The notes under the pieces: generated by a model | Databases searched by the model: none | What the model saw: only the letters and a program-made list of their open reading frames with translations | What the model was told of the DNA's origin: nothing | Translations under genes and position numbers: made by a program | Shown: one piece after another, positions 1-64,000 of the stretch | Numbering within the stretch: position 1 is the stretch's first letter | Layout of the letters: the number at the start of each line of letters is the position of its first letter | Origin: Salinibacter ruber DSM 13855 | GTDB lineage: Bacteria > Bacteroidota > Rhodothermia > Rhodothermales > Salinibacteraceae | Assembly: GCF_000013045.1 (NCBI RefSeq) | Contig: NC_007677.1 | Coordinates: 310,001 to 374,000 of the forward strand | Direction: 5' to 3' | DNA: 64,000 nt

Positions 1-1262
1 GAGGACGGCGCGTTTAATCTTTACAGATACCCTGAGGGCCGTCTCCTGTCCTCTCCTTCCCGAACCGCCCGTACGGACTTTCTCCGTAGGTCGGCTCTCC
101 GTGAATCCTCAAAGACACAATGCCTCACTTTCGTATTCACGTCCCTACAACCTGGCCCCATTCAGGACCATTCCTCCCCCACTGCCTTCCTCAAGGGCAG
201 GTCTCTAATTTCAGGATTGCTCATGTCCCTACCGTTTCCCGGAGCCTATCCGGTCTCTCCTGCCGTGCTCCGAACACTCGCGGCACTGGAGTTTTCGGGT
301 CGTCTCGTAAATTACTCGTGTCGGTTTCACTGCCTGCCTTCGCCAGTATCAGCGTATCTAAGCTGTTTCGAGGCTACTACGCAGGCTCCGCCAGCATTCC
401 CTTCGAAGAGTTCTTCTGATTCGGGCATCGGTAGATCTAGGTACCTTCACATCCCGGGGAATGTATCCTGAGTTAACAGGCTCCTTCACATCCGATGGAC
501 GTAGGCTCCGCTTTTTCCCTATGTCCCTTGTACCCGGTCGTACAACCGGGCTGTCGCGGGCATGACCTTGAACCATGATGCAGGTCCTGTGTCTCCGATT
601 GAAGAAGAGACTGTCTGTAAGGCACAACATTCTGCCTTCCAGTACCCGCGCGGACCTCTCCTGAGATCCCGGCATGAACAGATAAAACGTTGCTGTCTGG
701 TAGCAGTCGCGCATTCCATCCTCACGGGACATGCGTTCCTCAGAAGCTTCCATCTCTGTGGTGGCTTCAGTCCGAGGCTTCATTTCCCAATGGAACCAAG
801 GCGGTTACTCAAGTAGCCATGTCCACCCATCACCAAGGGAAGCAACTTAGGGCTTGCCACTAGCCCCGTCTCCCCCTTCCTGGGTCGGATTCCTCACAGC
901 ACGTCCTATTCCATGCTGCTTAGACCCGTAGGGCGATCGCGCTGTCATGTCAGCGCGTAGTTCTATGTGAAAAGAACAGTCTCTGAGCCTGCTCTAGCTC
1001 AGCTCACTCAATCTCTGAAGTAGCTTCAGTCCGGGGTTTCTTTTCCCGATGGGACTAAGGCGGTTCTTTGGGAATAACCTTGTTTGGCCATCGCCAAGGG
1101 GAGCACCTTGGGACCTGCTACTGGTCCCATCTCCCCCTTCCTGGGCCGGATGCTCCACGGCACGTCCCATTATGTGCCGCCTCAAGCCTGTAGGGCGATC
1201 GTGCTGCTCACGTCAGCACGTGTTCAGTGCGAAAGAACAATCTCTGAACCTGCGATTGTCCA
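1..1262 (-). ncRNA. Structured RNA element, group II intron-like
   Basis: No credible protein is encoded on either strand here. Read on the minus strand, the 3' part has a 36-nt hairpin resembling group II intron domain V (62-97), followed by a stem that could be domain VI and that runs to the window edge (GAGGAC near 48-53 can pair with GTCCTC at 1-6). The 5' part consists of two related copies of about 260 nt whose hairpins covary between copies (for example GCGCTG/CAGCGC in one, GTGCTG/CAGCAC in the other). No reverse transcriptase is visible, so it would be an ORF-less or decayed intron. An unrelated structured RNA or retroelement remnant is the alternative. The 3' end lies outside the window. 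Confidence 0.45.
62..97 (-). other. Domain V-like catalytic hairpin
   Basis: On the minus strand the sequence starts GAGCCG and ends CGGTTC, which pair as the basal stem. The upper stem TACGGA/TCCGTA is closed by a GAAAG loop, with a small 3'-side bulge between the stems. Length (36 nt), the AGC triad near the 5' end, the GNRA-like loop and the bulge position fit bacterial group II intron domain V. The pairing is not perfect (one A-G opposition), so this is a candidate, not a certain call. Confidence 0.45.
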
Positions 1263-1275
1263 GCTCACTCAGGGG
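761..1275. repeat. Tandem ~259-bp imperfect duplication
   Basis: Copy A (about 761-1010) and copy B (about 1020-1275) align along their length, roughly three-quarters identical by eye, with a period near 259 bp. Shared landmarks are the CTCCCCCTTCCTGGG block and the TAGGGCGATCG block. Substitutions in stems are compensated: a GGGCT/AGCCC hairpin in A corresponds to GGGACC/GGTCCC in B. This looks like a duplicated 5' domain of the structured RNA above. Confidence 0.7.
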
Positions 1276-1352
1276 TTGAAAAACCACATCGCCGCAGGCG
1301 GCTTGAAGAAAGGTGCAACCAAACATCTTTCTGCTAAGCCGCCCTTGGAGAC

Positions 1353-2321
1353 ATGGACGCTACTTCTACACCTGTTCGGATCTACCTGTTCATGTGCCAG
1401 CGCAAGAACCTGTCGGTTCGGAGGCCGACTCGCTGCGGCGGCCCAGCGGCAGAGCAACAATAGCGGTCCGGAGTTTACCGACGAGGAGGTACTGACGATT
1501 TACGTATTTGGGCCCGTCGAAAAGCGCTCGACCATCAGCGAGATTCACGAGTACGTGGAAGATTACTTTTCGGGCTGGTTCCCTGATCTGCCCATGCAAA
1601 AGAGCTACAATCGGCGTATCAATCGGATGAGCGCCGTTTTTGCTCCACTGGCCCGAGAGGCTCTCTCGATGATCGATTCCGAGAATACCCGTGGCAAGGC
1701 GCTTCGCATCGCCGATTCGATGCCGACCTGTGTGGCAAAAGGACAGCGATCTTCACAGGCGGAGGTTGCCTCCGATCGGCTCGCTTCGGTCGGCTACTGC
1801 TCCTCGAAATGTGTCTCCTTTCACGGCGCGGGAGCTCCACCTTGTCGTCGAGCACAGGTCCGAGCAGCTTCCCGTTCCGGAGCGGGCTGGGCTGACGCCG
1901 GGAAGCGAAAACGACCTCCGCGCTCTTCGGCGCGTGTTGTCGACGATCGAAGGTGGAGTCCTCTGTGGGGACAAGGCCTACTGTGACGGCCCTCTCAAGG
2001 AGAGGCTCGCCGAAGACCAGGACCTCGACCTGCTGACGCCAGTCAAGAAGGAGAAGGGTCAAAAGACTCTCTCGGCGGCTGATAAGCTCTACTCGGAGGC
2101 CGTAAGCCGGCTTCGACAGCCAATCGAGTCGCTTTTCAACTGGATCGACGAGAAAACTGGGATTCAGCGGGCCTCAAAGGTGCGATCATACCAGGGATTG
2201 CTCGTACATGCCTTCGGTCGACTCGCTGCCGCAATGCTCCTTTGCTCTCAACCTCTGGTTCGCATTACAAGACCAGCTGAAACCAACCACAGGCCCGGAA
2301 GGTACGTCTTACTTACAGTAA
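1353..2321 (+). pseudogene. DDE insertion-sequence transposase, frameshifted
   Basis: Three reading frames must be joined to recover one transposase. It begins with ATG at 1353, shifts frame near 1440-1460, reads FTDEEVLTIYVFG and WFPDLP in the second part, shifts again near 1829 within the segment FHG/ARELHLVVEHR, then reads GDKAYCD, LTPVKKEKGQ, RQPIESLFNW and VRSYQGLLVH. A third shift near 2243 restores the tail FALNLWFALQDQLKPTT and a TAA at 2319-2321. The pattern (GDKAYxD, LTPxK, RxxIExxFxW) belongs to a DDE family common in Bacteroidota, close to IS982/IS5-type enzymes; the exact family is uncertain. Three shifts make a functional or programmed-frameshift product unlikely. It is a decayed IS copy just upstream of vapBC. 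Confidence 0.75.
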
Positions 2322-2323
2322 GA
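2307..2323. promoter_or_regulatory. Perfect palindrome upstream of vapBC
   Basis: TCTTACT-TAC-AGTAAGA is a perfect 7-bp inverted repeat with a 3-bp spacer. It overlaps the stop codon of the IS remnant and lies 32 bp before the vapB start, next to an AT-rich stretch (ATAATACTTTTTG) that could be the promoter. AbrB/MazE-fold antitoxins autoregulate through such palindromes, so this is a candidate operator. It could instead be an IS end. Confidence 0.45.
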
Positions 2324-2354
2324 GATAATACTTTTTGTAAGGCGAAACTGCCCA

Positions 2355-2651
2355 ATGCCAACCTCTACGCTCACGACTCGGGGCCAGACGACAATTCCGA
2401 AGCCGATTCGGGAGGCTCTTGGTCTCCAGCCCGGCGATCGCGTTGAATTTATCCTTCATGGCGACCGGGTGCTTCTCCGCCGCGCAGGAGCGGATCTCTC
2501 AGCCCTCGACGGCATGTTGGACCGTTCGGGACAAGAACCCGTCTCCACTGGGGAGATGGACAATGCAATCGGAACGGCCATCAGCGAAGGCCCCAGCGCC
2601 TCCAGAACCGGAACTGAGGCAAAGACAGAGGACGACCATGACCGGAATTGA
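2355..2651 (+). CDS. vapB: AbrB/MazE-fold antitoxin (VapB-type)
   Basis: This 98-residue protein should neutralise the toxin encoded next and repress their shared promoter. The N-terminal 50 residues are a swapped-hairpin SpoVT/AbrB DNA-binding domain (TLTTRGQTTIPKPIREALGL, then GDRVEF). The C-terminal half is Ser/Gly/Glu-rich and likely disordered until it binds the toxin. The start is the ATG at 2355, and its last 14 nt overlap the start of vapC, a coupling typical of type II modules. A palindrome at 2307-2323 is a possible operator. The C-terminal tail is longer than in many VapB proteins and has no recognisable motif. Confidence 0.85.
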   Translation: MPTSTLTTRGQTTIPKPIREALGLQPGDRVEFILHGDRVLLRRAGADLSALDGMLDRSGQEPVSTGEMDNAIGTAISEGPSASRTGTEAKTEDDHDRN

Positions 2652-3039
2652 CACGAACGTCCTCGTTCGGTACATCACTCGGGACCATCCCGAGCAGTAC
2701 AAGGCCGCGAAACGACACCTTGAGTCCAACTGCACGCAGGAGGACCCCGGCTACGTGAACGTGATTGTCCTCTGTGAGCTTGCCTGGGTACTCACGACCG
2801 CATACGACGCAGCATCAGAGGAAGTCGCTCGGGTTATCGATCAACTGCTCCGGACCCGCCAGCTACAGATACAGTGCCGGGATCAGGTTCGCTCGGCACT
2901 CGCTGAACACAGAGATGGTAGGGCCGGCTTTCCGGACTGCCTGATTGGCCACCTCAACCGGGAGGAGGGGGCCGGCGAGACGGTGACCTTCGATCAGGAC
3001 GCCGCCCAGATGGGCCGGTGGCGCGAGCTGGAGTGGTGA
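2638..3039 (+). CDS. vapC: PIN-domain ribonuclease toxin (VapC)
   Basis: This 133-residue PIN-domain toxin is a predicted Mg/Mn-dependent endoribonuclease; VapC enzymes usually cleave tRNA or rRNA. The four acidic positions are present: Asp5 in GIDTNVLVRY, Glu47 in VLCELAW, Asp100 in GFPDCLI and Asp119/121 in TFDQDA, so the active site looks intact. The ATG at 2638 gives the GIDTN motif at the normal distance from the N-terminus; longer in-frame starts run into vapB. It overlaps vapB by 14 nt. A 16-bp degenerate tandem repeat begins 2 bp after its stop codon. Confidence 0.88.
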   Translation: MTGIDTNVLVRYITRDHPEQYKAAKRHLESNCTQEDPGYVNVIVLCELAWVLTTAYDAASEEVARVIDQLLRTRQLQIQCRDQVRSALAEHRDGRAGFPDCLIGHLNREEGAGETVTFDQDAAQMGRWRELEW

Positions 3040-3041
3040 AC

Positions 3042-3105
3042 GGTGGCGTCTTTGTACGGTGGTTTCCTCATGCGGTGGCTTCCTCGTGCAATGGCATCTT
3101 TGTGC
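3042..3105. repeat. 16-bp tandem repeat, 4 degenerate units
   Basis: Four consecutive 16-bp units start at 3042, 3058, 3074 and 3090 (pattern GGTGGCTTCCTCGTGC). The run begins immediately after the vapC stop codon and is not obviously coding. Confidence 0.75.
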
Positions 3106-3390
3106 CGTACCGTCTTCCTGACGGAGAATCATTCGGCCCACGGCGCTTCGGGCCTCAATCTCAAAGCGTACACTCGTCCTTCGGCGACGAGCCAACTGGC
3201 CCTACCTGAAGACGGCAATAGCGATCACGGCACGGGCTTCAGCGGGGATAATTACAGCGTGGACGACCGAGGAGGGCACCGAGGAAATACTCCGGGCGTG
3301 CTTGGTTTGCGGGTGCTGGCGGGCATTGCGGAGCTGAATGCATGTCCGAGACTGTAGCTTGGGGCCCACAGGGGCCTCTTGCACACAGGG

Positions 3391-3429
3391 AGCATATTCA
3401 GCAGGAGCACATTCAGCAGGAGCACCTCG
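3391..3429. repeat. 15-bp tandem repeat, 2+ units
   Basis: AGCATATTCAGCAGG is followed directly by AGCACATTCAGCAGG and a partial third unit. It lies in non-coding sequence. Confidence 0.8.
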
Positions 3430-3453
3430 GACGGGGCAGCACGACGGCGGCCG

Positions 3454-3678
3454 TCAGCACGTCTTCCACGAGGAGGCGGCAGGAGGTCTCGTGCTTTTCA
3501 GGGAAGAGCAACGTCGGGGAAGCTGGAGGCTCATCCCGACGCTCAGGGCAACCCGGTCCCCGAACGTGTGCGTGCTCAGCACGCTGACCCAGGCCGGCGT
3601 GATCGTGACGGGGATCGGGCCCGGCACGACGGCCGAGAGCCCGATGCTTAGGTCCTGCCCGTACCACATGCCCATCAC
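3454..3678 (-). pseudogene. Possible outer-membrane protein fragment
   Basis: The minus strand reads an open stretch rich in alternating hydrophobic/polar residues (MWYGQDLSIGLSAVV, PVTITPAWVSVLS, RVALSVGMSLQL) resembling consecutive beta-strands of a barrel protein. It then degrades into Ser/Pro-rich sequence and has no upstream remainder: the tnpB element begins 13 bp beyond its first ATG. I see no complete gene. It may be the broken end of a membrane protein disrupted by rearrangement, or the former upstream neighbour of groEL. Confidence 0.3.
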
Positions 3679-3831
3679 GTTTATAGTTATAGTATTGGGT
3701 TGAGCGCGAGAAGGGCCGTAAAACTCCCGGCTTTAGCCGAGAGATATACGGACCTTTCTCGCCCAGCGGAGTGAGAATGAATTGATGCTCTCCCGAAACT
3801 TACAGCTACTAACTATGTTGCTGTAAAAAAC

Positions 3832-5049
3832 ATGGCTCAAAAGAAAGGCTTCAAGTATCGGTTCTACCCGACCGATAAGCAGAAGGCGGTTCTCGCCAAA
3901 GTCTTCGGGCACACCCGGTACGTATGGAATTGGGCCTTGGAGCTTCGTACCGATGCCTACTACGAAGAAGGTGAGAGCCTGAGCTACACTGATACCGCCA
4001 AGCGTCTGACCGACCTCAAGAAAGAGAAAACTTGGCTCCGCGAGGTCTCGTCGGTGGCGCTTCAACAGAAGCTCCGCGACCTCGACCAAGCCTTTCAGAA
4101 TTTCTTCGATGGGCGGTGTGGGTATCCCAATTTTAAGTCGAAGCACGATAAACAGGCTGCTCGCTTTGCCTCCAACGCCTTCACGCTTCACGGCAAGAAA
4201 CTGTCGGTGGCGAAAGTGCCGGGAAGCCTGAACGTGCGTTGGAGCCGTGATCTTCCCGACGAAGCTAAACCGACCTCGGTCACGCTCACGAAAGATCCGG
4301 CAGGTCGGTACTTCGTGAGTATCACTTCCGCGGTGCCTGAACCGGACCCAGAGCCAACAGTCACCGACGGAGATGGCAACCAGAAGTCGGTCGGCATTGA
4401 TCTGGGCATAGCCGACATCGTTGTCACCTCCGACGGTTGGAAATCGGGCAATCCGAGGCATTTGGAAAATGACCTGTACCGTCTTCGCAAAGCGCAGCGC
4501 CGTCTTTCTCGTAAGGAGAAGAATGGATCTGACGGTCCGAGCGAGAACTGGAAGAAGCAAAAGCGGCGCGTAGCGAAAATCCACGCCGAGATCAAGGACA
4601 AACGAGAGGACTTTCTTCACAAGCTGTCTCGACGGGTCGTTGACGAGAACCAAGTCATCGCCCTGGAGAGCTTAAGCGTCAAAGGAATGCAGCAAAACCG
4701 AAGTCTCGCTCGACCCATCAGCGACACCGGATGGTCGACGCTCGTCCGGATGATCGAGTATAAGGCCAAGGAAGCTGGCCGGACGGTTGTCAAGATCGAC
4801 CGCTGGTTCCCTTCGACCAAAAGATGTTCTGAATGCGGCTACGTCACCGAGAGCAAGCCGCTGTCGGTGCGGTCGTGGGACTGCCCTCGTTGTGATACCA
4901 CCCACGACCGGGACATCAACGCCGCCAAAAACATTCGTACCGCTGGGCTGGCGGGAGCCTTCCAAAAGGCTAATGACTCTGGAGGACACAGTAAGACGCG
5001 GGACGCCTTCCGGATCGAACGGTTCGGGGCAAACGCGCATGGTCCTGTG

Positions 5050-5058
<9 letters not shown>
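3832..5058 (+). CDS. tnpB: TnpB, RNA-guided nuclease of IS605-group element
   Basis: This 408-residue protein is the accessory nuclease of IS200/IS605 elements and the ancestor-type relative of Cas12. With an omega-RNA made from the element's right end, TnpB cuts DNA next to a target-adjacent motif equal to the insertion site. The RuvC catalytic triad appears complete: Asp190 in GIDLGIAD, Glu279 in ALESLS and Asp361 in HDRDINAAKNI. The zinc ribbon has Cys332, Cys335, Cys351 and Cys354. Length and domain order (N-terminal wedge/helical part, then RuvC with inserted zinc finger) are normal. No frameshift is seen, so it is probably active. The inferred motif is TTAT. groEL follows in the same direction within 43 bp. 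Confidence 0.93.
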
Positions 5059-6813
<1,755 letters not shown>

Positions 6814-6871
6814 CGCCCATCCGCTCCGTGTGCCGCGACCGCCCCGCAATGGAGCACTCTCCTACGACGAA

Positions 6872-6911
6872 AGCTGCCCTTCCCGCTTCTTGGGAGGGGC
6901 AGCTTTTTTGT
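6872..6911 (+). terminator. Rho-independent terminator after groEL
   Basis: AGCTGCCC-TTCCC and GGGA-GGGGCAGCT form a long GC-rich stem with a short loop, followed by TTTTTTG. It lies about 60 bp after the groEL stop. Confidence 0.9.
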
Positions 6912-6977
6912 TTGTCCCATGCCGCTTCTGCCTCCCGGACGAAAAATGCCCTGACAGCCCGGTCTGGTCGCTGGGGA

Positions 6978-7286
6978 TTGACTTCTCCCCTCGATGAATC
7001 GAGGGGATTCTTCCTCACGGAAAAGAATTCCTGTTTCACAGGGCCTGCCTGAGGTCCTTTCACTTCAGGTCTTACATGCCCTCCGCAGGCATTAGAGGCC
7101 GAAGCCTCTCCCGTCAGCCCGACGGTACAGATTCTCAAAAGCAAACTGTATCATACTTTGGTTATCGGTATGACATCGAGTGGTACCTCAAAGGAAGCTC
7201 ATTGTTTTGCCAGGCTTGCGAGAGAGTCCGTGTATCACCCGCCTAAAGGCGGATGTTTTACTGCTCTCTCGCGCTCACTCAATACT
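6978..7286 (-). mobile_element. 309-bp tnpB-less IS605-type element
   Basis: On the minus strand this has the same left end as the element at 3691 (TTAT then AGTATTG, then a hairpin of ATCCGCC/GGCGGGT) and the same right end (CCCCTCG-ATTCAT-CGAGGGG then GAGAAGTCAA). Between them is only about 200 bp of omega-RNA-like sequence with several stems (CCTGCGGAGGGCATG, GACCTGAAGTGAAAGGACCTC). No protein is encoded. It is a miniature derivative that could move, or provide omega-RNA, in trans with the intact copy. TTAT (ATAA on the plus strand) lies at 7287-7290. Confidence 0.85.
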
Positions 7287-7290
7287 ATAA

Positions 7291-7610
7291 CGGGCACCGG
7301 GGGCGGTCACGGTCAACACGGTCAACGCGAGAAGTCCAATTCGAGACATCAGGACTGGGAGGCTTCAGGATTGGCTCCGAGCGCCTCATGCCCGGCGACG
7401 ATGCTGACTGGGGCCTGGCGGTGTCCATCTACTCACGTTCTGGCCCGAACGAACCGATTTTAGGGTGCCATCATGCCCTACAGAGATCCACCCCTGCCAC
7501 CCGGGGCTTCGTGCCCGCCAGGGGCCGTTTGTGTGTGGGGCTTGTTTCTGGTAAATTTTGCGGGCCTTCCAGAATGCAAACTCGTTCGTCAACACGCCAA
7601 TTTTCGATAC
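7291..7610. other. Gene-free stretch with a short coding-like fragment
   Basis: Between the miniature element and the alkaline phosphatase. About 7350-7460 reads FRIGSERLMPGDDADWGLAV and SIYSRSGPNEP in one plus-strand frame, which looks like part of a former protein (possibly a barrel protein) but lacks a start and a plausible continuation. An AT-rich TAAATTTTG at about 7551 could be part of the phosphatase promoter. Confidence 0.35.
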
Positions 7611-9095
7611 ATGCCGGTGCGCTCATCCACGTTCCACTTGCTCCCTGCATCCCGCCTGGTCTCCGCAGTCCGCCCGTTCTTCGCTGCCCTTGTCCTTTGC
7701 CTGCTTTTGGCCGGTCCGGCCCCGGCGCAGACCGTTCCGGATGCCCCTGCGCCCGAGGAGGCCCCGAACGTTATCCTCATGATCCCTGATGGCTTCGGGC
7801 CCGCCAGCGTGACCATGGCCCGGGACTACCTCCGGTGGCGCGACGGCCAGAAGGAGCTTCCCTACGATAGCCTCCAGGTAGGGAGCATTCGCACCTACGC
7901 CTCTGACAGCTACATCACCGACTCGGCGGCCGGGGGCACGGCCCTCGCTACGGGCACAAAAACCTACAACGGGGCGGTTGCGGTCGATACCTCCCGCCAG
8001 GCGGTGGCGACGCTGCTGGAGGGGGCCGAGCGGCGCGGCATGTCCACCGGGCTTGTCGTGACGAGTCGCCTGACCCACGCCACCCCGGCGGTCTTCTCGT
8101 CCCATGTGCCGGACCGCGGTCAGGAGAACCGCATCGCTCGCCAGCAGCTCAACAAGGACATCGAGGTCATGCTGGGTGGGGGCCGGCGCCACTTCCTGCC
8201 TCAGTCGGCTGAGGGAAGCGCCCGGGAGGACGACCTCGACCTTCTGCAGGCGGCCCAGGACCGGGGGTACGAGGTGGTCCAGACGGCGAGCGAATTGAGC
8301 CGAGCCGGCGAGGGCCAGACGCAGGAGAATCGCCTTCTGGGCCTGTTCAGCCCAGGGCACATGGCCTACGAGATCGACCGCGACCACACCCAGCAGCCAA
8401 GCCTCGCGGCGATGACGGAAACCGCCATCGACCGCCTGTCCGGCAACGGGGAGGGATACTTCCTGATGGTCGAGGGCAGCCGCATCGACCATGCCGGCCA
8501 CGGCAACGACGCCGCTTCTCACCTCCGAGACATCCTGGCCTTCAACCGGGCGGCAAAGAGCGCGCTGGAGGCTGCCCAGGAGGACGACAACACGCTGGTG
8601 GTCATCGTGTCGGACCACGAGACCGGCGGTCTCACGCTGGGCCGAAACCGGGACGGAGAGGGGATCTACTCCTGGCGCCCGGAGACGCTGGCCGCCGTGG
8701 AGGCCTCCAGCGGCGCCATTGCCGACAGCATCCGATCGATCCGCTCCACCGGAGCAAGCGAGGCGGCAAAGCGGAAGCGCATTGCCGGCACGTTGACCCG
8801 CCTGACCGGCGTTCAAGACGTGCCGACGGAGATCGTCTCCAACCTGATGGCGGTCGAGGGGCCCTACGCCGTCGGAAACGCCGTCTCTCCACTTGTCAAC
8901 CGGCAGGCCCTGGTCGGGTGGACGAGCCACGCCCACACGGCAGTTGACGTGAACCTCTACGCCTACGGGCCCGGGGCAAACGCGTTTGTCGGCCACCACG
9001 ACAACACCACCATTGCCCAAAAGCTTGCAAACCTCATGGATGTGGATCTGGAGTCGCTCACCGGCACCCTGCGTGCGGGGCGGGACGCCCGGTAG
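7611..9095 (+). CDS. phoA: Alkaline phosphatase, PhoA family, secreted
   Basis: Zinc/magnesium phosphomonoesterase that releases inorganic phosphate outside the cytoplasm. The ATG at 7611 is chosen because it directly precedes a signal peptide (hydrophobic FFAALVLCLLLAGPAPAQ, cleavage after AQ); an upstream in-frame start would add an unlikely leader. Metal and nucleophile motifs are visible: VILMIPDGFG near the mature N-terminus, DSAAGGTALATG with the Ser nucleophile, MVEGSRIDHAGHGND, VIVSDHETGG, and WTSHAHTAVDV near the C-terminus. At 494 residues it matches the family. It is a single transcription unit between the groEL cluster and a convergent lipoate ligase. Confidence 0.92.
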   Translation: MPVRSSTFHLLPASRLVSAVRPFFAALVLCLLLAGPAPAQTVPDAPAPEEAPNVILMIPDGFGPASVTMARDYLRWRDGQKELPYDSLQVGSIRTYASDSYITDSAAGGTALATGTKTYNGAVAVDTSRQAVATLLEGAERRGMSTGLVVTSRLTHATPAVFSSHVPDRGQENRIARQQLNKDIEVMLGGGRRHFLPQSAEGSAREDDLDLLQAAQDRGYEVVQTASELSRAGEGQTQENRLLGLFSPGHMAYEIDRDHTQQPSLAAMTETAIDRLSGNGEGYFLMVEGSRIDHAGHGNDAASHLRDILAFNRAAKSALEAAQEDDNTLVVIVSDHETGGLTLGRNRDGEGIYSWRPETLAAVEASSGAIADSIRSIRSTGASEAAKRKRIAGTLTRLTGVQDVPTEIVSNLMAVEGPYAVGNAVSPLVNRQALVGWTSHAHTAVDVNLYAYGPGANAFVGHHDNTTIAQKLANLMDVDLESLTGTLRAGRDAR

Positions 9096-9473
9096 CTGTT
9101 GCCTGGCGCACCCACCACTTGAAGCAGCCGCCGAGGGCGCTTCCTCCGAGGGTCGCGAGGCTGAAGGCCCCGGCGCGGGCCCCGGATGCATGGGGCACCG
9201 GGGGCCGGCCTGGCCGGAAGCCACTCCCGGCCCGTCCCCCGCACCAGGGGCGGAAGTCCTCCAGGTCCGAAGCGCACGCTCGGGGGGTGGTCTCTGCCTG
9301 GCTCCGGGCAGCGAAGTCCCCGAGCCGGCCGAGGTCCTCCTGTGGCTCCCGCAAGCGGGCTGGATCGTCCAACGCACCGGTTCCCTGATCGGCGCCGGCG
9401 CCCCGTTGGGCCGGTCCCGGACCGGGAACCACCGGTCGAAGTGCGCGATCCGGGTGACGAAATCGTTCTGGCG
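9096..9473. other. Convergent intergenic stretch, nothing identified
   Basis: About 380 bp of very GC-rich sequence between the 3' ends of the phosphatase and the lipoate ligase. Open frames exist on both strands but have no recognisable motif and reflect base composition. No clear terminator with a T-run is visible. Confidence 0.5.
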
Positions 9474-10556
9474 TCAGCCCTCCTCGTAGAGCAGCGCCAG
9501 GAAGTCGTCGTTGGTGAGGCCCCCGAGCAGGGGCGACACGTCCACCCCTGCCAGCTTTGTTCGAAGGGCCTCCGGCGCGTACGGGGTGCCGCGGAGGTGG
9601 TGCTCCAGCGGGGCCGTGGTGCCCCAGGTGCCCAGAAAGTCGCCGTAGATTTGAATGCGGTCGATCTTGCCGTCCTCGATGCCCAGCCGCACGTCGACTT
9701 CTCCTTCTTCAAAACGCTCGCGCCGGCGCACGTCGAAGGGCGGGGACGCCCCCACGTTCCACGCCCACCGCCGGTAGCGGCGCTCGGCAAGGTCCTCGAC
9801 GGCGTCCCATTCGTCGCTGCGAAGGGTGTAGACCGGCGTCTCGTCCTGGGGAAAGAGGCCGTCGACGAGGAGGCGCCGGAAGGTGGGGACATCGTAGACG
9901 CGGCCGCCGACCTCGGAGATGTTGGCCACGCGCTTGCGCACGGACTGGTGTGCCTTCGAGTCGATCTTATCCGGCGTTACGTCCAGGGCGCGGGCCAGGG
10001 CCTTGCGGTCGGTGTTGAACATGAGCGTGCCGTGGCTGAACATGCGCCGGGGGGTGGAGAACTGCGCGTTCCCGGAGATCTTGCGGCCGTCGCCCGCCAC
10101 CAGGTCGTTTCGGCCCTCCAGTTCAGCCTCCACGCCCATCGAGGCGAGCACGCGGCGCAGGGGGCGCGTAAAGCGGTTGAAGTTGTGGAGGCGACCCGGC
10201 TTGTAGTCCGTCATGAAGCTGAAGTTGAGGTTCCCCTCGTCGTGGTACACCGCTCCGCCCCCGGACATGCGGCGCACCACGCGGACGTTTCGGTCCTCCA
10301 CGTAGGCCCGGTTGATCTCTTCGAGGGTGTTTTGGTTGCGCCCGATGATGATGGACGGCTCGTTGACGTAGAAGAGGAGGTACCGGTACTGCGGGTCCAA
10401 ATTCCGGAGCGTCCATTCCTCAAGCGCAAGGTTAAGGGTCGGGTCCGTCACCCCCTCGTTGTCGATCAGGACCAGGGGCGCGGCCCGGGCGTCGTCGGGC
10501 GACGGGGGCGGCGCATCGGGGGCCGAAAGCTCGGGGGCCGGAAGCGAAGACGACAT
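9474..10556 (-). CDS. lplA: Lipoate-protein ligase A
   Basis: Attaches lipoate, via lipoyl-AMP, to E2 and H proteins of 2-oxoacid dehydrogenases and the glycine cleavage system. Motifs of the biotin/lipoate ligase fold are clear: NLALEEW, IIIGRNQNTLEEIN, VRRMSGGGAVYHDEGNLNFSF (the RRxSGGGAVxHDxGN lipoyl-binding signature), and a conserved lysine in DGRKISGNAQF. A C-terminal accessory domain follows (about residues 250-360). The ATG at 10556 was chosen over one 54 nt upstream because the extra residues are low-complexity. It follows the MerT-like gene by 54 bp on the same strand. It has an acidic, Pro-rich N-terminal 25 residues typical of halophile extensions. Confidence 0.93.
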   Translation of the reverse strand: MSSSLPAPELSAPDAPPPSPDDARAAPLVLIDNEGVTDPTLNLALEEWTLRNLDPQYRYLLFYVNEPSIIIGRNQNTLEEINRAYVEDRNVRVVRRMSGGGAVYHDEGNLNFSFMTDYKPGRLHNFNRFTRPLRRVLASMGVEAELEGRNDLVAGDGRKISGNAQFSTPRRMFSHGTLMFNTDRKALARALDVTPDKIDSKAHQSVRKRVANISEVGGRVYDVPTFRRLLVDGLFPQDETPVYTLRSDEWDAVEDLAERRYRRWAWNVGASPPFDVRRRERFEEGEVDVRLGIEDGKIDRIQIYGDFLGTWGTTAPLEHHLRGTPYAPEALRTKLAGVDVSPLLGGLTNDDFLALLYEEG

Positions 10557-10610
10557 GGGGGACGGACAGGAGCGGATGCGGGAACCACCGAGGAGGGGGC
10601 CGGGCAGCAT

Positions 10611-11066
10611 CTACGTCCCGGACATCGACTCGTATTCAGCCTGCTGGGCGGGGACGATGTACTCGTTGAAGTACCAGCTCGTCAGCTCTTCGAACGAGAG
10701 ATAAAAGCCTGTGCCGAGCACGACCACGAGGAGGGCAAAGAGCGCGAGGTTTTTCCGTTTGCGGGCCGGGTCAATCGAGCACTGGTTCTGTCGGCGGTGG
10801 TAGAGCCACGTGCCGACGAGCCCAACGAGTGCGGCAACGCCCCGAAGGAGCCAGGCGCCCAGTCCCGCCGATCCGTCGGGGGCGTAGAAGAGATCGGCGA
10901 AGGAGATGGCGTAAATGCCCCCCATCAGGCCCACGGCAAACAGCACGGCCGGGGCCACGCAGCAAAGCATGCCGGCCAGGCCCACCGAGGCGGCCACCTT
11001 GAGGCCCCAATCCCACAGGCTGGGGGGCGACTCGTCGGCGCGGTCCTCCGTCGTAGTTGAGCTCAT
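10611..11066 (-). CDS. Small MerT-like integral membrane protein
   Basis: 151 residues with about three to four membrane segments: residues 22-58 (VGLAGMLCCVAPAVLFAVGLMGGIYAISF), one near 70-90 and one near 105-122. The LCCVAP pair of adjacent cysteines in the first segment followed by a Gly-rich turn resembles mercuric transport proteins (MerT/MerC), where the pair carries a metal ion. No MerR or MerP gene is nearby, so mercury transport is only a possibility; thiol or metal handling would fit the ferredoxin and bacilliredoxin genes upstream. The C-terminus (WYFNEYIVPAQQAEYESM) is probably extracytoplasmic. Confidence 0.7.
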   Translation of the reverse strand: MSSTTTEDRADESPPSLWDWGLKVAASVGLAGMLCCVAPAVLFAVGLMGGIYAISFADLFYAPDGSAGLGAWLLRGVAALVGLVGTWLYHRRQNQCSIDPARKRKNLALFALLVVVLGTGFYLSFEELTSWYFNEYIVPAQQAEYESMSGT

Positions 11067-11201
11067 GGAGCAATAGTGGGGTTTGAACCAGTAGCTGACA
11101 AGCAGACCTCTGGGGAGGCACGCGCCCCGACGCGAGGAAAGAGCGGCGCGCCGGGGCGTTCTCGTTCCTTGCAGCGTTTTGGAAAAATGAGGATGGGCGC
11201 G

Positions 11202-11432
11202 TTACGGCACCACCTGCTCGTCGTCATCATAAACCCGGAGCGCATCGACCGGGCACACGGCACAGGCCTCCTTCAGCCGCTCCGGATCGATGTCCGGGGG
11301 ATCCTCCTGGAAGCGCACGAGGTTTTGTTCGTCGATCTCGAAGATTTCGCCGGCGAGCCCGACGCAGCTGCCCGACCCGATACAAAGGGTCCGGTCAATT
11401 TCAACGGTCAGGCCCGCAATGTCGCGTGTCAT
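11202..11432 (-). CDS. Single-cluster ferredoxin
   Basis: 76-residue acidic ferredoxin. The cysteines are arranged as CIGSGSC (C-x5-C) near the N-terminus and CAVCPVDAL near the C-terminus, a spacing seen in small [3Fe-4S]/[4Fe-4S] ferredoxins that pass electrons to P450s and other oxidoreductases. In such proteins the replaced second cysteine often yields a [3Fe-4S] cluster. It lies between the bacilliredoxin and MerT-like genes on the same strand. The redox partner is not evident in the window; the flavin monooxygenase at 14454 normally takes electrons from NADPH directly. Confidence 0.85.
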   Translation of the reverse strand: MTRDIAGLTVEIDRTLCIGSGSCVGLAGEIFEIDEQNLVRFQEDPPDIDPERLKEACAVCPVDALRVYDDDEQVVP

Positions 11433-11531
11433 CGTTCAGGCTGTTGTTGGTGAGAGGTACGTCTCCTACTCAGGACGGTCCTACCCACGATGGGCCTCCC
11501 CAGGGCGGTGGGGCGAGCAGGCGCGACGGGG

Positions 11532-12050
11532 TCAGCTAATCGACTGGAACGTGGAGGGCAGGCCCCCGGCGTTGGGCGACGAGCTGAGGTCGGGGCGACT
11601 CGGGGCATCCGACGGGGGCGCCTCGTCGGTGCAGTACGCCTGGAGGGCCTCGACCAGGTCCGCGCTGATCGCCGCCGGCTCTCGGCCCTCAATGTGTTTC
11701 CGCTCGATGACGTAGACCGGCTGGCCGTTCCGGAAGAGGGCCATGAACGGCGAGGACGGGGGAATGCCGGGCAGATGCGTGTCCCGGACGTAGTCGGTGG
11801 CCGCCACGTCCTGGCCGGCGAACACCGTCACCGCGTGGTCCGGCGTCGGGCCGGTTTCCAGGGCCTGCGCCACGGCCGGCCGGGCGCCGCCCGCCGCGCA
11901 ACCGCACACGGAGTTGATGATGAGGAGCAGGGTCTCGTCCTCGGCGGCTCCGAAGGCCGCGTCGACGTCGTCGGGGCTTTTGAGCTCGTCGATGCCGAGG
12001 CGCGTGAGCTCCTTGCGCATCGGCTCGACCATGGACTTGGGGTAGGGCAT
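11532..12050 (-). CDS. Bacilliredoxin (BrxA/BrxB, YphP family)
   Basis: Thioredoxin-fold protein that in Firmicutes removes bacillithiol from S-bacillithiolated proteins. The signature NSVCGCAAGGARP contains the CGC active site. The core runs from MPYPKSMVEPMRKELT to about residue 140; the last 25 residues are Pro/Ser-rich and specific to this protein. The ATG at 12050 begins the conserved MPYPKSM N-terminus, so longer upstream starts were rejected. It sits in a minus-strand run with two ferredoxin genes, suggesting a thiol/Fe-S maintenance group. Some Bacteroidota make bacillithiol, which would supply a substrate. Confidence 0.92.
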   Translation of the reverse strand: MPYPKSMVEPMRKELTRLGIDELKSPDDVDAAFGAAEDETLLLIINSVCGCAAGGARPAVAQALETGPTPDHAVTVFAGQDVAATDYVRDTHLPGIPPSSPFMALFRNGQPVYVIERKHIEGREPAAISADLVEALQAYCTDEAPPSDAPSRPDLSSSPNAGGLPSTFQSIS

Positions 12051-12209
12051 GAGACCGGAAGGGCAAGTGATCGAATGAATAGCGAGAATAAGCGTAGAGG
12101 CCCTGCCGGGGGCCTCACTGTTCTTCGTCTTGATCGGTCGTGCGACCGGGACTGCAACGCATCCCCGAGGGGAGGGCGACCCGTGCTCTCCGGTTCCCAC
12201 TCGGGCCCC

Positions 12210-12554
12210 TCACACGTCCCACGTCAGGATGTCCTCCTCGGACTTTTCGGCGTCCTCCCACGCCTCCGCGTCGTCGAGGGGGCCGGTCTTTTCCGTCACG
12301 TTGTAGCCGAGATCGCGCCACTGGTTGGCCAGATACTCGTTCCACTGCGTGTAGTGCTCCCACTCCTCCGGAAGCTGGTCTTCCGGGTAGATGGCCTCGA
12401 CCGGACAGACGGGCACGCAGGCGTTGCAGTCGATGCACTCGTCGGGCTGAATCGCCAGAAAGTTCGGGCCCTCGTAGAAGCAGTCTACCGGGCAGACCTC
12501 GACGCAGTCGGTGTACTTGCAGTTAATACAGGGCTCGGCAACGACGTACGGCAT
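12210..12554 (-). CDS. fdxA: Seven-iron ferredoxin (FdxA type)
   Basis: 114-residue ferredoxin with two clusters, probably one [3Fe-4S] and one [4Fe-4S]. Visible motifs are [18 protein letters not shown] for the first cluster region and [17 protein letters not shown] for the second. The remainder ([20 protein letters not shown]) matches the family's helical C-terminus. The ATG at 12554 starts MPYVVAEPC, the usual N-terminus. It functions in electron transfer in the cytoplasm. It lies about 160 bp upstream of the bacilliredoxin gene on the same strand and about 490 bp from the divergent SufR-like gene. Confidence 0.94.
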
Positions 12555-12615
12555 ACGGAGGAAGAGCGACAGGCAGTTCGTTACAGTCTCACGGCCGAAA
12601 AGCCGGCCCGGGCCA

Positions 12616-12855
12616 TCAGGGCGTTCCCTGAGCGTTGCCGGACGACGCGCAATCACGGAGGGCCCGAAGCCCGTCCGCGCTCACGGCAAGCAGCTGGCGC
12701 CGGCCGCGTCCGGCCTCCAGAAGAACGGAGGTCGGGGCATGGCGGCGCAGGCACTCCAGCACCGAGGCGGGGCTGAGCCGAAAGCGTGCTGAGAATCGCC
12801 GGAGCATGCCGATGGCTTCTCCGTCTTCGGCAACGTGAAACGGCGGGATTTGCAT
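12616..12855 (-). CDS. Small hypothetical protein upstream of fdxA
   Basis: 79 residues from the ATG at 12855 (a further start at 12927 is possible). No known domain recognised. The sequence [25 protein letters not shown] has the look of a helical, basic segment and [15 protein letters not shown] a second helix. It ends 61 bp before fdxA on the same strand, so it may be the first gene of that unit. It is less acidic than its neighbours and could be spurious. Confidence 0.4.
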
Positions 12856-13039
12856 GCTCAACGAGGGATCGGGTCCGTGCACCAGCGCATACACCAAGGA
12901 GAAAAGAGGCCCCCGTATTTTCAACATTTACGTGCCGAATATCTTTTAATTGATGCTCTCTACACAAAACCGTATCCTGTCGGCACGCATACGCAGGCGC
13001 CCGGCCCCGCTGTAATCGCTCGTCATTCATCTTGTCCCC

Positions 13040-13690
13040 ATGCCCGTCCTCGACCTTCTTCAGTCCGAGACAAAACGTCGGCTTCTCCGGCTCATGAACC
13101 GTCGGGGTGAAATCACCCTCAACGACGCGCTGGAGAAGATCGACCGGGCGCGCCCGACGCTGCGGGACCACCTCGATCAGATGGGACGAGATGGACTCGT
13201 GACCCGTCGTTCTAAGCGAGAGGGACGCGGGCGCCCGAGCATGTGCTACCGCATGACCTCGCGTGCCGAGCGGCTCTTTCCCCGGCGGGAGGGGGCGGTC
13301 TTTGCCGAGTTTCTGGCGTATCTGGAGGAGCAGGGACGGGATCAGCTCATTGAGGAGTTCTTCCAGTCGTTCTGGAACGACCGCCTGGACGAGGTGGAGC
13401 GCCGTCTCTCCGGATCGTTGGAGTCGGCGGACACGCGGCAGATCGTTGACGTTCTGAAGGCGGTGCTCGAAGAGGCTGGATTTATGCCCGAGGTGCGCGT
13501 TGAGGAGGACAGGGTCGTCGTCGAGGAGTGCAACTGCCCGTTCGCGGAGATTATCGGCGCCACCGAGCTTCCCTGCGCGTCGGAGACCTGCTTTTACGAA
13601 GCCCTGTTCGGGCGCGTGGAGCGGACGCGTCACATTCCCGATGGGGATGAGGCCTGTGCCTATGAGCTGCCGGTCCTTCAACAGCAGTAG
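13040..13690 (+). CDS. sufR: SufR-like Fe-S-sensing transcriptional regulator
   Basis: 216 residues. Residues 1-75 form a winged helix-turn-helix (ETKRRLLRLMNRRGEITLNDALEKI, then RPTLRDHLDQMGRDGLVTRR and a GRGRPSMCYRMT wing). The C-terminal half has the cysteine pattern of SufR (EECNCPF, then CASETC, then CAYEL), which in cyanobacteria and actinobacteria binds an Fe-S cluster and represses the suf operon when iron-sulfur is sufficient. It is divergent from the ferredoxin-bacilliredoxin block, about 185 bp from the small gene at 12855. That spacer holds an AT-rich stretch (CGAATATCTTTTAATTG at 12933) likely to be a promoter or operator. No suf genes are in the window. Confidence 0.85.
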   Translation: MPVLDLLQSETKRRLLRLMNRRGEITLNDALEKIDRARPTLRDHLDQMGRDGLVTRRSKREGRGRPSMCYRMTSRAERLFPRREGAVFAEFLAYLEEQGRDQLIEEFFQSFWNDRLDEVERRLSGSLESADTRQIVDVLKAVLEEAGFMPEVRVEEDRVVVEECNCPFAEIIGATELPCASETCFYEALFGRVERTRHIPDGDEACAYELPVLQQQ

Positions 13691-13975
13691 GGGCAACGGC
13701 AGCCGTGGCAACGACAGCGGTGGGGTCTCCCTCTGGAAGGCGAGAAGACGGGCGCCTTGGCAGAGAGCAACTGGCAGAGCGAACCGTTCGACGTAGGCCG
13801 TCCGGAAGCGAAGTCCGAGAGGGGCTGCCTCTCTGGAGCGACTTTCCGGGGCGGACCCCGAAGCGCACTCAGAAGCCTGAGGGGCCGGCTTCCACGACGA
13901 GCTCTAGCCACTTGCGGGCGTGCGCGCCAGCCGGGCCGCACTCGCTGCCCGCCGGAGAGCACCACCGGCACGTCT

Positions 13976-14310
13976 TCAAGGGCTTGAAGTCCGCTTCTGC
14001 GCCGGGACGACGGCGCCTTCGCGGGCAATTGCGCGGGGCGGTTCGGCTCCGGCCCCGACCGTGATGGGGGACTGTGGTGGCGCCAAACCCCCCAACCTGA
14101 CGCGCAGGTCGTAGGGGCCTGTCGGAATCTCTTCGATGCGGTAGGGCCCGTCGCTGTGGGGGGCGGTGCCAATCTGCGTGTCAACGAGCTGCCCCGTCGC
14201 TCTCGGGAGGACTCGCCTTCTGCTGACGTCACGACGCCCTGGGCGTACCGCTGGCGCTGGGCGGCACGACGCTTGGCTCGTCTGTGCGGGCTGCAGCATG
14301 CCGATCCCGA
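13976..14310 (-). pseudogene. Remnant of a carboxypeptidase-regulatory-like/TonB receptor domain
   Basis: Two minus-strand frames together read AQGVVTSAEGESSR, then ATGQLVDTQIGT, SDGPYRIEEIPTGPYDLRVR and LGGLAPPQSPITVGAG. This is the GxVxDxxxG...GxYxIxxIPxGxYxLxVxxxG pattern of the CarboxypepD_reg-like beta-sandwich found at the N-terminus of SusC-type receptors. The segment is shorter than a full domain and needs a frame change near 14200. Nothing downstream continues it. Remaining sequence of 13691-13975 has no recognisable feature. Confidence 0.45.
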
Positions 14311-14413
14311 TCGGTTGCCGGCCCGAATCGCCCACGGCAAGCGCCTACGATTTGATTTTGATGGAGACAGATCGTGCGCCCCGCGCATGCATTAACATCT
14401 ACACGTAGATCTC

Positions 14414-14458
14414 GTCCATCCAGGTGCAACCCATCCAGACGTAGTCCATCCAGATGCC
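14414..14458. repeat. 15-bp tandem repeat, 3 units, covering a start codon
   Basis: Units at 14414, 14429 and 14444 share CCATCCAG plus variable flanks (GTCCATCCAGGTGCA, ACCCATCCAGACGTA, GTCCATCCAGATGCC). The ATG of the monooxygenase (14454) is part of the third unit. Confidence 0.85.
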
Positions 14459-15992
14459 ATCCACGAACCCACCCGCACCCGCCACGAGGGATGCCGACAC
14501 GGCAGAGGCCGATGTCGCGATCATTGGAACAGGCTTCGCCGGGCTCGGCGCAGCGATTCGGCTCCTGCAGGAGGGCATGACGGACATCGTCGTACTTGAG
14601 CGCGCAGACGAGGTCGGGGGCGTCTGGCGCGAGAACCGCTATCCGGGCTGTGCCTGCGACACCGCCTCGCACCTCTATTCGTTTTCCTTCGCGCCGAAGG
14701 CAGACTGGAGCCGTCGCTTTGCGGGGCGGGATGAGATCTTTGCCTACCTGAAGCAGTGTGCGACGCAGTTCGGCGTGCGCCCGCACATCCGGTTCGGGCA
14801 CGCGGTCCGTCGCGCAGTGTGGGACGAGGACGACCGTCGCTGGCACATCGAGACATCGGAGGGGACCTACGTGGCGCGGGCGCTCATCTGTGGCGTCGGG
14901 GCCCACTCCCAGCCCCTCATCCCCGACCTGCCCGGGCAAGAGCGCTTCGAGGGCCGGGCGTTTCACTCGTCCGGCTGGCCCGAGGGCTTTGACCCGTCCG
15001 GGCGCCGCGTGGCCGTCGTCGGCACGGGGGCCTCGGCGGTGCAGATCGTGCCGGCGCTGCAGCCGCACGTCGAGCACCTGACGCTCTTCCAGCGCACGCC
15101 GGCGTGGGTGGTCCCGCATGGGGACCGGGAGATCCCACCGGCCGTCCACGAGCTGTTTCGCCGCGTGCCGATGCTCCTGCGGGCCTGGCGCTTCGCGTTG
15201 CACCACCTCCGCGAGGCCACCGGCTGGCTCTTCTGGGACCGGCGCGTCGCTCGCCTCGTGGAGCCGCTCGTCCGGTACTGGATGCGGAGCCAGATCTCAG
15301 ACCCCGATCTGCGCGAGACGCTGATCCCCGACTACGCGCTCGGCTGCAAGCGCATTCTCCACTCGGATACGTACCTCCCTGCTCTCTCGGAGCCGAACGT
15401 GACCGTCGTCGACGGGGCCGCCCGCGAGGTGCATCCGGAGGGCGTGTCTGGGCCAGAGGACGTGTCCGGGCCGGCGGGCCCCCGCGACGCTGATGTGATC
15501 GTCTACTGCACGGGGTTTCAGTCGACGAAGATGCCGCTTAGCCACAGCATCTACGGCCGGGAGGGGCGGGCGCTGGCGGAGACCTGGGGCGACTCCCCGC
15601 GGGCGCACCTGGGCACGACGGTGGCGGGGTATCCGAATCTGTTTCTTCTTCGGGGCCCGAACACCGGTCTCGGCCACAACTCGATTCTGCCGATGATCGA
15701 GGCACAAATCGAACACATCCTCGGCGCGCTGCGGCACATGGGCGACGCGGGGATCGCCGCCGTCGAGCCGCGGGCTGCCGCGCAGGCCCGCTTCGTGCGC
15801 CAGGTGGACCGCTGGTCGGAGGGCACCGTCTGGACCGACGGCGGGTGCCGCAGCTGGTACCTCGACACCACGGGCCGCAACGCCGTGCTGTGGCCGTGCT
15901 CCGTTGCCGCCTTCCGCCGCCGCGTTACCGACTTCGACCCGTCGGAGTACGCCATGATACGCCACACCCGGCGCCCCGCTGCGGCGCGCTGA
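14454..15992 (+). CDS. FAD-dependent Baeyer-Villiger-type monooxygenase
   Basis: 512-residue flavoprotein monooxygenase. The first Rossmann motif is VAIIGTGFAGLGAAIRL, followed by VGGVWRENRYPGCACDTASHLYSFSF as in cyclohexanone- and phenylacetone-type enzymes. The Baeyer-Villiger fingerprint FxGxxxHxxxW is present as FEGRAFHSSGW, and the NADPH Rossmann motif is VAVVGTGASAVQI. The C-terminal part (RGPNTGLGHNSILPMIEAQIEHI) is typical of the family. It probably inserts oxygen into ketones or hydroxylates a lipophilic substrate; the true substrate cannot be read from the sequence. It is a single gene preceded by a 15-bp tandem repeat that supplies its start codon. Confidence 0.9.
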   Translation: MPSTNPPAPATRDADTAEADVAIIGTGFAGLGAAIRLLQEGMTDIVVLERADEVGGVWRENRYPGCACDTASHLYSFSFAPKADWSRRFAGRDEIFAYLKQCATQFGVRPHIRFGHAVRRAVWDEDDRRWHIETSEGTYVARALICGVGAHSQPLIPDLPGQERFEGRAFHSSGWPEGFDPSGRRVAVVGTGASAVQIVPALQPHVEHLTLFQRTPAWVVPHGDREIPPAVHELFRRVPMLLRAWRFALHHLREATGWLFWDRRVARLVEPLVRYWMRSQISDPDLRETLIPDYALGCKRILHSDTYLPALSEPNVTVVDGAAREVHPEGVSGPEDVSGPAGPRDADVIVYCTGFQSTKMPLSHSIYGREGRALAETWGDSPRAHLGTTVAGYPNLFLLRGPNTGLGHNSILPMIEAQIEHILGALRHMGDAGIAAVEPRAAAQARFVRQVDRWSEGTVWTDGGCRSWYLDTTGRNAVLWPCSVAAFRRRVTDFDPSEYAMIRHTRRPAAAR

Positions 15993-16092
15993 GAGCGGCC
16001 CAAAGCGGCCCGTTTCACCGCGACCGGCCCGAAGCACAGACTGTAGTCCACTGGCCCTTCACGGCACATAACATCACCGTCACGCCAAGGGA

Positions 16093-16272
16093 TTGACGAC
16101 CCGGGGCTGTGATTTTGTATACTGGTGGCTAAGACACGGTAAGAAATTTAAAGTTCAAGCCACTGTCTTGCGTCGGGCCGGCCCGCTCCTGTCGCTCACG
16201 ATGGCCACACAGGCTCGTTTCGGGGCCCCAGCCTTTTTCCGTACGCTCCGAGACGAGCCTCTTCTTCGTCTG
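16093..16272 (+). ncRNA. Candidate small RNA, copy 1
   Basis: A promoter-like pair (TTGACG at 16093, TTTTGTATACT ending at 16123) is followed about 90 nt later by an inverted repeat AGGCTCGTTTCGG (16211) / CCGAGACGAGCCT (ends 16260) and a pyrimidine-rich tail. The same parts recur at 40074 with nearly the same spacing. The region between is not coding. The hairpin loop here is 24 nt. See copy 2 for the better terminator. Confidence 0.5.
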
Positions 16273-16455
16273 TGGCCTCTGTGCCGGTAGCCTGCGGGGG
16301 AAAGATCGCTCTCGCTCTGCATTTGGGTGCTCTCAGGCTCGGCACGCCTGCCTGGGTGGGGGCGCACCTTGGGAGGCACGGCGGCCCCCTTGGCTGCAAA
16401 GGCAACCTGCACCACGGAGTCAAACCGCGTCTTCCGGCTGCTGGCTTCTTCTCCC

Positions 16456-17484
16456 ATGTCTTCTGGCCCCAGCGAGCAACACCGGCAGGAAGAGTCGGCT
16501 TCGGAAAAACGGGCTTCGGGAGCCCATGAAACTGCCACCGAGGGGCTCACCCGGGCCACCGAGTGTCCCAGCTGCGGGACGCCGTTTGCCAGCGACTACT
16601 GCCCGAGCTGCGGCCAGGCGGCAGATCCCCCCATTTCGGCCACCGCCGTGGTCGGCGGCTTCTTCCGAGAACTGTTCGACATCGAAAACGGCTTCTGGCC
16701 GACGCTCGTCGGGCTCACTCTTCGCCCGGGGAACACCCTCCGCCGGTACCTGGAGGGAGCCCGGGCTGGGCTGGCAAGCCCGGGGCGCTACCTCTTGGCG
16801 TCGGTGATCATCGGCATCGGGATCAATCGGTTTCTCGCCTGGACGGGGGTAGGAGAAGACCCGTTTGATGGCCCGACCCCTCCCGCCACCGACGATGAGA
16901 CTACGGGCCTGCTCGTGGAGTCCATCTTTGCGGCCCTCGGCCAGTGGAAGCAGTTCTTCGGAGCCCAGATCTGGACCCTGTCGGCCCTGCTGATGGCGGT
17001 CTTGCTGGGGGCGCTGCTTTTTCGCTTGTTTGGCGAGCGGCTGAGTCGGGCCGGAGAGGCGCTGACGCTTGGCGCGTTCCTGAGCGGGCACCTGGAGCTG
17101 CTCAATCAGGGAGCCAAGCTTCTGTGCTCGCCCGCCGTGTTTTTGTGGACGGGACAGCCCTTGAAGACCCCGAGCTTTCTGCTCACGGTGGTTATTCAGG
17201 TTGGGTTTGTCGGATTCACGGCCCACCGGTGCTTCGGCCCGGGATGGAGGCCGGGGCTGAAGGGCGCTTTTGCTGCGGGGTGGGCATTGATTGAAGGGAT
17301 GGCAATCAGCTGGATATTCCTGCTGGGACACGCCGGGTGGCTGGCACTGACCCGTCCTGAAAGGTTCGGCACGCCGGAAGGGGCGCCGGCGGTAGCTGGG
17401 GCGCTGTTTGCCGGGATGGGAATTCTCAGCGCGGTTCCACTTCTTCTGCACGCAGGCGCGGAGGCCTACTACCGCCTGCGGTAG
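16456..17484 (+). CDS. DUF3667 membrane protein with zinc ribbon
   Basis: 342 residues. After a Ser/Glu-rich N-terminus comes a zinc ribbon CPSCGTPFASDYCPSCGQ (residues about 37-54), then a segment (FFRELFDIENGFWPTLVGLTLRPGNTLRRYLEGAR) characteristic of DUF3667 proteins, and then about five membrane helices. Molecular function of the family is unknown; the zinc ribbon is cytoplasmic and the rest is in the inner membrane. The ATG at 16456 was chosen over upstream starts because it precedes the halophile-type acidic extension. Monocistronic, downstream of the candidate small RNA. Confidence 0.85.
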   Translation: MSSGPSEQHRQEESASEKRASGAHETATEGLTRATECPSCGTPFASDYCPSCGQAADPPISATAVVGGFFRELFDIENGFWPTLVGLTLRPGNTLRRYLEGARAGLASPGRYLLASVIIGIGINRFLAWTGVGEDPFDGPTPPATDDETTGLLVESIFAALGQWKQFFGAQIWTLSALLMAVLLGALLFRLFGERLSRAGEALTLGAFLSGHLELLNQGAKLLCSPAVFLWTGQPLKTPSFLLTVVIQVGFVGFTAHRCFGPGWRPGLKGAFAAGWALIEGMAISWIFLLGHAGWLALTRPERFGTPEGAPAVAGALFAGMGILSAVPLLLHAGAEAYYRLR

Positions 17485-17732
17485 CTGTCGGGGGCGGAAG
17501 CGGTCGACTGCTACATCACCGAGGAGAGCAGCCTCTGCCGGGGGCCGCGGGGGGGCAGCCTCCGGGTTCCAGGGGTGCCTATCAGTGAAAACGAAGCGCC
17601 GGGCCGAGCGGGCGGTGGCTCGCTCTGGGCGCGGGCCCGGCGGCCGACCTGACCAGAAGACCGTCTTGCAGGCGGCCAGGGCACACTTCCGCAAGAAGAG
17701 TCCCTTCCACGAGGAGGAGAGCCTCGGGAAGA

Positions 17733-18092
17733 TCAAAGCGTCAGCGGCCCGGCCTCAGGACCGGTGAAGTGCTCATCGGCGGCGCCAAAGCCCTCCAGCC
17801 ACTCCGACACGAGATCGGGCCTCCCGGCCATCTCCGCTGCCACCTCCATCTTCGGGGTGCCGGGGCCCCGCTCTTTGCGGTATTCCCAGCCCTGGCGCCA
17901 AGCCTCACGCCGAGCAGGGCTCTCCTCGCCGATCGGGCAGCGCTCGGCCCAGGCCTTTCCTCGATCTTCTGAACCTGAAGATTCCACGCTTGAGGACTCC
18001 AAGCTTGGAGGTCCCACGTCTGGAGATCCGGCGTTTGGAGATTCCATGCTTGAAGGCTCCATCTTTGAAGGCTCCATCTTTGAAGGCTCCAT
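17733..18092 (-). CDS. Small protein with ribosome modulation factor-like core
   Basis: About 119 residues from the ATG at 18092; other in-frame ATGs at 18077, 18062 and 18047 arise from the repeat itself. Residues 1-43 are 5-residue repeats of the MEPSK/SLESS type encoded by a 15-bp tandem repeat. The core GKAWAERCPIGEESPARREAWRQGWEY resembles the Gly-x-CP...R..W..GW pattern of ribosome modulation factor and related small proteins. The C-terminal 50 residues are acidic. Because the repeat extends upstream, the true start is uncertain. It could be a hibernation-type ribosome-binding protein, but the similarity is short. Confidence 0.45.
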   Translation of the reverse strand: MEPSKMEPSKMEPSSMESPNAGSPDVGPPSLESSSVESSGSEDRGKAWAERCPIGEESPARREAWRQGWEYRKERGPGTPKMEVAAEMAGRPDLVSEWLEGFGAADEHFTGPEAGPLTL

Positions 18093-18141
18093 GTCTGGAA
18101 GGGCAGATGCCTGGATGGGTAGATGTCTGGAAGAGCAGCCC
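17974..18141. repeat. 15-bp tandem repeat, 8 clear plus ~3 degenerate units
   Basis: Units begin every 15 bp from 17974 to 18079 (type CTTGAAGGCTCCATC); two adjacent units at 18049 and 18064 differ at one base. From 18094 the period loosens to 16 and sequence similarity drops. The inner part is in frame with the minus-strand gene. Confidence 0.9.
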
Positions 18142-18637
18142 GACGCTGTTGGCGTTCTTCTCGGCAGCACATCCGGCTCGGCGGCACACCGGGCACTCTC
18201 GCAGGCTCGGCCGCCACCCGGGATCCCACTGCCCGGCTGTAGACGCCCGGCTCTGGGCGTCCGGCTACAAATACCCAGGCACCCAGCTGTGCCTGCTGGG
18301 CATGGGCAGATACGAGCAGACAGGAGGGCTTTTCCGGTGGAGAGGACATTTGGAGCAAAGTTACAGGCGGCATTCAAGCCGGCCGATAAGGCCCCGTTAT
18401 ATCCCGTTTTCAGAGGTTTCAGTCAGAGGACTTCGGGACTAGAGGTTCACGCGGCGACTGGCCCGGTGGCCCCTTGCAACGGACAGGTCAATCGACAGAT
18501 ACTGTCCTCAGTCGAGAAGAGAACGTACCCGGCAGAGTTTTTGCGGCTGATTGTGTTACAGATCTGTCGGCTAGGCCCCTGCCGCAGAGCGATGGCATCT
18601 CCTCACGCCGGCTCTCCGTAGGGTCGGTCCGCTACAT
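18142..18637. other. Gene-free stretch, nothing identified
   Basis: About 500 bp between the repeat and the nuclease-like gene. Open frames exist but lack recognisable motifs or good starts. No terminator or RNA structure stands out. Confidence 0.45.
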
Positions 18638-19267
18638 ATGTCTGAATTTCACTGCTCTCAAAACGATAAGAACTTCTCTCGCCAAGACGATGCTCTTCGC
18701 CAGGAGAACAGTCAGGAGCAATCGCCTGCTGGCATCCCGATTCCTGCCACAGTTGAGGTGGTCTTCCTCGAAGCTCTCAGCGGCGACGCGCTGAGGGTAG
18801 GCCTCTCCGTTTCCGAGGTATCTGCGCCCGAGCGCTCCGGAGCAGCTGTCGGGCGAGTCCCCGCCGTGGTCTACCTCTGGGGCATCCAGGCCCCGAGGCC
18901 GGGCCAGCCGTTCGGGGCGGCGGCTACGGAAGCGGCCGGCCGGATTTGCGGAGGGAAGCGTCTCCACGTGGCGGCCCGGCGCGCCGGGCCGGAGGGCCGG
19001 ATTACCGGGAGCGTCGTGGCCGAGGAGACAGGCAGTCCCGGAGAGGACACCACTGGAAAGGACACCACTGGAAAGGGCAATGCTGGAAAGGGCAGCAGTG
19101 GAAATCAGGACGTGGGCCGGGCCCTCATCCGCCTGGGGCTGGCGTGGCAGGACCAGCGGGGGCCTTCCTCCGCTCAGCTACGAAGCCTGGAGCAGGAGGC
19201 CCGCCGGGAGGAGGTGGGGCTCTGGCAGCAGGAGGCCCCAACCCCACCCTGGGCGTGGCGGGAGTGA
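18638..19267 (+). CDS. Staphylococcal nuclease-like (TNase) domain protein
   Basis: 209 residues. The SNase-like OB fold covers about residues 35-205: VVYLWGIQAPRPGQPFGAAATEAAGRIC matches the RLxGIDAPExxQPxGxxA segment, DVGRALIRLGLAWQ matches the dVNxxLvxxGxAW helix, and QEARREEVGLWQQEAPTPPWAWR matches the ARxxxxGLWxxxxPxxPWxWR end. The catalytic Arg/Glu/Asp set is not clearly retained (GIQAP instead of GIDAPE; no obvious YGR), so it may bind nucleic acid rather than cut it. Between strands lies a 20-residue insert of TGKD/TGKG-type repeats encoded by four 15-bp tandem units. No signal peptide. Confidence 0.75.
   Translation: MSEFHCSQNDKNFSRQDDALRQENSQEQSPAGIPIPATVEVVFLEALSGDALRVGLSVSEVSAPERSGAAVGRVPAVVYLWGIQAPRPGQPFGAAATEAAGRICGGKRLHVAARRAGPEGRITGSVVAEETGSPGEDTTGKDTTGKGNAGKGSSGNQDVGRALIRLGLAWQDQRGPSSAQLRSLEQEARREEVGLWQQEAPTPPWAWRE
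19043..19102. repeat. 15-bp tandem repeat, 4 units, in frame within a gene
   Basis: Units at 19043, 19058, 19073 and 19088, all ending in TGGA (for example AAGGACACCACTGGA). They encode five-residue repeats in the SNase-like protein and keep its frame. Confidence 0.9.
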
Positions 19268-19550
19268 AACCAGGTAGGAAAACCCTCCCCGAGGTTCGAA
19301 CGCCTCTGCCCGCTTTGTATTGGCATGCTTGCCCGACACACTCAAGTTAAAAGTACTCTTCGAACGTGCTCTTGCCAGAAGACTCTTGCTAAAAGACAAA
19401 AGATGCGAATCAGGAGTTGAGTAGGACCGGTGCTTGTAGGCTCCGACACGACGTTGAACCGGACCGGCCGAAAACCGAACCACGTTCAGCAGCGGCTGGA
19501 GTCCAATTTGGCAGCTCAACCCCTGATTGGCATGGGTGCGCAAATCAGTG

Positions 19551-20429
19551 TCATGCCCGATCCGCTACGGCCGTTTTGTCATCGGGAGCTTCCTCGCCGT
19601 TGGAGATTTCCTCCGAACGCTGTTCATGTTCGATATACGGAAGCGGCTCGTAGAGCGCCCCCCAGCAGCGCCTAAGAAGCCAGGCCAGAAGAAGGCCCGA
19701 CACGATCAGGGAGAGCCAGCCGACAACAACGCCACTACTCGTCCCGCCCGTGGCAAGCTCAAATCCGGCCTCCATCGGAAGTCCTCCAAACACGGTGATC
19801 GCGTTCCCGATTGCGTGCATCCCGATCGGAGCCCAAAGGCTACGGGTTTCGACGTAAACAAGTATAGCCACTACTCCAAGAATGAATGCGTTTATGACGT
19901 GACCGTGCGGCAGTGCGAACAGCACCGAGGTCACCAGGAGCGCAAGAACAGGTCGGTTCCAGGCGTAGGCCCAGCGCTGATACATCAGGCCCCGGACGAA
20001 AAACTCCTCCACAAGCGGGGCTACGATCACGGCTGATCCGGCCGCTCGAAGATATTCTGTCGTTCCCGTGAGCGATACTGCATTTTTCAGGTACCGGTCA
20101 GCCAGCCAGGGGGACACCTGCTCAAGCCAAGGCAGAAGCAGGTGAAACTCAGCCTCTGCGAGGAGATCGAGAGCAAGGACCCCAACGAGAACAGTGCCCC
20201 ATGCCGACGGGTCGGTCGGAAAAGGGCCAAACAGTGCCGAGAGGTCAAGTCGATGTCTCCATACGGCCTGGCCAAGCCACCCTGTCAAGGTGAGAATGGC
20301 GAGCGTCCAGCCAACTACTCTGTCTGGAAGGTTAAGCCCGAGTGCGCTCTCCACTCCAAGCATCAAGCACAGGAAAAGTAGTCCCCAGAGAGCAAAATAG
20401 CGCAGGCGAATTTTAGAAAGGGCGGTCAT
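19551..20429 (-). CDS. CPBP-family intramembrane metalloprotease
   Basis: 292-residue membrane protein of the CAAX-protease/bacteriocin-processing (Abi) family. The conserved motifs are all present: EEFFVRGLMYQRW (EExxxR), FALPHGH (FxxxH) and HAIGNAI (HxxxN/B), which together bind the catalytic metal within the membrane. About seven to eight hydrophobic segments. In bacteria these enzymes process exported peptides or confer self-protection; no bacteriocin-like gene is adjacent, so the substrate is unknown. The acidic C-terminus (EHEQRSEEISNGEEAPDD) is a halophile feature. Start ATG at 20429 directly precedes the first membrane segment. Confidence 0.9.
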   Translation of the reverse strand: MTALSKIRLRYFALWGLLFLCLMLGVESALGLNLPDRVVGWTLAILTLTGWLGQAVWRHRLDLSALFGPFPTDPSAWGTVLVGVLALDLLAEAEFHLLLPWLEQVSPWLADRYLKNAVSLTGTTEYLRAAGSAVIVAPLVEEFFVRGLMYQRWAYAWNRPVLALLVTSVLFALPHGHVINAFILGVVAILVYVETRSLWAPIGMHAIGNAITVFGGLPMEAGFELATGGTSSGVVVGWLSLIVSGLLLAWLLRRCWGALYEPLPYIEHEQRSEEISNGEEAPDDKTAVADRA

Positions 20430-20582
20430 CTGCGCAAATCAGGAGTTGTACTGCTAAATGAGTCGGGCCGTCAGGCCGGGCCCCAGGCGCTGCTGAGCGC
20501 GATTGAAGCCCTGTCCGATGCGATGCAATACCGCCTGGGAGCCCGCAAACGTCGGTTCTGCTCAAACCCTGATTCGCATTCA

Positions 20583-20655
20583 AAGTAGCCGCTGGCCTTG
20601 AAATAACCGCTGGCCTCCTCAGGGTAGCCGCTGGCCCTGAAGTAGCCAGGGCAGG
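20583..20655. repeat. 18-21-bp tandem repeat, 3+ units
   Basis: AAGTAGCCGCTGGCCTTG, AAATAACCGCTGGCCTCC, then a 21-bp unit and a partial fourth. It lies in the 340-bp gap between the protease gene and the small membrane protein. A minus-strand frame reads GYFRASGYPEEASGYF through it but I do not call a gene. Confidence 0.8.
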
Positions 20656-20769
20656 AGGAAACAGGAAGAGACCGCAAGCTTTCAGGCAAAGTCACGTGCA
20701 GGCAAAGTTACGTGATTGAAGGGCACTTTCTCTTGGCTTCAGTATCGGCGTCAAAACGGCTGAGCTCCA

Positions 20770-20973
20770 ATGATCGACTTTGCTCTCGGCATGGTGTCTG
20801 CCTTCGCGGCCTCATTCGTCCCAGGGCAACTTCTTACTGGAAAGGCCTACGTGCCAGAAGCATGGGTCGAAGTGGAAAAGAACCCGAGGACATACTGGAC
20901 CTCGGTATCCGTGCAGATCGCCATTGGCGCTGTTGCAGCTTTTCTGGCGTTTATGAGCGGGGCCTTCTCGTAG
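20770..20973 (+). CDS. Small two-helix membrane protein
   Basis: 67 residues: a hydrophobic helix at residues 3-20 (FALGMVSAFAASFVPGQLL), a polar connector (KAYVPEAWVEVEKNPRTYW) and a second helix at 46-66 (VSVQIAIGAVAAFLAFMSGAF). Good start ATG; the following 100 bp is repeat-rich. No family recognised. It resembles other short membrane proteins in this region in layout only. Confidence 0.55.
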   Translation: MIDFALGMVSAFAASFVPGQLLTGKAYVPEAWVEVEKNPRTYWTSVSVQIAIGAVAAFLAFMSGAFS

Positions 20974-21043
20974 GCCTTTTCGCAGAAGATTTTGCCGGGG
21001 CGTTGACCCCCCTCTCCGAAAGCAGTCTCAGAGGCCACCCGGG

Positions 21044-21099
21044 CCGACAGGATCAGGTCCGCCGAAAGGCTCGGGTCCGGCCGAAAGGATCAGGTCCGG
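21044..21099. repeat. 18-19-bp tandem repeat, 3 units, overlapping a stop codon
   Basis: Units at 21044, 21062 and 21081 (type CCGAAAGGATCAGGTCCGG). The last unit contains the stop codon (21090-21092) of the minus-strand gene, so the array extends its 3' end into the untranslated region. Confidence 0.85.
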
Positions 21100-21626
21100 C
21101 TGGCGAGCCGACCGGCCAGCTCGCCGGACGGATGTTCAATCTCGGCACCAGGAGGAAGCCGCCGCGCCAGCTTCCCGATCAGCTCCTCGCCGCCTTCAAG
21201 CCCGCGCCCGAACTCAAGGTCCGGCTGGGCCCCTGGCGAAACGAAGATCTTCACAGAACGGCCTCCGATGAACATACGGCGCACCTCGCCGAGAGGAATG
21301 TCCTTGTCGGCATGGAGGGGCCGCTCCTGCCGAAGCCGATCCTCGGTCAGGTGGAAGACCGAGAGAAGTGTCCCCGCCGGTTGGTACCCACTCAGCAGAG
21401 CAATCGTGAGAAAGCATGCGGCCGAGAGCAAATCCAGGGGGCCAGCCCCTGAGAAGATCATCCAGAGCGCGGTGGCGGCCAATGGGGCGGCGGCTGCAAG
21501 CTGCGCGAAGACCGGGCTGTGGTAGAACCGGCCGTACCTGTAGGTGCTTTCCGGTGCCGACCTGTCCGTTCGTTCTAGCGCGGAGGACGGGCTCGTGGAG
21601 GAAGCCTGGCTCGTGGAAGAAGTCAT
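21090..21626 (-). CDS. Two-helix membrane protein with PH-like domain (paralog 1)
   Basis: 178 residues. A Ser/Thr-rich N-terminus is followed by two membrane helices (about 40-85: VFAQLAAAAPLAATALWMIF and LLSAACFLTIALLSG) and a cytoplasmic domain with the pattern L.EDRL...HADKDIPLGEVRRMFIGGRSVKIFV...LEFGRGLEGGEELI..L...LPPGAEI. The layout resembles bacterial PH (YdbT-like) proteins. The next gene on this strand (21736-22221) has the same order and the same closing motif, so they are tandem paralogs. Function unknown. Confidence 0.7.
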   Translation of the reverse strand: MTSSTSQASSTSPSSALERTDRSAPESTYRYGRFYHSPVFAQLAAAAPLAATALWMIFSGAGPLDLLSAACFLTIALLSGYQPAGTLLSVFHLTEDRLRQERPLHADKDIPLGEVRRMFIGGRSVKIFVSPGAQPDLEFGRGLEGGEELIGKLARRLPPGAEIEHPSGELAGRLASRT

Positions 21627-21735
21627 GGCTCAGTGGGAATTTGGTCTTTTCCGAGCTTGTTCTCTCGTGTCAGCCGGCCTTGTGGCCTTCTCGTTCTCCG
21701 GGGGAGGGCCTGCTCCGATTGGCTGCTCTCCTCAA

Positions 21736-22221
21736 TCAGTTTTCCTCTTCCTGACCGAGTCCGGTGATCTTTGCCGCCGGCGGCACGCTCTTGGTCACCC
21801 GCTCCTCAAGCTCCTCGGGGGCTTCGAGTCCCCCGCCGATCGTCAGCGCCGGATTTCCGTCCGGGTCGGTGTAGAGCCAAAGCCCACTTTCAATCGTCGG
21901 GACGTGCACCCGCCGGATCTCACTGATCTGGACGGACTGGTCGTTCCACAGCGGCTGGACCTTTCGAATCTCGTTCTCTCCCACCAGGACGCTCTTCCGG
22001 AAGGCGTTGAAAACAACGAGAACGAGTCCGCCCACGATGCCGGCATCTAGGGCCAGCTCCGACCACTCCCTGGCCGCCACTCCACTGGCGTAGTCCGTCC
22101 CGACGACCAGGAGAAAGAACAGAAGGCCGGACGCGGCCCCCCAGCGCTGGGATTGGGAAAGACCAAAACTGCGGGGCGCGTTTCCTTCAGGAGCGCCATC
22201 AGGATTGGTTTGGCTAGACAT
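21736..22221 (-). CDS. Two-helix membrane protein with PH-like domain (paralog 2)
   Basis: 161 residues from the ATG at 22221. Two membrane helices (SGLLFFLLVVGTDYASGVAA; LALDAGIVGGLVLVVFNAF) precede a domain reading VLVGENEIRKVQPLW, VQISEIRRVHV, LWLYTDPDGNPALTIGGGLEAPEELEERV and VPPAAKITGL. It shares the helix-helix-PH-like order and the GLE-x-x-EEL...PPxAxI ending with its neighbour 110 bp downstream. It is highly acidic at both ends. Function unknown. A duplicate-and-diverge pair is the simplest reading. Confidence 0.72.
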   Translation of the reverse strand: MSSQTNPDGAPEGNAPRSFGLSQSQRWGAASGLLFFLLVVGTDYASGVAAREWSELALDAGIVGGLVLVVFNAFRKSVLVGENEIRKVQPLWNDQSVQISEIRRVHVPTIESGLWLYTDPDGNPALTIGGGLEAPEELEERVTKSVPPAAKITGLGQEEEN

Positions 22222-22475
22222 CGTGCAGGGGCAGCAGTTGGCTGAGGGCAGCGGTGAAAGCTCAGGCGACCGGGATTGAAGGAGAGGACAGGCCCGCGGG
22301 AATAGACTCATCGGGCGGAGGACAAACGGTTTTGCAGGCGCAAAACCGGTAGGCGCAAAAAAGCCAAAGCAGCGGGGATGATCCAGGGCTCCAGGCCCTC
22401 TCAAAAGCGGGACGTTCCCTTTCTCAGAAGCGGAATACTCCTTCTCTCAGAACGAGACATAAAGCCCCCTAAATT

Positions 22476-22660
22476 GAGTTTGCAGAGCGGGCTGGTAGGC
22501 ACCTGATTGCCCGGCAGGTCAAAACCGCAGACCTGGAGGACAACATGGACGTGACGCGGCTGGATTCGGCCGGGAAAAAGACGCGGAGAGGCTCGATAAA
22601 TACCTCCGAGCCCACCGGCGGCTTACCGACAGGAAGGGGAGAGGCAAAGCTGGCAGGTAG
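22476..22660 (+). pseudogene. C-terminal remnant of HD/RelA-SpoT-like hydrolase
   Basis: The stretch reads FAERAGRHLIARQVKTADLEDNMDVTRLDS in one frame, then after a one-base shift DAERLDKYLRAHRRLTDRK and a TAG at 22658. This is the C-terminal half of the HD-domain protein type encoded at 32129-32500 (IVRRVKIADLEDN, RTHRRLAGR). The N-terminal HD part is missing. No start is credible. Confidence 0.75.
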
Positions 22661-22870
22661 CGCCACAGACCACACTGGGGGGCACCGCCGGAACCGTGTC
22701 GTCTGCACTTGTGGCTGTGTGCAACATACGGACGCACTCGGCCCTCACCGTTGAGTGAAAAGCCCCGGAGCGACCCGAGGACAACTCTCTAAGCCAAACA
22801 GACGAGGGAGCAATCCTTCACACAAGGGCAACATGCACCTGTTCTGCAACGGCAGCGCAAGGGAAGAAGC

Positions 22871-23104
22871 TCACGCGGTAGATTTGCCACTACGCCACTC
22901 TTCGACTCCGAACCACCCGGCAAGAACGCACATGCCGATTGGAAGCGTCACTTCAAAGAGAAACCGAAAAACACCGAGCGCACCTCCGGCTTCTTTCGGG
23001 GCCGAACTGATAAGGTTAACAACGGCATATCCGGCCGAGGACACGGCCACAAACGCCCAGGTCCAGAGCCAGAGAAAACTCCGGTCATCCAAATCTTCAG
23101 ACAT
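22871..23104 (-). CDS. Small membrane protein
   Basis: 77 residues with about three hydrophobic segments: LWLWTWAFVAVSSAGYAVVNLI, then LGVFRFLFEVTLPIGMCVLAGWF. The N-terminus MSEDLDD is acidic. No family recognised. It has a plausible ATG at 23104. The overlapping plus-strand frame is less protein-like. Confidence 0.55.
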   Translation of the reverse strand: MSEDLDDRSFLWLWTWAFVAVSSAGYAVVNLISSAPKEAGGALGVFRFLFEVTLPIGMCVLAGWFGVEEWRSGKSTA

Positions 23105-23187
23105 GGCTCTCAGCTAGTCAGGAGAGAACTTGAAAGACTTGAGGCAAAGACTCAAGGCTCACGCAAGCATGCAGGCATGTAGAAGTC

Positions 23188-23485
23188 ATGTCTGTTTCAA
23201 CTAGCATCGGAAAGCCTACCGACAAGCTCAACCGCCAGGCCGACGACTATCCAGGCCGACGAATACCAAATCGGGCGTCTTCAGGACGTCCGGCTTTTCA
23301 ACCAGTCCCTTCGAGACCATCCGAAGGAGGCTTCGGACCTTCGCAGGCTGAGCCTCGCTGAGAAGGGACGAACCATCAAGCCAGGGCGCCGCTTGCTTCG
23401 CTTCGGCGCCGGTCTACGCGGCGTCCGGTCTCATCGTATCCTGCTTCGGATCGATCTCAGTCCAGCCGCAGGCTACCGCAATTAG
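23188..23485 (+). pseudogene. Small gene frameshifted by a 16-bp duplication
   Basis: From the ATG at 23188 the frame reads SVSTSIGKPTDKLNRQADDY. A direct 16-bp duplication (23235-23250 and 23251-23266, CCAGGCCGACGACTAT and CCAGGCCGACGAATAC) then shifts frame. Continuing in the new frame gives ADEYQIGRLQDVRLFNQSL, then DHPKEASDLRRLSLAEKGR, ending at TAG 23485. The downstream frame is protein-like and charged. I do not recognise the family. Without the extra base the gene would be about 98 codons. Confidence 0.5.
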
Positions 23486-23681
23486 GACCACCGTAACCAG
23501 AGGACCGCCTGTAAAAATTCGGCGGCCATGCCGCTTGCCTGAGTCCCACGTGTTTACGAAAACCACCGAGCGAGGCGGAGCAGAGTTAGATCTGATGCAA
23601 CATCTTCTGTATTCGTCTCGAACCTTTCTTTCTAGAGGTGGTTGTTATCTTGCGTCTTTATGTTAATATAATTTCTCTTTT

Positions 23682-26600
23682 ATGTCCCATTCAGCCCCAG
23701 TCGGTGAAGCCAGGCGTCTCGGCGCACTTGGCCGGCTCAATATTCTCGACACCGACTCGGAGGTTGCCTTCGACCAGATCGCAGAGGTCGCCCAACAAGT
23801 CTTCGGCACGCAGGGGGCAGCGGTCAGCCTCGTGGCTGAAGAGCGACAGTGGTTTAAGGCCGCCTGCGGAATCAGCCTCGATGAAACGCCTCGCGAGCAG
23901 TCTTTCTGCACGCACGTTATCGAGGGAGATGGAGTCATGGTTGTGCAGGACGTACAGGCCGACCCCCGCTTCCGGGACAACTCCCTCATTGAGGAAGAAG
24001 GGATTCGGTTCTACGCCGGCGCGCCGCTATCAGTTGGGGATCAGCTCCACGTGGGCACCTTGTGTCTCACGGATCCGGCTCCCAGATCTTTCGGTGAGGA
24101 GGACCGGGCCCTGTTGACACAGCTTGCCAGTGTGGCCACCAATCTGCTGGAGGCACGCTTGCAGGCTCACGAGAATAGGTATCTTACCTCGGCCCTCGAG
24201 CAAGTCGATGAGCCGGTGAGCATCATTGAAGGAAACCCGGAGAAGCCCTCCGAAGCTCGACTTGCCTGGGCTAACGACGCATACGCCGCCAGAGGTGAGA
24301 CGACACAGTCCGCGTTGGAAGGAAAAACGCCCTGGGTCTTCGAGAATCTGGAGAGGGGGTCCGAGACTGAAAGTCGAGTTTGCCATGCCCTAAAGGTCGG
24401 AGAACCGGTGCGCGGCAAGACACCCGAGGACGAAAAGGATGCAGCGCGGCAGACCTTCACGTGGGTGCTGGCCCCCGTCCGCAATCATGAGCAGATCACT
24501 CATTGGATCGTTGTTCAGCAGGACACCACCGAACAGCAGAGGGTTCAGCAGGCGATGCGCACTCAGCGGGATCGTCTGCAGCGCATGCAGGGGGTCGCAC
24601 AAACTGGCGGATGGGAGTACGACCCGAAGTCCGATTCTTTCACGGGGTCTAATGAGTTCTATCGTCTGATTGGCCTCCCGCAAAGTACCAACTTCGATCT
24701 GGAACGTGCTTTTCAACTGTATCCACCCTCCGTGCGGGGCCGCGTGAAGACAGCTGCCCAGCGGTGTCTGGAGGACGGAAGTCCATTTGACATGGAGGTT
24801 CCCCTCGTGTCGGCCACCGGCCAGCATCGAGAAGTCCGGGTTCGCGGAAGTGCTGAGCGAGAAGAGGGACGCACGGCCCGAATGACCGGGACGATTCAGG
24901 ACATCACGACCCGGAAGCAGCGGGAACAGCATTTGAGGCAGGCCAACGCTCTTTTCGAGCACTCCCAAGAAGGGTTCCTACTTTTCGACTTGAAGCAGGA
25001 TGAGGACGAGGCGGAGTTCGTCATCCAAAGGGTGAACCCAGCATACGAACAGATGTCGGGGCGTCGAGCCGATGAGGTCCGCGGACGGTCAGTCAGGGAC
25101 ATTCATGGGGAAGAACAGGGAGCTGAAATTGCATCCCATCTCCGACGCTGTGCCGGGCAGGGGGAGCCGAAAGACTGGGAGATGAAACTGAAGACCAACG
25201 GGAGCATGACGTATTGGTCGGTACAGGCGGCGCCGATTTACGGCGAGGATGGTCAAGTGCAACAGATCACGGCCACGGTCCGCAACGTGACGGAACGGAA
25301 AAACCGTGAAGAGAAGATCCGAGAAAGCCGTGAACGGTGGCGCCTCCTGGTCGAGTCGCATCGCGACCCTGTTCAAATCACCGTCGGAAAGACCATTCAA
25401 TACGTAAATTCCAGTGCTGTGGAGCTGTACGGGGCCTCTGACCCGGAGGAAATTGTTGGAAGGTCCGTGCTGGAGTTTGCCACAAACGATGGTCCTGGGG
25501 CACGCTCTGAAATGGATAAAGCCCTCCAGGCCCACCAAGAAGAACTCCTCCGAGAGGAGCCTCCATCCTTTGAGTACGAGATCAAGCGTCTGGACGGGGA
25601 ACGCCGGGTCGTGGAATTCTACTCTGTTTCCATCAAATACGAGGGGAAACAGGCTGCACAGACGGTGTTGCGGGATGTCACCCAGCAGCGACGAGAAGAA
25701 GCCCGCCTGAGGCACAGAGCCACACATGACCAGCTAACGGGCCTTTACAGAGACTCCGTCTTTCGAGAGCGAGCCCAGCAGGCAATTGACGCGTCCGACG
25801 AGGACAAAGGCGCTCTTCTGTACGTCGATCTCGACCAGTTTAAGAGCATCAACGACAAAAACGGCCACCACGTCGGCGATGCTGTTCTGATGGAAGCGGC
25901 GAACCGGATATGCAGTGTGGTTCGGGACGTGGACCCAGTCGGGCGAATGGGAGGCGACGAGTTCGCCGTCTGGTCTTCATCTGTGACGGACTCCGAGACG
26001 GCCAAGACCATGGCCCAGCGCATCACCCTGGTCTTGGACCAGCCGTACGCAGTGGAGGATCGTTGTCTTCAGGTTGGGGCTAGCGTCGGTTTCGCCGTAT
26101 GCGATTTGGAAGATCAAGATATCGACGGCCTCATTCAGGACGCCGATGCGGCAATGTACCGTGCTAAGTCTTCACCGGACCGCTCGCTGAGCCACCACGG
26201 CCCGTCGGCAGGGAGCAAGAAAAACACCTCCCTCCGAGCTGAGGTGCGACGTGGCATCGACCAGAATGAGTTCGAGCCTCTTTTTCTGCCAGTCGTGCGA
26301 CTCAGTGACGGGAATCTCGTCGGTTTCGAGGTGTTGGCTCGGTGGCGCCGGGAAGACGGAAACCTGGACCCCCCGGACGTCTTCCTGGGGGTTGCTGAGG
26401 AAACCGGAATGATTTCCCCAATCACCCAAAGCGTACTTGAAGAGGCGTGTCGCAAAGTAGAATCCCTCCAACAACACAGAGGCCCGGATCTTTCGGTAGC
26501 GCTAAGCGGCAATTTCTCTCGACAGGAGTTCTTTCGAGAAGAAACTCACGAGTTTGTCCGCCATCTGCTCGAGGAGTACGATCTGGCGCCATCAAACCTC

Positions 26601-27038
26601 ACCATGGAGGTCACCGAGCGGCTTTTGGAGAACGAAAATCAGACCAATACGGCAGTGGTGGACCGGCTCAGGTCGCTGGGTGTCAACGTTGAGATCGATG
26701 ACTTTGGAACGGGATACTCATCGTTTCACTCGCTGCTGCAATTCCCGACCGATGGGCTCAAGCTTGACAAGGGCCTTATCTCGGAGACGACTGCATCGGA
26801 GGACGCGTGTGTTGCAACCCGTTCGGTCATTGAGATGGCCAAGTCCTTGGGCCTACGCGTCACCGCTGAAGGAATCGAGACCACTGCTCAATTGGAAGTC
26901 CTTCGGGACCTCGGCTGCCCACTGGGCCAGGGGTTTTTGTTTTCCCGTCCTGTACCGGCCGGCGACCTTCCGGCCCTGATTGACTCGCCACCGTGGGCGG
27001 ACTTGTGGAAAGACGAGTCCGCCTCGCCTGTCGGATAG
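23682..27038 (+). CDS. GAF-PAS-GGDEF-EAL cyclic-di-GMP enzyme
   Basis: 1118-residue signalling protein. Order: GAF domain (about 15-160), then PAS repeats at about 165-285, 300-410, 420-540 and 550-670, a GGDEF domain (680-830) and an EAL domain (850-1090). The cyclase site GGDEF (757-761) is intact, as is its DxDxFKxINDxxGHxxGD segment. In the phosphodiesterase the key elements are E-V-L (Glu883), EVTE, DDFGTGYSS (1006-1014), LKLDK and AEGIET, so it is likely catalytically competent despite EVL for EAL. No membrane segment: a cytoplasmic sensor. It is the first gene of an operon ending in a polysaccharide synthase and outer-membrane barrel, so c-di-GMP probably controls export of that polymer. 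A TATAAT at 23667 lies only 9 nt before the ATG. Confidence 0.95.
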   Translation: MSHSAPVGEARRLGALGRLNILDTDSEVAFDQIAEVAQQVFGTQGAAVSLVAEERQWFKAACGISLDETPREQSFCTHVIEGDGVMVVQDVQADPRFRDNSLIEEEGIRFYAGAPLSVGDQLHVGTLCLTDPAPRSFGEEDRALLTQLASVATNLLEARLQAHENRYLTSALEQVDEPVSIIEGNPEKPSEARLAWANDAYAARGETTQSALEGKTPWVFENLERGSETESRVCHALKVGEPVRGKTPEDEKDAARQTFTWVLAPVRNHEQITHWIVVQQDTTEQQRVQQAMRTQRDRLQRMQGVAQTGGWEYDPKSDSFTGSNEFYRLIGLPQSTNFDLERAFQLYPPSVRGRVKTAAQRCLEDGSPFDMEVPLVSATGQHREVRVRGSAEREEGRTARMTGTIQDITTRKQREQHLRQANALFEHSQEGFLLFDLKQDEDEAEFVIQRVNPAYEQMSGRRADEVRGRSVRDIHGEEQGAEIASHLRRCAGQGEPKDWEMKLKTNGSMTYWSVQAAPIYGEDGQVQQITATVRNVTERKNREEKIRESRERWRLLVESHRDPVQITVGKTIQYVNSSAVELYGASDPEEIVGRSVLEFATNDGPGARSEMDKALQAHQEELLREEPPSFEYEIKRLDGERRVVEFYSVSIKYEGKQAAQTVLRDVTQQRREEARLRHRATHDQLTGLYRDSVFRERAQQAIDASDEDKGALLYVDLDQFKSINDKNGHHVGDAVLMEAANRICSVVRDVDPVGRMGGDEFAVWSSSVTDSETAKTMAQRITLVLDQPYAVEDRCLQVGASVGFAVCDLEDQDIDGLIQDADAAMYRAKSSPDRSLSHHGPSAGSKKNTSLRAEVRRGIDQNEFEPLFLPVVRLSDGNLVGFEVLARWRREDGNLDPPDVFLGVAEETGMISPITQSVLEEACRKVESLQQHRGPDLSVALSGNFSRQEFFREETHEFVRHLLEEYDLAPSNLTMEVTERLLENENQTNTAVVDRLRSLGVNVEIDDFGTGYSSFHSLLQFPTDGLKLDKGLISETTASEDACVATRSVIEMAKSLGLRVTAEGIETTAQLEVLRDLGCPLGQGFLFSRPVPAGDLPALIDSPPWADLWKDESASPVG

Positions 27039-27092
27039 GTGGGCGGCCCACGTCTCCGTGCCGGTCTTTTGCCCTTTCTTTCCGCCACAGTC

Positions 27093-27509
27093 ATGGCCAA
27101 CCAGTCTCCTTCCATCCCGCCAGCACCGGTTCTTCTAGCCGTCTCCCACGAGCAGGCCCGGGATCTTTTGGCCGACCGACTTCGCCGAGCGGACGCCGAC
27201 GTGCAGTCGGTTGGCAACGGAACGGACGCCCGGCGTGAGATTCAGGAGCAGGCCTTTGGGGTTGTCGTCGCGGAGACGCGCCTGCCCGGACGTTCGGGCC
27301 TGGAGCTGCTCCGCTCTTTTCCGACGCTTCGGCCCCCGTTTGTACTGTTGGGACAACAAGGAAATGACGAAGAGATCGAACGTGCTTTCGAGTTGGGAGC
27401 GGCCGACTACTTCACTCTTCCTTTTTCGCCTTCCATTGCTACAGCCCGCATCATGAGGGTTCCGCGCCTGGTCGCAGCAGCCAGCGGCTCTCGCTTTGTC
27501 TCCAAGTAG
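27093..27509 (+). CDS. Degenerate receiver-domain protein
   Basis: 138 residues with the fold signature of a response-regulator receiver: VLLAVSHEQARDLLADRL, then FGVVVAETRLPGRSGLELLRSF, VLLGQQGNDEEIERAFELGAADYFTLPFSPSI. The phosphoacceptor Asp is replaced by Glu61 (AETRLPG where VxDxxLPG is usual), the acidic pair near residue 18 is missing (AVSHE) and the conserved Lys before Pro-Phe is Leu. It is therefore unlikely to be phosphorylated and may act as a constitutive or protein-interaction module. It starts 54 bp after the GGDEF-EAL gene and ends 17 bp before the HEAT gene. ATG at 27093 chosen over 27039. Confidence 0.85.
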   Translation: MANQSPSIPPAPVLLAVSHEQARDLLADRLRRADADVQSVGNGTDARREIQEQAFGVVVAETRLPGRSGLELLRSFPTLRPPFVLLGQQGNDEEIERAFELGAADYFTLPFSPSIATARIMRVPRLVAAASGSRFVSK

Positions 27510-27526
27510 CTTGCATCCGCACAGGT

Positions 27527-28651
27527 ATGCTTCCTACATGGGCGTCCCTTCCGGCGCAGATGGATCGCTTGGGTGCCAACGCGCCAGAATCCCTTCTGGC
27601 CCTGATCCTGGCGTCGGCTGGACTGGCCGTTCTGGCGTTGATTCTCGCCCTCATCGCGGTGGGGAAGCGCCTGTGGTGGACGTCCCAGGCGCGGCACCGG
27701 GCAGCCCGGGTGGAGATGTGGCGGGCCCATCTACTGGAGGTGCTAGCCGGTGAGAGGCCGCCCCACTCGCTCGCTAGTCAAATAGACGTGGCCCATCGTG
27801 ACGCTTTCCTACGATTCTTACTGCCGTACGCCACTGCTGTCCGGGGGCGAGCATCCGAACGCATAAGTGCCCTCTCCCATCCGTTCATATCCGGCCTGCG
27901 ACGTGAGCTTGGGGATCGGAGGCCATCTGTTCGGACCCGGGCTGTACAGTGGATTGGGGTGTTCGGGGGGCCCGATCAGGCCGGCTCCCTGCGACGCGCG
28001 CTGGACGATTCCTCCGACCGGGTAGCCGAGGTTGCGTTTCGTCACCTCGCTCGGCTCGGCGGGCCCGGCGACACGGAGCGTCTTCTGTCATGCTTGGGCC
28101 GACTAACCCACGTAGATCGGCGGCAGGTTAGCTCGGCTCTCGCGAAGCTGGGGGAAGGGGCTGCTCCTCGCCTCCGCGCAGCAGTGGCCGCGAGCAACCG
28201 CTCTCAGTTTGTGCGCGTTTGCTGCGCAGAGACGCTCCGGTGGCTGGGGGATGCAGACGCAGCCCCCTTGGCTGCTCGCCTGCTTCGCGAAATGAGCGTT
28301 GACCTGGAGGCAGCGCCTGCCGAGGTAGCGGCCAGCCTGCTTCGCCTGCTCCGGGCAGTAGGACGAAAAGAGCACCGATCTGTTGCACGTCGCTTTTGCT
28401 GGTCCCCTGTGCCGTTTGTCCGCATTCACGCGGCACGAGCACTCGGCCAGCTGGGTACAGGAGCAGACGAGGAATTACTGAATGCGCTCGTCAGTGAGGA
28501 CAGCTCGCGGTGGGTTGCCTTAGGCGCGGCGAGGAGTCTTGTGGAGCTCAAGCAGGTCGCCTCGCTGCGAGCACTCAAAGACAGCGACCACCGACGATCC
28601 AGATTGGCCTCTGACGTTCTTCCCACGTCCCAACCGACGCCGCAAACGTGA
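27527..28651 (+). CDS. Membrane-anchored HEAT-repeat protein
   Basis: 374 residues. One membrane helix near the N-terminus (SLLALILASAGLAVLALILALIAVG, about 22-46) is followed by a cytoplasmic HEAT/ARM solenoid of about six helical pairs (for example RRPSVRTRAVQWIGVFGGPDQAGSL, SDRVAEVAFRHLARLGGPGDTERLL, VPFVRIHAARALGQLGTGADEELL). Such proteins are scaffolds. Its stop codon overlaps the GTG start of the glycosyltransferase (GTGA), implying translational coupling, so it probably assembles with that enzyme. A REC-HEAT-GT2-YaiO order suggests a dedicated synthase complex. Confidence 0.9.
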   Translation: MLPTWASLPAQMDRLGANAPESLLALILASAGLAVLALILALIAVGKRLWWTSQARHRAARVEMWRAHLLEVLAGERPPHSLASQIDVAHRDAFLRFLLPYATAVRGRASERISALSHPFISGLRRELGDRRPSVRTRAVQWIGVFGGPDQAGSLRRALDDSSDRVAEVAFRHLARLGGPGDTERLLSCLGRLTHVDRRQVSSALAKLGEGAAPRLRAAVAASNRSQFVRVCCAETLRWLGDADAAPLAARLLREMSVDLEAAPAEVAASLLRLLRAVGRKEHRSVARRFCWSPVPFVRIHAARALGQLGTGADEELLNALVSEDSSRWVALGAARSLVELKQVASLRALKDSDHRRSRLASDVLPTSQPTPQT

Positions 28652-30051
28652 CTACAGTACTCCAATGGACCGCATATGCACTCTTGGGCTATCTTGTGGT
28701 TCTGAACACGGGGTACATCGCTTTAGGAATTCTCACCTATCAGACCGTGCTCCGCTATCACCGTCGGATGGGCGCATACGTTTCAGAGACAGCCCTCGGG
28801 GCCGACGCACTTCCGCCCATTACTCTCATCGCCCCTGCACATAACGAAGAGGCGACCTGTGTGTCGTCGGTGCGCGCATTCCTCAGCACCGAATACCCCA
28901 GCTTTGAGATACTGGTGGTCAACGACGGGTCGACCGACAACACGCTCGACCGGCTTCAGGAGGCCTTTGACCTTCAGCCCACGGCACGCCCCCCAACATC
29001 GTCCCTCCCTACCGAATCGGTGCGTCAGGTCTACCAAAGCCAGACCCATCCCAATCTGTGGGTACTTGACAAGGAAAATGGAGGCAAGGCCGACGCCCTC
29101 AACGCCGGCATCAACTTTTGCGACTCCCCGCTCTTCTGCGCGGTCGACGCAGACACGCTCGTCGAGGGCAACGGGCTGGCCCGGATGGTCCGTCCATTTT
29201 TAGAGGAAACGGCCACCGTGGCGGTGGGGGGAATCGTCCGTGTGGCCAACGGTTGCACCATTCGGGCGGGGCGCGTCCAGGAAGTATCGATGCCGACGAA
29301 GTGGCTTCCCAAGCTTCAGGTGTTGGAGTACCTTAGGGCATTTTACTTTGGGCGCGTGGGCTGGGACGCGCTGGGAGCTATGCTCATCATCTCCGGCGCT
29401 TTTGGATTATTTCGCCGAGAAACGGCCGTCCGCGTGGGAGGCTATGCTACAGATACGGTTGGTGAAGACATGGAGCTGGTAGTGCGCATGCATCGGCGAC
29501 TCCGAGAGGCTGGGCAAGACTACCGCGTCCGGTTTGTACCCGATCCGGTGGCCTGGACAAAAGTGCCCTCCACATTGCAGGACCTCGGTCGCCAGCGAGA
29601 CCGATGGCAGCGGGGGCTGGCCGACTCGATGATCCGTCACCAGCAGATGCTGCTCAACCCCCGGTATGGCACTGTGGGCATGCTTGCGTATCCCTTCTTC
29701 TACATGCTGGAGACTTTCGGCCCGATTCTCGAACTAATGGGCTATATTACGTTTGTTGTAGCCCTAATCTCAGGCACGCTCTCCGGTCCGTTCATGTTGG
29801 CGTTCTTCCTGGTCGCGTTCATGCTCGGGATGGCACTGTCACTGAGCGCTGTAACGCTGGAGGAACTGACCTTCCGGCGATACGAAAAGACTGCCGATTT
29901 CGCTCAGCTTCTTTTCCTTCCTGTCGTCGAAACCTTTGGCTACCGCCAACTCAATGCCTGGTGGCGTGTCAGAGGCCTATGGTCGTACTTTCGTGGCAAC
30001 AAAGAATGGGGAGCGATGGAACGAGCTGGCTTTGATTCCCCTGATGACTGA
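28648..30051 (+). CDS. Processive family 2 glycosyltransferase (polysaccharide synthase)
   Basis: 467-residue inner-membrane GT2 of the PgaC/cellulose-synthase type. An N-terminal membrane helix precedes the catalytic domain: LIAPAHNEE, VVNDGSTDNT, NGGKADALNAGI, CAVDADTLVE (DxD), VGEDMELVVRMHRRL (the ED general base) and QRDRWQRG (QxxRW product-binding). Three or more C-terminal helices (PFFYMLETFGPIL, LISGTLSGPFMLAFFLVAFML) form the transport channel. It likely polymerises and exports a linear polysaccharide such as poly-GlcNAc; the sugar cannot be read from the sequence. It starts with GTG overlapping the HEAT gene stop. The last 16 bp including its stop codon are duplicated downstream (30034-30065). 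Confidence 0.93.
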   Translation: MTTVLQWTAYALLGYLVVLNTGYIALGILTYQTVLRYHRRMGAYVSETALGADALPPITLIAPAHNEEATCVSSVRAFLSTEYPSFEILVVNDGSTDNTLDRLQEAFDLQPTARPPTSSLPTESVRQVYQSQTHPNLWVLDKENGGKADALNAGINFCDSPLFCAVDADTLVEGNGLARMVRPFLEETATVAVGGIVRVANGCTIRAGRVQEVSMPTKWLPKLQVLEYLRAFYFGRVGWDALGAMLIISGAFGLFRRETAVRVGGYATDTVGEDMELVVRMHRRLREAGQDYRVRFVPDPVAWTKVPSTLQDLGRQRDRWQRGLADSMIRHQQMLLNPRYGTVGMLAYPFFYMLETFGPILELMGYITFVVALISGTLSGPFMLAFFLVAFMLGMALSLSAVTLEELTFRRYEKTADFAQLLFLPVVETFGYRQLNAWWRVRGLWSYFRGNKEWGAMERAGFDSPDD

Positions 30052-30097
30052 CTCCCCTGATGATCCAGACGATTGCCCCCCTAAGTGATTGACTTCA

Positions 30098-30892
30098 ATG
30101 ATTGACCGCCCCTTGTTTTTCATCGTCCTGACTGTTGCCGGGCTGTGGAGCACCCCGGCGCAGACGCAGGACAGAAAGGTACCGGACTCAGCGGCGTCTG
30201 AGCCGAAATGGAAAGCGGCAGCCCGCTACGACTATGACCGAGTGTCAGGGGGGCGGGTGGACTGGCAGCGATGGACCGCTGTTCTACAACGGTCTATTCC
30301 GAGAGGGACGGTAGCTGCCACTCTTGTTCGTCAGCGCCGCTTCGACACCGCAGACGAGGGAATCACCGTTGACCTGTGGCAGGACCTTTGGGCCGGGGCA
30401 TATGGACACCTCCAGGTCAGCTTTGGGCCCGATGCCCAGATTCGCCCACAGTACAGCTTGAAGGCGGAGATCTACCAGCCAGTCGGACCTTGGGAGCTTC
30501 TGGGCCTCTACGAGGGCCGCCGATACACTGGAAGTGACGTGCATCAGTTCGGTGCAGGACTCGCCCGCTATGTCGGGGCCTGGTACATACGGGCACGCAC
30601 GACCGCCGCGCCGCGCAAATCGACGTGGGCCGTTTCGCAGCGAGTGGGCATTCGCCGCTTCTACTACTGGACGCCGTCGGCCTCTTATATCGACCTGGAA
30701 GGCGGCGCAGGGAGGAGCGTCGAACTCGTGGGCCCGAACGCTAGTCTGCTGACAGCCCGCACCGCCTTTGCGAGCCTGCGGGTGCAACACTTCCTCACCG
30801 ACGGATGCGCCCTAACGGCCACTCTCCGATACAGTGATGATGGACCCCTTTCCCGAACTGGCGGTGCACTGGGCATTTTTGTTCGGTGGTAA
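30098..30892 (+). CDS. YaiO-like outer-membrane beta-barrel protein
   Basis: 264 residues. Signal peptide residues 1-24 (FFIVLTVAGLWSTPAQTQ). The mature part is a barrel with alternating strands (KAAARYDYDRVSGGRVDW, GTVAATLVRQRRFDT, AYGHLQVSFGPDAQIRPQYS, KSTWAVSQRVGIRRFYYW), ending in GALGIFVRW with a terminal aromatic as expected for an outer-membrane barrel. It matches the YaiO family seen beside polysaccharide synthases, where it is probably the outer-membrane exit pore or polymer-binding partner. The ATG at 30098 is preferred over a TTG 9 nt upstream. Last gene of the operon. Confidence 0.85.
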   Translation: MIDRPLFFIVLTVAGLWSTPAQTQDRKVPDSAASEPKWKAAARYDYDRVSGGRVDWQRWTAVLQRSIPRGTVAATLVRQRRFDTADEGITVDLWQDLWAGAYGHLQVSFGPDAQIRPQYSLKAEIYQPVGPWELLGLYEGRRYTGSDVHQFGAGLARYVGAWYIRARTTAAPRKSTWAVSQRVGIRRFYYWTPSASYIDLEGGAGRSVELVGPNASLLTARTAFASLRVQHFLTDGCALTATLRYSDDGPLSRTGGALGIFVRW

Positions 30893-31074
30893 AACTTGTG
30901 GTAGAAAAACCATGACGAGTGGACAGGGTAGGGCGTAGCGGATGAAGTCACGTGGGGATGGGGAGAGCTCACCCAAGGGGCAGCCCTCTTCGGCGATAGC
31001 ACCAATCCAGTGCGTATCTGTAAGAGTCACTCGGTCGGTCCTCTCAGGCCTCCATTGAGAGTCCGTTTTGATTT

Positions 31075-31846
31075 TTAGTCGAGCCGACTCGAGGCGATTC
31101 GGAGCATGGCGAACTGCACCGTTGTCTCGCTGGAGTCGGTCCGCCGCTCCTGCTCTCGGTCCAGCCGACGCCACCCTCCGAACCAACCGTAGGTTCTCTC
31201 GGGCGACCGATCGCTTCGGATCGACGGAGAACCCGGAGTTTCCATCGTCGGACTCAACAACTTGAAGCTCCCAGCCAAGCTCCTCTTCCAGGGTTTCTTC
31301 GAGGTCCTGGTAGGCCTGATCGGCGAAGACCGTCTCTACCCGATCAAGGCGAGAAGCTGTCGGAGCGAGCAGTTGCAGCGCCCACTGCGTTTCATGATCT
31401 CCGGCCGCATGTACGACCACGCCCCAAAGCAACCCCTGCGTATCGACGGCAACGTGTCGTTTTCGGCCACGGGCCTCCCCTGAAAGCGTCGAAGCTTCTG
31501 ATTCCGCCCACCCCGTGCAGAAGGAACCGACTGGCAGCCTGTGATCAGTGCACTTGGTTCTCCGTGGCGCCCCGATCTGCGCCGGACTGCGCGAGAAGTA
31601 ATGCTCAAAATGCACAGGATTCAGCCTTCCTCTCTCCACCGTCGAAAGTAATAATGCGCGGCCCACCAGGGGGCAAATTCTCCGGGCAACATCCGCCACT
31701 GGGTTCCAGTTTTCACCACGTACAGGATTGCATCCAATACGTGGCAGGGGAGGTCGTGACATCGTTTGTGACCGGTCGTAAAAGTAGCGGCTGATCTGTT
31801 TCCATTGGGAGTCCGTCAGGTCGGAGTCATAGGGTTTTATGCGCAT
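31075..31846 (-). pseudogene. IS5-family transposase, frameshifted
   Basis: From ATG at 31846 the minus strand reads IKPYDSDLTDSQWKQISRYF, then frame changes through the region of the first catalytic Asp. An in-frame part then continues with GRKRHVAVDTQGLLWGVVVHAA, FADQAYQDLEETLEEELGWEL and a third part in another frame reads PERTYGWFGGWRRLDREQERRTDSSETTVQFAMLRI, ending near 31075. The HVAVDTxG, DxxYQ, and WFGGWRRL..ERR motifs are IS5/IS1031-type. At least two or three shifts disable it. It lies directly beyond the polysaccharide operon. Confidence 0.85.
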
Positions 31847-31858
31847 GGCTCGGGCGAG

Positions 31859-31897
31859 TCGTTTTCGGAAGAGCTTGCTGGCTTTTTCCGAAAACGA
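31859..31897. other. Perfect 12-bp inverted repeat at IS5 border
   Basis: TCGTTTTCGGAA (31859-31870) and TTCCGAAAACGA (31886-31897) are perfectly complementary across a 15-bp loop. It sits 13 bp outside the transposase start and may belong to the IS end or act as a transcription terminator for one strand. No flanking T-run beyond TTTTT in the loop. Confidence 0.55.
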
Positions 31898-32128
31898 GGC
31901 GGACTCCCCTCCGTTTTTGGGTGCAGCTGTTAACTGAAGCTGAAATCAAAACGGTCTCTTAAAGTACTGAAAGTCAGTATCTGCTCGCGTCTTTGAGGAT
32001 GGGGAGGACTCCTAATCGCACCTTTAAGGTATTGGGTCGGTGTGCTGCACTGGCGTGGGGGGCTGGGTGGTTTACGTGCCTGACCTACCGGAAAGCGACA
32101 TAAGCTCGTCTTCCAGGTCAATTCCGAC

Positions 32129-32500
32129 ATGTCGATGCCAACGCTCGGAGATGCAATTGCGCTAGCGGCGGAGGCCCATGCCGGCCAGACCGACAAGGCT
32201 GGCGCGCCTTACGTTTTACATCTCCTCCGTATGATGCAGGCCCAGCAGTCCACCGAAGCGCGGATGGCCGCTGCCCTGCACGATCTGGTCGAGGATACGG
32301 ATTATACCTTTGAGGACCTGGAGGAGATGGGGTACCCGATTGTCCGCCGGGTCAAGATCGCGGACCTGGAGGACAATGTGGATCTGGAAGAAAACATGGA
32401 CGCGACCCGTCTGGGTTCGGTCGGGGAGGAAGACATAGGGAGGCCGGGCAGGTGCCTCCGGACCCACCGCCGTCTTGCCGGCAGGGAAGAGGCGAGCTGA
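32129..32500 (+). CDS. Shortened HD-domain (RelA/SpoT hydrolase-like) protein
   Basis: 123 residues. The N-terminal half is the HD hydrolase motif set found in SpoT-type (p)ppGpp hydrolases and related nucleotidases: LAAEAHAGQTDKAGAPYVLH, then MAAALHDLVEDTDYTFEDLEEMGYP. Right after GYP the sequence jumps to IVRRVKIADLEDN, which in relatives comes about 20-30 residues later, so an internal deletion is likely. A tandem 18-bp duplication then gives LEDNVDLEEN. The HD pair (His-Asp) is retained, but the deleted part includes helix segments that hold the active site together, so activity is doubtful. A C-terminal fragment of a relative lies at 22476. Confidence 0.7.
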   Translation: MSMPTLGDAIALAAEAHAGQTDKAGAPYVLHLLRMMQAQQSTEARMAAALHDLVEDTDYTFEDLEEMGYPIVRRVKIADLEDNVDLEENMDATRLGSVGEEDIGRPGRCLRTHRRLAGREEAS

Positions 32501-32599
32501 GAGGGCCGGTCAGGGGGCGGTTTTGTGTATCTGACTTTATGCATCCGATTTTGTGCATCTGAGACGGCAACTAACTGCAAGAACAACCCTTCAGTCCCG

Positions 32600-33028
32600 A
32601 TGCCCGACGGAGGCCACGACGTCTGCGGAAACTGCTTCCACTTCCAGTGCGACGAGCCATTGGATCACCAGAACCCCGAGGCCTGGCGGTGCAGTCTCCG
32701 GGAGGTCTCGGTCGACGCGGATCCCTACTGGACCACGTGCGACAACTGCGCTGAGGAGACCAGCGAGCCCAGCGGCCCGATGCGGGCAGTCGTTGGAGGT
32801 ATGGGGAAAAAGGGAGTTCCAATCTATAGGCGTCTTCCCTACCTCAACGGCCGCCGCCCGGAGATTGTCGAGTCTGGGGGCAGTGGTAGTGGCGGCAGTA
32901 GCAGCAGGGGCAATGGCAGCGAGGTGATCCGCATCGAGACGGAGGAGGGAACGCTCAGGGACTTCGATTCAACCGAGGGGTACCTCCGGTTTCAAGAGAA
33001 GCGGGAGCGGCAGCACCCTCCCTCGTAG
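32600..33028 (+). CDS. Cysteine-rich, putative zinc-binding protein
   Basis: 142 residues from the ATG at 32600. The N-terminal 55 residues contain six cysteines in the pairs CGNCFHFQC and CSL...TTCDNC, likely binding zinc. A Gly-Ser-rich linker (about 95-112, SGGSGSGGSSSRGNGS) is encoded by GGN/AGN-type short repeats. The C-terminal part EVIRIETEEGTLRDFDSTEG is acidic. No family recognised. It is preceded by 14-15-bp tandem units (32521-32562) and followed by 16-bp ones (33056-33100). Confidence 0.6.
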   Translation: MPDGGHDVCGNCFHFQCDEPLDHQNPEAWRCSLREVSVDADPYWTTCDNCAEETSEPSGPMRAVVGGMGKKGVPIYRRLPYLNGRRPEIVESGGSGSGGSSSRGNGSEVIRIETEEGTLRDFDSTEGYLRFQEKRERQHPPS

Positions 33029-33412
33029 CGCACGTGCTCGGCTGTGGCTGGGCAAATGGGCGAAAACGCCACTGGGCGACAACGCCGCTGGGCGACGCAG
33101 GGACCGATCAGCACTGGGGGAGGGGAAGCTGTTGAGGGGTGGAGTCAATGCCAAAAGGGAAGGGCGGCGTCCACCGAACCGGGTCTACTCCACTCAGCGG
33201 CTTAAATTGGCCCCGGTTTTCCACGTGCTGATTCTCGCCAATAATCCATTCGGCCGTCTTAACCTAAGCTATAACTTTTCCGGGACGGACCGCGTACAGT
33301 AGTCACACCTGCTAAAGGATACCTGCAGAGCCTTCTGTTGTCAGCGGCAGGAAAGGAGGCTCTCCTCTCCACTTCAGCCTCGTCCTCAAGTTCAGGTAAG
33401 TTCAACTTGCGC

Positions 33413-33784
33413 ATGACTGCAGACTCGTCTTCGGACCTCGGCACGCCGGGAGCAGCTGGCCTCGTGGAGCGTCTTGATCGATTTGCGTATTGGAGCGACG
33501 ACTGCATCCCAATTCCTGGCATCGATGCCCGAATTGGGCTTGATCCAGTTATCGGTCTTGTGCCGGTCTGGGGAGACGTCATAACAGCGATCGTCTCGTG
33601 CTACGTGCCCTACGAGGCGTACCGCGTCGGCGCTCCACCTTCCCTCGTTTTCAAGATGCTGGTGGTCATCGTCTTGGATGCCTTTTCAGGTGCCATTCCA
33701 GTGGCAGGAGACCTCATCGATGCTGCGTTTAAGGCAAACAAAATCAATGTGCAGATGCTCAAAAGCCACTTGGGAGCTTACTAG
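33413..33784 (+). CDS. DUF4112 membrane protein
   Basis: 123 residues. The DUF4112 pattern is plain: LDRFAYWSDDCIPIPGIDARIGLDPVIGLVPVWGDVITAIVS, then YRVGAPPSLVFKMLVVIVLDAFSGAIPVAGDLIDAAFKANKINVQML. Two to three membrane segments. The family has no established function. The ATG at 33413 gives the usual length; a TTG 75 nt upstream would add a Ser-rich leader and has a GGAGG 15 bp after it, so the longer form is not excluded. Confidence 0.85.
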   Translation: MTADSSSDLGTPGAAGLVERLDRFAYWSDDCIPIPGIDARIGLDPVIGLVPVWGDVITAIVSCYVPYEAYRVGAPPSLVFKMLVVIVLDAFSGAIPVAGDLIDAAFKANKINVQMLKSHLGAY

Positions 33785-33893
33785 ATTCAAAACCGGGCGT
33801 GCCGTGTGCATCCCTACCGATGTCCAATTTTGACGAGGGGTTGCTTCTCATCGGCGACGGGAGATCTGCAGCGGCGCACGCTGGAACGCTAAC

Positions 33894-34067
33894 ATGCGTC
33901 AGCGCAAGTATCCGGTATACCTCCGGCGGGACGAGCTCTATTCGTTCCTCAATCCTTTCGTCCCTCGTCCCCTTGGAGGGGGCTGCTCCTGGGGGGAATC
34001 CTACCAGATGCTGGGCGTGCGAACTACAAATCTCTGCAGCAGGCTCGTTTCCGAAATGGGCCTGTAA
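33894..34067 (+). CDS. Possible 57-residue protein
   Basis: The frame starting at ATG 33894 reads RQRKYPVYLRRDELYSFLNP, then FVPRPLGGGCSWGESYQMLGVRTTNLCSRLVSEMGL and TAA. The composition looks protein-like and basic at the N-terminus, but no motif is recognised and overlapping frames exist. It could be a remnant. Confidence 0.3.
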   Translation: MRQRKYPVYLRRDELYSFLNPFVPRPLGGGCSWGESYQMLGVRTTNLCSRLVSEMGL

Positions 34068-34161
34068 TGTGCTACCGGTACAATATGCTACCAGTGAGAC
34101 GTGGCGACTGCAGAAAGTCCCCCGGCAGGTAATCCTGTGCCTGCCGGCCATGCCGAGAGGG

Positions 34162-34440
34162 CTACCCAGAGAGACATTCGGTGTGGCAGACGGGGCAGGT
34201 TCTCTGCCGGCGGGCCGCGCTCATTGCCTCCATCATCTGCCCTTTTTGCCTCAGTCTGCAGTAGCTACAGGGCCCGGAGCTGAGGCCGCTTGGCACCTCG
34301 GCGAGAGGGCCGTCCCCAAGCTTTCGAGCCCTGCCTCGGGGGAAGGCCTCCGATAGCACAAACGGCCTGCCGCAATTCCCGCACTGCCCGATGACGTTCT
34401 CGGTGCTGCAGTTCGGGCATGTCTGTCTCTTGGTGTCCAT
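34162..34440 (-). CDS. Zinc-ribbon protein with duplicated start region
   Basis: 92 residues with three Cys-x2-Cys knuckles: CPNCSTENVIGQCGNC, SGPCSYCRLRQKG and RTCPVCHTECLSG. It is a small cytoplasmic zinc-binding protein of unknown role. Two ATGs lie 17 bp apart because a 17-bp unit (34428-34444 and 34445-34461) is duplicated; only the ATG at 34440 is in frame with the cysteine motifs, the one at 34457 leads to another frame. Confidence 0.65.
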   Translation of the reverse strand: MDTKRQTCPNCSTENVIGQCGNCGRPFVLSEAFPRGRARKLGDGPLAEVPSGLSSGPCSYCRLRQKGQMMEAMSAARRQRTCPVCHTECLSG

Positions 34441-34730
34441 GTCCTCTTGGTGTCCATGTCGGAATTTTGCGCCTGCGTGATTACCCGAGGCAAGAACCAA
34501 CAAGGGCTCTGGCCTGATGACAGATGGCAGCGATGATAGATGACAGCGATGAAGAGTCCGGCGACGACTCAAGTACACACTATCTGCTGGGCGCGTTCTT
34601 CTGAGCGATGTGATTTACCAAATGAGATCTACCGAATGACTTGGATCTGCCACGTGACCCGGGAGCAGGGCCGTCTCAGGTAACTGGCGTGCAGTGCCGC
34701 CTCAAGTGCCGCCTCAACCTGCCAGGGCCT

Positions 34731-35489
34731 TCATCCGCCTATAGCTGACCTCACGTCATCGGTACGGCGACGCGCGACCTTTACCTCGGTGCCGTCTTGA
34801 AGGCGGAGCGTTGCGGTTCCGGCCGGCTCAGGCACCAGTTCGTAAGCGGCATCGAGGTTGACGATCGTTGAGCGGTGGACCCGCACGAAGCGGGTTGGAG
34901 GAAGGCGGCTTTCGAGTTCCTCCAGCGTGAAGTCGGTTCGGTACCGCCCGCCCTCGGTGTGGGCAAACACAAATCCCTCATCCGCCTCGATCCACCGCAC
35001 CTCCTCAAGCGGGACCACACGGAGGCGGTGCCCGACGTGAACTGTCAGCCGCTTCAGGGCCTGATCCTGCCGAGAGTCCCGAAGGTCGTCGAGGTTCTCC
35101 TGCTCCCTGGCGTCATCGTTTGCCAGCGCATCCTGCACGCGGCCCAATGTTTTGTTGAGGCGTTCGAGCCGGACCGGCTTGGTCAGGTAGTCGAGCGCGC
35201 GGGCCTCGAAGGCCTGAATCGCATACTCGTCGTACGCGGTGACAAACACGATGTGGGGACGTTGGCCAGGCTCAGGCAGCAGGTCCACCACATCGAAGCC
35301 ACCGAGGACCGGCATCTGTACATCCAAGAAGACCACGCTGGGCTCGCGGTCGTGGATGAGGGAGACGGCTTCCTTTCCGCCCTCGGCCTCGGCCACGACC
35401 TCCACATCTTCGTCGGCCTCATCGAGGAGGGCACGGAGGCGCTCTCTAGCCAGGGGCTCATCATCGACCACGAGACAACGCATAGGCAT
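34731..35489 (-). CDS. LytTR-family response regulator
   Basis: 252 residues. The receiver domain (1-120) has the acidic pair in LVVDDEPLARERL, the phosphoacceptor in VVFLDVQMPVLGGFDVV, and the conserved Thr and Lys in VTAYDEYAIQAFEARALDYLTKPV. The C-terminal LytTR DNA-binding domain includes EEVRWIEADEGFVFAHTEGGRYRTDFTLEELESRLPPTRFVRVHRSTIVNL. Its partner histidine kinase is 35 bp upstream on the same strand. LytTR regulators often control cell-surface, secretion or stress genes. Start at 35489 or 35483. Confidence 0.93.
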   Translation of the reverse strand: MPMRCLVVDDEPLARERLRALLDEADEDVEVVAEAEGGKEAVSLIHDREPSVVFLDVQMPVLGGFDVVDLLPEPGQRPHIVFVTAYDEYAIQAFEARALDYLTKPVRLERLNKTLGRVQDALANDDAREQENLDDLRDSRQDQALKRLTVHVGHRLRVVPLEEVRWIEADEGFVFAHTEGGRYRTDFTLEELESRLPPTRFVRVHRSTIVNLDAAYELVPEPAGTATLRLQDGTEVKVARRRTDDVRSAIGG

Positions 35490-35524
35490 CGCTTTCAAAG
35501 CTCGCTTGTGCAATAGGGGCTTGT

Positions 35525-36661
35525 CTACTCTGCTTCGGTCATCCCAAACGCATGCTCGTCGCTCCCAAACGCATGCTCCTCAACCGCAGACCTGGGACGC
35601 GTCTCCGCCGTCCCGCGCAAGGGGATCTGGAGCTCAATTCCCTGTGGAAGTAGCCTCATCTGCGCGGCTTCTCCAAAGAAGAGCTCCAGCCGCTCCCGGA
35701 CGTTCGCGAGACCGGATCCCTCGCCCAATGCGTCGCCCAGGTCGGTCGAATCGAAGCCCGGCCCCGTATCGAGGACCCGGAGCAAAAGCGTCCCGTCGGC
35801 CCGCTCGGCGGTTACCGACACCGTGCAGTCGCCTTGCGTTTCGCCGACGCCGTGCTGGACGGCATTCTCGACGAGGGGTTGAAGAGTCATGCTCGGAATG
35901 GGCAGAGGCTGAAGTTGCTCCGGCACGCAGATCTCTACGGTCAGGCGGCCTCGGTACCGGGCCTTCTCGACGCTCAAGTAGCGGCAGGCGGCTTCCAACT
36001 CGTCTCCCAGTGTCGCCGTCCCGCCATCCTTCGACGCCCGCAGGGCATAGCGGAAGAGGTCGGACAGGTCTTCGACGACTGCCTCGGCCTCCCCTGGCCG
36101 GGTGCGGACCAGGGCCGCGATCGAGTTGAAGGCGTTGAACAGAAAATGCGGGTTGATCTGAGCGCGAAGCGCCGACAGGCGCGCCTCATACCGGGCCGCC
36201 TCCGCCTCACGGAGCCGCTGGTAAAACGCGCTCATGTAGGAAAACGCGCTCCAGATGAGCGTGGCCGCGGAGGCAGTGGTCGCCGAGGTGAGGAGCACCT
36301 GCCAGCTGAGGTCAAACCCAGGATGGAGCGCCTTGCAGAGACCGGTCGCGGTTCCGAACGCCACGACCGTTACAACCGACAGAGTACCAACATGCAACGC
36401 GACAGCTCGCCGTGACTGGAGCGGCACGGAGGCCCTCAAGACGGACATGGCCGCCTTCACGCTAGCGACAATGATTGTGGCATGGACGAGCGTGAAGTAC
36501 ACGTTCCAGAGCAGGGTAGGCCAGCGTTCCGACAATTGCCCCAGCCCCGTCCAGACGTGGAAAAGAAATGCGCCGATCAGGACGCTTATGCCGAGGAGAA
36601 GTCCCGCCTGACGGGCGAGGCGCCTCGGGCCCGGAAGTGCATTGCGGATCGCAGTGAGCAT
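35525..36661 (-). CDS. LytS-type sensor histidine kinase
   Basis: 378 residues. Four N-terminal membrane segments (about 15-150) carry no obvious sensor domain. The His_kinase motif is QINPHFLFNAFNSIAALVR with phosphoacceptor His, then the ATPase region with LQPLVENAVQHGVGE and DTGPGFDSTDLGDALGEGSGLANVRERLELFFGE (N and G boxes). It pairs with the LytTR regulator just downstream. The C-terminal tail (EEHAFGSDEHAFGMTEAE) contains a 7-residue tandem repeat encoded by a 21-bp duplication at 35543-35584. Confidence 0.93.
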   Translation of the reverse strand: MLTAIRNALPGPRRLARQAGLLLGISVLIGAFLFHVWTGLGQLSERWPTLLWNVYFTLVHATIIVASVKAAMSVLRASVPLQSRRAVALHVGTLSVVTVVAFGTATGLCKALHPGFDLSWQVLLTSATTASAATLIWSAFSYMSAFYQRLREAEAARYEARLSALRAQINPHFLFNAFNSIAALVRTRPGEAEAVVEDLSDLFRYALRASKDGGTATLGDELEAACRYLSVEKARYRGRLTVEICVPEQLQPLPIPSMTLQPLVENAVQHGVGETQGDCTVSVTAERADGTLLLRVLDTGPGFDSTDLGDALGEGSGLANVRERLELFFGEAAQMRLLPQGIELQIPLRGTAETRPRSAVEEHAFGSDEHAFGMTEAE

Positions 36662-36791
36662 GAGTGCAGTGCCCAGCCGTAATGGCGATCAGTCGGAGGT
36701 AGGCGGAAAAGCGTTGCCGATAAGCAGGAAGGAGTCAAGGGGGACGCTTCAGAGGCCAGGAGGACGCCGATTGCGCATCTGCCTCTGAAAG

Positions 36792-36859
36792 CGGAAGCCT
36801 TAATCGAGCGGAAGCCTCAATCGAGTGGAAGCCTCAATCGAGTGGAAGCCTCAATTGAA
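36792..36859. repeat. 17-bp tandem repeat, 4 units, covering the lnt stop codon
   Basis: Units at 36792, 36809, 36826 and 36843 (type TGGAAGCCTCAATCGAG). The lnt stop codon falls in the third unit, so two units lie in the gene's end and the others in its 3' untranslated region. Confidence 0.9.
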
Positions 36860-38369
36860 AGAATGCCCCTGCGATCAGCATAAGGAGCCCCAGCCCACAG
36901 CCCCAGCCGAAAACGTCCCCGAAAGTAGCATAAACGGTCGATTTGCTCTCTGTGGGAAGGCGGGTCATCTGAAGATGCTCCTGGGACGTGAAGTGATTCA
37001 CTCGGCCGTGAGTTCGGCCCAGAGGGCCGGTTGCGAGAGTGAGGCCATTGGAGGTGGGGCGGAGAAGCGCGGTCCCGTTCTCGATGGCCCGGATGCGTGC
37101 CATGTGTGCATGCCGCTCGGCGATGGCGGCCCAGTCGTTGGACGGGGCAACGAGGAGGTCGACGTTTTGCCGACCGGCCTGTCGGATGAGGGCGGGGAAA
37201 TCGAGATCGTAGCATACGGCGCTCGACCATGTCCCCGCTGGCGCCGAAACGATCGGAAGCGTGCCGGATCCGTCCTGTCCAGGTTCGCCGGGGACGAGGT
37301 GGGCCTTGAGTCCCTCTTTGCGCACCGTTCCGCTGGGGCCGACCCAGACGACCTTGTTCTCCAGCTTCTTGCCTGCATCCGGGCGAGGAAGCGCGTTGAG
37401 GGCCATCGCGAGATACACCTCCTGACCCCGCGCGAGCCGGCGCGCCTTGCTTAGAAAGGCCGCCGTGTCTTCGTGGGGGACTGGAACAGCGGCCTCGGGC
37501 CACGAGACGAGCCGAGCGCCCGCCTGAGCGGCCCGCCGGGCGCGCTGCAGGTAGTCTCGCTGGATGGCGCGCGCCGAGTCGCGCACGGCCCCACGGCTCT
37601 CTGCCTGACGATGGACGCCCCAGAAGGAGGAGGCGTCGTGAGTCCCCGTGACCGTAGCTACCGGAACGGTATCAGGCGGAGCGTCCAGCGCCAAGCGCGC
37701 ACCTCCGAACATCAATACCGCCGCCAGGAGGCCGGCCCACAGGCCGACTGTCCACCGGACCCTCAGCGAGATGCGAGCCTCTGAGGACGTGCGGGCCTCC
37801 GGCGACATTTGGGCCTCCGGCGACATGGCCCATTCCTCCCACGCCGCGTTGGCGACGCTGGCCGTCCAGTAAAGGAGAAAGCTCACGCCCCAGATGCCGG
37901 TGACGGACGTAAGCTGCAAGAGGGCCAAATTTTGCTGGGTGTACGCCGCGCTACTCCACGTCCCGAATGGCCCAAACGATGCGGCGAACTCCACTACCAC
38001 GGCAGATGCAGGAAAGACGAGTGTCGCCGCGAGGCCTGAGAGACGCGGGCTCAACAGGCGGTCGATCAGATAGGGAAGGGCCGCCACGAGCCCGAGCGCC
38101 GCGCCGACGACGTAGGGCAGTGGGGCTTGAAGAAATCGTCCCGTGGCCCCCTGCCACGCCGCGCAGGAGACGACGATGAGGAGGAGCGCGGCAATTACGC
38201 ATCCGCGCCAGGTGGGCTGGTCGCGCACGAAGCGAAGCAAAAACATGGGGGCAAGCCAGGCCGCGGCGGGCAGGGACCACAGTCCCGTCGCCACGAACAT
38301 GAGCGGCGCGGCGGCAAGGAGCCAGAGAAACGAGCGGGACTCGCGGCTTCGACCGAAAAAGGGTAGCAT
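36834..38369 (-). CDS. lnt: Apolipoprotein N-acyltransferase
   Basis: 511 residues. N-terminal half: about six to seven membrane helices. C-terminal half: a nitrilase-fold domain with the Glu-Lys-Cys triad visible as SWPEAAVPVP (Glu), GLKAHLVPGEP (Lys) and AVCYDLDFP (Cys). It adds a third acyl chain to diacylated lipoproteins in the inner membrane, in line with Gram-negative envelope biogenesis. A short cytoplasmic-loop segment (MSPEAQMSPEARTSSEAR) comes from an 18-bp triple repeat (37771-37824). Start ATG at 38369 precedes the first hydrophobic segment. The final residues QLRLPLD lie in a 17-bp repeat. Confidence 0.88.
   Translation of the reverse strand: MLPFFGRSRESRSFLWLLAAAPLMFVATGLWSLPAAAWLAPMFLLRFVRDQPTWRGCVIAALLLIVVSCAAWQGATGRFLQAPLPYVVGAALGLVAALPYLIDRLLSPRLSGLAATLVFPASAVVVEFAASFGPFGTWSSAAYTQQNLALLQLTSVTGIWGVSFLLYWTASVANAAWEEWAMSPEAQMSPEARTSSEARISLRVRWTVGLWAGLLAAVLMFGGARLALDAPPDTVPVATVTGTHDASSFWGVHRQAESRGAVRDSARAIQRDYLQRARRAAQAGARLVSWPEAAVPVPHEDTAAFLSKARRLARGQEVYLAMALNALPRPDAGKKLENKVVWVGPSGTVRKEGLKAHLVPGEPGQDGSGTLPIVSAPAGTWSSAVCYDLDFPALIRQAGRQNVDLLVAPSNDWAAIAERHAHMARIRAIENGTALLRPTSNGLTLATGPLGRTHGRVNHFTSQEHLQMTRLPTESKSTVYATFGDVFGWGCGLGLLMLIAGAFFQLRLPLD
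37771..37824. repeat. 18-bp in-frame tandem repeat within lnt
   Basis: Three units of 18 bp (ATGCGAGCCTCTGAGGAC, GTGCGGGCCTCCGGCGAC, ATTTGGGCCTCCGGCGAC) encode six-residue repeats in a loop of Lnt and preserve the frame. Confidence 0.9.
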
Positions 38370-38790
38370 TGGGACACAGGGGCAAGAGATGTTGTGGAAC
38401 CGACTTGCCAGAAGGTACAGGGCACGAGCGCCGTGGTGAAGCCGGTCGCGACGAACGGACCAAGTGCCGAATGAGCGGTTGACTTCGCCCAGTGGGTGGT
38501 TTTGTGTTCGGCGCAGGGCAGCGGGGCCGCCGCGGGCCCGGTACTGCGCTGGGCCAAGGACCAAGCCACAGTTACATCAGCCACATGCTACGCCAAAGGC
38601 AGCGGGAAGTAGCACCGACCCGGTGCCGATCAGCCAGAGCACCCTCTTCAGACAACTGTTACGGATCGGTATGAAAACGAGACGGCGGTAACGATAGCGT
38701 CGGCCCTCCACCGGGCAGGCAATATTGCCGAGAGGCAAAGGGTTTGGGGCCGTGTCAGTTCTTCCCTCAACGTCTTCTATCTGACCAATA
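38370..38790. other. Divergent intergenic stretch, nothing identified
   Basis: About 420 bp between the divergent lnt and fasciclin genes. It must hold both promoters. I can point to no clear -33/-7 pair and no RNA structure. Confidence 0.4.
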
Positions 38791-39354
38791 ATGGTTACCC
38801 GCCTAATGTCTACCCGCTCAATCTCAGCATACGTCCCTCGGGCAGCCTTCCTTGCCGTTCTTGGGCTCGCGCTTCTGGCCGGGCCTGCAGTGGCACAAGG
38901 ATACGGAGACGGCGAGCAGCCCGACATTGTCGACACGGCCGTGGAGGCCGATGACTTCAATACCCTTGCCCAGGCCCTGGAGGCCGCCGGCCTCGTGGAG
39001 GCCCTGAAGGGGGAGGGTCCGTTCACCGTTTTTGCTCCTACCGACGCAGCGTTCGACGCGCTGCCTGACGGCCAGCTTGAGTCTCTTCTCCAGCCTGAAA
39101 ACCGAGAGCAGCTTCAGGCCATCCTGCAGTATCACGTTGTAGGGGGGAAGGCCACGGCCTCGGACGTGACCAGCATGAGCGCCGCCCCAACCCTTGAGGG
39201 CCGGTCCGTTCAGATTCAGGTCGACGATGGCACCGTCCGCCTGATGGGCCAGAACAGCGCCAGCGTTGTGCAGACCGACATCGAGGCGTCAAACGGCGTC
39301 ATTCACGTCATCGACAGCGTTCTCCTTCCCCCGGAGGCCGGTGAGGGAATGTAG
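38791..39354 (+). CDS. Secreted fasciclin (FAS1) domain protein
   Basis: 187 residues. A signal peptide ([18 protein letters not shown]) is followed by one FAS1 domain: [36 protein letters not shown] (H1 motif region), then [19 protein letters not shown] (YHVV), and [17 protein letters not shown] (H2-like). FAS1 domains mediate adhesion or surface interactions. Two ATGs, at 38791 and 38806, result from a 15-bp duplication (ATGGTTACCCGCCTA and ATGTCTACCCGCTCA). Either could be used. The gene is followed by another 15-bp duplication and a terminator. Confidence 0.93.
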
Positions 39355-39388
39355 TTTCTCGCCTCCAGTCCTCTATTTTGCGGACTCC

Positions 39389-39418
39389 TGTTTTTCAGTC
39401 TCTTGTTTTTCAGTCTCC
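39389..39418. repeat. 15-bp tandem repeat, 2 units
   Basis: TGTTTTTCAGTCTCT and TGTTTTTCAGTCTCC follow directly, between the fasciclin gene and its terminator. Confidence 0.9.
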
Positions 39419-39456
39419 TGCCTTGCTCCCCTCACGGAGCTTTGCAAGGAGCTTGC

Positions 39457-39490
39457 AAAGGGCGTGGCCGGTCGCCACGCCCTTTCTCGT
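39457..39490 (+). terminator. Rho-independent terminator after fasciclin gene
   Basis: AAAGGGCGTGGC-CGGTC-GCCACGCCCTTT is a perfect 12-bp stem, followed by CTCGTTTG. It is symmetric and could work in both directions. Confidence 0.85.
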
Positions 39491-39534
39491 TTGTGGTTCT
39501 CATTTGTGGATTTGCGGATGCTGGTCGTGGGCAC

Positions 39535-39564
39535 GTAAACACTCGACTGGTAAACACTCGACTG
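39535..39564. repeat. Perfect 15-bp tandem duplication
   Basis: GTAAACACTCGACTG occurs twice in direct succession with no mismatch. Confidence 0.95.
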
Positions 39565-40073
39565 GGCGGGCGGCCGCACACAACCGTGGCCCTGCCGTCA
39601 AGCACCTCTATCAGCTAACCCGATGACCACGCCCCTTTTGTGTGAATACGTTACGCAATTCCGCTGATTGGCGGCACTGTCGTTCGGGGCCGTGTATGAG
39701 TTACGGAAATACATATTATCGCTACGCATTCACGAGCAAAACGGCTATACGGCCATACAGCCGGAAAAGCGTAACGCATTCACGAGAACCGGGGCGATCG
39801 AGGCCCCAGACCGAACGACCGAAATTGAGTTTCGGAGTGGGCTTCGACCCGGTTTTGCGGCTTCGTGCTTTCCCTATAGAGCGAAACTCACTCGGCGACA
39901 GCCCCCGAAACTTGCCCCGAAACGGCCCCATATTGCCGACTCCCCGACAGTTTCGGCGCTTTCTTTCGTACCAGGACCTCGAAAGCGAAACTCACTTTCA
40001 GGGCTCACGCGACGGTTTCGGGGCTGGTTCGCGCAGTCTCGGCCAGGGGTTACTTCACCGTCACGCCTGTCCC
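39565..40073. other. Gene-free stretch, nothing identified
   Basis: About 500 bp, lower in GC than its surroundings, with several CGAAAC/GTTTCG-type motifs (for example GCGAAACTCACT at 39892 and 39979). A weak short dispersed motif, no protein-like frame. Confidence 0.4.
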
Positions 40074-40243
40074 TTGACAACCTGGGAGGTGATTTTTGTA
40101 TGTTACCAGCAGCTGCGTGACGATGATTTTAAAACTGGCCCGCTACCCTCTGTGGAGCGGACTGGTTCCCATAGTCTGCGCTGGCCTTACAGGCTCGTTT
40201 CGGAGTTCCTCCCCCGCTCCTGCTCCGAGGCGAGCCTTTTTGT
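40074..40243 (+). ncRNA. Candidate small RNA, copy 2
   Basis: TTGACA at 40074 and TTTTTGTATGTT ending at 40104 form a promoter-like pair. At 40191-40205 AGGCTCGTTTCGGAG pairs with CTCCGAGGCGAGCCT (40223-40237; two G-U pairs) across a 17-nt loop, followed by TTTTTG, a good intrinsic terminator. The distance from TTGAC to AGGCTCG is 117 nt, against 118 nt in copy 1 at 16093. The transcript would be about 130 nt. No coding potential. Confidence 0.55.
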
Positions 40244-40365
40244 GGCTATGGCCGGTTTCGGCAAAGACTGGTTTGGCCTGTCTCAGAGCTCCCGCGCCTC
40301 GGGCCGCAGACCCTCTGAGGCAGGCCATTTCTACATGCGGATGGTTCGCTACCGGACGTTTTGCA

Positions 40366-40924
40366 GACGTACGGCTGCAAGCGCATCTGAGGCGGTTCTC
40401 GATTCTGGAGACGTCTGTTGGCCCATCGGAGCCCGAGGGTCAGGGGGCTGGGGGCTCGCCGGTCGGTCCGGTCGATGAGGGAGCGCCACACTCGCCCCGG
40501 CGACGTAACTGGCCACCGACACAGGCCAGACGTGCGCGAGGCTCAGTCCCATCAGGCTCAGTCCCAGCAGGAGGCGAGATAGCCTCTCCGGGTCGCAGAG
40601 CCGCGGCTGGTGCAGATGGAACGTCCCTTTCGGCCAGCCCCCGAACAGCTCCTCGATCCACATGCGCCGCTTGTTGCGCCGCCTATACAGCCGAACGACC
40701 CTGAACCCAGGGGAAAGATTCGTCACCAGCCGCCGGGGCTCCTCCTCGCCCTCGGCCCAGTGGTAGAGAACATTGACCGGTCCGAAGTCATGGTCTCTCG
40801 TGATCGAGACTTCTCGGAGAGAGCGACCGCTTCCCTCCTCCGGATCCAACGCGCGGCACTCCCTCCACGACCGGGCATCAGCCTCGCCGGGATCAGCCTC
40901 CAGATTCCGCCTGAGCTCCGGCAC
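40366..40924 (-). pseudogene. C-terminal fragment of IS4-type DDE transposase
   Basis: The minus strand reads ADARSWRECRALDPEEGSGRSL, ITRDHDFGPVNVLYHWAEGEEEPRRLVTNL, KRRMWIEELFGGWPKGTFHLHQPRL and DPERLSRLLLGLSL; after a frameshift near 40490 it continues SLIDRTDRRA and GLRWANRRLQNREPPQMRLQPY. The IEELFxxWKKG and RLSRLLLGxSL motifs belong to IS4-type transposases. The N-terminal two-thirds is missing. A 15-bp duplication (40539-40568) is inserted in frame within the RLLLGLSL helix. Confidence 0.8.
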
Positions 40925-41132
40925 CGGGCAGCCTCATCTGTTTGCGCTCAAAAGTGTCCGGTAGCTAGGGCGACTCATTCAGGAGCACTCATTCAGGGGC
41001 ACTTATTCATATTCAAACGACCAAGCCATTGCAGGAGCTTATCCTGACGTACATCCGGCCCGCTGGGTGGGAAGAGGGGTTTTATGAAGCCGTGCGCATC
41101 AGCGGTTTTGCCAAACTTCCCCCGGCTGTGCT

Positions 41133-41423
41133 TTGGTACCGCCTCGTGAGGCAAAAACCCTATCGTTCGATGAGAAACGTGTCACTGTCCACGAGAAGGA
41201 AGACCTTTCGGAGGGCTTGGGCGCCCGGCCCTACGGGCCCGCAGGCCAGCAGGTCGGAGACCAGTGGGGCGAGTCGGAGGCCTCCGCGGTTCTCAGGGTC
41301 CCAAGTGTAGTCGTGCCCGCCGAGCACAATTACCTGATCAACCCCAGGCACCCAGAGTTTGAGGAACTGGAGATTGGGGCGCCACGGCCCCTCGCGCTAG
41401 ACCTGCGGCTGCCCGCTGAATGA
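41133..41423 (+). pseudogene. C-terminal remnant of a RES-domain toxin
   Basis: The frame ending at TGA 41423 reads VLRVPSVVVPAEHNYLINPRHPEFEELEIGAPRPLALDLRL. This is the VPSxxxpxExNyLlNPxHPxF...fDxRL ending of RES-domain NAD-degrading toxins (MbcT/Res family). The N-terminal ADP-ribosyltransferase-like part (GGRWN motif) is absent, and no antitoxin gene is adjacent. Upstream sequence is not homologous in any frame that I can join. Confidence 0.65.
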
Positions 41424-41586
41424 TTCCGAACGCCCAGGCGAATGAAGGAGCCTTTGCGGGCAACTTCGGCGCTTTGAGTAGCCTGGATTACAACAACCGA
41501 TACTCCTGTGTTATTGGTCTTCATAGTTTGGATCCGACGTCCACGCTGAAGAGCGCCCCTTCGGCTGATTGAGGGACCTCCGCGGC

Positions 41587-41919
41587 TTATGAGCTTATCT
41601 CAAGAGCCAGGAGCGCCAGGCTGGCAAGCGCCGACAAGGGGCCAATTGCTGCGAGCATGGGATAGACCCAACGACCTGCCCCTCCCGGCATCTGGTGGCA
41701 GGAAAGGTCAACCCCTCCCTGGTAAAACCTGACCAGTTGGACCGCTGTCCCGACGGCGGCGACCAAGAAGCCCCAAAACGCCCATCCATCCGCCCCGGCC
41801 TGGGCCCATGGCACGCCGAGTACCGCCGTCCCTTGCTCAACCAGTATCTGCGCAATGAAGCCTACGAACGCGAGGAGAACACCGATCTGGCCAACAAGCC
41901 ACTGCTGGGTCTGAGTCAT
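41587..41919 (-). CDS. Small membrane protein
   Basis: 110 residues with three membrane helices: WLVGQIGVLLAFVGFIAQILV, GWAFWGFLVAAVGTAVQLVRFY and WVYPMLAAIGPLSALASLALLALEI. No family recognised. The ATG at 41919 is directly preceded, in the leader, by an 18-bp tandem duplication (41921-41938 and 41939-41956; one mismatch). Confidence 0.7.
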   Translation of the reverse strand: MTQTQQWLVGQIGVLLAFVGFIAQILVEQGTAVLGVPWAQAGADGWAFWGFLVAAVGTAVQLVRFYQGGVDLSCHQMPGGAGRWVYPMLAAIGPLSALASLALLALEISS

Positions 41920-42086
41920 AGTACTTAGGTAAGATGTGGTACTTAGGCAAGATGTGATCAGGCGTCGTGCTTCGCAGGTACAATGTTCGTTCAGTGGGTC
42001 TTTGCGAAAACCTATATTTGCTCCTGTCCGAGGTCGGCTTTGATGCTCTGAGTAGTCTTCTGTTTCGGTCCTTCCGATACCGGCTG

Positions 42087-42430
42087 TCACTGCACTCTCC
42101 CCCCTCCTCCCAACAGCACTTGCACAAACGGTCCCTGAAAGGGCGCCCCAGGAGCGTTTGAAAGGCGGCGGCCATTGACGCGCCAGTCTGCCTCACAAGG
42201 CGAGAGCAGGTATCCGGCTCGCAGTCCCACCTGAAGGCCTCCGTCCCCCGAGTGCCGAAACCGGTACTCCAACTCGCCTCCCACCTCCTACGGACACTTC
42301 CCGTCCCTGATGTCCTTGAGACGGTGCGATCAGCCCGTATCCTTCTCCACCCACGATCGGGGGCCCAGCGCCGTGCCCGTAGCCCCCGCCCCCAAAGTTA
42401 GAATCACCCGAACACTCGCCTTTTCCAAAG
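42087..42430 (-). pseudogene. Outer-membrane barrel protein remnant
   Basis: One minus-strand frame reads FGGGGYGHGAGPPIVGGEGYG and, after a one-base shift near 42280, VGGELEYRFRHSGDGGLQVGLRAGYLLSP and GPFVQVLLGGGG. The beta-strand rhythm (LEYRFRH, LQVGLRAGY, GPFVQVLLG) suggests the last strands of a small barrel. No N-terminus or signal peptide. Confidence 0.5.
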
Positions 42431-42478
42431 TGGCTGTTCGATCGGGAGACGCTCAGTCAAGTCCGCGTGGGTCAAGTT

Positions 42479-42871
42479 CTACCCGTTTTCAGGGCCTACC
42501 CGGTCGGCAATTTGCTGAAGAAACTGCTGTGCCTTTTGCTGAGCTTCTTCGGAGAGGTCCAGCTTCTGGCTTTTCAGTACAGCCTCGGTATGGTGAGTGG
42601 TCGAACGGAGGTACAGAGTGTATGGGGTCCCCGCAAAACTTAAGAGAACGCTTCCAGGCACCAGCGCAGGCAGGCGATTGCCCTGCGGCAAGGCAATTCC
42701 CCTCAAGTACTGGTTTTTCTCAGCCAGCGCCGTCGCCGTATCCTCCACGACCGATGGAGGGGCGTCGATTTGTAACTGGTATTCAGCAAACGTGAGCTCT
42801 TGAGGCTGTGCTCGTGCGCAGGGGCTCAAGGCAAGAAAAGAAGCAATCACACAGAGAAAAAAGCCACGCAT
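42479..42871 (-). CDS. Small secreted protein of unknown function
   Basis: 130 residues. Signal peptide residues 1-22 (FFLCVIASFLALSPCARAQ). The mature part reads PQELTFAEYQLQIDAPPSVV, LVPGSVLLSFAGTPYTLYLR and LDLSEEAQQKAQQFLQQIADRVG. No domain recognised. Predicted periplasmic. It starts 67 bp before the 3' end of the TonB-like gene, same strand, so co-transcription is likely. Confidence 0.65.
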   Translation of the reverse strand: MRGFFLCVIASFLALSPCARAQPQELTFAEYQLQIDAPPSVVEDTATALAEKNQYLRGIALPQGNRLPALVPGSVLLSFAGTPYTLYLRSTTHHTEAVLKSQKLDLSEEAQQKAQQFLQQIADRVGPENG

Positions 42872-42938
42872 GGTAGGCTGAGGGGTTATTTTATCGGTCG
42901 GCGTAACCTGAAGTGAAAAGACCAGCTGGCAGTTCGTC

Positions 42939-43562
42939 TCAGGAGCCATCCATCTTTTCGGGGAGCGCAAAGACAACTGTCTTGGTCCGTTCTGCCTCTA
43001 CGGGGCGGGATTGTTCTCTGCCGGGCGTGCACTCCAAGCGCCGGACGGCCCGGAGCGCTGCCCGGTTCAGGAGCGCACCGGCCCCATCCGCAATCGTCGG
43101 GCTTTCGATGTCTCCGTCCTTGCCGACGACAAACTTCACCCGGACGCGGCCCTCCAGCCCCGCCCTCAATGCCGACGGCGGGTAGTACGTCTTCCCTCGA
43201 AGCGCCCGGCGCCCGCCGCAGTCGGGCCGCTTGGTGCCCCCATCGCTCCGGTCTACGGTCGCATCGAGGCCCAGGGAAGGGTCGAACTCCACGCTCGGAG
43301 GTTCCACAACCTTCTCGCGCGGTAGCACCTGCGGGGGCACCGGCGTCGGCGGTGCTGGAGGGGCCTGGGCCTGCCGTGTCGACTGGACGTGCCGGAGGAC
43401 GGCGGCCTCGTGCCCTCGTATCGTCGGTTCGACCTCCCTGCCGAGGGGCGGAGAAAGGTGGACAGCGCCGAGAAGGAGAACCAGTGAGAGGGCGAGCCCA
43501 GCCTGGAGATGAGTGGCGTACTGGTTGCGGATCGAGGAGGCGTCGAGTCTCGGGTGAGCCAT
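42939..43562 (-). CDS. TonB-like energy transducer
   Basis: 207 residues. One membrane anchor at 20-38 (AGLALSLVLLLGAVHL), a Pro-rich periplasmic linker (APPAPPTPVPPQVLPREK) and a C-terminal TonB domain: YPPSALRAGLEGRVRVKFVVGKDGDIESPTIADGAGALLNRAALRAVRRL. TonB domains transmit the proton-motive force to outer-membrane receptors. No ExbB/ExbD or receptor gene is adjacent. The TonB domain is complete. Confidence 0.88.
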   Translation of the reverse strand: MAHPRLDASSIRNQYATHLQAGLALSLVLLLGAVHLSPPLGREVEPTIRGHEAAVLRHVQSTRQAQAPPAPPTPVPPQVLPREKVVEPPSVEFDPSLGLDATVDRSDGGTKRPDCGGRRALRGKTYYPPSALRAGLEGRVRVKFVVGKDGDIESPTIADGAGALLNRAALRAVRRLECTPGREQSRPVEAERTKTVVFALPEKMDGS

Positions 43563-43650
43563 GTCGAGTTACGGGATCGATGATCTACAGGGCTTGTACG
43601 CCGAACCTGTATCCAATCTTTCCAACAGTTAGGGACCGCCCAATAGCCGA

Positions 43651-44580
43651 CTACAGGTCCACCGTCACCAGTGAGACCTCCCCTGTCAGGTCGGCCTCAG
43701 GGCCTGCTCCCGGACGCACCCGGACGGCCGGCAGGCCCACGCTCCACGTGCCGGATTCGGCGCTGTAGCGCAGCGCGCTCCGGCCATCGGGCGCCGCCAA
43801 CAGAACGCCCACGCCCCCTCCGACTGCCGCGCCCGGCGCGCCGAGCACCAGTGCGCCGACCGCCTCCCCTCGATCGGACCCGCCGATTGCGGTCCCCAAC
43901 GCGATTCCGGCCCCGCCCAGGACCGCTCCCCCAAGCACGCCCAGCGCCCACGCCTTCGCATTTCCCCACTCGACATCCGTGTTGATGATTGCGCCCGCGG
44001 GCGGCCCTCCGGCGAGAAGAAGCAGTGCGACCCCTTCGGGCGTGGACTGGTTGCCCCCAGCAGACTGAGGCGGCGCCTCAACCTCGTCGGCCCCAGCGAG
44101 CAGAACCCCTCCCAAGGCCCAGCCCACGGCGGTTCCGATCACGCTTCCCCAGAGGGCCCTGCCGGCCTGCGAGTCCCCCAGCTCCAATGCCGGTCGCTCG
44201 GGTCCTTGCATGCGTTGACGTGATACGCGTTGACGCAATACGATTTGACGCAACGGGACGTCGCGTCGAACCGGGGGCCGCCGAAACGCAGCCAACGACT
44301 GGCGAGGCGCAGGAACCGCGCGCGTGGCACCGGCGTGGAGCAGGTCCATCGGCCCCGGACACAGCGCGGGACTGGCCGCCAGCCTTGCCGGTCGGGCGCA
44401 CATCGGATCTATATGCATCGGGAGGGGGCGGTCGTTGGGAAGGGCCGGGCCGCTCGTGGCCGACTGCCCGGGTTCTGCCGGTAGGGGAGCGGCCACGATC
44501 CCGGACGGGGCGAGGCCACAGAGTAGGACCACCGCGAAGACGAGTGGGCGGATCCCTCGCGACACGAGCGTATGGGGCAT
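43651..44580 (-). CDS. Secreted glycine-zipper protein
   Basis: 309 residues. A signal peptide (PLVFAVVLLCGLAPSGIVAAP) precedes a basic segment containing 5-residue repeats (LRQIVLRQRVSRQR) encoded by three 15-bp units at 44211-44255. The C-terminal part (about 145-290) is Gly/Ala-rich with small-residue zippers (WGSVIGTAVGWALGGVLLAGA, LGGAVLGGAGIALGTAIGG, LGAPGAAVGGGVGVLLAAP), probably membrane-embedded. No named family recognised. The leader upstream of its start contains 18-bp (44589-44624) and 14-bp (44661-44730) tandem repeats. Confidence 0.6.
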   Translation of the reverse strand: MPHTLVSRGIRPLVFAVVLLCGLAPSGIVAAPLPAEPGQSATSGPALPNDRPLPMHIDPMCARPARLAASPALCPGPMDLLHAGATRAVPAPRQSLAAFRRPPVRRDVPLRQIVLRQRVSRQRMQGPERPALELGDSQAGRALWGSVIGTAVGWALGGVLLAGADEVEAPPQSAGGNQSTPEGVALLLLAGGPPAGAIINTDVEWGNAKAWALGVLGGAVLGGAGIALGTAIGGSDRGEAVGALVLGAPGAAVGGGVGVLLAAPDGRSALRYSAESGTWSVGLPAVRVRPGAGPEADLTGEVSLVTVDL

Positions 44581-44660
44581 GAATCTGTGTTTGGTGGTGG
44601 CAAATCGTTTGGTGGTGGCAGGTCCGGTCTTGATTGGACGGCCGACACCGCGGTCATCAC

Positions 44661-44730
44661 ACGCAACAGCCTACATGCGGCAGCCTACACGCGGCAACTT
44701 GCACGCGGCAGCTTGCACGCATCAACTTGG
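44661..44730. repeat. 14-bp tandem repeat, 5 units
   Basis: Five consecutive 14-bp units from 44661 (type ACGCGGCAACTTGC). The 18-bp pair GTTTGGTGGTGGCAAATC / GTTTGGTGGTGGCAGGTC (44589-44624) lies 36 bp away. Both occupy the gap between two divergently unrelated minus-strand genes. Confidence 0.9.
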
Positions 44731-44767
44731 GCAGTCCGGTACGGCCCTACTGCCGGGCATGAGCGGG

Positions 44768-45709
44768 CTACAGCGTCACCGTGACGTTAATCCCGGCAGC
44801 GAAGTCGAGCAGGTCCGACGGCTCCCCGCCCAGCGGCGTGCGGAACGTGAGGCCAGGCCGCACCCGCCCGAGCCGGGCCTGCACGGCCGAGTCGAAGAAG
44901 TAGATTGATCGCTCGTTGAAGGTCTCAGTCTCGTCAGCATTGAGGTTGGTGCGCCCCCCGAGGCCGAGGCCGACGCGGAACCGCTTGCCGTCGTACCAGG
45001 CCCGTCCCCCATAATCGAGGAGCACGACGTTTGCCCGAAAGTCGGTATTCTCGGTAGGCGCAAGCAGGGTCAGCCCCGACCGGAGCCGGCCCGAGAGCCC
45101 ACCGGCCGACCGCAGCGTGTACTCCCCGTAGCCGCGGGCCGTGAAGGTTTCTGCACCGAAGGCCTCTATTCGGCTCATGTCTGCGAGCGATCCGGTGGCC
45201 AGGGCCAGAACGTCGGCTGCATTCTGCCGAAACTCTTCCCCGGTATCAGGGTCCTCGGGTGCCGACGTCAGTGGGAGCCTCGCCCCCCCACCGACGGCCC
45301 ACCCGCCACTCAGGCGAGTGTGGACCCCGAGGTACGGGTTGCCAATTTTTGTACTAGAGACACCGTCCACCCGCCCGGCGTCCTCGTCGTCAATGCCGAA
45401 CCGGCTGATCGGCAGGTCCGCCACGAGTCGCGTACTTTTGCCAATCGGATACTGCCCGGACAGGACCAGACGGGAGGTAAGCAGGCTCGTGGCTTCGGTT
45501 TCTCCATCGAAGGAGGGCTTCGTCCAGTCCAGGCTCACCTGCGGCCTGCCGGTCGTCGCTTCGGTCCAGGTGCCTTCGGGCCAGGTGGGCTGGGCCGCGG
45601 CCGGACCTGCGCCGAGAAGGCCAACGCCAAGAAGGCCAAACGGGGTGAGCAAAAGGAAAGCCGCAGGGAGACAGGAAAAAACACGGGTGCCCACGAGACG
45701 GTCGGTCAT
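44768..45709 (-). CDS. Outer-membrane beta-barrel protein
   Basis: 313 residues from the ATG at 45709. Signal peptide (AAFLLLTPFGLLGVGLLGAGPAAAQ). The mature protein is strand-rich (RLVLSGQYPIGKSTRLVADLPISRFGI, YLGVHTRLSGGWAVGGGARLPLTSAP, NVVLLDYGGRAWYDGKRFRVGLGLGGRTNL) and ends in DFAAGINVTVTL, typical for a barrel. It resembles the phenol-degradation MetA/transporter-like barrels in layout, but I would not name a substrate. Alone on its strand at this position. Confidence 0.75.
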   Translation of the reverse strand: MTDRLVGTRVFSCLPAAFLLLTPFGLLGVGLLGAGPAAAQPTWPEGTWTEATTGRPQVSLDWTKPSFDGETEATSLLTSRLVLSGQYPIGKSTRLVADLPISRFGIDDEDAGRVDGVSSTKIGNPYLGVHTRLSGGWAVGGGARLPLTSAPEDPDTGEEFRQNAADVLALATGSLADMSRIEAFGAETFTARGYGEYTLRSAGGLSGRLRSGLTLLAPTENTDFRANVVLLDYGGRAWYDGKRFRVGLGLGGRTNLNADETETFNERSIYFFDSAVQARLGRVRPGLTFRTPLGGEPSDLLDFAAGINVTVTL

Positions 45710-46817
45710 GGCCCACAACTGTTTATCTTGATGAAGGGACGTAAGAAACTTTGCAAAAGGACGTTACCGGGCCGCCTTGATTGCGTTTGGGACCGATCGA
45801 CGAAGCGCGTGTGGGACCGATCGACGAAGCGCGTGTGGGACCGACGAGTCGAACCGCCTGCCTGCACTGGAACGAGCCTCCAGATGGTCGGGCAGGTCGC
45901 GTTGAGCGACGCGGCGTCCGCCTTCGGAGTGGGCGCCTCGAGGAAAATCGCCGGGCCGGTGGAGCGGCGATCCCCGATAGCCGGGGGCGGGCTTCGCTGC
46001 GGGGGCCTTTCTGCGTGCAGGGCCCCCGACCTCTCCGATCCGCTTTTCCGTCTCTGGCGTTTGTCAGGAGAGACGTTGCCGGCCGAAGCGCAGAATGTCT
46101 CGTTGCTAGGGCCGTTCATTGCCAGGGCCGATTATCTGGCGGCTCGGCTGTGACGAGAAAGGGACCCGTCCTGAGAATCAGTACGACGCAGGACCCTGGG
46201 TGAACGGGAGGGAGCCGAAAGCGGAAAAGAAAGACTGAAACGACAGAGCCCCGTGTGGTTGAGACGGATCCCGATACAAATTATCGGGGGGACGGGGGCG
46301 CGCGGCATGGGGGCTGTCAATTTTAGGCCCCGACATTTTTTCGCGTCTGCGACGTGGGGCGCCGGTGCCGGGCAGAGAGCTGTGGCCCGTCACATCTGGC
46401 GGGGGATGGCCCGACGTCTGCGCAACGGGCTGGGCCGAACAGAACGGGCCCCGTGTTCTGCTGGGCTGTGGGGGGCATGGATCGCAAAAACAAAGACAGC
46501 CGAAGCAGAGGCGCGACGGGCCGCCACCGGAACTGCCCGCCAACGGCGGGAGGGTGCGAGAGCGGCGTCGAGAAGACAGGGGGAGGAGGGCCGGTTCCCG
46601 AACCGATCCGGCGCCCCACAGCCAGACGCTACGGCCCGAGCCCCCCGAACACCCCGGAGCTGGGCCCCAAGCCGGGCTCCGGCTCGTCGGTCCGGCTCTC
46701 GCTTTCGGGCCGCGACTGTGAGGAGGACAGGAACGCCCCGTGCCAAAAGCGGGCAGGAAGCGCCTCTGGACAGGCAAAGTGAAATGCCACCTGTCGGGGA
46801 GGGGGGAAGCCCAGGAC
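45710..46817. other. 1.1-kb gene-poor stretch with 24-bp repeat
   Basis: No convincing gene. It contains a perfect 24-bp tandem duplication with a partial third copy (units at 45788 and 45812). Open frames on both strands read through it but lack motifs, and the sequence after 46350 is very GC-rich with many overlapping frames. An AT-rich patch (ATACAAATTATC at 46274) could be a promoter for something on either strand. Confidence 0.5.
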
Positions 46818-48080
46818 CTACGGCGCAATTGGGGTTTCGTCGGCCTCCGGCTCATCGGCCGACCGGTCCTGCACGGCTTCCGGAGAAGCGCCGTCGCCGC
46901 CTACCGAGGCCGGGTCGCCCGTGGTGATGATGTCGACGGGCACCGGGATTTCGTTTTCGGCAAGCCCCCCGACCGGTTGCGAGCGCGCGTCCGCCCCCTC
47001 GGCGGCCGGAACGGGCGTGAGGCACCCGAGGCGCCAGGCCCACACGACGGCAACCACCGCGGTGCCGCCGGCCAGGAGGTAGCCCCACACCGCTGGCAGA
47101 ACCCCCATCAGCACGGCCGCACTCCCGAACCAGGCCCCGACCCCGTAGAGGGTGAGCACGGCGCCCTGCTCGGTGCCGCGGTCGACCAGGCGGTGGTGCA
47201 CGTGGCGACGATCGGGCGCGAAGATGGTGCGGGCCGAAGCGAAGCGCCGGACAATGGCCGTTCCGGTGTCCAAAATCGGCACGCCCAGAAGAACGGGCAG
47301 GATGAGGAGGGCAAGGACCGGGTCGGTGTGGAGGGGGCCCTGGAGCGTATACCCGGCCAACAGGTAGCCCAGGAGGAGGCTGCCGGAGTCCCCCATGAAG
47401 ATGGTGGCGGGCTTGAAGTTGTGGGGCAGAAAGCCGACCAGCGCCCCGGCCATCACGATGCCGACGGCCGTCAGGGCGATCTCGCCCTTCACCCCGAAGA
47501 GGGCCGCGCACGCAAGGAAGGCAATGCCGATGATTCCCGTCGCGAGGCCGTCGAGGCCGTCGATGAGGTTGACCGCGTTAATGATGCCGACGATCCAGAG
47601 CATCGACAGCGGGATGATGTAAAGCGCCTCGCTGAAGGGAAGGGCCCCCGCGACGACGTCGGGGGACAGTGCGTCGGCGTGTCCTCCGGAGAGGGGAAGA
47701 ATCGTGCCCGAATGGAGAAGCAGGTAGGCGGCGACCAGCTGAAACGCAAATTTGGCCTTCGCGTCGAGGGCATGCTTGTCGTCCCAGTATCCCGTGGCGA
47801 GCATGATCGCCGCCCCGACCCAGAACGAAAGAGACTGAACGGCGCCGGGGAACGAGCCCCAAAATCCCCAGAGCACTCCAAGCCCCACCGCCAGCCCCGC
47901 AGCAATCGCAATCCCTCCTCCCGTCGGGGTGACGCGTCTGTGGACCTTGCGGGCCTGCGTCGGACGGTCCAAGAGGCCGAGGCGCGGGGCCTGCTCACAG
48001 ACGAGACCGGTAAGGAGCACCGTCACCAGAAACCCGGCGACCACGCTTCCGACAAGCCCGAGGAACAGAGGTGTGGCCAT
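46818..48080 (-). CDS. Undecaprenyl-phosphate sugar-1-phosphate transferase (WecA/TagO/MraY-like)
   Basis: 420 residues, about 10-11 membrane helices. Signature motifs: GYWDDKHALDAKAKFAFQ (DD pair), IGIINAVNLIDGLDGLA (NxxNxxDGxDGL), TIFMGDSGSLLLGY and DRRHVHHRLVDRG (the HxHH-type loop). It transfers a HexNAc-1-phosphate from UDP to undecaprenyl phosphate, starting O-antigen, teichoic or other envelope glycan synthesis. The C-terminal 60 residues are acidic and Pro/Glu-rich beyond the family core. Start ATG at 48080. Confidence 0.9.
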   Translation of the reverse strand: MATPLFLGLVGSVVAGFLVTVLLTGLVCEQAPRLGLLDRPTQARKVHRRVTPTGGGIAIAAGLAVGLGVLWGFWGSFPGAVQSLSFWVGAAIMLATGYWDDKHALDAKAKFAFQLVAAYLLLHSGTILPLSGGHADALSPDVVAGALPFSEALYIIPLSMLWIVGIINAVNLIDGLDGLATGIIGIAFLACAALFGVKGEIALTAVGIVMAGALVGFLPHNFKPATIFMGDSGSLLLGYLLAGYTLQGPLHTDPVLALLILPVLLGVPILDTGTAIVRRFASARTIFAPDRRHVHHRLVDRGTEQGAVLTLYGVGAWFGSAAVLMGVLPAVWGYLLAGGTAVVAVVWAWRLGCLTPVPAAEGADARSQPVGGLAENEIPVPVDIITTGDPASVGGDGASPEAVQDRSADEPEADETPIAP

Positions 48081-48761
48081 GAATCGCTACCTGAGTGCGG
48101 AGAGGGGATGCGGGCGGCCAGGGGCAACGAAGATGTGTCCGTCGGGGCCCTTCAATTCCCCAGTTGCCTGCCGAACTGATACGCATCTGAATCTGCACTC
48201 CTAAGGATAGGGGGGCATGCACGCGGACCTATAAGCATATAGAGAGGCAGCGCGCCCATCTTTGGAGCACGCAGGTTGTAAAAGGTCCGCCCTGGGTATG
48301 GTAGATTTGGATTATGCCTCTGGTGGAGAGACGGAAGCGCGAAGGGACGAGCCGGAAGCGAGGGGAGGGGGACGGGGGAATTGCGGCGAACGAGGCCCCG
48401 AATGGCGCCCCTACTGGTCGTCGCCGGGCGTGTGGACCCCGACGAGGCGCCGTTCTGGTAGGAAAAGGATTTCGAAATGAAAGCGCATCGGGCAATAGGG
48501 AACGAATCAGATGCTCCGAATACGTCGCATTACGTCATCTTTTAGATCTAGTCAGCTAGAGGAGATGCCTTCCTGGAGGGGCCATTTCGCCGATACGGGC
48601 GGCTGTGGCGGTAGAGGCGCGGCTCTAGCCGATTCCTATCTTTTGTGCTGTTTCGCCCTGCCGCGTTGAAACCGGGCGTTTTTGCGCTCAAGAGAGCATC
48701 AGGAATAAATATTGTGATCCATAAGATTGGAATCTGAAGACCTAAAGGATCACAGAATACG
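48081..48761. other. Intergenic stretch with a promoter-like site
   Basis: About 680 bp without a convincing gene. At 48302 TAGATTTG matches the Bacteroidota -7 consensus TAnnTTTG and a TTG lies about 23 bp upstream (48276 region), pointing to a plus-strand start near 48320. The reading frame that follows (48314 onward) is highly charged and not recognisable. The AT-rich 48704-48740 region likely carries the promoter of the secreted protein gene. Confidence 0.4.
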
Positions 48762-50381
48762 ATGCTCGCCCGCCTTTCTGCTTCGGTGTGTGCCGTCCTG
48801 CTCGGGATCGGCGTCCTGGTGCCCGCTGCGGCCCTGGGGCAGTCGTTCACCTACGCCGAAGAGTGCATCACGAACGTCGACAACGCGACGGTGCACGTCC
48901 CGTCGACGGCAAACCCGGCCCTTCCGGACGGCACGCCCGTGGCGGCGGGGGACACAATCGCGGTGTATACGGCCGACGGGACGTGTGCGGGCTACGGGGT
49001 GTGGACGGACGGAGAGGGGGCTACGCTCGCCGCCGCGGGATCGGATTCGATCGATGTCTCGCCGGACGGGTACGCGTCGGGCGCGTCCCTGCAGTTTGAG
49101 GTCTTCGACGTGTCGAAGGGGACGGCCGTCGACGTAGACTCGGCCGCTGCGTTCAGCTCGTGCAGTGGAGTTGACGTGCCCGTCTGTGCCGAGGGAGTGT
49201 ACGAGCCGGGGACGTTCCATCGGGTGACAGGCTTCCAGGCCGACTCGTCCGAGACGGTGACCCGTACGATCACGGTGGCGGAGGGCTGGAGCTTTGTCTC
49301 GGTGCCCGTAGAATCGGACGCGACGTTTGGGGCCCTTTTCCCCGAGTGCTCGGGGGGGTTCTCGTACACGCCAGGAAACGGATACACGTCACTATCGGAC
49401 GGGGACGCTGTGCCGGTAGGAATGGGGATTGCCGTGCAGTGCCAGGCGGACACCACGAGCGTGACGGGAACGGTGCCCCCGACGACGGTTGAGGTGGCGG
49501 CCGGATGGAATCTGATCGGCAGTGTCGAGGACACGGTGTCGGTCGGTGCAGTGACCGCCTCCCCGTCCGGCATCGTGACGTCGGACTTCTTCCGGCTACC
49601 GCCGGGCCAGGGGTATACGCCCACGGCGGCGCTGCGTCCCGGCGAGGCGTACTGGGTCAAGGCGACCGAGGCTGGGACGCTCGACCTGTCTGGGGCCGCG
49701 GGGACGCTGGTGGCCGGGTCGGAGACGTCCAAGAACGACCCGGCGGGCGTGGTGCGCCTCTCGATTGCAGACGCGGAGGGGCAGCAGTATACGCTTCGGC
49801 TGGAAGAAGGCCTGACCGACCGGCAGCGCAGCCGCTCGGAGCTGCCCCCCGTTCCGCCGGGCGATGTGTTCGACGTGCGGTTCGCAAGTGGACACGCGGC
49901 GGCGGCGTTCGCGTCGGGGAAGGCGTCGGCACCGGGGCATGCCGTGCAGCTTCAGGGCGCGACGTTCCCCGTAGAAGTCCGGCTGAAGACCGGCGGGAGC
50001 GCCCGACGGATTGAAATCGCCGCCGGGGGGGAGCGCCACGCGTTGTCGGCGGCGCAGCCGGCCGCGCAGATCCAGGAGTCCACAGACCGGATCGGGGTCA
50101 CTGCCGCCCCGACCCCGGACGAATTTCGGCTCGGAAAGGCCAGCCCCAACCCGATCCGCCGGGGCGCCGAGCTGGAGTACACGCTTCCGGAGGAGTCGGA
50201 GGTCTCGATCGCCGTCTACGACGTGCTGGGACGGCGCGTTGCTCGCCTCGTGGACGAGAAGCGCCGGACCGGGGTCCACCGGGCCCGGATCGACGCGGGC
50301 ACCCTGCCGAGCGGGAAGTACTTTGTGCGCATGCGGGCCGGGACGTTCCGGCAGACGCGCCAACTGACGGTCGTGCGGTGA
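48762..50381 (+). CDS. Secreted protein with type IX-like C-terminal sorting domain
   Basis: 539 residues. Signal peptide (VCAVLLGIGVLVPAAALGQ). The N-terminal and middle parts consist of beta-sandwich modules with paired cysteines (AEECITNVDN, DGTCAGYGVW, CSGVDVPVC, PECSGGFSYTP, AVQCQADT) and WNLIG/WSFVSVP repeats. The C-terminal 80 residues are a sorting domain: LGKASPNPIRRGAELEYTLP, VSIAVYDVLGRRVARLVDE and SGKYFVRMRAGTFRQTRQL. Such domains direct proteins through a type IX secretion system or anchor them at the surface. Substrate or role of the body unknown. Confidence 0.85.
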   Translation: MLARLSASVCAVLLGIGVLVPAAALGQSFTYAEECITNVDNATVHVPSTANPALPDGTPVAAGDTIAVYTADGTCAGYGVWTDGEGATLAAAGSDSIDVSPDGYASGASLQFEVFDVSKGTAVDVDSAAAFSSCSGVDVPVCAEGVYEPGTFHRVTGFQADSSETVTRTITVAEGWSFVSVPVESDATFGALFPECSGGFSYTPGNGYTSLSDGDAVPVGMGIAVQCQADTTSVTGTVPPTTVEVAAGWNLIGSVEDTVSVGAVTASPSGIVTSDFFRLPPGQGYTPTAALRPGEAYWVKATEAGTLDLSGAAGTLVAGSETSKNDPAGVVRLSIADAEGQQYTLRLEEGLTDRQRSRSELPPVPPGDVFDVRFASGHAAAAFASGKASAPGHAVQLQGATFPVEVRLKTGGSARRIEIAAGGERHALSAAQPAAQIQESTDRIGVTAAPTPDEFRLGKASPNPIRRGAELEYTLPEESEVSIAVYDVLGRRVARLVDEKRRTGVHRARIDAGTLPSGKYFVRMRAGTFRQTRQLTVVR

Positions 50382-50471
50382 GTCGGCCCCCGGCAGGGAC
50401 GGTCGTGCGGCAAGGGGGGCTCTTCCACTTCCACGCAGGCCCCTGCGCAGCAGGCCCTTCCCATGGCGGCG

Positions 50472-51548
50472 CTACTGCTCGCGGAGGTCCACGACGACCG
50501 ACTGGGTGTCCTGGGGGGCAACGGTGACAGGCCGGCTCTTTTCCCCGAGTGCCGGGTGGTGGGCGGTGATGGTGTGGGGGCCGGCCGGAAGGGTGGTGTC
50601 GTACCAGACATCCGAATTTTCAGCGCGGCGCTGGTCGTCGATGTAGATGGAGCCCCAGGGGCGGACCAGCACGCGGAGGTGTCCGGTGCGCCGCTTCAGC
50701 GTTGCCGTCACCGTCGCGGTGTCGGTGGCGCTGACGTCGACCCGCCGGGTCACGGTTTTATGCCCGAGACGAGAGAAGGTGACCTCGTACGTCCCCGTCG
50801 TGACCTCGGTGAGGGTCGCCGGCGTCGCCCCGACCTCCTCGCCATCGAGCGCAACCGTCGCCCGGTCGGGCGTTGCCCGCAGCACGAGGGTGCCGGTGAC
50901 CGGCGCGATGTCGCCGGCCGCGGGGGCGGTCGACGGATCCGGTTGGCCGTTGGCTGTGGGGCTATCGGAGGCCGAGCCCGGCGTCTCGTCGCCGGGGCCG
51001 GGCGGGCTGGGCGAGGGGGAGGAAGGGGACGGCTCGCCGGGAGAAAGGCCGGCGGGGGCGCTCCCCTGCGAGCGGGCGGCGGCCTGGTCCTGTGCGGCGA
51101 CCGATGACTCGTCCCGAGAAAAGCGGGGGCTGAGCGCGGCGGACTGACCCGCGGACAGCGTGATCACAGTGTCGCGGCTTCCGTAGTCTGCCCGATCAAT
51201 GGTGACCAGGTAGGTCCCGGGCGAGAGCGGGTGGTTGTTGATCGGGGTGACGCCGGCCGTGTCGGCGCCCACGATCACCACGGCGCCGGGGGGCTGGGAG
51301 TCGACCGACAGGGTGGAGGTGGGCTCGTCGTCGGCCGGCGGGGACGTAAGGCGCGTGGGGGCGAAGTAGATCAGCAGCCCGATCGCGAGGGCGATTGTCC
51401 CCGCCGTGATCGAAAACGCGTAGCGGCGCAGCAGGCGCAGTGCTCCGCCCCTGCCTCCCTGTGGGGACTGGTACGGCTCCCAGGACGCAGAGCCGGCCCC
51501 CGAACGGGCAGCGTCATCTGGCTCCGGAAACGGGGCATCGTCGGCCAT
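50472..51548 (-). CDS. Membrane-anchored PEGA-domain protein
   Basis: 358 residues. A cytoplasmic N-terminus, one membrane helix at about 45-65 (YAFSITAGTIALAIGLLIYF), then three PEGA modules separated by a Pro/Ser/Gly-rich linker: LSVDSQPPGAVVIVGADTAGVTPI, LVLRATPDRATVALDGEEVGATPATL and LRVLVRPWGSIYIDDQ. PEGA modules are beta-sandwiches thought to bind or span the envelope. The linker (about 155-210) is low complexity. Convergent with the secreted protein gene and 225 bp downstream of recG on the same strand. Confidence 0.88.
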   Translation of the reverse strand: MADDAPFPEPDDAARSGAGSASWEPYQSPQGGRGGALRLLRRYAFSITAGTIALAIGLLIYFAPTRLTSPPADDEPTSTLSVDSQPPGAVVIVGADTAGVTPINNHPLSPGTYLVTIDRADYGSRDTVITLSAGQSAALSPRFSRDESSVAAQDQAAARSQGSAPAGLSPGEPSPSSPSPSPPGPGDETPGSASDSPTANGQPDPSTAPAAGDIAPVTGTLVLRATPDRATVALDGEEVGATPATLTEVTTGTYEVTFSRLGHKTVTRRVDVSATDTATVTATLKRRTGHLRVLVRPWGSIYIDDQRRAENSDVWYDTTLPAGPHTITAHHPALGEKSRPVTVAPQDTQSVVVDLREQ

Positions 51549-51773
51549 CCGCGTGCCGAATGCGACGTTGGTCGGGAGAAGTGACTTAACTCCTACCTCG
51601 GGTGCGCGGAAAGGTTCGTCGCGCAGGCTATGGGGCGGCCACGAGCACTACGACAAGAGGGGGGGGCGGCTCCGTTCGGCCGAGTGGAGGACCTCTTCTC
51701 AACGGATGCTTGGGACACCCCCTGGACGCGGTGGCGCTGGCATCGGGGAAAGTCTGGCCTGGGTACTCTGCCG

Positions 51774-53876
51774 TTATCCCACCCGAGCGAAGCCGAGGCC
51801 GTGCTCAGCGTAGTCCTCCTGATAGCGGCGGCGGAGCCGCTCGTGCTCGTCGGCCCGCAGGTGCGGGTCCTTCTCGATGAGGGCGAAGGCGGCCTCGCGG
51901 GCGACCTCCAGAATTTCATCGTCCTCGGTGAGGTCGGCAATCTTGAGGTCGGGCATGCCGCTCTGGCGGGTGCCAAAGAAGTCCCCGGCGCCGCGGATCT
52001 GGAGGTCCGTCTCGCTGATCTCGAAGCCGTCGTTCGTGCGGGCCATCGCCTCCAGGCGCTGCTTCGCCTCCTGACTTCGTTTGTAGCTGGCCATGAGGAC
52101 GCAGTAGCTCTGCTGGTCGGACCGCCCCACCCGGCCGCGCAGCTGGTGGAGCTGGCTGAGCCCGAACCGCTCGGCGTGCTCCACGAGCATCACCGTCGCG
52201 TTCGGCACGTCGACCCCCACCTCGATCACGGTCGTGGCCACGAGGAGGTCGATGTCCCCCTCCTTGAACCGGCGCATCGTCGCGTCCTTGTCGTCGGCCG
52301 AGAGCTGGCCGTGCACCAGCCCGACCGTGTAGTCCGGGAATTTCTCCTGCAGCTCCTGGGCCCCGCTCTCCGCGTCCTTCAGGTCCATCTTCTCGCTCTC
52401 CTCCACGAGCGGGTACACCACGAACGCCTGCTCGCCCTGCTCCAGCCGGTCGTTTAGAAACGCGTACACCTCCCCCCGCCGCTTTTCGGCCCGCAGGCGC
52501 GTCTCGACCGGCTTGCGGCCCGGCGGCATCTCGTCAATCTTCGACACGTCGAGGTCGCCGTAGAGCGTGAGGGCGAGGGAGCGGGGAATGGGCGTGGCCG
52601 TCATGAGGAGCATGTGGGGCCGCTCGCCCTTCTCGAACATCTCGGCCCGCTGGGCCACCCCGAAGCGGTGCTGCTCGTCGACCACCGCGAGGCCGAGACG
52701 GTCGAACGCGACCTCGTCCTGGATGAGGGCGTGCGTGCCCACGGCGACCGGGCTCGCGCCGCTGCGGACGGCCTGGAGCGCCGCCTCCCGTTCTGCCTTG
52801 GTCTGGCTCCCGATCAGCAGGCGGGGCTCCAGCCCCAGCGGCTGGAGGTAGTCCTGCAGATTGGCGTGGTGCTGCTCGGCGAGGATCTCGGTGGGGGCCA
52901 TGAAGGCGCTCTGGTAGCCGCTGTCGTAGGCGTGCATCATGGCGGCCACGGCGACGACCGTCTTGCCGCTGCCCACGTCCCCCTGCAGGAGGCGGTTCAT
53001 CTGCGTGCCCGTCTGTACGTCGCCGATGATCTCGCGCAGGGCCCGGGTCTGGGCGCCCGTGAGCTCGAAGGGGAGCACCTCCCGCACAAACTCACGGGTG
53101 TATGCGCCAGGGTCGTCGAAGGCGGGCCCCGCCACCTCCTCCTGTTGCTCGTGCATCTGGGCCAGCAGGAGCTGGATGAAGAAGAGCTCCTCGAACTTGA
53201 GCCGCCGCCGGGCCCGCGAGAGCTCCTGCTGGGTCTTCGGGAAGTGAATGGCCCGCAGCGCCACGCGGCCCTCCATGAGGTCGTACCCGTCCATGATCCA
53301 GTCGGGCATCGTCTCCGTGAGCTTCAGGCCGTGCTCCTTGAACAGGTCGTACAGGACGCGGCGGACGGTCCGGCTCGTGAGGCCGACGTTGCTCATGGCC
53401 TCCCCGCCCGGATAGAGCGGCACGATGCGGCCCGTGTCGAGGAGGGGGCCCTCGTCGTTGAGGCGGTCGAAGTCCGGGTGGGTCATTGAGTGCCAGCGGC
53501 CGTACTTCTCCACCGTTCCGTGGAAGGCCACGCGGTCGCCCTCGTCGAACGCCTTCCGCACCCACCAGACCCCCTGAAACCAGGTGCCCTTCATGCGCCC
53601 GCCCTGCTCCCCCTCCAGGATGATTTCGAGCCGCTTCTGGTTGTTGCCGGGCACCACGTTGACGGAGCGGACGGTCCCGACGACCGTGACCGAGTCGGGG
53701 CCCTCCTGCAGCTGGCGCACCGGGGTCACGGTCGTGCGGTCGAGGTAGCGGCGGGGGTAGAAGCGCAGCAGGTCGTGCACCGTGCGCACGCCATGCTGCT
53801 CCGCCCACACGTCGGCGCGCTTCTCCCCCACTCCCTTTACGTAGCGGACGTCCTGTTGAAGAAAGTCCTCGCTCAT
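51774..53876 (-). CDS. recG: ATP-dependent DNA helicase RecG
   Basis: 700 residues. N-terminal wedge/OB domain (about 1-190, with VTVVGTVRSVNVVPG), helicase domain 1 with Walker A LLQGDVGSGKTVVA and the DEQHRFG box, motif III LMTATPIPRSLALT, and helicase domain 2 with LVHGQLSADDK, ATTVIEVGVDVPNATVMLVE and QLRGRVGRSDQQSYC. RecG remodels branched DNA and stalled forks. Start MSEDFLQQDVRYVKGVG at 53876 is the family-like N-terminus; an 18-residue upstream extension is not conserved-looking. Confidence 0.96.
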   Translation of the reverse strand: MSEDFLQQDVRYVKGVGEKRADVWAEQHGVRTVHDLLRFYPRRYLDRTTVTPVRQLQEGPDSVTVVGTVRSVNVVPGNNQKRLEIILEGEQGGRMKGTWFQGVWWVRKAFDEGDRVAFHGTVEKYGRWHSMTHPDFDRLNDEGPLLDTGRIVPLYPGGEAMSNVGLTSRTVRRVLYDLFKEHGLKLTETMPDWIMDGYDLMEGRVALRAIHFPKTQQELSRARRRLKFEELFFIQLLLAQMHEQQEEVAGPAFDDPGAYTREFVREVLPFELTGAQTRALREIIGDVQTGTQMNRLLQGDVGSGKTVVAVAAMMHAYDSGYQSAFMAPTEILAEQHHANLQDYLQPLGLEPRLLIGSQTKAEREAALQAVRSGASPVAVGTHALIQDEVAFDRLGLAVVDEQHRFGVAQRAEMFEKGERPHMLLMTATPIPRSLALTLYGDLDVSKIDEMPPGRKPVETRLRAEKRRGEVYAFLNDRLEQGEQAFVVYPLVEESEKMDLKDAESGAQELQEKFPDYTVGLVHGQLSADDKDATMRRFKEGDIDLLVATTVIEVGVDVPNATVMLVEHAERFGLSQLHQLRGRVGRSDQQSYCVLMASYKRSQEAKQRLEAMARTNDGFEISETDLQIRGAGDFFGTRQSGMPDLKIADLTEDDEILEVAREAAFALIEKDPHLRADEHERLRRRYQEDYAEHGLGFARVG

Positions 53877-54004
53877 AGACGAAGGAGATCGCGGAAGAAA
53901 ACGGATGTGTGGACACTGTGTACCGTACATCCGTCGTCTCGATCCGTCCGCAAGAGAGCGATTGGGGGGCGCTCACACCCGCCGAGGCCTCGGCCCGGGG
54001 ACGG

Positions 54005-54712
54005 TTACGGCACGCCGCCGCCCGTCGCAACGACGTTGGAGACGGTATGGACCGCCGTCCCCCAGATCGAGTGGCCGGTAGTGACGGACAGGAGCATGTC
54101 CAGAGCAAAGAAGAGGAAGATGCCCGTTCCGACGAAGTGGGCCTTTCGAAAGTTGACCCGGTGCGCGAAGTGGTGGAAGAACAGGGCGTTGGCGAGGCTC
54201 ACTGGGAGGATGGCAAGCATCTCGCCCAGCCAGATTGCCGAGGCGGCCTCGTACTGCACAGCAAGGCTGATCGTCACGAGCTGCGTTTTGTCCCCCACTT
54301 CCCCGAAGGCCATCATCGAGAAGATGCCGAGGAAGGTTGCGAGCGAACTGGGGAGCTCCACACCCAGGACCTCCACGGTCCCGGCGCCGATCCAGCCCTC
54401 GTCGTCTGCCTCCGACGCCGGAGAGGTCGTGCCACTCTCGGGGGCCGACCGATACATCAACACTGCGAACAGCAAAAAGAGGCCGGCGGTAAGGAGGTCG
54501 AGGTAGAGTTGAGGCAGGACGTCGCGCAGCACCGCCCCGAAGGTTACCTCCAGGATCGTCCAGCCGGCAAAAGCACTTCCGGCCGCGGCCACAATGAGGT
54601 ATGGGCTAAATCGGGTCGAGAGGCCGGCAATGATAAATTGAACCTTCTCGCCCGGCAGCACGGCAAGCTGTGCACCGGCCGCAATCAGCATGATCTCGAT
54701 CCATTCAGTCAT
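54005..54712 (-). CDS. GDT1/UPF0016 (TMEM165-like) cation transporter
   Basis: 235 residues with six membrane helices in two halves. The second half has the family signature FGEVGDKTQL (ExGDKT). The first-half motif is degenerate (VLPGEKVQF, in place of ExGDKS/T), so one of the two cation-binding acidic sites may be lost. Bacterial relatives export Mn2+ or exchange Ca2+/H+. The central loop is acidic. A DtxR/MntR-like inverted repeat (TTAG-N6-CTAA) lies 43 bp upstream of the start at 54755-54768, supporting a manganese/iron link. ATG 54712 precedes the first helix. Confidence 0.85.
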   Translation of the reverse strand: MTEWIEIMLIAAGAQLAVLPGEKVQFIIAGLSTRFSPYLIVAAAGSAFAGWTILEVTFGAVLRDVLPQLYLDLLTAGLFLLFAVLMYRSAPESGTTSPASEADDEGWIGAGTVEVLGVELPSSLATFLGIFSMMAFGEVGDKTQLVTISLAVQYEAASAIWLGEMLAILPVSLANALFFHHFAHRVNFRKAHFVGTGIFLFFALDMLLSVTTGHSIWGTAVHTVSNVVATGGGVP

Positions 54713-54754
54713 GGGCGTCTCCTCCCCCACCCAGTGGGCGGCCCTGATTCATTT

Positions 54755-54768
54755 TTAGTATTGGCTAA
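54755..54768. promoter_or_regulatory. Possible metalloregulator operator (TTAG-N6-CTAA)
   Basis: TTAGTATTGGCTAA is a 4+4 inverted repeat in an AT-rich island (54751-54785) upstream of the GDT1-type transporter. DtxR/MntR-family sites have this architecture. The AT-rich island probably also holds the promoter on the minus strand. Confidence 0.4.
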
Positions 54769-55039
54769 TATAATAGTTAGAACGCACGAACTTATTCGGG
54801 CGACGGCACTTCGTTTCGAGAACGAGTGGGCAGTGTGAAATAGCGGGCAGTCTTTGGGGAGTCTTAGAAGCGCTGGTTCAACATGGTTAAAGTAACGGGA
54901 AGGGGGAGGAAGTCCCCCAGGGTGCTGAGAGGGGGGGCAGGCGCCAGGTCATAATGCGATAACGCGATGCGGATGATTTTCCGAGTGTGCATTTCCACCT
55001 TGGTCCCACCGCAGGTTCTGTGCAAATATTTCCCAACCG

Positions 55040-56554
55040 ATGTCTCAGACCCGCCGCGACTTCTTGAAGTATCTCAGCCTCACCGGGGCCGCCCTCGGCG
55101 TCCCGGGCGTGGCCACGGGAGCGCCGCACCTGAGCGCCGGCCGTGAGTCGGTTGCCGTCACCGGCCGCGTGACGGGGCCGGATGGAGGGCTGGAGGGCGT
55201 GCCTGTCACCGACGGCGTCGCCGTCACGCAGACCGGCCCCGACGGGCGCTACGAGCTGGCCGCCTCGCCCCGCCGGCCGTTTGTCTACCTTTCGGTGCCG
55301 AGCGGGTACCGCCTCCCGACCCACGAGACGGGCACCGCCCGGTTCTACCGGCCTCTGGGCGCGGCGGGCGGCGGCACGGCGGAGGCGTCGTTTCGGCTCA
55401 CGCCCCTCGACCGCGACGACGAGCAGCACGCGTTCCTCTTCCTGGCCGATCCGCAGACCCGGACGGCGGCGGAAATGCAGCAATTCCGGGACGAGACGGT
55501 GCCGGACGTGCAGGAGGCCGTGCGGGCGCTCGGGGACCGTCCCGTCTTCGGCGTGGGCGGGGGCGACCTCGTGTTCGACGAGCTGTCGCTCTTTTCCGGC
55601 TACGAGGCGGCGGTTGAGGAGATGGGCATCCCGTTCGTACAGGCGGTGGGCAACCACGACCTCAACTTCGACGCGCCGGGCGATCCGGGCTCCACGGCCA
55701 CCTTCCGGCAGCACTTCGGCCCCGAGTACTACTCGTTCGACCGGGGGGCCGTCCACTACGTCGTGCTCGACGACGTGTACTGGCCGGGGAGCGACGGCTT
55801 TGGGCGGGAGACCGGTGACTACCACGGCCATCTCGACGCCGCCCAGCTTGCGTGGCTGGAGCAGGACCTCGCGCTCGTGGAGGACGGCCGGCCCGTCGTC
55901 GTGTTCACGCACATCCCGCCCCTCAGTACCGCCTACGAGCGGCGCGGCGAGGACAGCCCGTCGGTCCGGGGCCGAATCGGAAACCGGGCCGCGCTCTACG
56001 AACTGCTCGATCCGTTCGACGCCCACATCGTCAGCGGGCACGTCCACGAAAACGAGCACCGCTTTGCCGACGGGCCGCACGAGCACGTGGTGGGCACGGT
56101 GTGCGGCGCGTGGTGGACCGGGCCGGTCTGCTACGACGGCACGCCCAAGGGCTACGCGGTCTACGAGGTGGACGGGGACTCCGTCGCGTGGCGCTACAAG
56201 GCCACCGGCCGCGCCGCCGACCACCAGGTGCGGGCGTACCCGTCCGGGGCCGACCCCGAGGCGCCGGGCGAGTGGGTGGCCAACGTCTGGGACGCCACCG
56301 ACGACTGGACGGTGGTGTGGTACGAAGACGGCATCCGCACCGGCGCCATGGCCCGCCGCGTGGGCCTCGATCCGATGAGCCGGCGCCGTCACGAAGGGGA
56401 CAACCAGCCGGAGAAGCACACGTGGGTGGAGCCCCAGCCCACCGCCCATCTGTACTACGCGCCCGCCAACCCCGACGCGAACCGGGTGCGCGTGGAGGCC
56501 ACCGATCCCTTCGGGCGCACCTACGTGGCCCGCCCTTCCCCAAATAGGGGATGA
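55040..56554 (+). CDS. Tat-exported calcineurin-like metallophosphoesterase
   Basis: 504 residues. A Tat signal (RRDFLKYLSLTGAALGV) implies export in folded form. An N-terminal beta-sandwich (about 35-110, VTGRVTGPDGGLEGVPVTDG) precedes the metallophosphoesterase core: FLADPQ (D-x-Q variant of DxH), VGGGDLVFD, VGNHDLNF (GNHD), VVFTHIPPL and VSGHVHENEH (GHxH). A C-terminal domain (about 360-500) completes the family architecture. The first motif lacks the usual DxH histidine (ADPQ). It probably hydrolyses phosphoesters outside the cytoplasm. The next gene downstream is a decayed phosphatase. Confidence 0.9.
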   Translation: MSQTRRDFLKYLSLTGAALGVPGVATGAPHLSAGRESVAVTGRVTGPDGGLEGVPVTDGVAVTQTGPDGRYELAASPRRPFVYLSVPSGYRLPTHETGTARFYRPLGAAGGGTAEASFRLTPLDRDDEQHAFLFLADPQTRTAAEMQQFRDETVPDVQEAVRALGDRPVFGVGGGDLVFDELSLFSGYEAAVEEMGIPFVQAVGNHDLNFDAPGDPGSTATFRQHFGPEYYSFDRGAVHYVVLDDVYWPGSDGFGRETGDYHGHLDAAQLAWLEQDLALVEDGRPVVVFTHIPPLSTAYERRGEDSPSVRGRIGNRAALYELLDPFDAHIVSGHVHENEHRFADGPHEHVVGTVCGAWWTGPVCYDGTPKGYAVYEVDGDSVAWRYKATGRAADHQVRAYPSGADPEAPGEWVANVWDATDDWTVVWYEDGIRTGAMARRVGLDPMSRRRHEGDNQPEKHTWVEPQPTAHLYYAPANPDANRVRVEATDPFGRTYVARPSPNRG

Positions 56555-56631
56555 ACCCGCCTGCTTCTCGGAAGGCCTCTCGCTGTGTTCTCGGTCCCCT
56601 CTTTTGCAGGTACGGCCCGTCGGTTTCGCAG

Positions 56632-57687
56632 ATGCATTTCGTCGGGGTGCTCCTCCTGGGGGGCTGGTCGGGAGTGGGGGCACCGAGTCGGAGCCCCCGT
56701 CCACCCCCAGTGAGGTGAAGACCCAGACGCCAATCACGCGCATCGCGTTCGGCTCGTGCAACGACCCGGCGGCCCCACAGCCGCTCTGAGCCCCCATCCG
56801 GGCCGCCGAGCCGGACCTGTGGATCTGGATGGACGACAACGTCTACGCGGACACGCTCAACATGACGGCCCTCGACTCAATCTATGCCCGGCAGAACCGC
56901 CGGTCCGGCCACCGTACCCTCCGCGAGTCGACACGGGTCATCGGCACGTGGGACGACCACGACCACGGCGCCAACGATGCGGGCTGCTCCTACCCGAAGC
57001 GGGACCGGAGTCAGGCGCACGTCCTCGACTTCATGGACGTGTCGGAGGATCATCCCGGCCGGGAGCGGGCGGGCGTCTACAGCACCCACACCTGCGGCCC
57101 GCCCGGGAAGCGCGCAAAGGTGATCCTGCTCGACACGCGCCACCACCGCGATCCGATCACGCGCGACCCGATCGGCCGTCAGCGCTACTTTCCCAACGAG
57201 GAGGGGACATCCTGGGCGAGGCGCAGTGGGAGTGGCTGAAGCGCGAGCTGCGCACGAGCACCGCGCAGGTGCATCTCATCGGGACCAGCATCCAGGCCGT
57301 CTCCAGCCAACATCCGTGGGCGAAATGGGCCAATTTCCCCGGGCCCGCGAGCGGCTCTTCCGCGTCATTGACGCGTCGGGCGTCCCTGGGGCCGTGCTCC
57401 TCAGTGGGGACCGCCACATCTCCGAGCTGTCCCGTCACGACGAGGCCGCCGGGGACTCGCTCTACGAGTTTACGTCCAGCGGCCTCACGCACCACGCCCC
57501 CATGCACGAGGCGGCAAACCGGCACCGCGTCGGGCCGCTCGTCGCGGCGCTCAACTACGGCCTCGTGACGATCGACTGGGCCGCCGATCCCGTTACGCTT
57601 CGGTTCGAGGTGCGGGGCACCGACAACGAGACGCTGCTCGACCACACCCTTTCGCTGTCGGCGTTGCAGCCGTCGGGCGGGTCGTGA
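56632..57687 (+). pseudogene. PhoD-like alkaline phosphatase, broken
   Basis: Joining frames gives a PhoD-type enzyme: a signal peptide (HFVGVLLLGGWSGVGAP) from ATG 56632, a shift, then TPITRIAFGSCNDP, an in-frame TGA at 56787-56789 (probably from TGG), RAAEPDLWIWMDDNVYAD, TWDDHDHGANDAG, KRAKVILLDTRHHRDP, then a one-base loss near 57206 (GDILGEAQWEWLKREL), and a second loss near 57341 before FRVIDASGVPGAVLLSGDRHISEL. The last frame runs to TGA 57687. Metal-ligand motifs survive, so decay looks recent. Confidence 0.88.
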
Positions 57688-57696
57688 GGAGGCCGG

Positions 57697-58149
57697 TCAG
57701 GGCCGGTCCGTGACCGTGATCGTGTCCGTCACGGCGGGCTGATTGCCCTGGGGGACCCTCACGGCAAGGCGGCCCGGCTCAAACGGCGGGGAGGCCACAT
57801 GCGTCGTGTCGAGCGGCACGATCGCCATCGTGCACGCCCGGTCGTCCGCGGTCGGGGGCCGGACCCGTGGCGTCAGCGTGAGCCGGCCAGGCGTGCGGCC
57901 TTCGTCGATCCGGGCGAGTGAGTAGCAGCCGTTGGGGCCCACGGTGCCGGACAGGTGGACTCGAAGGGTGTCGGAGGTCGCAATCTGGTCGGGCACGTCG
58001 ATCCGCGCAACCCGGGCCGTATCGAGGACGGGCGCGTCGGTCGCCGCGGGGGGCTGGGAGGTGGTGGCGGCAGTGGAGCCGCAGCTCGCCCCACTGAGGA
58101 GCAGAAGCCCGACGAGCATTGCGGCCAGTGCGGGACGGCGAAAGCACAT
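57697..58149 (-). CDS. Putative lipoprotein
   Basis: 150 residues. The signal LAAMLVGLLLLSGASC ends in a lipobox (SGAS-C), so the mature N-terminal Cys would be lipidated. The rest reads IDVPDQIATSDTLRVHLSGTVGPNGCYSLARID, RLTLTPRVRPPTADDRACTMAIVPLDT and FEPGRLAVRVPQGNQPAVTDTITV, a beta-rich fold with three Cys. No named domain. Convergent with the broken phosphatase (9 bp between ends). Confidence 0.75.
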   Translation of the reverse strand: MCFRRPALAAMLVGLLLLSGASCGSTAATTSQPPAATDAPVLDTARVARIDVPDQIATSDTLRVHLSGTVGPNGCYSLARIDEGRTPGRLTLTPRVRPPTADDRACTMAIVPLDTTHVASPPFEPGRLAVRVPQGNQPAVTDTITVTDRP

Positions 58150-58399
58150 GGGGGGACGTGGGGGCTTGGTGGCGGATGAGGGCGAATCTGAACGTACAAC
58201 GCGACGGGGCGCGTCACCATCGGAAGAGGTGCGCCGGCATGGCGTCAGGGAGGCCGCAACCCAGGCGGGCGCAGACGGTCGTCGGTTCGGGACCGAGAAC
58301 AATCCGGGCCGAGTGGGAGCCCCGCAACGAGAAGAGTGCTGTTCCCTCCTGGCGGGCAGCAGAGGGGAAAAGGGCAACGAGCCCACCCGGGGCCCCGGC

Positions 58400-59083
58400 T
58401 CATTGCACCTCCACCTCGTCGCTGATGTCCAGCAGGTCCTCGGGGACGGAGGCGGGGACGGTCCAGAGGTAGACCGTTTCCTGTCCGATCTTGCCCGGGC
58501 CGAGGTCGATGACCCGGTCCGGCTCCCAGTCGCCCATCCGAAAGTCGTGCGAGACGATCCGGTCCCCAGGGTCCAGTGTCCGGAGCAGCTTCGGGCGCAG
58601 CTTCACGTTGATCTCCGGCCACAGGTACAGGGTCACGACCGTCGCCTCGCCCAGGTCGGCCTCAAACAGGTCTCCCTGCCGAAACTCGACCAGGTCGGAG
58701 ACCCCGGCCGCCTCCGCGTTCTCGCGGGCCTTGGCGATCAGCTCCGGATCGATCTCGACGCCGATGCCGCGGGCGCCGTGTCGTTGGGCGGCGGCAATCG
58801 GGATGCGCCCGTCGCCGCTACCGAGGTCGATCACCACGTCGTCGCTGGTCACCTGGGCCGCCTCGAGCATCCGGTTCACAACGCGCTGCGACGTGGAGAC
58901 GTACGGGACGTCCTTCTCGACGGTGTCCGAGTCGGAGATGACCGCCGACTCGGTCAGCGACTCCTCCTGCAGGATCGGCGGGAGCGGGTCCACGGTTTGA
59001 CCGGTTCCCCGCAGGGGCAGAACGGCCCAGAGCACGAGGAGGGCCGCGGAGAGAGAAATCGCTATGGGACGCAAACGAGACAT
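58400..59083 (-). CDS. SAM-dependent methyltransferase with signal peptide
   Basis: 227 residues. The N-terminus is a signal peptide or membrane anchor (AISLSAALLVLWAVLPLRGTGQ). The domain has the class I methyltransferase motifs: VVIDLGSGDGRIPIAAAQR (motif I), GIGVEIDPELIAKARENAE (motif II/post-I), LVEFRQGDLFEADLGEATVVTLYLWPE (motif IV region). VPYVSTSQRVVNRMLEAA before motif I is a recurring N-terminal box of this group. Substrate unknown. An exported methyltransferase lacks an obvious SAM supply, so the hydrophobic segment may instead be a cytoplasm-facing anchor. Confidence 0.82.
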   Translation of the reverse strand: MSRLRPIAISLSAALLVLWAVLPLRGTGQTVDPLPPILQEESLTESAVISDSDTVEKDVPYVSTSQRVVNRMLEAAQVTSDDVVIDLGSGDGRIPIAAAQRHGARGIGVEIDPELIAKARENAEAAGVSDLVEFRQGDLFEADLGEATVVTLYLWPEINVKLRPKLLRTLDPGDRIVSHDFRMGDWEPDRVIDLGPGKIGQETVYLWTVPASVPEDLLDISDEVEVQ

Positions 59084-59680
59084 TGTCGAGGGAGCGAGAA
59101 TGATCGGCAGAAGAGCGCGAGCGAGAAGCGAGACTGGGGGCATCGGGCAGACCGCCCGGATATTGCCTTCCCCAAACGAGGCGGACGGACGGACAGGTCC
59201 CGACCCTCGGATGCTCGGCGTGCGGGGCAGGATGGGCAGCCGATGGGGCGCGTCGCTGTCCGGGCCCCGTTGCCGGGGGCACGCCCCAAAACGGGTGCTC
59301 GACCCCCCGCCCCCGGCGAACGGATCACGGAAAAGTAATCGAATCCCACGAGACCGATCCGTATAATGCCGTTGGTTTGTTTTCCCGCCTCCGCGCAGAC
59401 ACGGCCAAACACGAGCCGCGTCCGACAGTCGAGCCGCGCCCGCACAACTGGGTGCCGGGCCCGGGCGTGGGCCGTGCACGCGTTACGCTCTTGTTCTTCT
59501 GGAGAACGGGAAGGGCCTGCCCTCTGTAACCCATCAAGGCCGGCAGAGACAAAGTGAGGACCGGCCGCGTTCTTCTGTGCGGCGAAAGAGGAACACCCCA
59601 CGACCAGGCAGTGCCATCCGGGGAGCGACCCGCCCCGGATGGCAGTTTGATGACACCCCCAACACACAGCACACCATTCC
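59084..59680. other. Divergent intergenic stretch, nothing identified
   Basis: About 600 bp between the methyltransferase and transketolase. A TATAAT occurs at 59362 without a convincing -35, and a TTGTTTT stretch lies just after it. No gene-like frame; several overlapping frames are compositional. Confidence 0.45.
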
Positions 59681-61711
59681 ATGGCGACGGACCTCCTTGA
59701 GGAGACAGACATCGAGACCCAGACGATCAACACCATCCGGTTCTTGTCGGCCGATGCGGTGCAGCGGGCCGAGAGCGGGCACCCGGGGACGCCGATGGGG
59801 CTGGCGCCGGTGGCCTACGTCCTGTGGACCCGCCACCTGCGGCACAACCCACGGGACCCAGACTGGCCGGGGCGGGACCGGTTCGTGCTGTCGGCGGGCC
59901 ACGCCTCGATGCTTCTGTACAGCCTGCTCCACCTGACCGGCTACGACCTGCCGATGGAGGAGCTGAAAGGCTTCCGGCAGTGGGGCAGCCGGACGCCCGG
60001 CCACCCGGAGGCGCACCTGACGCCGGGCGTGGAGACGACGACCGGCCCGCTCGGGCAGGGCTTTGCCAACGGAATCGGGATGGCGATCGCCGAGCAGCTC
60101 CTGGCCGACGAGTTCAACGAGGAGGGCTTTCCGCTTTTCGACCACCACACGTATGCCATCTGTTCGGACGGGGACCTGATGGAGGGCATCTCGCAGGAGG
60201 CCGCCTCCCTGGCGGGCCACCTCGGGCTGGGCAAGCTGGTGTACTTCTTCGACGACAACGACATCACGATCGACGGCTCCACGGACCTGGCCTTCACCGA
60301 GGACGTGGCCGCCCGGTTTGAGGCCTACGGCTGGCACGTGGCCCACGTGGAGGATGCCAACGACCTGGAGGCGGTCGACCGTGCGATCGAGGAGGCGAAG
60401 GCCGAGACCGAGCGGCCCTCGCTGATCCGGGTCCAGTCCCACATCGGCTACGGCAGCCCGAACAAGCAGGACACCGCCGCGGCCCACGGGGCGCCGCTCG
60501 GCGAGGAGGAGCTGCGGGGGGCGAAGGAAAACCTCGGCTGGCCGCCCGGGGAGACGTTTTACGTCCCCGACGCGGTCTACGACCACATGCGGGCGGCGAA
60601 GACGGAGGGGCAGGAGGCCCAGCGCGAGTGGGAGGCCCTCCGCGAGGCGTACGAGGAGGCCCACCCCGGGCAGGCCGCCCGGCTGAAGCGCTGGATGAAC
60701 CGGGAGCTGCCGGAGGGATGGGAGGAGGCCCTTCCTGCGTTCGAGCCGACGGCGGACACGGGGGAGGAGCTGGCCACCCGCAAGGCGAGCGGGCTCACCC
60801 TCGAGGCGCTGGCCCCGGAGGTGGGGTACCTGATTGGGGGCTCGGCGGACCTCACCGGCTCGAACAAGACCGACGTGGAGGGGCGGGGCGACTTCCAGAA
60901 AGACAGCCGAAGCGGGCGGTACTTCCGGTTCGGGGTGCGGGAGCACGCGATGGCGGGACTCTCCAACGGGATGGCCCTGCACGGAGGCATCCAGCCCTAC
61001 GCCGGGACGTTCCTCATCTTTAGCGACTACCTGCGGCCGTCCCTGCGGCTGAGTGCCCTGATGGAGCAACCGGTCGTGTACGTGTTTACCCACGACTCGA
61101 TTGGGCTTGGGGAGGACGGGCCGACGCACCAGCCGGTGGAGCACCTGATGGCGCTGCGGGCGATCCCCGGGGCGACCCTGATCCGGCCGGCCGACGCGAA
61201 CGAGGCGGCCCGGGCGTGGGCGGCGGCGGTGACCCGGACCGGCGGGCCGACGGCGCTGGCCCTGACGCGGCAGACCCTGCCCATTGTCGACCGCACCGAG
61301 CTGACGACGGCGGAGGGGCTCCACCGCGGCGCCTACATTCTGCGGGAGGCGGCGGGGCAGCCAGGCGTAATCTTGATGGGAACCGGGAGCGAAGTCCAGC
61401 ATGCCCTGCAGGCCGCCCGCGCCCTTGAGAAGGACGGCATCCAGGCGCAGGTGGTAAGCATGCCGAGCTGGGAGCTCTTCGAGGAGCAGTCCGAGACCTA
61501 CCGGCGAAAGGTGCTGCCGCCGTCGGTCGAGGCGCGCGTCTCGATCGAGGCGGGCGTCACGCAGGGATGGGAGCGCTACGTCGGCCCCGAAGGCACCGCG
61601 ATCGGGGTGGATCGGTTCGGGGCGTCGGCCCCCGGAGAAACCGTGATGGAAAAGTACGGCCTGACCGCCGAGCGGGTCGCCGAGGAAGCCCGCTCGCTGG
61701 TGCGGGGGTAG
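59681..61711 (+). CDS. tkt: Transketolase
   Basis: 676 residues. TPP- and Mg-dependent enzyme moving two-carbon units in the pentose phosphate pathway. N-terminal TPP domain: [79 protein letters not shown] (GDG...N motif). Pyr domain: [42 protein letters not shown]-terminal domain: [37 protein letters not shown]. All key residues visible. It precedes transaldolase by 116 bp on the same strand, giving the two non-oxidative pentose phosphate enzymes together. Confidence 0.97.
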
Positions 61712-61827
61712 GGCCCCGAGCCCCCGCCCCGCACGCCGGACGGGCGAGATCGGCCCGTCCCTGCACCGTCAGCAAGACGCATTTTTGAGGTCAACAAAGC
61801 CCTCAGATCAACAAAACCCGACTCGCT

Positions 61828-62508
61828 ATGAAGTTCTTTGTAGACACCGCCAACCTTGAAGACATCCGTGAAGCCGCGGGCATGGGCGTCCTCGACGGGG
61901 TGACCACGAACCCCTCCCTCGTGAAGGCGGAGGGCAACGTGGACTTCCACGAGCGCGTGCTGGAGATCTGCCAGACCGTGGATGGAGATGTCTCCGCGGA
62001 GGTGACGGCGACGGAGTTCGACGGCATGATGGAGGAGGCCCACACCCTGGCCCAGATCCACGACAACGTCGTCGTCAAAATCCCGCTCATCAAAGACGGC
62101 ATCAAGGCGCTCCGCGCCCTGGACGAGGAGGGGATCAAGACAAACTGCACGCTCTGCTTCTCGCCGACGCAGGCGCTGCTGGCGGCGAAGGCGGGCGCCG
62201 ACTACATCAGCCCCTTCATCGGGCGCATCGACGACATCTCGTCCGACGGCATGGGCCTGATCGAAGAGATCGTGCAGATCTACGACAACTACGGGTTTGA
62301 GACCGAGATTCTCGCGGCGTCGATCCGGCACCCGACCCACGTGAAGCGGGCGGCCCTGGCGGGGGCCGACGTGGCGACGATGCCGTTCTCGGTGTTGACG
62401 AACCTGCTGGAGCACCCGCTCACGGACCGCGGGCTGGAGCGCTTCCTGGCGGACTGGGAGGACTACAAGGAGGCCCGGGACGAGACCCCCGCGACCACGA
62501 CGGCGTAA
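61828..62508 (+). CDS. tal: Transaldolase (TalC/fructose-6-phosphate aldolase type)
   Basis: 226 residues, the short single-domain form. Motifs: [44 protein letters not shown] (Schiff-base Lys), [32 protein letters not shown] and [25 protein letters not shown]. It transfers dihydroxyacetone units between sugar phosphates. Probably co-transcribed with transketolase. The leader at about 61787-61820 has a degenerate 17-bp duplication (TCAACAAAGCCCT / TCAACAAAACCCG). Confidence 0.96.
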
Positions 62509-62585
62509 GGCCCCCCTGCACGTCTCCGGCGGCCTGCCGACACGCTCACGGCCGCGCTGCTGGGAGCGAGCGCCGGCCCCGCAGC

Positions 62586-64000
62586 CTACCAGAAGAAGGC
62601 GTAGAGCGCGGCGGTGATGGCGAGGATGCCGAAGGCCGCCACGTTGTAGATGGGATCCCGTTCGCGCTCGATGCCCCCGACGTCGATCGCCTTTGGGTGG
62701 TCCTCCCCCTCGTTCTCCAGCAGGGAGATCGCGACGATCAGGGCGACGGAGATGAAGAACACGATCAGCATCCGGTTTAGGAACGCGACCCCCGGCGTCC
62801 AGAACTTGAAGGCCGCCGAGAGCGGAATGCTCAGGACCGCCGACACCAGGGCCGCGTTCGGGGTGGCCTTGCTCCAGAATAGCCCCAGCACGAAGATGGC
62901 GAGGACGCCCGGGCTCACAAACCCGGTGTACTCCTGAATGTACTGGAAGACCTGGTCGAGGTCGGCCAGCTGCGGGGCCAGGGCGGCGGCCACCACGATG
63001 CAGATCAGCGCGACCGCCCGCCCAATCCGTACCAGGCGCCGCTCGGACACGTCCTCCCGGCTCGTGTAGTTGCGGTAGAGGTCCATCGTGAAGATCGTGG
63101 AGGCGCTGTTCATCATCGACGCCAGCGAGGAGATGATCGCCGCCACCAGGGCCGCGAAGGCCAGCCCGCGAAAGCCCGACCCCACGTACTCCCCCAGCAG
63201 CCAGGGATAGGCCTCGTCGCCCCGCTGGATGGGGGCGTCCAGCGCAAACGCCACGATGCCCGGCACCACCACGATGAGGGGAAGGAGCAGCTTCAGGTAG
63301 CCGGCGAAGGCCAGGCCCCGCTGGGCCTCCTTCAGGCTCTTGGCGGCCAGGGCGCGCTGGATGATGTACTGGTTGCAGCCCCAGTAGAACAGGTTGGCCA
63401 CCCACAGGCCCCCAAACAGCACGCTCAGGCCGGGAAGGAGCTGGTAGGCGTCTTTCAGGGCGCCCTCGTCGTTGCGGTACATCAGCTCCCCCTCGAACAG
63501 GATCATGTTGAACCGGCCCGACGCGTCGCCCATCAGTTGCGTGAAGCCCCCGACGACCCCGGCCTCGCTGCCGCCGTAGGCGTCGAGCGCCACCCAGGTC
63601 GTGAGGAGCCCCCCGCCGACCAGCACCACCACCTGCACCACGTCGGTCCAGGCCACGGCCTTGAGGCCCCCGTACAGGCTGTAGGCGGTGGCGACCGCGG
63701 CTAGTCCAAGGACCGACGCCCAGAGCGGAAAGCCCATGATGACGTTGATCGACAGGCCGCCCATGTAGAGCACCGACGTCAGGTTCACGAACACGTACAC
63801 CAGCAGCCAAAAAATGGCGAGCAGCATCCGCACCCGCCCGTCGTAGCGCTCCTCCAGGAACTGCGGCATCGTGTAGATCTCCTTCTCCAGGTAGATCGGC
63901 AAGAAGAACCAGGCGATCACCAGCAGGGTCACGGCGGCCATCCACTCGTAGGAGGCGATGGCCAGGCCCACCCGGAAGCCCGAGCCGCTCATGCCGATGA
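62586..64000 (-). CDS. Sodium/solute symporter (SSS family), N-terminus off the window
   Basis: The 468 visible residues cover about 11 membrane helices of an SGLT-like symporter: NVIMGFPLWASVLGLAAVATAYSLYGGLKAVAWTDVVQ (helix 5/6 with GGLKAVAWTD signature), YWGCNQYIIQRALAAKSLKEAQRG (the QxxxQRxLxAK loop), SGFRGLAFAALVAAIISSLASMMNSASTIFTMDLY (the Na-site helix AAxISSLxSxxNSxST). It imports a sugar or similar solute with Na+, suiting a halophile. The first helices lie beyond position 64000, so the start is not in the window. Confidence 0.93.
   Translation of the reverse strand, partial: IGMSGSGFRVGLAIASYEWMAAVTLLVIAWFFLPIYLEKEIYTMPQFLEERYDGRVRMLLAIFWLLVYVFVNLTSVLYMGGLSINVIMGFPLWASVLGLAAVATAYSLYGGLKAVAWTDVVQVVVLVGGGLLTTWVALDAYGGSEAGVVGGFTQLMGDASGRFNMILFEGELMYRNDEGALKDAYQLLPGLSVLFGGLWVANLFYWGCNQYIIQRALAAKSLKEAQRGLAFAGYLKLLLPLIVVVPGIVAFALDAPIQRGDEAYPWLLGEYVGSGFRGLAFAALVAAIISSLASMMNSASTIFTMDLYRNYTSREDVSERRLVRIGRAVALICIVVAAALAPQLADLDQVFQYIQEYTGFVSPGVLAIFVLGLFWSKATPNAALVSAVLSIPLSAAFKFWTPGVAFLNRMLIVFFISVALIVAISLLENEGEDHPKAIDVGGIERERDPIYNVAAFGILAITAALYAFFW

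Follow-up and report, generated by a model that had tools for sequence, protein, structure and literature searches.

Two loci in the Salinibacter ruber chromosome resemble a plasmid-borne family of putative small RNA genes

The genome studied here comprises a 3,551,823-bp chromosome and a 35,505-bp plasmid, which we take to be pSR35 of Salinibacter ruber DSM 13855. Within the window, a stretch of 64,000 nt from base 310001 to base 374000 of the chromosome whose own numbering is used below unless the chromosome or the plasmid is named, two related units (copy 1 and copy 2) lie on the plus strand. Their parts are as follows.

16068..16083, plus strand: direct-repeat box of copy 1, ATAAC-N6-GTCAC with an 11-bp period, 5' of the promoter (from sequence)
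16093..16123, plus strand: promoter of copy 1, with TTGACG, a conserved G-rich 19-nt spacer and TATACT (from sequence and promoter class match)
16130..16265, plus strand: predicted small RNA of copy 1, with a diverged interior (covariance model match)
16212..16269, plus strand: terminator hairpin of copy 1, with the weak tail TCTTCTTC (hairpin analysis)
40049..40064, plus strand: direct-repeat box of copy 2, GTTAC-N6-GTCAC (from sequence and context alignment)
40074..40104, plus strand: promoter of copy 2, with TTGACA, a 19-nt spacer and TATGTT (from sequence)
40111..40243, plus strand: predicted small RNA of copy 2, a rod of helices P1-P2-P3 (covariance model and folding)
40192..40241, plus strand: terminator hairpin of copy 2, with a C-rich loop and a TTTTT tail (hairpin analysis)
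40275..40326, plus strand: second inverted repeat downstream of copy 2, GGCCTGTCTCAGAG...CTCTGAGGCAGGCC (context alignment)

We infer that the copy 1 RNA starts ~7 nt past TATACT. A DUF3667 gene follows copy 1 on the same strand after ~170 nt, and an open reading frame 2.4 kb downstream of this copy (18638-19267) is 33-38% identical to plasmid thermonucleases. Copy 2 has beside it a Fasciclin-domain gene (38791-39354) that resembles genes of alphaproteobacterial megaplasmids. Upstream of copy 2, the region 39840-39995 contains a repeated GCGAAACTCACT and matches M8 pSR11 just downstream of a P4-type primase gene; this region is possibly plasmid origin debris. The original prediction also placed an IS4-type fragment next to copy 2. 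A 92.5% DNA match on pSR66 agrees with this, but a Pfam scan of the adjoining open reading frames gave no transposase family, and the IS4-type label thus comes from that prediction together with the pSR66 match.

The resemblance of the two copies had been noticed from their shared TTGAC (16093 and 40074) and from a constant spacing, and both observations were confirmed: TTGAC is followed by GGCTCGTTTCGG after 119 and 118 nt, which equals the 118 and 117 nt to AGGCTCG originally reported. The element GTGATTTTTGTAT, described as common to both, is exact in copy 2 (40089-40101), whereas copy 1 is one T short. The hairpin arms (16212-16259; 40192-40236) are indeed preserved, in part through G-U pairs, and the T-run is strong in copy 2, as predicted, and weak in copy 1. 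A feature overlooked at that time is the box TCACCGTCACGCC, which the alignment revealed in both copies and which ends 6 nt before TTGAC. Local alignment of copy 1 with copy 2 scored 40, against a mean of 9.6 and a maximum of 16 in shuffles (n=500), and nothing in the rest of the window came near this score. Chance similarity of the two copies is excluded. A hairpin at 34040-34064 looks alike; it has neither the promoter nor a family match and was dismissed as a chance occurrence. The 19-nt spacing between the -35 and -10 elements is long, and standard scans for promoters (16-18 nt spacing) and terminators (3-8 nt loop) returned nothing at either copy.

The original prediction proposed searching the genome for further copies. 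The terminator pattern matched only copies 1 and 2, but the family proved abundant on plasmids. Six S. ruber plasmids carry matches to copy 2 with 68-87% identity, all of them in intergenic stretches without annotation, and at least 13 further members were found on the S. ruber plasmids pSR16, pSR31, pSR47, pSR60, pSR61 and pSR118 and on a plasmid of a sister species. A profile search gave ~15 distinct places in all, including pSR47, pSR16 and pSR31 and several on pSR60 and M8 pSR61. One plasmid holds up to five copies. M8 pSR61 has three inside 1.5 kb, and pSR118 has two, both recurring on pSR60. The single copy of the sister species lies on a 39.8-kb contig. Sixteen family matches reached E < 1e-8, 11 of which had been used to build the covariance model. 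Copy 2, itself among the model sequences, scored 156 bits, in the range of the plasmid copies; copy 1 was recovered at 39.6 bits (E 7.9e-8) in a whole-genome search with a model built without it.

The limits of the conserved block are sharp. Mean identity is 0.25-0.32 outside the unit compared to 0.84-0.97 over the GTCAC box, the promoter and the terminator stem; in the aligned contexts it climbs at the GTCAC box and drops to background just past the T-run. The motif GTTAC-N6-GTCAC occurs at the same register in the plasmid copies and at other Salinibacter loci, and the -10 element is TATACT in most plasmid copies, in contrast to TATGTT in copy 2. In two copies (pSR118, pSR60), the terminator lacks its 3' arm. 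The second inverted repeat, located ~40 nt past the T-run, is shared by copy 2 and most plasmid copies and is absent from copy 1 and pSR61a; at copy 2, we suggest that it may be either a back-up terminator or a protein site. Since copy 2 carries this repeat, it is most likely plasmid-derived DNA in the chromosome, and exchange between plasmids and genomic islands has been reported in S. ruber (PMC6060240). Judged by its sequence, copy 1 belongs to the family as a chromosomal member that has diverged. The proposal that both copies belong to a family of small non-coding RNA genes that has not been described before and is plasmid-borne in Salinibacter holds up well.

Over 114 genomes of the order, the covariance model of the family gave matches in Salinibacter only. 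No family match was obtained in a phage collection, a scan of IMG/VR with the terminator and P3 patterns returned 11 loci, none of which contained the unit, and the exact plasmid promoter found no match in a scan of genome contigs. No Rfam 15 family matched at the gathering cut-off, and a permissive threshold yielded chance matches only. A literature search retrieved neither a description of these loci nor a report of a transcript from them.

The consensus fold is a rod, with a closing helix GGYCA/UGGCC, an inner helix P2 and an apical helix P3, followed by the terminator hairpin. Copies 1 and 2 fold better than shuffled sequences (z of -2.75 and -2.88), in large part because of this hairpin. 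For the rod itself, 12 pairs were changed on both sides compared to 5.0 in shuffles, with 0 of 500 shuffles reaching 12, in an alignment that was fitted to the model and includes the diverged copies pSR118, pSR61c and pSR61d. A plain alignment gave 4 double-changed pairs versus 3.2, and 10 cells changed on both sides versus 5.2. Covariation support is therefore modest on the plain alignment and clear on the model-fitted one. pSR118b retains the rod in spite of an entirely different sequence in the apical helix. In the copy pSR61d, an internal near-tandem repeat (CTACAGGGTCTGTG) enlarges the apical helix. The minimum-energy fold of copy 1 departs from the plasmid rod inside the closing helix, so that its structure is uncertain and may be unlike that rod.

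The earlier statement that neither region encodes a protein was extended to the whole family by tests of open reading frames, codon positions and indels. An ATG at +49 from TTGAC meets no stop ahead of the terminator in 9/9 plasmid-type copies; changes are distributed 32/51/51 over the codon positions, with no enrichment at third positions, and a 1-nt indel shifts the frame among family copies. On these results, a small open reading frame or type I toxin mRNA was rejected. The selected transcript of ~130 nt that had been proposed likewise gains support: the conserved block runs from promoter to terminator, is non-coding, carries compensatory changes and occurs at ~15 places without a linked transposase. 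The copies do not always sit at the termini of one IS, and a transposase fragment lies beside copy 2 only.

The promoter extends beyond this family. The covariance model also picked out a relative on the chromosome, at genome position 158 kb, that has orthologues in each of two sister species. Its interior has diverged, with 77% overall identity in the more distant species, while across species the promoter and the entire terminator show few changes, if any, and the C-rich terminator loop shows none. The promoter core of this relative occurs at 32 sites in 13 Salinibacter genomes (one per species), compared to 0 for the reversed pattern, and elsewhere in the order only two weak matches were seen. 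Each of the 31 loci examined lies between genes, and the gene downstream may be on either strand. An intrinsic terminator lies within 170 nt downstream in 24/30 chromosomal loci (shuffles, mean 2.6 and maximum 7; upstream controls, 2/30), and a box like GTTAC-N6-GTCAC is found at a fixed upstream register, its strict form in 10/30 loci and in 0 controls. The bodies in between are otherwise unrelated and mostly ~55 nt long. In the genome studied here, sites of this promoter class were seen on the chromosome at 43974 (+), 45999-46022 (-) and 157922 (+) and on the 35,505-bp plasmid at ~22929, each preceding a short terminated stretch.

A ~55-nt unit was also found on seven S. ruber plasmids (pSR35, pSR76, pSR66, pSR67, pSR84, pSR47 and M1 pSR61), and at least 12 S. 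ruber plasmids bear the ~130-nt or the ~55-nt type; pSR11 has neither of the types searched. On pSR76, pSR66, pSR67 and pSR84, the ~55-nt unit is arranged tail-to-tail with a thermonuclease (SNase) gene at a gap of ~65-80 nt; the terminator between them looks bidirectional on these four plasmids. On pSR16, pSR31, pSR60 and M8 pSR61, a thermonuclease gene follows the unit on the same strand. The distance between unit and SNase gene is ~65-450 nt on all eight of these plasmids, and on pSR35 and pSR47 the gene is more distant, behind small genes.

The main rival to an autonomous small-RNA gene is a cis-acting leader of the downstream gene, in which the hairpin would serve as an attenuator with conditional read-through into genes such as those for DUF3667 or the thermonuclease. 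The DUF3667 gene behind copy 1 fits this reading, and upstream of its 62% identical orthologue in a second Salinibacter species there is likewise a degenerate promoter of the class, with a different terminator; the same-strand thermonuclease genes on the four plasmids just named fit as well. However, the next genes vary in identity and strand between loci, the ~55-nt units on four other plasmids are convergent with the thermonuclease gene, copy 2, pSR47 and pSR60a are not followed at a constant distance by a gene on the same strand, and many loci lack a same-strand gene altogether. We consider a leader role unlikely.

It is very improbable that the unit functions as DNA rather than RNA, for instance as a replication or partition site, an IS end or a small non-autonomous transposon. 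Up to five palindrome-bearing copies on a single plasmid would suit such an element, as would the transposase fragment adjoining copy 2 and the similarity of part of its upstream region to pSR11 sequence by the primase gene. On the other hand, neighbouring genes vary between plasmid places and no transposase is consistently adjacent, so the IS-end reading fails. Moreover, the unit boundaries coincide with the promoter and the terminator, the changes keep pairing in an RNA-like way that includes G-U, and the same promoter precedes unrelated short bodies elsewhere. Least probable of all is that the unit and the plasmid SNase gene form a two-part system, e.g., an RNA-controlled nuclease, to which the unit contributes the RNA: the proximity on eight plasmids speaks for it, but several units, including the chromosomal 3-kb loci, have no SNase gene nearby, the orientation varies, and some of the SNases look from their translations to be secreted or membrane-anchored and would therefore not meet a cytoplasmic RNA.

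The unit is probably best explained overall as an autonomous small-RNA gene of a plasmid-borne family. At the sequence level, a promoter and a terminator bound a conserved block that is non-coding and has a structure with compensatory changes. This combination of promoter, terminator and selection makes it very likely that the unit is transcribed. In the mechanism we propose, a regulator binding the direct repeat would control a regulated or strong promoter, made up of the tandem GTTAC-N6-GTCAC box, TTGAC, the conserved G-rich 19-bp spacer and TATACT. This promoter would start a non-coding transcript of ~130 nt that folds into a rod and ends at an intrinsic terminator whose hairpin loop is mostly C-rich, and the resulting stable RNA would act in trans. 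That it regulates plasmid or host genes in this way, via exposed loops or protein binding, is a tentative proposal to which we give slightly less than an even chance.

No target for the RNA was found. Hfq (PF17209) was not detected in the genome, in a search that was positive in 5/14 control genomes. The plasmid genes tested show no Shine-Dalgarno signal, with an SD-like motif in 4/52 versus 6/52 at control positions. Given both results, an anti-SD mode via the C-rich loop is unlikely and was set aside as unsupported; the RNA may bind a protein or pair with particular G-rich targets.

Several known systems share traits with the family. Promoter-defined sRNA regulons, such as the sigma-E-dependent MicA, RybB and MicL or the Qrr sRNAs, likewise group several short terminated RNAs that differ in body but share a promoter type, whereas the Salinibacter promoter combines a conserved 19-nt spacer rich in G with a direct-repeat box of 11 bp and many members are plasmid-borne. 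Counter-transcribed RNAs of plasmid copy control are also short, structured, terminator-ended and found on plasmids, but the Salinibacter family reaches five copies per plasmid and has chromosomal members; in the incomplete plasmid gene table, no annotated opposite-strand gene, rep included, overlaps a plasmid copy. The cuckoo (anti-Shine-Dalgarno) sRNAs share the C-rich loop, which the 158-kb relative and the majority of plasmid copies possess, but here the plasmid genes tested have no SD signal, Rfam gives no match and copy 1 contains no C run. Similarly, 6S RNA is a rod-like RNA with its own promoter, whereas our unit is multi-copy with a separate terminator hairpin, and 6S (RF00013) gave no Rfam match at E up to 10. 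Type III toxin-antitoxin systems (ToxIN) resemble it in having a terminator-ended RNA near a nuclease gene on plasmids, but the unit has no tandem-repeat antitoxin array and its neighbours are SNase-type, in varying placement, or unrelated rather than ToxN-like.

The family itself is new but belongs to a known kind, the promoter-defined small RNAs, and its plasmid distribution and promoter architecture are the unusual parts. A broader proposal, which we regard as doubtful, is that terminated RNAs of ~55 to 130 nt form a regulon under one unusual promoter common to Salinibacter plasmids and chromosomes, with a member on most S. ruber plasmids, often beside an SNase gene, and a role in plasmid maintenance or plasmid-host signalling that involves neither Hfq nor Shine-Dalgarno pairing. 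To our knowledge, little is known of riboregulation in Rhodothermota, and these loci provide a defined set of candidate small RNAs amenable to testing. The family marks plasmid-to-chromosome transfer in S. ruber, and, in a model halophile that can be cultivated, its tie to plasmids and its distinctive promoter could lead to both a regulator and a function for plasmids.
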